Shown here: positions 1-32,191 of the stretch, piece after piece
Layout of the letters: every line of letters starts with the position of its first letter
Numbering within the stretch: position 1 is the first letter of the stretch
Assembly: GCA_029212835.1 (NCBI GenBank)
Contig: JARGPE010000013.1
Coordinates: forward strand, 1 to 32,191
Reading direction: 5' to 3'
Length of the DNA: 32,191 nt
Origin: Alphaproteobacteria bacterium
Lineage (GTDB): Bacteria > Pseudomonadota > Alphaproteobacteria > UBA8366 > Aestuariispiraceae
Notes under the pieces: generated by a model
Databases searched by the model: none
Told to the model about the DNA's origin: nothing
The model's input: only the letters and a program-made list of their open reading frames with translations
Translations under genes and position numbers: made by a program

Positions 1-72
1 GTTATTCATCAGGTCTGAGGCGCGGTGGCGGCATCAATTTTGGCCTGTAGGAAATCAAAGGGATGAAACACG

Positions 73-648
73 ATGAACAATAAGTTATTTGCGATGATGG
101 TGGCACTTTGCACCTTCGCCTTTGCCGGAAACAGCATGGCGAATGATTTTGAAGTGCAATTGAAGAAGTTCTTAGATGAAGCAACCTGGATTCAGGACCC
201 AGCAGTGGTTTCGGCCATTGAAGCGCAGAATGTTGAGCACGCGAGCCTGTCCGATGCGGATGTGGATGCGATGGACAAGCAATGGCGGGCCGAAAAGGAT
301 GCCGGGTCAGGTCCAATGATCGACAAGGTTCTGAGCAACGATCTTTCTGTCTGGTTGAAAAAGATTAAAGCTGACAGCAATGGCTTGATTGGTGAAGTTT
401 TTGTGATGGACAATAAGGGCCTCAATGTTGGCCAAAGCGATCCAACGAGCGATTATTGGCAGGGCGATGAAGCGAAATTTCAAAAGAGTTTCGGCGCTGG
501 GCCAGGCGGCATGTTGATTGATGATGTTGAATTCGATGATTCGGCAAACAGCTTCGTCAGCCAAGTCAGCCACACCATTGTCGACGCCTCTGGTGCCGCC
601 ATTGGCGCTGTGACGATTGGCGTGAATGTTGAAGAGCTTCCTCAGTAA
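73..648 (+). CDS. Secreted solo Cache/PDC-like sensor-domain protein
   Basis: A 191-residue protein with a clear Sec signal peptide: a positively charged N-terminus, a hydrophobic stretch at about residues 5-20, and a likely cleavage near NSMAN (residues 20-24). The mature part looks like a single small-molecule-binding Cache/PDC domain. It has an amphipathic N-terminal helix region, then strands around GEVFVMDNKGLNVG (about 107-120) and a C-terminal strand GAAIGAVTIGVNVE, which are typical of the PDC fold. No transmembrane anchor, HAMP, kinase or methyl-accepting region follows, so the domain is free in the periplasm. It could be a ligand-binding partner of a separate sensor, but the ligand is unknown. 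It is monocistronic: a strong terminator lies 25 bp after its stop. The fold call is by sequence feel, with moderate certainty. Confidence 0.72.
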   Translation: MNNKLFAMMVALCTFAFAGNSMANDFEVQLKKFLDEATWIQDPAVVSAIEAQNVEHASLSDADVDAMDKQWRAEKDAGSGPMIDKVLSNDLSVWLKKIKADSNGLIGEVFVMDNKGLNVGQSDPTSDYWQGDEAKFQKSFGAGPGGMLIDDVEFDDSANSFVSQVSHTIVDASGAAIGAVTIGVNVEELPQ

Positions 649-672
649 TCCAGTAAAGTTTCGCCTGTATAT

Positions 673-704
673 GTGCCGGCCTTCCGTTGGAGGCCGGCAC
701 TTTT
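673..704 (+). terminator. Rho-independent terminator of the Cache-like gene
   Basis: A perfect 10-bp inverted repeat (arms 673-682 and 691-700, GTGCCGGCCT/AGGCCGGCAC) encloses an 8-nt loop and is followed at once by TTTT (701-704). The GC-rich stem plus T-run is a classic intrinsic terminator. It sits 24 bp after the stop of the secreted sensor-like gene and isolates it from prpE. Confidence 0.9.
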
Positions 705-804
705 ATGTTTCCGGCCCCCTGCGATAAAAAGACCCTTGTCGATAACCGCGCTTTCCCAGACACTTTAGTAAAAGACGTCAAAGCAATTTTTGGGGAGCGA
801 CATC

Positions 805-2706
805 ATGAGCCAATTGGATGAAATCTATCACCGCAGCCTGACCGAGCCAGAGGCTTTCTGGGCCGAGGCAGCATCCGCTATTGATTGGATCAAACCCTGG
901 GACTCGGTTCTAGACAGCAGCCGTGCGCCTCATTTTTATAGTTGGTTCGCGGGGGCCCAGTGCAATACCTGCTATAATGCTGTGGATCGACATGCCGATG
1001 GTGGGCGGGGTGATCAGGCCGCGATTATTTATGATAGCCCGATAACCGGGCGTACAAAGACGGTTACCTATTCCGAACTGAAAGATCAGGTCGCGCGCTG
1101 TGCAGGTGCGATGTCTGACCTGGGTGTGGTAAAGGGTGATCGCGTCATCATTTATATGCCAATGATTATTGAAGCCGCTGTTGCGATGCTGGCCTGTGCC
1201 CGGATCGGTGCCGTCCATTCGGTGGTATTTGGTGGGTTCGCCTCCAATGAACTGGCAACCCGCATCAAAGATTGCCGTCCAAAGGCTATTCTGACTGCAA
1301 GCTGCGGGTTGGAGCCTGGGCGCATCATTGCTTATCAGAAACTGATCGAAGGGGCCTTGGCCCTGGCGCCAGAAATCGTTGAATCTGTTCTGGTCTTTAA
1401 ACGCGACGAGGCTCCTTGGGAGCTGAAAGCTGGGCGCGATCATGACTGGGATCAGGCTTTGGCCGCAGCGACCCCCGCAGCATGTGTGCCGGTGGCGGCG
1501 ACCGATCCGCTGTATATCCTCTATACATCCGGCACAACGGGTCAGCCTAAGGGCGTGGTGCGGGACAATGGCGGTCACATGGTTGCCCTGAAATGGTCCA
1601 TGAAGGCGGTCTATGGTGTTGATCCGGGAGAAGTTTTCTGGGCTGGCTCGGATGTCGGATGGGTCGTTGGGCATTCCTACATTGTTTATGGCCCGCTGCT
1701 GCATGGCTGCACATCGATCCTGTTTGAAGGAAAACCGGTGGGGACCCCGGATGCGGGAACCTTCTGGCGGGTCATCGCGGATCATGGCGTGACAACCTTC
1801 TTCACAGCGCCCACGGCGTTCCGCGCGATCAAGAAGGAAGACCCGACAGGCGCGTTGATTGGCAAGTACGATCTGTCCAAGTTTCGTGCCTTGTTCCTGG
1901 CAGGAGAGCGGTGTGATACCGACACGCTGGCCTGGGCACAGGAAAAACTGAAAGTGCCGGTGATTGATCACTGGTGGCAGACGGAAACCGGTTGGCCGGT
2001 TGCGGCAAACTGCATGGGTCTGACCCCTTTGCCTGTGAAACCGGGGTCTCCAACGCGCGCTGTTGCGGGCTATGATGTGCAGGTCATTGATGATGCACTG
2101 AACGAAGTGCCACGCGGCGAGATGGGGGCGATTTGTATCAAATTGCCGCTGCCCCCAGGCTGTCTGCCGACATTGTGGAATGCAGATCAACGCTATATCG
2201 ACAGCTACCTTGTCGATTATCCGGGATTCTATAAGACGGGTGATGCCGGATATATGGATGAAGACGGGTATCTTTATATCATGTCGCGCATCGATGACGT
2301 GATTAATGTCGCGGGCCATCGCCTATCGACCGGCGCGATGGAGGAGATTTTGTCTTGTCATCCCGATGTGGCGGAATGTGCCGTAATTGGTGCGGCTGAT
2401 GCAATGAAGGGCCAGTTACCAGTTGGCTTTCTGGTGCTGAAATCCGGCGTGACCCGAAGCGAGGCCGACATTGTCAAAGATGTCATCGCCATGGTTCGGG
2501 ATCAGATAGGCCCGGTTGCCGCCTTTAAGACGGCAACCATTGTGAAACGGTTGCCGAAAACGCGGTCTGGTAAGATTTTGCGTCGCTCCATGGCGTCTCT
2601 GGCGGATGGGTTGGAAACGAAAGCCCCGGCGACGATTGATGATCCGGCAATACTGGATGAAATCTCAGAGAGCTTGAGCCGGATCGGGTATCCGTCGAAA
2701 GGTTAG
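805..2706 (+). CDS. prpE: Propionyl-CoA synthetase PrpE (AMP-forming)
   Basis: A cytoplasmic acyl-adenylate synthetase converting propionate, ATP and CoA to propionyl-CoA. The P-loop-like motif YTSGTTGQPKGV is at about residues 240-251. It is followed by VRDNGGH, the PrpE-type continuation rather than the acetyl-CoA synthetase one. The YKTGDAGY motif and the C-terminal PKTRSGK motif are also present; the catalytic lysine is about K590 and is the usual target of reversible acetylation. At 633 residues it has the normal family length. I chose ATG 805 because GGGGAG (793-798 region) lies about 7 nt upstream; a TTG 15 bp earlier would put this Shine-Dalgarno site inside the gene. No prpBCD genes lie nearby, so propionyl-CoA must be used by enzymes encoded elsewhere. 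It converges with the permease gene, 7 bp away. Confidence 0.93.
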   Translation: MSQLDEIYHRSLTEPEAFWAEAASAIDWIKPWDSVLDSSRAPHFYSWFAGAQCNTCYNAVDRHADGGRGDQAAIIYDSPITGRTKTVTYSELKDQVARCAGAMSDLGVVKGDRVIIYMPMIIEAAVAMLACARIGAVHSVVFGGFASNELATRIKDCRPKAILTASCGLEPGRIIAYQKLIEGALALAPEIVESVLVFKRDEAPWELKAGRDHDWDQALAAATPAACVPVAATDPLYILYTSGTTGQPKGVVRDNGGHMVALKWSMKAVYGVDPGEVFWAGSDVGWVVGHSYIVYGPLLHGCTSILFEGKPVGTPDAGTFWRVIADHGVTTFFTAPTAFRAIKKEDPTGALIGKYDLSKFRALFLAGERCDTDTLAWAQEKLKVPVIDHWWQTETGWPVAANCMGLTPLPVKPGSPTRAVAGYDVQVIDDALNEVPRGEMGAICIKLPLPPGCLPTLWNADQRYIDSYLVDYPGFYKTGDAGYMDEDGYLYIMSRIDDVINVAGHRLSTGAMEEILSCHPDVAECAVIGAADAMKGQLPVGFLVLKSGVTRSEADIVKDVIAMVRDQIGPVAAFKTATIVKRLPKTRSGKILRRSMASLADGLETKAPATIDDPAILDEISESLSRIGYPSKG

Positions 2707-2713
2707 GGATAAA

Positions 2714-3754
2714 TTACAGAGTGACATATCCGGCATAGAGGAAGCCAACGCTGATCGTGTTGACCAGCGCCTTGACCGCAATTGCGGCGGGGATGCAGGT
2801 CACACCGCCTGCTACCATAAAGGCCAGGGCTGCGCCGGGCTGTAACCCGATATCCATTAAGCCACGCACCAGCGGGATGGCGGCATAGCCATTCAGATAG
2901 GCGGGCACACCGACCGCGGCGGCGGCGGGCACGGCCCAGTCCCCCAAAGTTGTCAATTGGGCGGCAACCTGATCCAGCGGAACCCAAGACACCATCATCG
3001 CCTCTAACAGGAAGGCGAGGCTGAGCCAGCGGGTCAAGAACCAGCCCATCGTGCCGATTTCGCCGACAAAACTGGCGCGACGGTCTGTTTCTTTCCAGAA
3101 GGTCCAAACGGGCTTGCCCTTGGGCAGGTTTGGCGTACCGCAAGTGGATGTTCCACAGGATGGCTTTGCCCGGGCGAGCAGAACGTCGCTCAGATAGCCT
3201 GCCCGCTGTAACAGCATGACGGTGCCGCCCCCCAACAATCCAATGGCAATGGCGGCTATAGTTTTAGCGATCGCCATTTCTAATCCCAGAACGCCCCAGG
3301 TTAGAACCATCATTTCCGGATCAATAATGGGAGAGGCCAGCCAGAACGCCATGACCGGTGCCAAAGGCACGCCTGCCGTGAGCAGGGCCGCAATCAAGGG
3401 TACGACGCCACAGGAGCAGAAGGGTGATAATGCGCCAAACACAGCAGCAGTTAGCACGGCTTTTTCCTGGCGCCCGGACAGCGCGCGGGCAATCAATTGG
3501 TCGGCGCCGCTGGCCTTGATATAGGCAGCCAGCAGAACGCTGGCCAGAATGAAAATGCCGGTATGCAGCAGGCTGTCGCCCATTGTTCCAGCAAAATCCA
3601 AGGCCTGGCGGCCGCTTGAAAGAATCGCTGTTCCGATCAAAAGGATCAGAATGCTCCAAACCACCCGATCCCGTGGCAGGGATTTAACCCATAGAACGAT
3701 ATTTCCAGAAATATCGAATTTATGAGACATCGGATCTAAACTTTGATCGGCCAT
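2714..3754 (-). CDS. ArsP/SO_0444-type permease (DUF318, metal(loid) efflux)
   Basis: A 346-residue inner-membrane permease with about eight hydrophobic segments. The first half contains SPFCSCGVVPL (about residues 109-119), the vicinal-cysteine motif of the PF03773 permease family, which includes organoarsenical exporters (ArsP) and proposed Cu/Zn exporters. A cytoplasmic-loop-like linker in the middle carries another cysteine cluster (CGTSTCG, about 200-206). The second half repeats the fold (GVPAYLNGYAAIPL, then GVTCIPAA). It is cotranscribed with the ArsR gene 21 bp upstream, which supports export of an arsenic-type or thiophilic metal species. The start at 3754 has AAGGA 8 nt upstream. 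The exact substrate cannot be read from sequence. Confidence 0.85.
   Translation of the reverse strand: MADQSLDPMSHKFDISGNIVLWVKSLPRDRVVWSILILLIGTAILSSGRQALDFAGTMGDSLLHTGIFILASVLLAAYIKASGADQLIARALSGRQEKAVLTAAVFGALSPFCSCGVVPLIAALLTAGVPLAPVMAFWLASPIIDPEMMVLTWGVLGLEMAIAKTIAAIAIGLLGGGTVMLLQRAGYLSDVLLARAKPSCGTSTCGTPNLPKGKPVWTFWKETDRRASFVGEIGTMGWFLTRWLSLAFLLEAMMVSWVPLDQVAAQLTTLGDWAVPAAAAVGVPAYLNGYAAIPLVRGLMDIGLQPGAALAFMVAGGVTCIPAAIAVKALVNTISVGFLYAGYVTL
3697..3716. promoter_or_regulatory. Perfect-arm palindrome inside the start of the permease gene
   Basis: CGATATTTC (3697-3705) and GAAATATCG (3708-3716) form perfect 9-bp arms with a 2-nt spacer. The site lies inside the first 20 codons of the permease gene. 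It shares ATTTC/GAAAT half-sites with the palindrome upstream of arsR, but with a much shorter spacer, so it may be a second repressor site or only a coding coincidence. Confidence 0.35.
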
Positions 3755-3775
3755 CGCTGGAATCCTTTTAGGAGG

Positions 3776-4111
3776 TTAAGCGGTTAATTTATGGGCGCTG
3801 TGAGGGATCTTGGGCGCGCTACTACTATCGACGCAGCATTCTTCGGTCAGGAAGGTCAGCAACCAATTCATGGTACGATAATCCGCCCGGCAGGTATGCG
3901 TTGTGCCTTCACGATGACGTGACACCAATCCCACCAGTTCCAGATGCTTCAAATGATGCGACAGGGTGGAGGCAGGGATAGACAGGCTGGCCTGAATCTC
4001 ACCAACGCTTTTCCCAGTCTCTCCAGCACGCACCAGCCCCCGAAACATCGCCACCCGCGGTGGGTTTCCTAAGACCACTAAACACACTGCTGTTTCATCA
4101 AGATCGCTCAT
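3776..4111 (-). CDS. ArsR-family metalloregulatory repressor
   Basis: A 111-residue winged-helix repressor of the ArsR/SmtB family. The helix-turn-helix region is around SIPASTLSHHLKHLELVGLV (about residues 44-63), followed by a wing with RHREGTTHTCRADY. A vicinal cysteine pair (ECC, C92-C93) near the C-terminus, plus C74, are likely thiol ligands for As(III) or a similar metalloid. I start at ATG 4111 (MSDLDETA, the normal family N-terminus), because the longer TTG-initiated reading from 4147 coincides with a good -35 element. The gene precedes the permease in the same direction with 21 bp between them, so the two form an autoregulated resistance operon. Confidence 0.9.
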   Translation of the reverse strand: MSDLDETAVCLVVLGNPPRVAMFRGLVRAGETGKSVGEIQASLSIPASTLSHHLKHLELVGLVSRHREGTTHTCRADYRTMNWLLTFLTEECCVDSSSAPKIPHSAHKLTA

Positions 4112-4147
4112 GGAGTTGACCATAGATCGAGATTTAAAGCGAGTCAA
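4112..4147 (-). promoter_or_regulatory. Sigma70-type promoter for arsR-permease (possibly leaderless)
   Basis: On the minus strand TTGACT (4147-4142), a 17-nt spacer and TATGGT (4124-4119) form a good vegetative promoter. The -10 is followed by 7 nt and then the arsR ATG at 4111. Transcription would therefore begin at or next to the start codon, and no Shine-Dalgarno site is visible in front of it. Confidence 0.55.
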
Positions 4148-4150
4148 CGG

Positions 4151-4172
4151 TATTTCTAGAATTATCGAAATA
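4151..4172. promoter_or_regulatory. Putative ArsR operator
   Basis: A 22-bp imperfect palindrome with outer arms TATTTC (4151-4156) and GAAATA (4167-4172); 18 of 22 positions are self-complementary. It abuts the -35 of the arsR promoter in the gap between arsR and the rightward DUF1289 gene, where an ArsR dimer would be expected to bind. Confidence 0.5.
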
Positions 4173-4252
4173 AAGAAACGACCTTGCTTTCTTTTGCTGG
4201 CCGTCTTAGCTCAGAAGGTGACTATGTGATCATACGGAGACCGAGTTTCATC

Positions 4253-4498
4253 ATGGCGCAATTGCCAAATATTCCATCTCCCTGTGTTGGGGTATGCGTC
4301 ATGCACCCAACCACCAGCCTGTGCCAGGGCTGTATGCGCACCTTGGGTGAGATTGTGGAATGGTCCCGTGCGTCCAACGAGCGTCGCTATGAAATTGTAT
4401 TGGAACTGAAGCAACGGCGCATCGCCTCTGGCCGGGTGTCGGAAAGCGATTTGCGCCCACGCCGCCGTCGGTCAACCACGCCGCCCAATGCAGGCTAG
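4253..4498 (+). CDS. DUF1289 small cysteine-motif protein
   Basis: A small soluble protein of 81 residues belonging to DUF1289. It shows SPCVGVCVM, then LCQGCMRTLGEI.EWS, giving a C-x3-C...C-x2-C set of four cysteines that could bind zinc or an iron-sulfur cluster. The C-terminus is very basic (RPRRRRS). The family has no established function. The first part of the longer reading frame does not resemble the family, so the ATG at 4253 (MAQLPNIPSPC) is preferred; only a weak GGAG lies upstream. Its last 11 bases overlap the start of the YcaQ-like gene, which suggests translational coupling. Confidence 0.85.
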   Translation: MAQLPNIPSPCVGVCVMHPTTSLCQGCMRTLGEIVEWSRASNERRYEIVLELKQRRIASGRVSESDLRPRRRRSTTPPNAG

Positions 4499-5723
4499 CT
4501 CCGTCATGGGCGAGCCTCTTCCTGTTTCGACGAAAGACGCTCGGGCGCTTGTGCTTAATCTCCAGGGTTTGGGGCAATCTCATCGTCGCAGGCTGTCGGA
4601 TGGGGAATTACTGGACCTGATCCGTCAGATGGGGTTCGTGCAGGTCGACAGCATCAATATGCTGGAGCGGGCGCATCAGATGATTCTGTCATCCCGAGCC
4701 ACCGGTTATCGGCCCAAGCAGCTGCAGCGTCTTTTGGAAAAGCAGGGGGCGTTGTTTGAGAACTGGACCCATGATGCTGCGATCATCCCGTCCGACTTCT
4801 TTCCTTATTGGATGCGCCGGTTTGAGAATCGCCGGGCGTCTCTGGCGGATCGCTACAGCCGTTGGCATGGCCCGGAATTCCTGAACGAAACTGCAAGCGT
4901 GATCGCCCATATCGAGGCGAATGGTCCAATCCTGTCTCGTGACTTATCACCAGACGAACGCAAAGGGCCGGGCGCCTGGTGGAACTGGCATCCCTCTAAG
5001 ACAGCCCTGGAGTATCTTTGGCGGACGGGTGCCTTGGCGGTGGCGAGACGGGAAGGGTTTCAGAAGGTCTATGACCTGACCCACCGTGTCATTCCCGAAC
5101 CACACCGGGAAACCCCGGCGGAGCATGCGGATCTGGTCGACTGGTCCTGCCGCAGTGCGTTGGAGAGATTGGGCTTCGGCACAGCGGGAGAGATTGCTGG
5201 TTTCTGGGATCATATCACGGCGGATGAGGCGAAGGCCTGGTGTGAGGAGAATCTTGGTAGGGCCGTTATTCAGGCCAGTGTGGACCAGACGACGGGACGC
5301 CCCCGGTTGCTCTATGCCAGACCAGATTTGGAAACCGCATTGAATCAGATTGAACAGCCGCCGCCCGGCCTGCGTATTTTAAACCCTTTTGATCCTGTCT
5401 TGCGGGATCGCAAGCGGTTGCAGGGCCTGTTCGGGTTTTCCTATCGCATTGAAGTTTTCGTGCCGGCCCCTCAGCGGACCTACGGCTATTACGTTTTTCC
5501 TATATTGGAAGGGGATCGCCTGATCGGCCGTATCGATATGAAAGCGGACCGACCGTCAGACGCCCTGCAAATCACAGCAGTGTGGCCTGAACCGGATATA
5601 TCCTTCGGGAAGGGTCGGATGAAACGCCTGGAAGGGGAGTTGGACCGCCAACGGCGCTTCGGCGGCCTGTCGACACTTCGCTTTGAAGATGGTTGGCTGC
5701 GTGCGCCAGTTGTGTCGGGATAA
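4488..5723 (+). CDS. YcaQ-like winged-helix DNA glycosylase (crosslink repair)
   Basis: A 411-residue protein of the HTH_42 superfamily (YcaQ/AlkZ). Characterised members excise alkylated or crosslinked purines from DNA. The catalytic QxD signature is visible as FVQVDSIN (Q52, D54), followed by the family segment LERAHQMILSSR. Further downstream are WxWHPSK and a C-terminal region ending in FGG-LSTLRFEDGWL. The length is normal. The start at 4488 overlaps the DUF1289 stop by 11 bp; no clear Shine-Dalgarno site is seen for it or for the alternative ATG at 4506, consistent with coupled translation. Function as an interstrand-crosslink glycosylase is from family knowledge. Confidence 0.85.
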   Translation: MQASSVMGEPLPVSTKDARALVLNLQGLGQSHRRRLSDGELLDLIRQMGFVQVDSINMLERAHQMILSSRATGYRPKQLQRLLEKQGALFENWTHDAAIIPSDFFPYWMRRFENRRASLADRYSRWHGPEFLNETASVIAHIEANGPILSRDLSPDERKGPGAWWNWHPSKTALEYLWRTGALAVARREGFQKVYDLTHRVIPEPHRETPAEHADLVDWSCRSALERLGFGTAGEIAGFWDHITADEAKAWCEENLGRAVIQASVDQTTGRPRLLYARPDLETALNQIEQPPPGLRILNPFDPVLRDRKRLQGLFGFSYRIEVFVPAPQRTYGYYVFPILEGDRLIGRIDMKADRPSDALQITAVWPEPDISFGKGRMKRLEGELDRQRRFGGLSTLRFEDGWLRAPVVSG

Positions 5724-5756
5724 GATAATCCCAGACAGGTGCCTTGGCGATTTTGA

Positions 5757-6689
5757 TTACACACGCCCGCGTAATTTGGGCGTTTTAACCGGGCGTACCT
5801 TTGCCACGCGGGTTTCGCGATGAACAATGTAAATCCCGCTGGCAATGACGATGCCCGCCCCGATGAACACCCTAAGCACGGGGATTTCGCCCCAAATCCA
5901 ATAAGCCGTTAGGGTAGTCCAGAAGATCGCCAGATAATCCAGTGGTGCCAGGATTGCCACTTCTGCATGACGGAAAGAAAGTGTCATCAAGAATTGGGCT
6001 GCCGCCCCGACCAAGCCGACACTGATCAGCAATGCCCAATCAAGCGGGGCAACCGGCGTAACCCAACCATCGACATAGACCCAGATGCTGCCAAAAATGG
6101 TTCCGGCCGTTGTGAACCAGAATGTAATGCTGATTGTTTGTTCAGTCGCGGAGAGCTTGCGTATCAGGATCATGGCCAGGGCCATGCAGGCAGCGGCGGC
6201 GAGGGCGGCAATCGCGGCCCAATCGAAAACACCGCTGCTAGGGTTCACGACAATCAAGACACCCGTAAACCCCACAAGAACAGCGGCCCAACGACGGATT
6301 CCCACACGTTCTTTCAAAAGGGGAACGGACAGGGCTGTCATAATAATAGGTGCGGCAAATAGAATAGCCACGGCATCCGCTAGTCGCATTTGACTGTAGG
6401 CCCAAAAGCACAAACTCATCGCGCTCAGGCCGATGATTGAGCGCATGAGGTGTACTAAGGGGGCCGATGTCTTGAGGATGGAGATCCCACCCTTCATGGC
6501 AACGACGACAAAAAGAGCGGGTAGGGCGACTGCACAGCGAAAGAAAACGATTTGGGATGTGGGATAGCCATCCCCCAACCATTTTACAGTCGTGTCCATG
6601 ATGGCAAAAAGAAATACCGCCAGACACATTGCCAGAATCCCCAGCCCGCGCTGGGGAATATACGGAATGCTGACTGGCGCGGAGTTCAC
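5757..6689 (-). CDS. DMT-superfamily (EamA) membrane transporter
   Basis: A 310-residue polytopic protein with about ten hydrophobic helices in two EamA-type repeats. The first begins GILAMCLAVFLFAIMD...KWLG; the second begins near AALAAAACMALAMILIRKL. The features FFRCAVALP, RLADAVAILFAAPI and LKERVGIRRW are typical of drug/metabolite exporters. The substrate is not predictable. Its ATG overlaps the proC stop by 4 bp (ATGA, 6686-6689), so it is the downstream gene of the proC transcript. It converges with the YcaQ-like gene, 33 bp away. Confidence 0.88.
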   Translation of the reverse strand: MNSAPVSIPYIPQRGLGILAMCLAVFLFAIMDTTVKWLGDGYPTSQIVFFRCAVALPALFVVVAMKGGISILKTSAPLVHLMRSIIGLSAMSLCFWAYSQMRLADAVAILFAAPIIMTALSVPLLKERVGIRRWAAVLVGFTGVLIVVNPSSGVFDWAAIAALAAAACMALAMILIRKLSATEQTISITFWFTTAGTIFGSIWVYVDGWVTPVAPLDWALLISVGLVGAAAQFLMTLSFRHAEVAILAPLDYLAIFWTTLTAYWIWGEIPVLRVFIGAGIVIASGIYIVHRETRVAKVRPVKTPKLRGRV

Positions 6690-7519
6690 GACGTAGCGCC
6701 TAATTCCTTGGACCGACGGGTGGCTGCTGCAATTGCCTCTACCATCAAACGCTCCAGACCGTCTGTCTCCCGCATCAGGACTTTGAGTGCTTCCAAGGTT
6801 GTGCCACCAGGGCTGGTGACATTCTCTCGCAGGGTTGACGGGGGTGTATCACCGCTGGCAAGCGCCAGTTGACCGGCCCCGGCAACCGTAACCAGGGCCA
6901 GTCGGGCAGCAAGATCTTCTGGTAACCCTGCAGCCGTTCCAGCCTTGGCCATGCATTCCATCAACAGGAAGGTATAAGCAGGCCCGCCGCCGCTCAGTGC
7001 GGTTACGGCATCAATCAGGGATTCATCCTGAACCGTTGCGGCCTCTCCCACGGCTCGCAGTAGGGCTTCAGCCAAGGTGGCTTGGGCATCGCTTGCAATC
7101 GCATTCGGACAGGCAACAGTGATGCCTTGACCGATTGCGGCTGGCGTATTCGGCATGGCACGAATAATTGCGGCTGTGTCGCCCAAGTGAGACTCGAAAT
7201 AGCGGATGGTTTTGCCGGCCGCGATGGAAACAAACAGACAGTTTGGTCCTGAAAAACGTCGATAATCGGCTAAGAGAGCATCCATTTGCTGTGGTTTCAC
7301 AGCCAGAATGATGACTTCCGGGTTCAGGTCGTCGGGCACATCAGCGGCACTTGCAACAACGGTGACACCCGCACGATCCTTGAAAGCGTCGCCGCCAACC
7401 GGGTCAACGACGGTCACGCTCGCAGCGACAATGCCTGACTTCAGCCAGCCGTCCAGCATCGCCCCACCCATTTTTCCACATCCGATGAGCAAGAGTGGTC
7501 TTACAAGCTTTTCGGCCAT
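6686..7519 (-). CDS. proC: Pyrroline-5-carboxylate reductase ProC
   Basis: Catalyses the last step of proline synthesis: NAD(P)H reduction of 1-pyrroline-5-carboxylate. The Rossmann motif IGCGKMGGAML is near the N-terminus, followed by the family motifs VKPQ, RAMPNTPAAIGQG, SGGGPAY and VTSPGGTT. It has 277 residues, the usual size. Two ATGs lie 6 bp apart (7525 and 7519). AAAGG touches the first but sits 7 nt before the second, so 7519 is the better start. It is preceded 32 bp upstream by a TerB-like gene and overlaps the EamA transporter by 4 bp. Confidence 0.95.
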   Translation of the reverse strand: MAEKLVRPLLLIGCGKMGGAMLDGWLKSGIVAASVTVVDPVGGDAFKDRAGVTVVASAADVPDDLNPEVIILAVKPQQMDALLADYRRFSGPNCLFVSIAAGKTIRYFESHLGDTAAIIRAMPNTPAAIGQGITVACPNAIASDAQATLAEALLRAVGEAATVQDESLIDAVTALSGGGPAYTFLLMECMAKAGTAAGLPEDLAARLALVTVAGAGQLALASGDTPPSTLRENVTSPGGTTLEALKVLMRETDGLERLMVEAIAAATRRSKELGATS

Positions 7520-7551
7520 AGTCATCCCTTTCTGACTGGGCAGGATTAATA

Positions 7552-7962
7552 TCAGCGGTTACTCATCCGCTGAAACAGTTCTTCCGCATCTTTCACCAAG
7601 CGCCCCTGGCGTTCGGCGATATCCATCACGCGGGCAATATCGCTGGCTGAGAAATTCACCTGCTCAGTTACTTGCATGAGTACGGAAGATTCGTTGGGGT
7701 GGAAATTGTCATCGACAAAAGCCATGGTTGCAAGCGTCAGGATTAAAACGATCCGCGAATGGGTATCGTCAAAGACGGAGACGTCGATCTCTCCAAACAC
7801 ATCTTGCGTCGGGGTTGAGACACTAGCCCCCAATTCAGCATGAAGCATTGAAAACAGGGCGTCTTCTTCAACAACGACTTTGGCATCAGCAATCATCATC
7901 CGTTTGGCGAGGGCCAATAGAACGGTTTTTTGCCGCAAGCTGAGTTTATCAAAAACAATCAT
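7552..7962 (-). CDS. TerB-like small cytoplasmic protein
   Basis: A 136-residue, mostly helical acidic protein. The segment LALAKRMMIADAKVVVEEDALF (about residues 14-35) and the second copy-like segment TLATMAFVDDNFHPNESSVL (about 75-94) resemble the two acidic helix pairs of TerB/tellurite-resistance domain proteins. The acidic residues there may bind a metal. The start at 7962 is supported by GGGAGG 7 nt upstream; the longer frame back to 8037 has no such site and a non-family N-terminus. It lies between ybjN and proC on the same strand. Function is not established, and the family call is moderate. Confidence 0.65.
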   Translation of the reverse strand: MIVFDKLSLRQKTVLLALAKRMMIADAKVVVEEDALFSMLHAELGASVSTPTQDVFGEIDVSVFDDTHSRIVLILTLATMAFVDDNFHPNESSVLMQVTEQVNFSASDIARVMDIAERQGRLVKDAEELFQRMSNR

Positions 7963-8068
7963 GTGAAGCCCTCCCTTAGCACCGGGACCGCGTCGAAACG
8001 TCAAGTCCAAGCGTATGGTATTCGCCACAGTGTTCAACAGTTGTCAAACCTGATCACATGATAAATGC

Positions 8069-8098
8069 ACTGCCAGATAGTGTCACCCATCTGGCAGT
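8069..8098 (-). terminator. Stem-loop after ybjN (weak terminator or processing hairpin)
   Basis: A perfect 10-bp inverted repeat (ACTGCCAGAT 8069-8078, ATCTGGCAGT 8089-8098) with a 10-nt loop lies 18 bp beyond the stop of the leftward ybjN gene. The sequence after the stem on the minus strand (GCATTTATC) has only a short T-run. Termination may be incomplete, allowing readthrough into the TerB-like and proC genes. Confidence 0.55.
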
Positions 8099-8115
8099 AA
8101 AGTGAATGAAATTGC

Positions 8116-8619
8116 TTATGCTTCGCCTTGGCAATCAAGCAGGGCTGCTTGCACGGCTTCCTCTGGCTTGTAACCGCCCCACAGCAGAAATTGGAAGGCA
8201 GGATAAAAGCGTTCGCATTCGGCCAGGGCGATATCCATCAAGTCTTCTAGTTGCTCAACAGAAAAGCCGCCCATTCCACGGGTTGGGATGGTATGCCGAT
8301 AGGTCGGAGAACCGCTTTCGGAACACAGATCAAAATGACCCATCCACATTTTCTCATTGATCAGGGCCAGCAGCTCCACCACGCCCTTGCGGCGGTCGCC
8401 CGGGATCTTCAAATCAAATGTGCATGTGTAGTAAAAGGCATGCATATCTTCACGCCATACGAATAGCATCCGATAATCACACCAGCCGCCCGTTGTCTCG
8501 ACGATCAGTTCTTCATCGTCAGAGCGTTCAAACGGCCATTCATTGGCTTGAAACATCGCTTCAAGGATATCGAGCGGGTTAGCGAGTTGTCCGGAATGAT
8601 CGACCTGCAAACTGGTCAT
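8116..8619 (-). CDS. YbjN domain-containing protein
   Basis: A 167-residue soluble protein of the YbjN family, which shares the fold of type III secretion chaperones and is often found beside proC in alphaproteobacteria. Characteristic parts are NPLDILEAMFQANEWPFERSDDEE, the aromatic stretch WCDYRMLFVWRED, and MGHFDLC followed by VEQLEDLMDIALAECERFYPAFQ. In Escherichia coli the homologue is linked to stress and motility phenotypes; the molecular role is unknown. The start at 8619 has GGGGAG about 8 nt upstream. The upstream extension to 8796 is open but not protein-like, and runs through a likely promoter. Confidence 0.85.
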   Translation of the reverse strand: MTSLQVDHSGQLANPLDILEAMFQANEWPFERSDDEELIVETTGGWCDYRMLFVWREDMHAFYYTCTFDLKIPGDRRKGVVELLALINEKMWMGHFDLCSESGSPTYRHTIPTRGMGGFSVEQLEDLMDIALAECERFYPAFQFLLWGGYKPEEAVQAALLDCQGEA

Positions 8620-9036
8620 TGGTTCTCTCCCCTTCGAAGGCTCGGAGGATGGGGAATGCCAATTTTGACAGTCATGACAGGGCATGAGACTCAAAACTCT
8701 GCTATCCGCAACCGTCCGTGCCGCGATCCGCGTTGATTTCCACCTCTCTCCAGAGTGTCCAGATGTCACATCAATATATAGGTATCTATGCGACATCTGG
8801 TGAGATCTAACGTTTCACCACACAAGAACTAGACTGCCATAGGGGGTTTCGCGGCGCAAAGACTTTTTAATAGAAAGTTTTATGTCAGCTGTTTTCCCGT
8901 ATGCAATGACTCGCCATTCTGTGAAAGCCCGAAGGATGAAATTCTCTCTTTTTGTGGGGCGATAGATGCTTTTAGAAATTGGATCAGTAGGCTAGCGTTC
9001 TGTCACAAAGATATTGCATGGGAGAAATAGGAAAAA
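8620..9036. other. Divergent intergenic region between ybjN and the 2-hydroxyacid dehydrogenase
   Basis: These 417 bp hold no convincing gene. They contain the ybjN Shine-Dalgarno site (8625-8635), the long inverted repeat at 8759-8800, an AT-rich stretch around 8860-8890, and the AGGA-type ribosome site before the ATG at 9037. Open frames here lack ribosome sites and family-like sequence. Confidence 0.6.
8759..8800. repeat. 9-bp inverted repeat in the ybjN upstream region
   Basis: CCAGATGTC (8759-8767) and GACATCTGG (8792-8800) are perfect inverted copies separated by 24 nt of AT-rich sequence (ATATATAGGTATC...). It sits about 140 bp before the ybjN start. The spacing suits a dimeric regulator or a cruciform/leader hairpin. 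No regulator can be named. Confidence 0.5.
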
Positions 9037-10005
9037 ATGGAACAAGAACACAGAGTGCTGATCACCAACGACAATCCAGAGAAATTGGCACCATTATTTG
9101 AAGAACGTTTCCCGGATTTACCAATTCGATTCCTCAGCGTTGCTGACGAACTGGATAAGACGCTGGCGGAATTCAACCCGACCGTGATTTTCGGTTATCC
9201 CGGCGAGCCGGTTCCGAAGGCCAAATTCCCGGTTATGATTAACCATCCATCTGTGCGATGGATTTCCAACAGCGGCGCTGGTGTTGAGCATATGGGGGAT
9301 TGGAATCCAAAGCAAAAGATTGTCACGAATGCTTCCGGTGTGAATGCTCCATTTCTGGCGCAATATGCAATTGCCGCCCATATGTCCGCAAATATCGGGA
9401 TGCCACTTTATGCCCGGCAACAAAGAAAGAAACTCTGGCGTATGGAGGAATGGCAACCCTTTGATGGGCGTCGATTCTGCATCATTGGACTTGGCAATAT
9501 CGGACAGGCCGTCGCTGGCTATGCCAAGGCGCTGAAACTGCGCGTTGTGGGCACACGGGGCACCGCGCGCCCGACCCCAAATGTGGACGAGGTCTATGAT
9601 TCGGACAATATTATGCGCGCCTTGGTTGGGGCTGAATTCGTGTCGGTTCACACCGCGCTGACACCAGAGACACGGGGATTGATCAGTGATGACGCCTTTG
9701 CGGCCATGGCCGATGGTGCGATTTTTCTGAATGCGTCCCGTGGTGCTGTCGTGGATGAAGATGCCCTGTTGCGTGCCCTAGACAGCGGGAAGGTAAAGAC
9801 GGCAATCCTGGATGTGTTCCAGCAGGAACCTCTGCCTCAGGATCATCCCCTATGGACGCATGAAAATGTGATTATCACGCCGCATATGGCTGATTCGGTA
9901 AAAGATTGGCATATCAACAATGCTCGCGCCTTTTGTGATAATCTGGACCGCTGGCTGGCCGGAGAGCCGCTGAACAACATCGTTGATCCCAAGAAAGGAT
10001 ATTGA
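9037..10005 (+). CDS. D-2-hydroxyacid dehydrogenase (probable glyoxylate/hydroxypyruvate reductase type)
   Basis: A 322-residue cytoplasmic NAD(P)-dependent reductase of 2-oxoacids. The dinucleotide site GLGNIGQ is at about 151-157. The catalytic Arg is in NASRGAVVDE (R235), the Glu in DVFQQEP (E264) and the His in ITPHMAD (H283). At the end of the second Rossmann strand the sequence is VGTRGT with no acidic residue, which family experience links to NADP(H) use. The real substrate (glyoxylate, hydroxypyruvate or another 2-oxoacid) cannot be decided from sequence. It is monocistronic, and its stop codon abuts the stop of the opposing GST gene with no gap. Confidence 0.87.
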   Translation: MEQEHRVLITNDNPEKLAPLFEERFPDLPIRFLSVADELDKTLAEFNPTVIFGYPGEPVPKAKFPVMINHPSVRWISNSGAGVEHMGDWNPKQKIVTNASGVNAPFLAQYAIAAHMSANIGMPLYARQQRKKLWRMEEWQPFDGRRFCIIGLGNIGQAVAGYAKALKLRVVGTRGTARPTPNVDEVYDSDNIMRALVGAEFVSVHTALTPETRGLISDDAFAAMADGAIFLNASRGAVVDEDALLRALDSGKVKTAILDVFQQEPLPQDHPLWTHENVIITPHMADSVKDWHINNARAFCDNLDRWLAGEPLNNIVDPKKGY

Positions 10006-10668
10006 TCAGATATCACCGGGAAAGACTGGCTCTTTGTCACCGGCCTGCCATGCTGGGTATTTGGCCATGATCCCTTCGAACAGAGGGGATGAGAGATGAC
10101 CAGTAAGCCAGCGCTGCAGATGGGGCAGGGGCTGCGCGTCAAACCAGTCCCGATCGGTATTGGCAAACTGGCGGATGAAGGGGAATAAGGCCGCATCCGC
10201 CAGGCTGATCTGCGCCCCAAAAAGCTGATCTGTTTCTGCCAGCCGGTCGTTTAATTCAATAAGGATATCAAAACCTGCCTGCCGATGTTCTGTCGCGTCG
10301 GTCACGTCATCGTAGCGATGGGGATATTTGTATCGGTCCAGATGATGTTTGAAGGGACCGTCATTCCGGTCAATCAAGTCAATCATCTCTGATCGCGTCC
10401 CTTGTGGCGGGGATAACCAGTGACCAGGGTCATTTTGGTTCAACGCCCACAGCATTATATCCAGACTTTCTTCCAACACATCTCCTTGCGGTAAGTGCAG
10501 TACCGGAACCGTGGCTTTAGGGGAAATTTCAATCATCTGGGCCGGCTTATCGCGCAGCACCACTTCCCGTAGTGCGCATTTCTGGCGACTGACGCTGAGC
10601 GCCAGACGGGCACGCATCGCATAGGGGCAGCGCCGGAAGCTATATAGAATTGGCAATGTGTCAGTCAT
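10006..10668 (-). CDS. Glutathione S-transferase family protein (CPYAMR, glutaredoxin-2-like)
   Basis: A 220-residue protein with an N-terminal thioredoxin-like domain ([16 protein letters not shown], Cys about 14) and a C-terminal all-helical GST domain. The Cys-Pro-Tyr motif at the position of the GST active site resembles glutaredoxin 2 and omega-class enzymes, which carry out glutathione-dependent thiol reduction rather than conjugation. SPKATVPVL carries the cis-proline, and [10 protein letters not shown] is the glutathione gamma-glutamyl-binding segment. The ATG at 10668 overlaps the trhO stop by 8 bp (ATGACTGA), so translation is probably coupled to trhO. Confidence 0.85.
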
Positions 10669-11671
10669 CGGCCTTGGCGTGCGCTTGTATCTGCGATTGC
10701 GCATTTACCCTGGACTGATCGCCGATATGCATCCGACCCTGCGCCTGTGCCAGTTCCACTTGCCGCTGACGCTCTCGAAAGCGCTCCTTGCGGGTTTCAT
10801 CATGGGCATCATAGCAGGCAGGGCAACTGACGCCGGGTACGTATTTCCAGGACTTCATATCCCCTGCATCAACCGGCTGACGGCAAGCGTGACAGACCTG
10901 ATAGCTGCCCAGTTCCAGCCCCTGTTTAACAGAAACGCGCTGGTCGAATACGAAGCACTCGCCTTGCCAAAGAGATTCTTCTGCCGGGACTTTTTCCAGA
11001 TATTTCAGAATTCCGCCCTTCAGATGGAAGACGTCGGAAATACCCTGTTGTTTGACAAAGGCTGTCGCCTTTTCACAGCGAATTCCTCCGGTACAGAACA
11101 TTGCCACTTTTTTCCCCGCCAGAGCATCGGGCGTCAGGTCCGGTTGGGATTGAAACCAGGTTGGGAAATCACGGAAGGTTTCTGTCTTTGGATCAATCGC
11201 ACCCTGAAAAGTGCCAATACCAACCTCATACTCATTGCGGGTATCGATCACGATCACATCGGGATCGCTGATCAGGGCATTCCAATCCTCTGGTGCGACA
11301 TAGGTACCAACCGTTTGGGTCGGATCAATCCCCGGCACGCCCATCGTGACGATTTCTTTCTTCAGCTTCACCTTCATACGATAGAAGGGGATCTCCGTTG
11401 CATGGGATTCTTTATGCTCAAGATCGGTGCAGTTTAAGATCCGTTTGATTCCGGCCAGGGCTCCGTCAATGCCTTTGCGACTGCCAGCGATGGTCCCGTT
11501 GATGCCTTCCTCTGCCAATAGCAGGGTCCCGGTCACGCCAGCCCCTAGGCAGGCCGTCAGGATTGGCTCCCGATAGCGCGTATACTCTGGCAAGGCGATA
11601 AACTTGTACAAAGCCGCGACGACAATCGCTGGATTGTGTTTGGCTGAAGAGGGCAAGGATGCGTCGGTCAA
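10661..11671 (-). CDS. trhO: tRNA uridine(34) hydroxylase TrhO (UPF0176, rhodanese-type)
   Basis: An oxygen-dependent enzyme making 5-hydroxyuridine at the wobble position of tRNAs. The family N-terminal domain (VAALYKF...[14 protein letters not shown]) precedes a rhodanese domain with the catalytic loop CTGGIRCEK (about 193-201). The C-terminal zinc-finger-like cysteines CHAC...CPAC and a charged tail follow. No ATG exists between the family N-terminus and residue about 99. The ATG at 11728 lies within the gdhA terminator hairpin. I therefore favour the TTG at 11671, which has GGGAG about 10 nt upstream and gives MTDASLP and 336 residues. It is cotranscribed with the overlapping GST gene. 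Confidence 0.88.
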
Positions 11672-11696
11672 AACCAGGAAACTCCCAATATCGCTC

Positions 11697-11736
11697 GAAA
11701 ATGAAAATGGCGAGGCGTGGTGTATCACGCCTCGCC
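11697..11736 (-). terminator. Rho-independent terminator of gdhA
   Basis: Read leftward, GGCGAGGCGTG (11736-11726) and CACGCCTCGCC (11719-11709) form a perfect 11-bp GC-rich stem with a 6-nt loop. The T-rich tail ATTTTCATTTTC (11708-11697) follows. It lies 28 bp after the gdhA stop and just before the proposed trhO start. Confidence 0.85.
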
Positions 11737-11764
11737 CTTAATTTCGAGCGAAAGGGACCTGCCC

Positions 11765-13120
11765 TTACATCACCCCAAATGCCAACATGGCATCGGCAAC
11801 CTTTACGAAGCCGCCGATATTGGCACCTCGCACATAGTCGACAGTGCCATTGACGCCATGTCCGGCCCCGAATTGGTGGCAGGTCTGGTGGATCGTGCTC
11901 ATAGTGGTTTTCAATAGATTGCGCAGTTCCTTATCGGTCCAGGAAACGCGGGCGGAATTCTGAGACATTTCCATGCCAGACACCGCAACACCACCTGCAT
12001 TCGCCGCCTTAGCAGGGCCAAACAACACACCTGCTGCCAGAAAGGCCTTCACACCGGCATCCACTGTCGGCATGTTTGCCCCCTCAGACACAGCTTTGAC
12101 TCCATTGGCAATCAGGGCCTTTGCCTCTTCGCCACTGATTTCATTCTGTGTTGCGCAGGGCAGGGCGTAATCACAGGGCACCGACCAGGGGCGTTTTTTC
12201 TCATGGAAGGTCGAGCCAGAAAACTCCTTAGTATATTCGGAAATACGCCCATTGTTCTTCTTCAGGGTTTTGACCCAGTTGATCTTTTCTTCCGTCATAC
12301 CAGCCGGATCATGAATGAACCCGCCGGAATCCGATAGGGTTACAACCTTCGCACCCATCTGACAGGCTTTTTCCGCCGCATGGATCGCAACATTGCCAGA
12401 GCCTGAGACGACAACGGTTTTACCTTCAAAATCCAGACCCTGAACGGCCAGCATATTCTCCATGAAATAGACCGCGCCATATCCGGTGGCTTCTGTGCGG
12501 ATCAGTGATCCGCCATATTCCAGGCCTTTCCCGGTCAACACACCTTCGAACTTGTTGGTCAGGCGCTTATACTGACCGAACATATAACCGATTTCTTTAG
12601 CGCCAACGCCAATATCCCCCGCAGGGACGTCTACATCTGGGCCGATATGGCGGAACAGTTCCGACATAAAGGCCTGGCAGAATCGCATGACTTCAGCATT
12701 TGACTTACCTTTAGGGTCGAAATCTGAACCACCCTTTGCGCCCCCCATTGGCAGGCCGGTCAAGGAGTTCTTTAACTGTTGCTCAAAGCCCAGGAATTTT
12801 AGAACCGACAGGTTGACCGTTGGATGAAAGCGACAACCGCCCTTATACGGGCCAATGGCATTGTTAACCTGGACACGAAATCCGCGATTGACGTGAACGG
12901 TACCATCATCTGCCTGCCAGCAGACGCGAAAGATGATGGTGCGGTCCGGCTCGCACATGCGTTCAAAGATTTTAAGATCGCGATAGATTGGCTTGGTGTC
13001 CATGAAAGGAATAATTGATTCTGCTACTTCATGAACAGCCTGATGAAATTCATGTTCGCCTGGATTTTTTGCTTTCAGATCATCCATAAACGCGGCGATC
13101 TCAGATGCATGCGATCCCAT
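11765..13120 (-). CDS. gdhA: NADP-specific glutamate dehydrogenase GdhA
   Basis: A 451-residue hexameric-type enzyme that aminates 2-oxoglutarate with ammonium and NADPH in the cytoplasm. The substrate domain shows GPYKGGCRFHP (about 90-100) and GLPMGGAKGG with the catalytic lysine about K129, then VPAGDIGVGAKEIGY. The Rossmann domain has VSGSGNVA (about 239-246). CATQNEI and EGANMPT follow. The length and N-terminus match the classical bacterial NADP enzyme. The start at 13120 has GAGGAAG about 7 nt upstream. The gene has its own promoter region with an inverted repeat and a strong terminator. Confidence 0.96.
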   Translation of the reverse strand: MGSHASEIAAFMDDLKAKNPGEHEFHQAVHEVAESIIPFMDTKPIYRDLKIFERMCEPDRTIIFRVCWQADDGTVHVNRGFRVQVNNAIGPYKGGCRFHPTVNLSVLKFLGFEQQLKNSLTGLPMGGAKGGSDFDPKGKSNAEVMRFCQAFMSELFRHIGPDVDVPAGDIGVGAKEIGYMFGQYKRLTNKFEGVLTGKGLEYGGSLIRTEATGYGAVYFMENMLAVQGLDFEGKTVVVSGSGNVAIHAAEKACQMGAKVVTLSDSGGFIHDPAGMTEEKINWVKTLKKNNGRISEYTKEFSGSTFHEKKRPWSVPCDYALPCATQNEISGEEAKALIANGVKAVSEGANMPTVDAGVKAFLAAGVLFGPAKAANAGGVAVSGMEMSQNSARVSWTDKELRNLLKTTMSTIHQTCHQFGAGHGVNGTVDYVRGANIGGFVKVADAMLAFGVM

Positions 13121-13174
13121 ATTGTGCTTCCTCGTAAGTTGATTAATTCAATATATTTGTAAAGGGTAGGCTTT

Positions 13175-13201
13175 AAATTAGATATTCGAAAACTCTAATT
13201 T
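13175..13201. promoter_or_regulatory. Inverted repeat between gdhA and the acyl-CoA dehydrogenase
   Basis: AAATTAGA (13175-13182) and TCTAATTT (13194-13201) are perfect 8-bp inverted arms with an 11-nt spacer. They lie in the AT-rich 177-bp divergent gap, 55-81 bp upstream of the gdhA start. This is a plausible operator for a dimeric regulator of gdhA or of the divergent gene; no known consensus is matched with confidence. Confidence 0.4.
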
Positions 13202-13297
13202 GAACTTTCAGATGAAATTGATAATTAAATCCGTCCATATTGCCGCGCTCTTACATAGCTGCAATGTTAGTGGTGCTGAAAATAAAGGAAATAAGTA

Positions 13298-14455
13298 ATG
13301 CCATCGTCTGAATCCCATCCAGAAATCAGAGACTCTGTTGCCCGTCTATGCCAAGGTTTTCCAGGCGAATACTGGCGTGATTTGGACCAGAGACAGGCCT
13401 ATCCCGCTGCCTTTGTCTCGGCTCTGACAGAGTCTGGATTTTTGGCAGCCTTGATCCCAGAGGAATTTGGTGGGGCTGGTCTGGGTCTGTCCGCTGGCGC
13501 TGCGATACTAGAAGAAATCCATAAACAGGGTTGCAATGCGGCTGCCTGCCACGCCCAGATGTATACTATGGGGACTGTGCTACGGCATGGTAATGATGCG
13601 CAGAAGCAGATGTATCTGCCAGAGATTGCAGCCGGTAACCTGCGGCTTCAGGCCTTTGGTGTGACAGAACCGACCAGCGGCACTGACACGACGGCACTTC
13701 GCACTTTTGCGCGGCGGGATGGCGATGATTATATCGTAAATGGTCAGAAGATTTGGACCTCTCGCGCAGAGGAATCTGATTTGATGGTTCTGCTGTGCCG
13801 CACGACCCCGCGAGAGGATGTGAAGAAACGCACGGACGGTCTGTCGGTCCTGCTGGTCGATATGCGTGAGGTGCGCGGCAAGTCCCTGACCATCCGCCCA
13901 ATCCGTACGATGATGAACCATGCAACAACTGAGGTTTTCTTCGACGACATGCGTGTTCCTGCCTGTAACCTGATCGGGGAGGAAGGCAAAGGCTTCTCCT
14001 ATATCCTGAGTGGCATGAATGCGGAGCGAATCCTGATCGCGTCGGAATGTATCGGCGATGCGAAATGGTTCACAGAAACGGCGACAAATTATGCCAAAGA
14101 CCGCAGTGTCTTTGGCCGCCCCATTGGCCAAAATCAGGGTATTCAATTCCCCATCGCCAAGGCCTATGCCCATATGCGGGCAGCAGAATTGATGCTGCAC
14201 CGTGCTATTGAATTGTATGAGGTTGGGGAAAACCCTGGAGAAGAGGCCAATATGGCAAAAATGTTGGCCGCCGATGCTTCCTGGGAGGCGGCAGAGGCTT
14301 GCCTGCAGACCCATGGTGGCTTCGGCTTTGCCGCAGAATATGACGTGGAACGCAAATTCCGCGAAACCCGCCTCTATCAGGTGGCCCCCATCTCCACCAA
14401 TCTGATCCTAAGCTATATTGCCGAGCATGTTCTGGGGCTGCCACGGTCTTATTAA
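13298..14455 (+). CDS. Acyl-CoA dehydrogenase family protein
   Basis: A 385-residue FAD enzyme that oxidises an acyl-CoA to the enoyl-CoA. The FAD/substrate motifs FGVTEPTSGTDT (about 120-131) and VNGQKIWTS (147-155) are present. The C-terminal domain has RSVFGRPIGQNQGIQFPIA and THGGFGFAAEYDVER. The usual catalytic glutamate of the YEGT motif is absent: the equivalent stretch reads YQVAPIST (360-367). A glutamate in GMNAERI (E243) lies where isovaleryl- and long-chain-type enzymes place their base, so activity is still likely. AAAGGA lies 8 nt before the ATG. It stands alone and ends 2 bp from the opposing aldehyde dehydrogenase. The acyl group is unknown. Confidence 0.88.
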   Translation: MPSSESHPEIRDSVARLCQGFPGEYWRDLDQRQAYPAAFVSALTESGFLAALIPEEFGGAGLGLSAGAAILEEIHKQGCNAAACHAQMYTMGTVLRHGNDAQKQMYLPEIAAGNLRLQAFGVTEPTSGTDTTALRTFARRDGDDYIVNGQKIWTSRAEESDLMVLLCRTTPREDVKKRTDGLSVLLVDMREVRGKSLTIRPIRTMMNHATTEVFFDDMRVPACNLIGEEGKGFSYILSGMNAERILIASECIGDAKWFTETATNYAKDRSVFGRPIGQNQGIQFPIAKAYAHMRAAELMLHRAIELYEVGENPGEEANMAKMLAADASWEAAEACLQTHGGFGFAAEYDVERKFRETRLYQVAPISTNLILSYIAEHVLGLPRSY

Positions 14456-14457
14456 GG

Positions 14458-15939
14458 TTAGCGCATCACAAAAGGATTGGACATGGGCGCGTCGGAGACG
14501 TTGATCCAGGTTGTACGCGTACGGGTATAGTCCAGGATGGACTCCATGCCGGCCTCTCGTCCATAACCGGATTGATTGAAGCCGCCAAAGGGCGCGATTG
14601 GGGATATGGCGCGGTAGGTGTTGACCCAGCAGATCCCGGCACGCAGGCGCGATGAGACCCGGTGTGCGCGTGCTAGGGATTGGGTAAAAATGCCAGACCC
14701 CAAACCATAATCGCTGTCATTGGCCAGAGCGATAGCCTCTTCTTCGGTATCGAAGGGGATCAGGGTCATGACGGGTCCAAACATTTCGACCGTCAAGGTT
14801 TCCAGGTCGGGCTGGTCATGGGTCACCAGGGTGGGCATGAAATAGTTGCCGTCTGTCCCCTCCTTGCGCACGCCCCCAAATCGAATTTTCCCTCCCTGAT
14901 CAATGACCTTTTGCAGGGTCTCCTCGATCCGGGAGATCTGGGTCATGCTGCATAATGGGCCGATATGCGTCTTGGGGTCTTGTGGGTCGCCCACGATCAG
15001 GTCCTTGCATTTCTCCTGTACCAGAGTAGCGACCTTTTCATAGAATGAGCGGTGGACGTAGCCCCGAGATCCGGCAACACAGGATTGTCCCGATGCGCCA
15101 AAATTGCCGGCGATCAATCCATTGGCGGCACTGTCCGGGTCGGCATCCTCGAAGACAAGAATCGGCGACTTCCCGCCCAGCTCCAGGGTTGTGACGGCAA
15201 AATTCTCAGCTGAATTGCGCACGACATGGCGCGCAGTTTCCGGGCCGCCAGTAAAGGCGATGCGATCTACTTTTGGATGCCGGGTCAGGGGGATAGCACA
15301 TCCGTCCGCATCCCCGGTTACGACAGAAACGACTCCCGCCGGAAAGCCCGCCTGTTCGATCAATTTGGCAAAATGCAACATAGGGGCGGGGGCGATTTCT
15401 GAGGCCTTCAGCACGACGGCACATCCTGCCGCCAGGGCCGGTCCCAGCTTTGTCGCGGTCAGGAACATTTGCGCATTCCAGGGAACGATGGCCGCCACCA
15501 CACCGATAGGCGCACGCTGTGTATAAACATGCATGTCTGGCTTATCGATGGGTAGAACCGCCCCTTCGATCTTGTCGGCCAAGCCTGCGAAATAGCGATA
15601 GTAATCGGCGACATAGCGGGTTTGCCCGACAGTTTCCGTCGCCAGCTTCCCGCTGTCTGTAGTTTCTAATCGGCCCAGTTCTTCCGCATTCTCTTCAATC
15701 AAGGCCGCGAGACGGTACAGCAGCTTCCCCCGCTGTGTTTGCGTCATATCGCGCCAGACAGGGTCATTCAGAACCCGGAGAGCCGCAGCGATGGCACGGT
15801 CGATATCTTGCGGGGCAGCACAGGCAAAAGTCGCCCAGACCTGCCCGGTGGCGGGGTTGCGACTTTCCATCACCTGTCCCGTCGCGCCGTCGCACCAGGT
15901 GCCGTCGATGAACAATTGAAAATGGGGGAGGTTGGTCAT
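14458..15939 (-). CDS. NAD(P)-dependent aldehyde dehydrogenase (TgnC-like candidate)
   Basis: A 493-residue aldehyde dehydrogenase with all key residues: N155 (PWNAQ), E253 in TLELGGKSP and the nucleophile C287 in GASGQSCVAGSR. The FGGFNQSGYGRE motif is near the C-terminus. It is the last gene of the five-gene operon, 10 bp after the monooxygenase, with AAAGGAG upstream of its ATG. In the trigonelline pathway of Acinetobacter, TgnC oxidises the ring-opened hydroxybutyrolactone to the (N-methylformamido)methylene succinate; a second dehydrogenase handles succinate semialdehyde. Either step could be the job here, and the operon context makes the TgnC role more likely. Assignment within the broad aldehyde dehydrogenase family is inferred from context. 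Confidence 0.88.
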   Translation of the reverse strand: MTNLPHFQLFIDGTWCDGATGQVMESRNPATGQVWATFACAAPQDIDRAIAAALRVLNDPVWRDMTQTQRGKLLYRLAALIEENAEELGRLETTDSGKLATETVGQTRYVADYYRYFAGLADKIEGAVLPIDKPDMHVYTQRAPIGVVAAIVPWNAQMFLTATKLGPALAAGCAVVLKASEIAPAPMLHFAKLIEQAGFPAGVVSVVTGDADGCAIPLTRHPKVDRIAFTGGPETARHVVRNSAENFAVTTLELGGKSPILVFEDADPDSAANGLIAGNFGASGQSCVAGSRGYVHRSFYEKVATLVQEKCKDLIVGDPQDPKTHIGPLCSMTQISRIEETLQKVIDQGGKIRFGGVRKEGTDGNYFMPTLVTHDQPDLETLTVEMFGPVMTLIPFDTEEEAIALANDSDYGLGSGIFTQSLARAHRVSSRLRAGICWVNTYRAISPIAPFGGFNQSGYGREAGMESILDYTRTRTTWINVSDAPMSNPFVMR

Positions 15940-15949
15940 GGTGGCTCCT

Positions 15950-16984
15950 TTAGCTGAAGGCAGGCATCACGTCATCGATGAAGCGGGACAGGGAAGCGCG
16001 TTTCCGCTCCGCCGTCATGCCACTGTCGATCCAGAATGAAAATTCATCATAGCCCAGATCCTCAATGCGTTTCAGGCGGTCAATCACCTCCTGAGCCGTC
16101 CCCATGGTCAGGTCGCGGCGCATGTTTTCTGGGGCCATCATGGCATTGCCTGCAATTTCAGACTCTTCCAGTGTTTGGATCAAGCCTTGAGAGACAGGAC
16201 GCTTGTTCTGAAACCAGGCACCGAAGTAACAATAGAAGCGACTGAAAATGTTGGCAGCTTCTTGGGCATCGTCCTCGTCGGCCGCAACATAGGTATGGTG
16301 CAGCAGCATGACTTTGGGTCTGGGGCCGGTATGGCTGGCGCAGGCCGCATTGAACCGCTGCATCAGGCTTTCGATTTCGTCTGATCCCTGCCACAGCGGC
16401 GTCACTTGCACATTAAAGCCATTATGCACGGCGAATTCATGGCTGTTGGGATCACGGGCGGCAACCCAGATGGGTGGGCCATTGGCTTGTTTGGGTTTTG
16501 GAGAGGCCGTCGTGCTGGGGAATTGAAAGAATTCCCCCTCATGGGCGCAATCCCCCGCCCAGAGTTTCGGCAACAGAGGTGCGATTTCCCGCAACCGCTG
16601 GCCCGCCTGCCAAGCGTCCAGGCCGGGATGCAGGCGTTCATATTCATAACTATAGGCACCGCGCGCAATCCCCAGCTCCAGCCGCCCCCCGGTGACCAGA
16701 TCGGTCATTGCGGCTTCTCCCGCCAGTTTGATCGGGTGCCAGAAGGGGGCAACCACTGTGCCGGTTCCCAGGCGCAGGTTCTTTGTATGACGCGCGACAT
16801 CGGTCAGGGTGATGAAGGGGTTGGGCGCGATGGTGAACTCCATCCCGTGATGCTCCCCGGTCCAGACCGCGCGCATTCCGCCCTCGTCGGCCATCTGACA
16901 CAGATCCAGGAATTCCTGATACAGAACATCATGGGGTTGGTCCGCGTTCAGCCGTTCCATATGGGCAAATAGTGAAAATTCCAT
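15950..16984 (-). CDS. tgnB: Luciferase-like FMNH2-dependent monooxygenase, probable trigonelline oxygenase component
   Basis: A 344-residue TIM-barrel enzyme of the bacterial luciferase-like family, which uses reduced FMN supplied by a partner and O2. Visible family landmarks are the N-terminal strand MEFSLFAHMER, WTGEHHGMEFT (about 41-51), LRLGTGTVVAPFWHP and GRLELGIARGAY. The C-terminal EFSFWIDSGM also matches, from memory, the TgnB oxygenase that cleaves the C5-C6 bond of N-methylnicotinate. The flavin reductase gene lies 2 bp upstream in the same operon, which is the expected two-component pairing. The start has GAGGAAG upstream. The enzyme class is certain; substrate identity as trigonelline rests on remembered similarity and gene neighbours. 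Confidence 0.85.
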   Translation of the reverse strand: MEFSLFAHMERLNADQPHDVLYQEFLDLCQMADEGGMRAVWTGEHHGMEFTIAPNPFITLTDVARHTKNLRLGTGTVVAPFWHPIKLAGEAAMTDLVTGGRLELGIARGAYSYEYERLHPGLDAWQAGQRLREIAPLLPKLWAGDCAHEGEFFQFPSTTASPKPKQANGPPIWVAARDPNSHEFAVHNGFNVQVTPLWQGSDEIESLMQRFNAACASHTGPRPKVMLLHHTYVAADEDDAQEAANIFSRFYCYFGAWFQNKRPVSQGLIQTLEESEIAGNAMMAPENMRRDLTMGTAQEVIDRLKRIEDLGYDEFSFWIDSGMTAERKRASLSRFIDDVMPAFS

Positions 16985-16986
16985 AC

Positions 16987-17919
16987 TTAACTTCCTCTTT
17001 GGACGGGGTGAACAGGATGCAGGTCGCCGTATTCGTCATCACCGACATACAAACCGAATTGTTGGTTCTGACTTTCCAGAATGTATCGTTCGATGATGGT
17101 TCGCTCCGCCAATGGCCCGGAAAGCGAGTCGGGCACACTTTCCAACGGCATGAAGCGGCCCAGATTCGCTACCTCTAAGGAGGGGGCTAGGGCGCGATAG
17201 AAGGTGTAGCTGCGATCGGCCTTTGTATCGGTATAGATTGAATAGACGGCACCGATTTCGATGCCTGTTCCATCTAGGGCGTGGGTCAGGGTATCCAGGG
17301 CGCTTGTGCGCGCCGGGACCCGAAAATGAGGTAAACGTAGGCCGGTTTCTGTGGGTGTCAGTAGAAGCTGATCTCCATATGAAATAATGCCGCCAACGAA
17401 GCGCTTCTCCATTTCTGTTGCGACACCTGTCTGTGCCTTGTGCTCCAGGCTGCGGCTGAAATATCCACCGCTGGCATAACCCAGGCCCGGCTTGTCATTG
17501 GTGTCGAAATTCAGAACTTCCCCGATCAGAATATCGTGGTCGCCTGCTTCCACACGCTCGTGAACTCGACAGGAGAACTGTGCGGTTGCGCCCTCAATCA
17601 AGGGGCTGCCCCAATCATCCCTTGTCCAGTTCACTTGACCGAACCGATCTTCTGTCCGACCGGCAAACAGGGTGGAGATTGCAGATTGATCATCGGCCAG
17701 AATGTTTACGGCAAATTGGGTGCAGGTATGAAATAGGTCATAACTACTCAAACGTTTTGCGGGACAGACCAGCAACAAGGGTGGGTCCAGAGAGACCGAG
17801 GTGAAGGAATTTGCCGTGAAACCGACAGGAACGGAGTCCGGGCTCATCATGGTCACGACGGTCACACCGGTCATATAACTGCCAAAGGCGTTGCGCAGGG
17901 CGATTGGATCCAGCGTCAT
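16987..17919 (-). CDS. tgnA: Flavin reductase with C-terminal Nudix-like extension (TgnA-like)
   Basis: A 310-residue protein. Residues about 1-160 form a flavin-reductase-like FMN-binding domain: FGSYMTGVTVVT, GFTANSFTSVSLDPP, FAVNILADDQ and the conserved GDHDILIGEV (about 126-135). It would supply reduced FMN, using NAD(P)H, to the oxygenase encoded 2 bp downstream. Residues about 173-275 are an additional domain (FVGGIISYGDQLLLTPTE...RLPHFRVP). Its strand pattern recalls a Nudix fold, but no GX5EX7REUXEEXGU box is seen, so it is probably a non-hydrolytic binding module. GGGAGG lies before the ATG, inside the end of the hydrolase gene. The tgnA label is inferred from the operon set. Confidence 0.82.
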   Translation of the reverse strand: MTLDPIALRNAFGSYMTGVTVVTMMSPDSVPVGFTANSFTSVSLDPPLLLVCPAKRLSSYDLFHTCTQFAVNILADDQSAISTLFAGRTEDRFGQVNWTRDDWGSPLIEGATAQFSCRVHERVEAGDHDILIGEVLNFDTNDKPGLGYASGGYFSRSLEHKAQTGVATEMEKRFVGGIISYGDQLLLTPTETGLRLPHFRVPARTSALDTLTHALDGTGIEIGAVYSIYTDTKADRSYTFYRALAPSLEVANLGRFMPLESVPDSLSGPLAERTIIERYILESQNQQFGLYVGDDEYGDLHPVHPVQRGS

Positions 17920-17920
17920 A

Positions 17921-18742
17921 TCAGACCTCCCCCTCTGCCATCGCGAAAAATTCTGCCAGGATATTGGTGATCATCTTGGCATGGGTCATCGGAGCCATAT
18001 GGGCGGCGTCCTCAATGATATGGGCGCTCCCCTTTGGAATGATCCGGGCCAGAGCTTTTGACATTTCCGGTGTTGAATTGGGATCGCCAGCGGCGGTTAG
18101 GAGCAGCGCTGGACAGGCAATCTTTTCCAATGCCGCATCGTCTGGACCATCCGAATAGGCAAAGGCATTATAGGCTGCCGCATATCCCGGCAGGGATCCA
18201 TTCACTAACCAGTCATAGCAGGCATCATTGGCGGCTTTATTGGCCGGACTTGGTGGATTGCCAAACCAGCGTGTCAGGGTTGGTTGTGGATCAGCATCCC
18301 GACCGGACTGTGCCTGGGTCAATGAATTTGCGCGGGCGCGGACCGCCTGGGCGGAGTCCGGACTGCGGCGATAGATACTGTTCAGCGCCGCGACCGCATG
18401 GATTTTTTCCCGATAGCGTGCCGCGAGGTCCAGGGAAATCAGCGCCCCCAGGGAATGTCCGGCGATAGAGACGGGTCCAGGAATATCCTGCAGGCTGGCT
18501 GCGATCTGATCGGTATAGTCGGTCACTGTCGGGTTAGCCTTGTCGAGCAAGGGGCTGTCGCCATGCCCAGGCAAATCAAGGGCATAGACGTTGTGCCGTG
18601 TAGCAAGCCCCGGCAGAATACCGCCCCAGCTTTCGGCACGCAGGCCAACGCCATGGATCAGGACTACAGCGGGTCCCGATCCACGCTGGTGCCAGGCCAG
18701 GCCGGAGCTACTGTTAGACCGCGGCAGGGTTGTCCAGGTCAT
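17921..18742 (-). CDS. Alpha/beta hydrolase (TgnD-like candidate)
   Basis: A 273-residue alpha/beta-hydrolase-fold enzyme. The oxyanion-hole segment LIHGVGLRAESW is followed by LDLPGHGDS and the nucleophile elbow AGHSLGAL (S97). The acid D220 (LLLTAAGDPN) and the base H248 (IEDAAHMAP) complete the triad. There is no signal peptide, so it is cytoplasmic. It overlaps the DUF1185 gene by 29 bp and is separated from the flavin reductase by 1 bp. In the trigonelline pathway a hydrolase (TgnD) splits (N-methylformamido)methylene succinate into formate, methylamine, CO2 and succinate semialdehyde; this gene is placed to do that. The class is certain, the substrate inferred. Confidence 0.87.
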   Translation of the reverse strand: MTWTTLPRSNSSSGLAWHQRGSGPAVVLIHGVGLRAESWGGILPGLATRHNVYALDLPGHGDSPLLDKANPTVTDYTDQIAASLQDIPGPVSIAGHSLGALISLDLAARYREKIHAVAALNSIYRRSPDSAQAVRARANSLTQAQSGRDADPQPTLTRWFGNPPSPANKAANDACYDWLVNGSLPGYAAAYNAFAYSDGPDDAALEKIACPALLLTAAGDPNSTPEMSKALARIIPKGSAHIIEDAAHMAPMTHAKMITNILAEFFAMAEGEV

Positions 18743-19313
18743 GTCCCAGATCCTTTAGGTCCTGATAGCGATCGCCAATGCGATGATGAGGCCGTCCCCC
18801 ACTGGCACCGCCCAGCACGACGACAATCTCGTCGGCGCGCGGCGCATCGGGGATGGCAAATTGGATGGTCATATAATGGGACCGGCGGCCCGCATCATTC
18901 TTATCCATCAAGGGCACACTGATCGGGGCATTCGCACCGCCCCTGGTATTGGTGAAAGACAAATAGGATTTAGCGGCAACCGCCTCGCGGTAGTGATTGC
19001 CAAAGCGCAATGTGTGGATCAGACCCGATGCATGCTCAATCTCTCCATCTAGGCCGACGACAGCAGCCTTGCCATAAGCTTCAATTGCCTCACCGCCGCC
19101 TGCCATTGCCAGAATACGCTCAGTCAGCATGGCTCCTAAAACCGGTCCATAGGCTTGGATTTCTGGTTTTAGATCTTCGACGAAGCGTCCAGCCCAGGGA
19201 TTGCGTACAACAGCGGCGACTGCGAACAGACGCCAGGGTGTCTCTATCGACTTGAATCCCTCAATCAGCGTTTCTTCTTCAAAGGTCACAATTTTGCGAA
19301 TTTCCGGCTTCAT
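18714..19313 (-). CDS. DUF1185 / AA_synth family protein
   Basis: A 199-residue soluble protein of the PF06684 family (called amino acid synthesis, although no activity is firmly proved). Recognisable stretches are RKIVTFEEETLIEGFK near the N-terminus, VVRNPWAGRFVEDL, GKAAVVGLDGEIEHASGLIHTLRFGNHYR and the C-terminal ADEIVVVLGGASGGRPHHRIGD. The start at 19313 has AAGGA 8 nt upstream; the extension to 19361 is unlike the family. It is the first gene of the operon. The Acinetobacter trigonelline pathway needs a conserved hypothetical protein that assists succinate-semialdehyde oxidation; this protein could be that partner, but I cannot confirm that it is the same family. Confidence 0.82.
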   Translation of the reverse strand: MKPEIRKIVTFEEETLIEGFKSIETPWRLFAVAAVVRNPWAGRFVEDLKPEIQAYGPVLGAMLTERILAMAGGGEAIEAYGKAAVVGLDGEIEHASGLIHTLRFGNHYREAVAAKSYLSFTNTRGGANAPISVPLMDKNDAGRRSHYMTIQFAIPDAPRADEIVVVLGGASGGRPHHRIGDRYQDLKDLGHDLDNPAAV

Positions 19314-19365
19314 CCTATCCATCCTTATATTTGTTAAGGGGGAGTGTCGGACTGGGTGCAAAAAT

Positions 19366-19395
19366 TGACAAATGATGCTTTTGACGTCATTGTCA
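19366..19395. promoter_or_regulatory. Putative LysR-regulator binding site in the divergent promoter
   Basis: TGACAAATGA (19366-19375) faces TCATTGTCA (19387-19395) as an inverted repeat with one extra base in the left arm. It lies in the 112-bp gap between the catabolic operon and its divergent LysR gene, the usual place for a LysR recognition site. Core promoter elements are not clear. Confidence 0.45.
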
Positions 19396-19425
19396 TTATT
19401 ATTACTAATGGCTGAGTTGATGCTT

Positions 19426-20352
19426 ATGGCGCGCGCATTGCCTCCTGTGGCTTGGTTCCGAGCGTTTGAAAGCGCCGCGCGGCATTTGAGCTTTACGGCG
19501 GCTGCGGAAGAATTAGGCCTGACTCAGTCCGCCATCAGTCAGAATGTGCGGTCTCTGGAACTGCGATTTTCCACAATCCTGTTTGAACGCAAGCCACGTG
19601 GATTGGCACTGACCGATGCGGGGCGGCGGCTTCTACCAGATGTGACGGCAGCCATGGGCAGCCTGAGCAATGCAGCGGGTATTTTTGAACGGGCATCAGA
19701 CTCTGGGCTGTTGACGGTCGCAGCCAGTGTCAGTTTCGCACAATGGTATTTTGTACCCGGATTGTCGCGTTTGATGGATGCGAATCCCACCCTGTCACTG
19801 CGTGTCATCACGACGGTTTGGCCGGACGAATTCAGCCGGTCTTCAGCGGATGTGGAACTGCGGTTCGGGACAGAGTCTCATATGGGCAAGGGGGCGGAAC
19901 ATCTGGGGCCAGATGAGTTGATTGTCGTCGCTGCGCCGGACTTGATGAAACGCGTGGGGCAGCCCTTCCTATCTACTGAGTCACTGCGCCAACAGCGATT
20001 GATCCAGGCCGTTGGGACCAGCGATAACTGGAAACGCTGGGCTCAACATAGTCGCATCGCCTCTCTGCCAGAGCCGGATTTGATGGCAGATTCCCACGGA
20101 CTGGTGATTGACTTTGCGCGGGCGGGATTGGGGGTTGGCGTGACCAGCGCCTTGCTGGCCGCTCCAAGTCTCGCCTCAGGGGACCTGGTCCAGGCTCACG
20201 CCATGACAGCCCCGACCAAGGATGGTTATTTTCTTGCGACGAACCCACTGGCCGATCAGCAGGATGTTGACTTGTTCACAACGTGGCTGAAGGCGGAGAT
20301 CAGCGCTGCGACCACTCAGGCTGACCTGAAAAGACGGGCGGCAGACCCGTAG
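19426..20352 (+). CDS. LysR-family transcriptional regulator (GcvA-like)
   Basis: A 308-residue regulator. The N-terminal winged HTH is clear (MARALPPVAWFRAFESAARHLSF..., then LTQSAISQNVRSLE, about 30-43). The PRGLALTDAGRRLLP linker leads to a two-lobed effector domain, in which VELRFG and VIDFARAGLGVGVTSALLA are typical of the GcvA/AmpR-like subgroup. I chose ATG 19426 because MARALPP is the usual subgroup start; the extra 18 residues from 19372 are a hydrophobic non-family tail spanning the operator-like repeat. It is transcribed divergently from the five-gene operon and is its probable regulator, sensing a pathway compound. Confidence 0.88.
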   Translation: MARALPPVAWFRAFESAARHLSFTAAAEELGLTQSAISQNVRSLELRFSTILFERKPRGLALTDAGRRLLPDVTAAMGSLSNAAGIFERASDSGLLTVAASVSFAQWYFVPGLSRLMDANPTLSLRVITTVWPDEFSRSSADVELRFGTESHMGKGAEHLGPDELIVVAAPDLMKRVGQPFLSTESLRQQRLIQAVGTSDNWKRWAQHSRIASLPEPDLMADSHGLVIDFARAGLGVGVTSALLAAPSLASGDLVQAHAMTAPTKDGYFLATNPLADQQDVDLFTTWLKAEISAATTQADLKRRAADP

Positions 20353-20447
20353 AATTAGATTCTGGCATTTTCCCGTAGGTACACACAAATTGCGTATGCA
20401 GTTCTGATGACTTTATTGCGCACTAAGTTATTGTTATTATGAAAAAA

Positions 20448-20524
20448 TGGTGTCCCCGACAGGAATCGAACCTGTGGCCTCAGGATTAGGAATCCTGCGC
20501 TCTATCCTACTGAGCTACGAGGAC
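20448..20524 (-). tRNA. tRNA-Arg (anticodon CCT)
   Basis: A full 77-nt cloverleaf on the minus strand. The acceptor stem GTCCTCG pairs with CGGGGAC, the D-arm is GCTC...GAGC, and the anticodon arm is CAGGA-TTCCTAA-TCCTG with CCT at 20490-20488. A 5-nt variable loop and the T-arm ACAGG-TTCGAAT-CCTGT follow. Discriminator A and CCA are genome-encoded, followed by a T6 run (20447-20442) that may terminate the transcript. It reads AGG arginine codons. Confidence 0.97.
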
Positions 20525-20588
20525 ACGCAACCGGGCTATAGCACAGGTAGCTTTGGCTTACCAAGTGTGTGTTTGCCTTAAAGCTGCT

Positions 20589-21035
20589 TTACCATGTGCC
20601 GGTATTTTGCATCGAGCCCCAGGGTTCTTCGACGGCCAGTTTCTCGCCCCGTTGCAGCAATTCGATGGAGATGCCGTCGGGGGAGCGGATGAAGGCCATA
20701 TAGCCGTCGCGGGGTGGGCGGTTGATGGTGACGCCCTGGTGCATCAGACTCTGGCAAGTCTCGTAGATATTATCGACACGGAAAGCGAGATGGCCGAAAT
20801 TGCGACCGCCCTGATAATCCTCCGGGTCCCAGTTATAGGTTAATTCCAGCAAAGGCGCCCTTTCGGCGTCCGCATTGTCCTTATCGTCGGGCGCGCACAG
20901 CATGACCAGCGTGAAGCGGCCTTTTTCGCTTTCCGTGCGGCTGTGTTCCACCATGCCCAGCTTGTTACAATAGAAATCCAGGCTTTCGTCTAAATCAGTG
21001 ACGCGCACCATCGTGTGCAGATATTGAAGTCCCAT
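20589..21035 (-). CDS. gloA: Lactoylglutathione lyase-type VOC protein (glyoxalase I)
   Basis: A 148-residue VOC protein that would convert the methylglyoxal-glutathione hemithioacetal to S-lactoylglutathione. The four metal ligands of glyoxalase I are in place: H7 (YLHTMVRV), E64 (LLELTYNWD), H82 (FGHLAFRV) and E125 (SIELLQRGE). LTYNW and SPDG are family hallmarks. The start at 21035 has AGGAG about 9 nt upstream; the longer frame overlaps the previous gene and is not real. It follows the SpmA/B-like gene by 88 bp on the same strand. A relative acting on another thiol adduct remains possible. Confidence 0.85.
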
Positions 21036-21123
21036 GAGCCGGAAGCTCCTCTTGTCTGAGTGAATGTCTGCCTCACTAGGTAGCGGTGAGATCCCTTCAG
21101 GACAACCCCACGACGCGGGATTC

Positions 21124-22434
21124 CTATTGCAAGTGACCAAACAACAACAGGCAGGCCCCCACGGCTGCGGCGATACCGGCGGCATCAGCAGCCAAGGCGG
21201 CGAACAGGGCGTGTCGGACGCGGCGAATCTGGACTGCCCCGAAATAAACCGCCAGGACATAGAATGTCGTTTCCGTTGAGCCCTGCAAGGTGGTTACCAG
21301 ATAACCGGTATAACTGTCCGGCCCAATCGTCGGATCGGAGATAATGGCGACCATGATACCATAAGCGCCTGAGCCGCTGAGCGGGCGCATCAGGGCCATG
21401 GGCAATGCTTCTGCAGGCAGGCCAAAGGGGGCGGTGATCAGGCCGATGGGTTCTATCAACAGCGCCATGGCGCCAGACGCCCGGAACATGCCAACCGCCA
21501 CCAGGATTGCGACCAGATAGGGGATGATCTTGATCGCAACGCCAAAGCCGTCTTTCGCACCCTCCACAAAGCTTTCATAGATCGGTACGCCGCGCAGCAT
21601 GCCGAAGCTGAGAAAGGCGATCATCAGGCCGGGAATGATCCAGGGCGCGATGGTGGGGCCAAAAAAGATTGTCAGCGGCACAAATCCAATCAAGGCCAAT
21701 AGCGCCAGAGCGGAGGCCCAAAGCGGATAAGCCTCGCTGGCATCGGCGGGCAGGGCCTCTTGAGACTCGGCTGGTTCATCTGGCTCTGTCCCCTCATCGG
21801 GGGCCGGGGTTTTGAACCGACTCTGCAGCAGCTTGGCGGTTACGATGGCAATCGTGGTGGAACAGATTGTTGCGATCAGGGTAGTGGAAACAATACCAGC
21901 CGGATCGTTGGAGCCAGACGCTGCACGAATTGCAATCACACCGGTCGGCAGCAATGTGACGGAGGATGTGTTGATCGCCAGGAACAGGGCCATGGCATTG
22001 GTCGCTGTTCCTTTATGAGGGTTCAGCCGGTCCAGTTCCTGCATCGCGCGAATGCCAAAGGGGGTGGCCGCATTGCCCAGGCCCAGGGCATTGGCAGAGA
22101 TATTCATGATCATCGCCCCCATGGCTGGGTGGTCGGCGGGCACGTCTGGGAACAGGCGCACCATCAAGGGGCGCAGCAGTTTCGCGATGATGCGCAACAG
22201 GCCGCCTGCCTCCGCCACTTTCATCAACCCTAGGAACAGCGCCATGACGCCGATCAGGCCCAAAGCCAGGGTGACGGAAGATTCCGCCGTGCTGATCATC
22301 GACAGACCCAAATGCTCCATCGGGGCCTTGGCGGCTTCTTCACCTGCGGCCACAATTGGGGTCACCCAGGTCACCTGTTGATAGGCCGCGACCACGAATG
22401 AAATGGCAACCATGGCGAAGAATATATAGTTCAT
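21124..22434 (-). CDS. SpmA-SpmB fused nucleoside-recognition (Gate) domain membrane protein
   Basis: A 436-residue inner-membrane protein joining two halves usually encoded separately as SpmA and SpmB. The first half has [25 protein letters not shown] and [27 protein letters not shown] polar Pro/Glu-rich linker lies at about 215-240. The second half has [40 protein letters not shown] and [17 protein letters not shown]. In Bacillus these proteins serve spore maturation; in non-sporulating proteobacteria the role is unknown, probably small-molecule transport. The start at 22434 has GAGGA about 11 nt upstream. It is divergent from the polytopic membrane gene. Confidence 0.88.
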
Positions 22435-22610
22435 TGACGGCCCATCCTCTGTTTGGATCAGCAGCCAGCGATTCGATGAATTTGTCGAGAGGATCGCAGC
22501 AGTTTGGAGCATGAAGAGGGTGATTTCCCCTTGCATCCTGTGTCCGGTTCACGCTCAATTCGCGCGTCTTTTCCATCCTTTATGATGGGGAATGGAGCGG
22601 AGGGCATTGA

Positions 22611-24044
22611 ATGCGGATCACGAAGACGCTCTGGGGGTTGATTGCACTGCTCGCTTTTTTGGGGCTGGCTTCCACTGCCTATGCTCATACGTCAGAGCGT
22701 GGTTATATTCTGTTGCTGCCGACAGAATATTATCTTTTGGGTGGTACCTTGTCGGTAGCGCTCTCTTTTATGATCCTGTCATTGTCAGAGCCAAGGGCGG
22801 TGATAGAGGCTTTCCGGGGGGGACTAAACCTACCCTGGATTCCGGCTGGGTTGTTTGACACAGTTTTATCGGCGATTGGCTTTCTGTCATTTGCTGGATT
22901 GTTGTATTGCGGTGTCGAGGGCGCGCGTGATCCACTCACAAATCCGCTGCCGATGGTGATCTGGACCATTGGCTGGATCGGGGTGACGGTTGCCCATGCG
23001 GTATTTGGGAATTTCTGGTCAGTGCTCAATCCCTGGCGGTTTCCTGTGCGGCTGGTGCGTCGTTTGGTGGGGGCATCGGCAGAGGGCGTCGGGCCTGTAT
23101 CCCTGCCTAACTGGGCCAAGGGTTGGCCTGCTATCCTACTGTTTATGGGGATTGCCTGGTATGAGCTGGTTTCCCTCTCGCCAGAAGACCCGGATCTTCT
23201 GGCCTTCTGGGTTTTGATTTTTTGGGGAATTGGTTTCATCGGTTGCCTGCTGTTTGGCGAGGCCGTGTGGCTGCGGGCGGGGGAACCGCTTTCCGTGTTG
23301 TTCCGCTATTTATCCTTGCTCGCCCCAATTTCCGTAAAGACAAATCCAGATGGGAGACGCGTGCTGTGCCTTTCGAAGCCAGGCAGTCGGGTGTTGGATT
23401 CAGAACCGGCAAGCCTGGCGATATCGCTGTTTCTGTTGCTCAGCCTCGCCACAGTCAGTTTTGATGGCTTGAGCATGACCTTCTGGTGGTTGGGGTTGAA
23501 CGACATCAATCCTTTAGAATTTCCAGGGCGCTCTGCGGTGACCGGGATTAATTCTGTTGGGTTACTATTGGCCTGGATTACGCTTGCAGCGCTGTATGGC
23601 GCGTCGGTATGGGGTGGGGAATGGCTGCGCGGTGCACGGGATGCTAAACCGGCCTTAGGGTTGATGGTTTTGTCGATCCTGCCCATCGCACTGGCCTATC
23701 ATATCTCCCATTACCTGACGTATTTTTTGGTCAATGCGCAATGGGTACTGATTGCCCTGAATGATCCCCTGGCAACCGGTGCGAATTTATTGGGTCTTCA
23801 GGGATTCCGCGTTACAGCGTCATTTCTCAATTCGCCCGACTCGGTGGAACGGATTTGGCAAATTCAGGTGGCAGCGATCAGCATTGGCCATATCTGGGCC
23901 GTTATTTTGGCCCATGGCCTCAGCAGTCGATTGAGCGGTGGGCGGCCTGCGCGTCATCTGGTGGGGCAAATTCCACTTGGCTTGCTGATGGTGGCCTATA
24001 CGTTGTTTGGCTTGTGGCTTCTGTCCTCCCCAACGGGTGGATAA
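22611..24044 (+). CDS. Uncharacterised polytopic membrane protein with predicted N-terminal histidine
   Basis: A 477-residue protein with a signal peptide ending AYA (23-25) and then a predicted mature N-terminus HTSERG (H26). About ten or more hydrophobic segments follow. Histidines lie within or beside membrane helices: H129 (VTVAHAVFG), H364 and H367 (AYHISHYLTYF), H427 (SIGHIWAVI) and H435 (ILAHG). NPWRFP (140-145) and WGGEWL are other likely conserved points. The layout recalls a poorly known membrane family that databases sometimes label fenitrothion hydrolase; I cannot confirm this and assign no reaction. GAGGG lies 6 nt before the ATG. The ABC importer begins 132 bp downstream on the same strand, so the two may be linked. 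Confidence 0.75.
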   Translation: MRITKTLWGLIALLAFLGLASTAYAHTSERGYILLLPTEYYLLGGTLSVALSFMILSLSEPRAVIEAFRGGLNLPWIPAGLFDTVLSAIGFLSFAGLLYCGVEGARDPLTNPLPMVIWTIGWIGVTVAHAVFGNFWSVLNPWRFPVRLVRRLVGASAEGVGPVSLPNWAKGWPAILLFMGIAWYELVSLSPEDPDLLAFWVLIFWGIGFIGCLLFGEAVWLRAGEPLSVLFRYLSLLAPISVKTNPDGRRVLCLSKPGSRVLDSEPASLAISLFLLLSLATVSFDGLSMTFWWLGLNDINPLEFPGRSAVTGINSVGLLLAWITLAALYGASVWGGEWLRGARDAKPALGLMVLSILPIALAYHISHYLTYFLVNAQWVLIALNDPLATGANLLGLQGFRVTASFLNSPDSVERIWQIQVAAISIGHIWAVILAHGLSSRLSGGRPARHLVGQIPLGLLMVAYTLFGLWLLSSPTGG

Positions 24045-24176
24045 TGGGGGAAAGTTTACGAGAGGCACTAGACACAAATTCATTTGTATGCGTACGATTT
24101 TTCGGGACATGGTTGTTGCGGGCACATCCTCCTGCAAATGGCCATGAAAAACAGGGTCTGAACAGGAGACTTCGTG

Positions 24177-25487
24177 ATGACTGAGCAGAAGACACAGAGC
24201 ACCATAACCAAATTCTTTACCCGTCGGGATACGTTGAAAACGATGGGCGCAGCCGCTGGTTTGGCGGCAGGATCGCAGTTGTTGAGCGGTCGCTACGCCC
24301 AGGCACAAAGCAGTGAGCCGATCAAAATTGGCTTTCAAGCGCACCGTACTGGTATCGGTGCCTCTTATGGTCGCTGGTATGAGCGCACGACAATGGCTGC
24401 TACTCAATTGATCAATGATGCTGGCGGGATTAATGGTCGCCCGGTTGAAATCGTCACGGAAGATGACGGCACAGATCCCAAGCGCGGTGCGGAAGTGGTC
24501 GAAAAATTCGCCATTCAGCATAAAACCGATATCGTCTTTGGCACCTTGTTCAGCCATGTCGTGATCGGGTCTGCCCCGCGTGCAGGCGAATTGAAGATTC
24601 CTTATTTCGTGGTCAGCGAAGGACATCATGTCGCCAGCGGCAAGTTGAACCGTTATGTCCTGCAGCCCGGCATCACCGATGTGAAGAGCCAGGTTCAGTC
24701 CATGGCACCTTGGGTTGGCAGCAATCTGGGTAAAAAGGTTACGATGATCTTCCCAGATTTTGCCTTTGGTCATGATCACCGCGACTATTTCTCTGCCGCC
24801 ATCGCTGCCCAGGGGGGCGAGGTGATTGAGAAAATTGCAATCCCACCAACGGAACAATCCTTCTTCAAATATTTCCCACGCATTCCGAAGGAAACAGAGG
24901 TCCTGTACCACGTCATGGTCGGCCCCGCTGTTTTGACCTTTGTAAAAGAACTGGGTGAATTCTTTGGTAAGGATCGTCCGCAGATCTTTGGCTTTATCGA
25001 TAGTCTTGAAGCGGTTGATCTCGCCAATCCGGGGTTAGAAGCATTGGAAGGCACCTATTTCTGGGAAGGCTTCCCGCGTTATGCCCAGAATGATGGGGCC
25101 AATCCCCATGATGCCTTCTATCGGGAAAAGGTTGGCGTTGATGCCAATGGAGCCAGCCTGAGCGATCCGAAGGATATTTCCACCTATGCCCATATGTTTG
25201 GGTGCTGGGAGACCCTGTATATCATCAAGCAGGGTATGGAAGCGGCAGACTATAAAGGTCCGGCGGATCGCGCGAAATTGATCGAAGCGGTTGAGAGTTT
25301 CACGGATTTCCCAGAAGGTCCGGAACATCCGCAGGGTGCGAAGATATTTAATGGTCAGACCCACCAAGTCTTCGGCATTCAGAATATCAGTCAGGTCACC
25401 GATGGGAAATTGAAGGTGGTACACCGCACCTCCATCGAAGACAGCCTGTATGAGCCGGAAGTCGACTATACGAAGATGGCATTCTAG
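24177..25487 (+). CDS. ABC transporter substrate-binding protein (branched-chain amino acid/amide type, Tat-exported)
   Basis: A 436-residue periplasmic receptor of the Peripla_BP_6 (LivJ/UrtA/FmdD-like) class. The N-terminus carries a twin-arginine signal (TRRDTLKTMG, R16-R17) with a hydrophobic stretch and an AQA cleavage site near 44. The mature start is IKIGFQAHRTGIGASYG, followed by LINDAGGINGRPVEIV, EDDGTDPKRGAE and a hinge-region VGPAVLTFVKE; these are typical of the class. GGAG (24165-24168) lies 8 nt before ATG 24177; a GTG 3 bp earlier is less likely. It is the first gene of a complete five-gene importer. The ligand is not readable from sequence; amides, urea-like compounds, aromatics and amino acids are all possible. 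Confidence 0.9.
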   Translation: MTEQKTQSTITKFFTRRDTLKTMGAAAGLAAGSQLLSGRYAQAQSSEPIKIGFQAHRTGIGASYGRWYERTTMAATQLINDAGGINGRPVEIVTEDDGTDPKRGAEVVEKFAIQHKTDIVFGTLFSHVVIGSAPRAGELKIPYFVVSEGHHVASGKLNRYVLQPGITDVKSQVQSMAPWVGSNLGKKVTMIFPDFAFGHDHRDYFSAAIAAQGGEVIEKIAIPPTEQSFFKYFPRIPKETEVLYHVMVGPAVLTFVKELGEFFGKDRPQIFGFIDSLEAVDLANPGLEALEGTYFWEGFPRYAQNDGANPHDAFYREKVGVDANGASLSDPKDISTYAHMFGCWETLYIIKQGMEAADYKGPADRAKLIEAVESFTDFPEGPEHPQGAKIFNGQTHQVFGIQNISQVTDGKLKVVHRTSIEDSLYEPEVDYTKMAF

Positions 25488-25515
25488 GGCTTGCGCCGCT
25501 TAGATTTATGACTCT

Positions 25516-25546
25516 CCGTCATCCCGGCAAATTGCTGGGATGACGG
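25516..25546. terminator. Intercistronic stem-loop between the receptor and permease genes
   Basis: CCGTCATCCC (25516-25525) and GGGATGACGG (25537-25546) form a perfect 10-bp stem that can extend by four pairs (including one G-T) to a 3-nt loop. It starts 29 bp after the receptor stop. No strong T-run follows (AAACTTTT). It probably acts as a partial terminator or 3'-end stabiliser, giving more receptor than permease; the sequence also resembles dispersed palindromes of proteobacterial genomes. Confidence 0.65.
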
Positions 25547-25570
25547 AAACTTTTGGACGGCAGCATCTGT

Positions 25571-26452
25571 ATGGATTTTGGACCCTATTTGCTTCTTGCC
25601 TCGCTGGAAGGGGCCGTTCAGGCGGCGGTTCTGGCGCTGACGGCTGTGGGCTTGTCGCTGGTGTTTGGTGTCATGCGTGTGGTCAATGTCGCCCATGGGG
25701 AATTCTTCATGTTGGGCGCGGTGTTGGCCTGGTGGATTTCAAACATGCTGACTGGCTCCCCTCTTTTCGGATTTCTTGCAGCGCTGATTTTTGCCCCGTT
25801 GATTGTGGCGGGCTTAGCTGCGGTTGCAGATCGATTGATCTTGAAGCGTTTGAGCTATGACCCTGAGGCGACAATCGTTGCCACCATTGGGTTGCTGTAT
25901 ATCATTCAGCAGGGCGCGCTAACCTTGTTTGGGCCAGATGCGCGTCCGGTTGCTGCTCCTTTCGATTTCCGGGTCAGCTTTCCTTGGTTCGGCTATTCTG
26001 GATATAAGATTTTTGTGATCCTGGCCTGTGTCCTGGTGCTGTTGGGCGTTTGGGCACTGCTGACGCGGACCCGGATTGGGTTGATCATGCGCGCAACCCA
26101 GTTTGATCGCGAAACGGCCCAGGCCTTCGGGATTCCTGTCGCGCGGGTCTATACCGGTGTTTTTGCCTTTGGGGCGATGCTGGCTGCCGTTGCTGCCGTG
26201 CTGATCGTACCAACACAGCAGGCGTATTACCTGATGGGGCTCGACCCGCTGTTGCTGTCCTTTATCGTTGTTATCATCGGTGGGTTAGGCAGCTTGAAGG
26301 GCACTGTTCTGGCCGCGGCGGTGATCGGGTTGAGTGACGGTATTATCACCATCTTCTTTGATCCGACGCTTGCAAAAATCCTCTCCACAATTCTGGTTGC
26401 GATGATCCTGGTATTTCGACCAACCGGCCTGTTTGGGACGGCAACGCGATGA
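25571..26452 (+). CDS. ABC transporter permease, LivH type
   Basis: A 293-residue inner-membrane permease with about eight hydrophobic helices. Class features are ALTAVGLSLVFGVMRVVNVAHGEFFMLGA at residues about 21-49 (the LivH hallmark) and, near the C-terminus, FIVVIIGGLGSLKGTVLAA. RATQFDRETAQAFGI in the middle is the loop contacting the ATPase. The ATG at 25571 matches the family start; a TTG 18 bp upstream is possible but lies near the hairpin. Its stop overlaps the next permease start by 4 bp (ATGA), so the two are translated together. Confidence 0.9.
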   Translation: MDFGPYLLLASLEGAVQAAVLALTAVGLSLVFGVMRVVNVAHGEFFMLGAVLAWWISNMLTGSPLFGFLAALIFAPLIVAGLAAVADRLILKRLSYDPEATIVATIGLLYIIQQGALTLFGPDARPVAAPFDFRVSFPWFGYSGYKIFVILACVLVLLGVWALLTRTRIGLIMRATQFDRETAQAFGIPVARVYTGVFAFGAMLAAVAAVLIVPTQQAYYLMGLDPLLLSFIVVIIGGLGSLKGTVLAAAVIGLSDGIITIFFDPTLAKILSTILVAMILVFRPTGLFGTATR

Positions 26453-27396
26453 AGGGGTTGATCAGCAAATCACTGGGTCTGCATCTGGGGCTGATTGCGC
26501 TGTTGTTGCTGCTGCATTTTATTTTGCCGGACTACCATCATGTCAGTCTGGCGCGGATCATGGTGTTGGCAGTCTATGCGCTGGGGTTCAATTTATTGTT
26601 TGGCTATACGGGCTTGCTCAGTTTGGGTCATGCACTGTTCTTTGCAGCAGGACTCTATGGCGCGGGGCTGTCGATGCAGTTCTTTCAATGGACGGCGGGA
26701 CCCGGATTTGTCTTTGGTCTTTTCTGCGCCATTGCCGTGGCAACACTGATTGGCATGCTGGCGCTGCGTACCGTGGGCGTCTCCTTTATGATCGTGACAA
26801 TGATGTTCGCCCAGGTCGGCTATCTGTTGATCCTGTATTACAATGAATATACCAGAGGGGATGAAGGCTTTGTGATCCTGCGGGAGCTGCGGATGCTGGG
26901 CCCGCTGGATCTGTCGGCAGAAGGGACGCGCTATCTGGTGGCCTTGGCATTGTTGGCCGCTGCAATCCTGATCAAGTTGGCATTGGTGCGGTCGCCCACG
27001 GGGCGCATTTTAGTCGCCATTCGGGAGAATGAGGAACGCACCCGGATGCTCGGCTATGACCCATTCCGTTATAAGCTGATGGCAATGGTGATTTCGGGTG
27101 GCTTTGCGGGGGCGGCAGGGGCGGCCTATGGCATTCTGTTTGGCTATGTCGGGGCCAGTTTCGCCTCCATCCAATATTCAATTCTGCCGCTGCTCTATGT
27201 CTTGATGGGCGGGGCGGGGGTTGTCTTAGGGCCACTGTTGGGCACGATTGCGATGTTTTATCTGATTGATATCGCCAGCGGCCTGACCTCGGCTTATCTC
27301 TTCTTTGTTGGTCTTGCCTTGGTGCTGCTGATCCTGGTCGCGCCAAAGGGCGTGCTAGGGACCATACGCGATCGTTGGGTGCCGTGGCTGCCATGA
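26449..27396 (+). CDS. ABC transporter permease, LivM type
   Basis: A 315-residue second permease of the importer with about nine hydrophobic segments. The LivM signature ALGFNLLFGYTGLLSLGHALFF is at about 45-66. The coupling-helix region ENEERTRMLGYDPFRYKL is at about 192-209, and GGAGVVLGPLLG follows near the C-terminus. It is linked by 4-bp ATGA overlaps to both neighbours, so the stoichiometry of permease and ATPase is set by coupled translation. It would pair with the LivH-type subunit as the membrane channel. Confidence 0.91.
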   Translation: MKGLISKSLGLHLGLIALLLLLHFILPDYHHVSLARIMVLAVYALGFNLLFGYTGLLSLGHALFFAAGLYGAGLSMQFFQWTAGPGFVFGLFCAIAVATLIGMLALRTVGVSFMIVTMMFAQVGYLLILYYNEYTRGDEGFVILRELRMLGPLDLSAEGTRYLVALALLAAAILIKLALVRSPTGRILVAIRENEERTRMLGYDPFRYKLMAMVISGGFAGAAGAAYGILFGYVGASFASIQYSILPLLYVLMGGAGVVLGPLLGTIAMFYLIDIASGLTSAYLFFVGLALVLLILVAPKGVLGTIRDRWVPWLP

Positions 27397-28130
27397 CAAC
27401 ATTGCTGCAAACCCGAAACTTGTCGAAGAATTTTGGCGGCCTGGCGGCGGTTCAATCCGTTGATTTCGATCTGCAACAGGGTGAAATTCGTGCCATCATC
27501 GGACCCAATGGGGCCGGGAAATCAACTCTCGTTGGCCTGATCAGTGGGCGCATTACCCCCAGTGGGGGCAGCATTACATTTGATGGAAAATCAATCACCC
27601 AATTGCCAGCCCATGCCAGGGTCGCGCGGGGGATCGCCTACACATTTCAGATCACAAGCATCTTTGCCAATCTGACTTGCCGGGAGAATATTCTGCTGCC
27701 AGCCCAACGCGCTTCGGTTGCTGCATCCGGCCTGTTCGGGCGTGTGGATGAAGCCGCACTGGAGCATCGTGCCGAACATATTCTGGCGCGTGTGGGGTTG
27801 GGCGATAAGGCTGATACCAAGGCAAAAGAGATGGCCTATGGGCATCAGCGCCTGTTGGAAGTCGGAATGGGATTGGCGCTGGATGCGAAATTGCTGATTC
27901 TGGATGAGCCAACGCAGGGTTTGGCAGATTCTGAAATTGCCAATTTCATCGACCTGATCCGCGCGGTGTCCAAGGATACGACGGTGCTGTTGATTGAGCA
28001 TAACATGACCGTTGTGATGGATCTGGCACAGCGGATCACAGTGATGAATTTTGGCGAAATTCTTGCCGAAGGGACGCCAGAAGAAATCCGCGCTAACTCT
28101 GCCGTTCAATCCGCGTATCTGGGGGGATAG
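27393..28130 (+). CDS. ABC transporter ATP-binding protein, LivG type
   Basis: A 245-residue ATPase subunit. Walker A GPNGAGKST is at about 37-45, the Q-loop lies in YTFQITSIF, and the signature-like segment MAYGHQRLLEVGMGL replaces the classical LSGGQ, as usual in LivG proteins. Walker B LLILDEPTQGL and the switch histidine in LLIEHNM follow. I use ATG 27393, which forms an ATGA overlap with the LivM stop; earlier in-frame starts lie inside that gene. It powers import together with the LivF-type ATPase encoded 3 bp downstream. Confidence 0.92.
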   Translation: MTTLLQTRNLSKNFGGLAAVQSVDFDLQQGEIRAIIGPNGAGKSTLVGLISGRITPSGGSITFDGKSITQLPAHARVARGIAYTFQITSIFANLTCRENILLPAQRASVAASGLFGRVDEAALEHRAEHILARVGLGDKADTKAKEMAYGHQRLLEVGMGLALDAKLLILDEPTQGLADSEIANFIDLIRAVSKDTTVLLIEHNMTVVMDLAQRITVMNFGEILAEGTPEEIRANSAVQSAYLGG

Positions 28131-28133
28131 GCG

Positions 28134-28829
28134 ATGCTGACGGTTACGGATATCGATTGCTTTTATGGCGATGTGCAGGTTTTGCGGCAATTCTCGCTCT
28201 CGGCAGCGTCCGGCGAAATCCTGTGTTTGCTGGGGCGCAATGGGGCGGGCAAGACGACGGCCTTGAAGGCGATTATGGGATTGGTTCCGCCCCGATCCGG
28301 CAGCGTGGTTGTCGATGATGTTGATTTGACCAAATTGCCCGCCCATGCCGCCCCGAAATATGGATTGGGCTATGTGCCTCAGGGTCGACGGTTGTTTTCC
28401 GAACTGACGGTCGCGGAGAATATCGAGATTGGCCTGATGGCTACCGGACAAGGCAAACCCACCCGGGATCGGGTGCTGGACCTGTTCCCGGTGCTGCGGG
28501 AAAGGCTCTCGCAAGTCTCTGGTAAATTGAGCGGCGGCGAACAACAGATGTTGGCTATGGCCCGCGCGCTGTGCACGGAACCTAACGTTCTGTTGATGGA
28601 TGAACCGACAGAGGGTTTGCAGCCCTCCATGATCGCAAAAATCAGGGAGGTCGTGGTGGCCCTGAAGCAGACGGGCGTTGCCGTTGTTCTGGTAGAACAG
28701 CGTGTCGATGCCGTTTTACCTGTCGCTGATCACGTCGCCTTCATCGAAAATGGTATGAACCGGGAAACCGTGCCGGTGCAGCAGCTGCGCGACGACCCAA
28801 GCCTGCTGCACCGCTATGTCGGGATTTGA
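28134..28829 (+). CDS. ABC transporter ATP-binding protein, LivF type
   Basis: A 231-residue second ATPase. Walker A GRNGAGKTT is at about 34-42, the Q-loop is in GYVPQGRRLFSELTV (family hallmark), and a canonical signature LSGGEQQMLAMARAL precedes Walker B VLLMDEPTEGLQP. The switch position is VLVEQ, with Q in place of His, as in many LivF proteins. It is the last gene of the importer operon and converges with DUF1203, 21 bp away. No strong terminator is visible in that gap. Confidence 0.92.
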   Translation: MLTVTDIDCFYGDVQVLRQFSLSAASGEILCLLGRNGAGKTTALKAIMGLVPPRSGSVVVDDVDLTKLPAHAAPKYGLGYVPQGRRLFSELTVAENIEIGLMATGQGKPTRDRVLDLFPVLRERLSQVSGKLSGGEQQMLAMARALCTEPNVLLMDEPTEGLQPSMIAKIREVVVALKQTGVAVVLVEQRVDAVLPVADHVAFIENGMNRETVPVQQLRDDPSLLHRYVGI

Positions 28830-28850
28830 ACAGGGATTAGAAGCGCTGGT

Positions 28851-29321
28851 TTAACAACGCTCCACCCGGCATTGGAAGCAATTGTTTGTAGCTGATCGCA
28901 TATGGATATAGGCAATCGTGTCGTCTGCAAACAGCGCGTCCAAGGCGGGGGACAGGGCGTCTATGGTCACCACTTTACCGCTGCCATAGCGGATGCGGTC
29001 ATTGTAGCCATAGCCGCGGATGAGGATCTGGGCATACTCCTGAAACAGGGCGGGGAGTGCGGCTTGGTCCGGATGGCGGGGGCAGGCCTCAGCGCATAGA
29101 AAGATGGGGCCGATCTCTGCATAGGGTTGCGGCGCGGGGAAGGGGCGGTGGGCCATAACCAGCATCCCCGCCCCTTCGGGGATATCGCGCAAACAATGAC
29201 GACAGGGATTGCCATTCCCGTCGGAAGTTTGAAGTTCCGGCACTTGCCCATTGGCATCTGGCTCCCCCCGTTGGGCGCGGCGCGCGGTTTCGGTATCAAT
29301 GGCGGCAAAGTGATAGGGCAT
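28851..29321 (-). CDS. DUF1203 family protein
   Basis: A 156-residue soluble protein of DUF1203, unknown function. Landmarks are NPCRHCLRDIPEGAGMLVMAHRPFP (about 38-62) and PYAEIGPIFLCAEAC, followed by RGYGYNDRIRYGSG and AYIHMRSATNNCFQCRVERC at the end. Seven cysteines, including CxxC-like pairs (CRHC, CFQC), suggest possible metal binding. It is monocistronic, divergent from pncA with 131 bp between the starts. Confidence 0.82.
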   Translation of the reverse strand: MPYHFAAIDTETARRAQRGEPDANGQVPELQTSDGNGNPCRHCLRDIPEGAGMLVMAHRPFPAPQPYAEIGPIFLCAEACPRHPDQAALPALFQEYAQILIRGYGYNDRIRYGSGKVVTIDALSPALDALFADDTIAYIHMRSATNNCFQCRVERC

Positions 29322-29452
29322 GATGTGGCCTTTGAGAAAGGGTTGAGGTTGCCTAAGCTAATGCTTGGGCTTGCGACCCGACACCCGGTTCTTGCGAAGG
29401 ACTGGTGGGATGTGGAAAACTAACGACTGGCTCCAAGGAAAAGAGGTTTCTG

Positions 29453-30079
29453 ATGATCCCGGCGGATACAGCCTTTGTGGCGATTGATGTGCAGAATGAC
29501 TTTTGTCCAGGCGGTGCCTTGGCCGTGGCCCAGGGGGATCAGGTCGTGCCCTTGATCAACCAATTGATGCCTGGGTTTTCGGTAAAGGTTCTGACCCAGG
29601 ACTGGCACCCGGCTGATCATTTTTCCTTTGCCGCCAACAGCGACGGTGCCCAGCCCTTCAGTCTTATCGATGCGCCTTATGGCCCGCAAGTGATGTGGCC
29701 GACCCATTGCGTTCAGGGCAGTGCTGGGGCTGAATTTCATCCTAATCTCAATACAGATTGTGCCGATCTGATCCTCCGAAAGGGCTATCGCGGCCATATT
29801 GATTCCTATTCCGCCTTCTTTGAAAATGACCATGTGACTCCCACCGGTCTGGAAGGATATCTGCGAGAGCGGGGCGTGAAATCCCTGGTCATGGCAGGGC
29901 TAGCGACAGATTTCTGTGTGCGGTTTTCGGCGGTTGATGCAGCAAAGCTGGGGTTTCAGGTGACTGTTCTGGATGACGGGTGCCGCGCGATTGATATGGA
30001 TGGATCGCTGGCGGTGGCGTTGGCCGATATGGCCGATCATGGCGTGACCGTCATTCCCAGCACCCGCTATGCAGCGTAA
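29453..30079 (+). CDS. pncA: Nicotinamidase PncA
   Basis: Hydrolyses nicotinamide to nicotinate in NAD salvage. The 208-residue isochorismatase-fold protein has the full catalytic triad: D12 (AIDVQNDFCPGG), K110 (ILRKGYRG) and the nucleophile C155 (GLATDFCVRFSA). The metal ligands D50, H52 and H56 lie in TQDWHPADHFSFA. WPTHCVQGSAGAEFHP is typical of bacterial nicotinamidases. The start at 29453 has AGAGG 6 nt upstream; the longer frame from 29405 lacks family similarity. A rhodanese gene follows 83 bp later. Confidence 0.95.
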   Translation: MIPADTAFVAIDVQNDFCPGGALAVAQGDQVVPLINQLMPGFSVKVLTQDWHPADHFSFAANSDGAQPFSLIDAPYGPQVMWPTHCVQGSAGAEFHPNLNTDCADLILRKGYRGHIDSYSAFFENDHVTPTGLEGYLRERGVKSLVMAGLATDFCVRFSAVDAAKLGFQVTVLDDGCRAIDMDGSLAVALADMADHGVTVIPSTRYAA

Positions 30080-30162
30080 TTTCCCTTTTCTGTTGTGTGA
30101 AATACTGCTAAAGCCCATCTACCCTGACAAGGGGTGGTTTTGGTGAGAAAAGGGATGCGAAG

Positions 30163-30597
30163 ATGGGCACTGGATATGCGGGCGACATAACGCCAAAGGA
30201 AGCCTGGAAATTGTTGCAGGACGAGCCGGATGCCGTGTTGGTGGACGTGCGCACCGCGGCGGAATGGCAATTTGTCGGTGTGCCTGTTTTGAATGCTCTA
30301 GGGAAACAGCCCGTGTTGGTCGAATGGATTCGTTTCCCCGGCGGCACGCCAAATCCAGATTTTACCGCCCAGGTGAAAGAGGCCGTGTCTGAGAATGTCG
30401 GAGATGGCGACCCGGCGATTGTCTTCCTGTGTCGGTCCGGCCAGCGCAGCCAGGGCGCTGCTGCGGCCTTGACGCAAGAAGGGTATAGCCGGTGCTTCAA
30501 TATCCTTGAGGGGTTTGAAGGCGATAAGAATGCCGATGGCCAGCGTGGCAAGGTTGGTGGTTGGAAGGTGGCTGGACTGCCTTGGGGCCAAGGTTGA
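30163..30597 (+). CDS. Single-domain rhodanese-like sulfurtransferase
   Basis: A 144-residue cytoplasmic rhodanese domain with VLVDVRTAAEWQFVGVP (about 25-41) and the active-site loop FLCRSGQRS (C90). The loop has the CRSGxRS form of active sulfurtransferases that carry a persulfide. The C-terminal NILEGFEGD...GGWKVAGLPW matches a subtype found beside metZ in alphaproteobacteria. It sits 41 bp upstream of metZ on the same strand, which suggests a sulfur-handling role, though sulfide or persulfide transfer to MetZ is only inference. Confidence 0.88.
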   Translation: MGTGYAGDITPKEAWKLLQDEPDAVLVDVRTAAEWQFVGVPVLNALGKQPVLVEWIRFPGGTPNPDFTAQVKEAVSENVGDGDPAIVFLCRSGQRSQGAAAALTQEGYSRCFNILEGFEGDKNADGQRGKVGGWKVAGLPWGQG

Positions 30598-30638
30598 ACC
30601 CTGAACGGGGTGATCTCATAGTTTAGAAAGAGAAGACA

Positions 30639-31838
30639 ATGGACAGCGGAAAACCTGAAATCGGTGCAGGTCGGCGATATCGCCAACAGACGGAATTGGT
30701 ACGTGGCGGCCTGGAGCGCACGGATTTTCGTGAAACCAGTGAAGGCCTGTTTCTGACCTCTGGCTATATCTATGACAATGCGGAGCAGGCGGAAGCCTCG
30801 TTTAAAGGCGAGACTACCAATTTCATGTATTCCCGCTACGCCAATCCTACGGTCGGGATGTTTGAACAACGCCTGGCCCTGCTGGAAGGCGCGGAAGGAT
30901 GCCGCGCAACGTCCAGCGGGATGGCCGCTGTCTTTCATGCGCTGGCCTGCTTTTTGGGACAGGGCAAGCGGCTGGTCGCCTCACGCGCGCTGTTCAGTTC
31001 CTGCTACAATATCTGCAATGATATCCTGCCGCGCTTTGGCGTGCAGACCACCTTCGTGGATGGACATGACCTCAATCAATGGGAAGAGGCTCTAAAACAG
31101 CCTGCCGATGCGGTATTTCTGGAAAGCCCATCCAATCCGATGCTGGATCTGGTCGATATTGAGGCAGTGTGTAAACTCGCTAAAAAGGCGGGTGCTCGCG
31201 TTGTCGTTGATAACGTATTCGCCACCCCGATGTTACAACGTCCATTGGCTTTGGGTGCCGATATTGTGACCTATTCAGCGACCAAGCATATCGATGGTCA
31301 GGGGCGCACGATGGGGGGTGCTGTATTGAGCACCAATGCTTTCCTGAAGGATGTGTTTGAACCATTGTATCGCCATACCGGCCCGTCGATGAGCCCGTTT
31401 AACGCCTGGGTCATGCTGAAAGGTCTTGAGACTCTGCCTCTGCGCGTTGAGCGGATGTGTCAGAATGCCGACAAAGTCGCGCGATTCCTGGAGAGCCATG
31501 CGGCCGTCGATCTCGTTCGCTATCCCGGATTGGAAAGCCACCCGCAGCATGATCTCGCCAAGCGGCAGATGAGTGGCTTTGGCACACTGGTCACCTTCGC
31601 GGTGCCTAGCGGTAAGGAGCGTGCCTTTAAGTTCCTGAATGGTATGAGCCTGTTTGATATCTCCAACAATCTTGGCGATGCGAAGAGCCTGGCAACCCAT
31701 CCCGCCACAACGACCCACCAAAAACTTAAAGCCGAAGAACGTCAGGCCCTGGGCATCAATGACGGCACTATCCGCCTGTCCATCGGTCTGGAAGATGTCG
31801 ATGATCTGATCGAGGACCTGGATCAGGCGCTTGCGTGA
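30639..31838 (+). CDS. metZ: O-succinylhomoserine sulfhydrylase MetZ
   Basis: A 399-residue PLP enzyme of the Cys/Met metabolism family making homocysteine directly from O-succinylhomoserine and sulfide. The PLP lysine is about K216 in SATKHIDGQGR, the DGQGR form being typical of MetZ rather than MetB. YSRYANPT (about 64-71), the LESPSNP motif, the PLP-pairing aspartate in VVVDNVFATP (about D191) and the C-terminal SLATHPATTTH and IRLSIGLEDVDDLIEDL are all present. The length is normal. GAGAAGA lies just upstream of the ATG. Confidence 0.94.
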   Translation: MDSGKPEIGAGRRYRQQTELVRGGLERTDFRETSEGLFLTSGYIYDNAEQAEASFKGETTNFMYSRYANPTVGMFEQRLALLEGAEGCRATSSGMAAVFHALACFLGQGKRLVASRALFSSCYNICNDILPRFGVQTTFVDGHDLNQWEEALKQPADAVFLESPSNPMLDLVDIEAVCKLAKKAGARVVVDNVFATPMLQRPLALGADIVTYSATKHIDGQGRTMGGAVLSTNAFLKDVFEPLYRHTGPSMSPFNAWVMLKGLETLPLRVERMCQNADKVARFLESHAAVDLVRYPGLESHPQHDLAKRQMSGFGTLVTFAVPSGKERAFKFLNGMSLFDISNNLGDAKSLATHPATTTHQKLKAEERQALGINDGTIRLSIGLEDVDDLIEDLDQALA

Positions 31839-32108
31839 TCCCGCTGTTTCGTCAGCTTAGGGGTGACGTGATTGCGGTGCATCTTGCATGGATTATCAAA
31901 TGATTAATGAATAATACGACTTACAATTCAATATAGCTGACCCAAACATCGTGTGCCACTGACAATCTGATGGTAATTTTCAGGTGGTTTTGCAATTGAT
32001 GTATGCTTGGCAAGCAAAACTCTTGATCCACGCTACTCTGTATTTGCTCCGCTTCGAAAGCTGGGATACGGATATCGTACCGCGCGTCTTTTGAAGTTGG
32101 ATTTTTCT
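31839..32108. other. AT-rich intergenic region after metZ
   Basis: These 270 bp show no coding signal and no clear metZ terminator. A strongly AT-rich part (about 31885-31945) likely contains promoter or regulator sites for the next gene. I see no long inverted repeat beyond a few 4-5-bp ones. Confidence 0.5.
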
Positions 32109-32191
32109 ATGTCACAGGTTTCTGCTGACCATCCCGATGCGACCGACAGTGCCTATTCCTGGTTTCGATTGGGGATATGTCTGATCTTGAG
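32109..32191 (+). CDS. Start of a gene truncated by the window edge (possible MFS transporter)
   Basis: The first 27 codons of an open frame beginning MSQVSADHPDATDSAYSWF. The polar leader is followed by RLGICLIL, which looks like the start of a first membrane helix. The layout recalls an MFS-type transporter N-terminus. The frame is open to the last base. A GGA lies about 8 nt before the ATG. The product call is weak. Confidence 0.45.
   Translation, partial: MSQVSADHPDATDSAYSWFRLGICLIL

Follow-up and report, generated by a model that had tools for sequence, protein, structure and literature searches.

The window, the whole 32,191-nucleotide stretch of contig JARGPE010000013.1 analysed here, encodes on its forward strand a protein of 477 amino acids, for which smoothed hydropathy predicts a signal peptide and about ten transmembrane (TM) helices. 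Its leader (residues 1–25) passes from an N-terminal basic stretch through a hydrophobic core to the motif A-Y-A, and the translation of the reading frame places H26 directly behind this motif, as the initial annotation had noticed. The five further histidines pointed out there, H129, H364, H367, H427 and H435, are likewise present in the protein. Downstream follow the genes of an ABC importer and a nicotinamidase. The features discussed in the following are:

22611–24044, plus strand: open reading frame of the polytopic membrane protein, 477 amino acids; ATG start, GGAG about 8 nt upstream
22611–22685, plus strand: predicted signal peptide, residues 1–25, MRITKTLWGLIALLAFLGLASTAYA; signal peptidase I-type site A-Y-A
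22686–22688, plus strand: codon of H26, residue 1 of the predicted mature protein; conserved in 41/41
23028–23036, plus strand: loop N140-P141-W142, corresponding to the cluster motif C-P-W in the FeS clade
23463–23465, plus strand: D285, TM6, at the end predicted to be periplasmic; D or E in sequences with H26, S or H in those without
23700–23711, plus strand: H364-x-x-H367, TM8, predicted mid-membrane; H367 invariant, H364 variable outside the Alphaproteobacteria
23739–23765, plus strand: Q377...D385, TM8, at the end predicted to be periplasmic; conserved in clades A and B and in Actinobacteria
23889–23915, plus strand: H427 (invariant) and H435 (near-invariant), TM9
23988–23990, plus strand: M460, TM10; invariant in the Cys-free family
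24177–25487, plus strand: substrate-binding protein of a Liv/Urt-type ABC importer, with a twin-arginine leader and many invariant histidines
25553–26452, 26449–27396, 27375–28130 and 28134–28829, plus strand: genes for two permeases and two ATPases belonging to the Liv/Urt-type importer
29405–30079, plus strand: nicotinamidase/pyrazinamidase (PncA), whose gene recurs near the importers of clade A

By the positive-inside rule, the alternation in Lys/Arg density puts the mature N-terminus and residues 101–116, 191–200, 286–310 and 383–410 on the outside. H26 is thereby predicted at the periplasmic face, about 14 residues ahead of TM1. With this topology H26, D285, Q377 and D385 would share the periplasmic side, H364/H367 and H427 would lie mid-membrane, and H435 and M460 would be placed toward the cytoplasm.

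The family is widespread and undescribed. Neither the window protein nor 46 relatives matched a family in Pfam or NCBIfam (best stray E-value 0.008), the window protein found no match in PHROG, and sequence searches of the PDB returned only noise with the single protein as well as with the family profile as query. An AlphaFold2 model, computed with the window protein and two 80%-identical relatives as alignment, was discarded at a pLDDT of 33.

Conservation of the N-terminal histidine and the membrane residues

Homologues were gathered from genomes of the same genus, family, order and class, giving a first set of 41 full alphaproteobacterial sequences down to about 30% identity. Plasmid records added members from Rhizobium, Sulfitobacter, Variovorax, Mycobacterium/Rhodococcus and haloarchaea, while scans of viral contigs yielded no further usable relatives. 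In a tree of 81 sequences each of six groups falls on one side of a branch, with branch values of 100/99 for clade A, 94/90 for clade B and 100/100 for the others. The name 'fenitrothion hydrolase' (Fed), considered for the actinobacterial members, found no support: the annotated plasmid matches are labelled 'hypothetical protein', and the literature gave nothing.

Within the alphaproteobacterial set H26, H367, H427 and M460 occur in all 41 sequences, H435 in 40, H364 in 39 and A25 in 38. H26 thus passes the conservation test set by the initial annotation. H129, listed there among the membrane-embedded histidines, appears in only 9 of the 41 and was dropped as a ligand. In a 47-row alignment that covers three phyla, H367, H427 and M460 remain invariant, and H26 and H435 are found in at least 90% of the rows. 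In practically all alpha- and betaproteobacterial relatives the residue behind the cleavage site is a histidine; a sequence from Fuscovulum carries Cys at position 26 and lacks H435, which is also missing in three further Rhodobacter-like sequences. Among Cys-free members His at position 26 is family-wide, with the exception of one haloarchaeal clade (Haloferax, Halorussus and Halobacterium).

Is the N-terminal helix removed or retained as an anchor? Across the 71 distinct rows with H26, the mean identity is 0.29 in leader columns 3–25 and 0.51 in columns 26–60; position −1 is A, G, S or T and position −3 is A, V, I or L in every one of them. A hypervariable leader that ends in conserved −1 and −3 positions is the mark of a cleaved signal peptide, and cleavage before H26 is strongly predicted for Proteobacteria. 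An anchoring role, which would have undone the original proposal, is also difficult to reconcile with the actinobacterial relatives, in which the helix is absent and the TM core intact. These proteins keep A-H-G, with V or I in place of H364. In most of them the reading frame extends no more than about 25 residues upstream of A-H-G, and in none does this stretch show a hydrophobic core. A signal peptide would not fit there, so that H26 would not become N-terminal by cleavage in this group, and a free α-amine is not a universal property of the family. N-terminal exposure of the histidine is, by prediction, a proteobacterial and partly haloarchaeal trait.

For comparison, a crude scan across the same neighbourhoods covered about 250 further putative signal peptides and found His at +1 in about 3%; of the proteins with such a His, about half are themselves metal-linked partners. 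In several members, for example from Variovorax and Haladaptatus, the motif is hidden by a misannotated gene start; the public starts of L089:7878 and L091:7986, respectively, lie too far downstream and cut off the signal peptide together with the conserved histidine.

The initial annotation also raised the question whether H26 meets the membrane histidines. Correlated changes tie it to D285 instead. Rows with H26 hold 107 Asp and 2 Glu at position 285 and no other residue (duplicates counted). S285 occurs in all four haloarchaeal sequences that lack H26, a Haladaptatus copy that keeps a leader ending in ..STA followed by H has D285, and the FeS clade of more distant relatives, which lacks H26, has H285 in 11 of 11 sequences. 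As H26 tracks D285 across the tree, its probable partner is D285 and not the membrane histidines; given the few independent events, this coupling is suggestive rather than proof. Since the haloarchaeal clade without H26 still has H367, H427 and H435, two separable sites are likely.

Kinship with membrane ferredoxins

A profile search across the phylum led, at 23–31% identity and E-values of about 1e-24 to 1e-30, to the FeS clade, whose members (L120–L131) carry the motifs CA(I/V)CPW and FCRYFCPVGR and a 4Fe-4S insert. When the 47-row alignment was compared with this clade using hhalign, the match extended over the full length (397 columns, probability 99.9, E-value 2.7e-37). The FeS clade in turn matches NapH/MauN with E-values of about 1e-11, down to 9e-12, and NosR with 5e-9. 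The direct comparison of the 47-row alignment with NosR was not significant, and homology to NosR is claimed through the FeS clade only.

At the positions of the cysteine motifs the window family has N140-P141-W142 and G224-E225-P226, and it has no 4Fe-4S insert. From these profile comparisons we place it as a Cys-free sister of the NapH/NosR-like membrane ferredoxins, and we assume that the cluster cysteines were lost here rather than gained elsewhere.

What stands in for H26 in the clade that kept its cysteines? Members of the FeS clade have as neighbours exported proteins that are predicted to begin, once mature, with HH or H. Such a partner, or a His-rich N-terminal extension, may take the place of H26. 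Four of the exported proteins (L177:2590–3177, L178:2683–3435, L179:8486–9049 and L184:7506–8180) are encoded directly upstream of the ferredoxin gene, with a predicted mature start in HH or H (for example VYA followed by HHVIGRPAY), and are candidate N-terminal-His metal proteins in their own right. Long N-terminal His-rich repeats (HDHGAP) occur in the NapH-like membrane ferredoxins L120, L126, L128, L130 and L131, some relatives of which adjoin Cus/Czc-type RND pumps.

Neighbouring genes in the window and beside relatives

In clade A, to which the window protein belongs, the gene of the substrate-binding protein lies within 5 kb of the family gene in 33 of 35 neighbourhoods, despite changes in strand and order, and the substrate-binding protein shows 63–97% identity. 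The same 35 neighbourhoods contain pncA (15), pncB (7) and genes of the hydroxynicotinate-reductase type (8); nicAB is among the recurrent genes, and any niacin-type gene, Mo-hydroxylase included, is found in 24. The closest solved relatives of the substrate-binding protein are Liv-type proteins including 4ey3, 4eyg and 4eyk, which we take to bind lignin-derived aromatic acids. Gene neighbours and solved relatives together make niacin or a related aromatic or pyridine acid the most likely substrate and suggest that 24177–28829 encodes an undescribed niacin/pyridine-acid importer. The importer, described at the outset as one of unknown substrate, is thus tied to niacin or aromatic acids rather than to a metal. 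A search of the literature on homarine and on niacin importers found nothing useful.

Six histidines of the substrate-binding protein (H57, H202, H246, H340, H397 and H417) are conserved in 20 of 20 sequences. This number is unusual and could point to a metal or a metal complex as the ligand of the protein, and the importer might carry a metal complex. Elsewhere in the window, the minus strand at 14458–19361 encodes an aldehyde dehydrogenase, a luciferase-like monooxygenase, a flavin reductase, an alpha/beta hydrolase and an AA_synth protein, a set that presumably resembles trigonelline-type pyridine ring-cleavage genes.

No copper gene was among the genes identified near the locus in the window, and the link to copper rests on the neighbours of relatives. 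In at least 15 members of clade B, and in 4 of the 5 from Actinobacteria, the gene immediately upstream encodes a small exported cupredoxin-like protein (motif HLHGY...GRFP...H). Its profile matches CuA domains, two-domain laccases and Cu nitrite reductases with E-values of 4e-5 to 1e-3, the top matches being two designed immunoglobulin-like proteins (7e-6). This HxH...H family, represented by L009:1011–1457, L089:7379–7735 and L093:7465–7902, has no Pfam model above the cut-off and is an operon partner across three bacterial classes.

A SBP56/YncE-like β-propeller also recurs beside relatives, and PCu(A)C is encoded within 7 kb in 6 of the 35 clade A neighbourhoods. The family gene of M. chubuense NBB4 lies between hmoCAB, which encodes a copper monooxygenase (CuMMO), and a soluble monooxygenase. 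Neighbours in M. gallinarum and haloarchaea include heavy-metal P-type ATPases, CDF proteins, a multicopper oxidase and plastocyanin, and Cus/Czc-type RND genes occur near FeS-clade relatives (L176, L182). With copper proteins adjoining its relatives, the window protein is probably a copper-handling membrane protein of a new kind.

Proposed function, alternatives and known systems

Our leading reading, held with slightly less than even confidence, is that of a polytopic inner-membrane protein that binds copper, or possibly another transition metal, and perhaps conducts it. It retains the core of the initial proposal of an undescribed membrane metalloprotein or transporter, which fits the invariant H367, H427 and M460, the almost invariant H435 and the copper genes beside relatives; H129 as a ligand and the meeting of H26 with the membrane histidines are not supported. 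After Sec export, signal peptidase would free H26 at the periplasmic face. There H26 and D285, perhaps with Q377 and D385, would form a capture site that takes over the metal from a periplasmic partner, which in clade B and Actinobacteria may be the cupredoxin-like protein and in some members of clade A may be PCu(A)C. Topology and conservation point to an inward path from H364/H367 and H427 in mid-membrane to H435 and M460 toward the cytoplasm. A fold and topology of the NapH/NosR type in which the cluster cysteines are absent argue for a protein that conducts metal and not electrons, and the sole bacterial replacement of H26, Cys, is another metal ligand and counts for metal binding. In the window clade the membrane protein would act beside the Liv-type importer, probably one for niacin or a related pyridine. 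Against copper stands that this clade is tied to a niacin-type importer and has PCu(A)C in only 6 of 35 neighbourhoods. The actinobacterial members, in which the free amine would be missing, and the haloarchaeal clade without H26 also count against this reading.

The same ancestry can be read as that of a membrane redox protein, descended from NapH/NosR/CcoG ferredoxins, in which H367, H427 and H435 bind haem or copper and move electrons or reduce periplasmic Cu(II), with H26 as a periplasmic ligand of metal or substrate. The full-length homology to a 4Fe-4S clade that itself matches NapH and NosR speaks for it, and the neighbouring cupredoxin and β-propeller could be electron partners. CcoG, too, presumably belongs with the membrane ferredoxins by its cysteine motifs. 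It is reported as a cupric reductase in a passage of PMC8267372, citing Marckmann 2019. We nevertheless consider a redox role rather improbable: the window family has no cluster cysteine and no 4Fe-4S insert, the absence of H427 and H435 from the FeS clade means that the site is not common to both, and His spacings of 3 and 8 are unlike those of bis-His haem b helices.

The gene neighbourhoods raise another question, namely whether H26 and the membrane histidines bind an organic substrate or a proton instead of a metal, in a protein that would assist the ABC importer or would itself transport the niacin or other pyridine which that importer handles. The proximity of the substrate-binding gene (33/35) and the niacin-type genes (24/35) would be accounted for, but the importer has two permeases of its own, and clade B, Actinobacteria and haloarchaea have the same residues with copper genes and no such importer, so we judge this unlikely. 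Least probable is a purely structural H26, a cap or hydrogen bond to D285 that closes the N-terminus on the TM bundle without any metal. The coupling of H26 and D285 is compatible with a simple ion pair, and Actinobacteria retain H26 away from the N-terminus; such a role would leave unexplained the invariant membrane His and Met, the exchange of His for Cys, and the genes for N-terminal-His and copper proteins that adjoin the family gene in relatives.

To our knowledge the inward passage of copper across the bacterial inner membrane is poorly understood, with CopD-type proteins among the few candidates. A family that spans Alpha- and Betaproteobacteria, Actinobacteria and haloarchaea offers a directly testable further candidate, marked by a near-invariant, processed N-terminal His, by membrane His and Met, and by copper neighbours including the operon of a copper hydrocarbon monooxygenase. 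The more specific proposal of a new bacterial and archaeal copper transporter is possible, though doubtful. Here the processed N-terminal His would itself be the first ligand for incoming metal, placed at the opening of a polytopic bundle derived from membrane ferredoxins, a His/Met ladder would have replaced the FeS clusters, and lineage-specific donors (cupredoxin-like protein, PCu(A)C or N-terminal-His partner) would deliver the metal. If true, a membrane ferredoxin scaffold was reused as a cluster-free metal protein, in a new polytopic N-terminal-His family outside Pfam and NCBIfam.

How does this compare with known systems? With NapH/MauN (TIGR02163) and NosR (Fer4_5, PF12801) the window family has a membrane core in common through the two-step profile link; it lacks both the two C-x(2,3)-C-P motifs and the 4Fe-4S ferredoxin domain of that type and adds H26, H427, H435 and M460. 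A functional parallel is offered by the CopC/CopD and YcnJ importers, in which an N-terminal His at the outer face feeds a polytopic domain with membrane His, as described for YcnJ (PMC12154828). The window protein matched neither CopD (PF05425) nor CopC, the 46 relatives had no Pfam match either, and an identity as CopD was rejected on the missing PF05425 match. It has no soluble CopC domain, and H26 is only about 14 residues from TM1.

In histidine-brace proteins the removal of a signal peptide exposes His1 (PMC10952591). This exposure, seen in LPMO, CopC, PmoF1 and YcnI, is by prediction common to the window protein, which differs in having no separate soluble domain before TM1, in its predicted second ligand Asp (D285) instead of His, comparable to YcnI, whose mono-His brace has an acidic ligand, and in that the amine of the histidine would be unavailable in Actinobacteria. 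Pfam and PDB searches gave no match of the window protein to PmoB/AmoB. The signal-strapping survey (PMC12537917), whose searched passages do not mention the window family, describes in them the Ang-1/Ang-2 'anglerases' on HupE/UreJ permeases with an exposed N-terminal His. As far as those passages describe them, they too combine an N-terminal His with a polytopic permease; their histidine sits on a separate extracytoplasmic domain, whereas that of the window protein is carried by the TM bundle itself.
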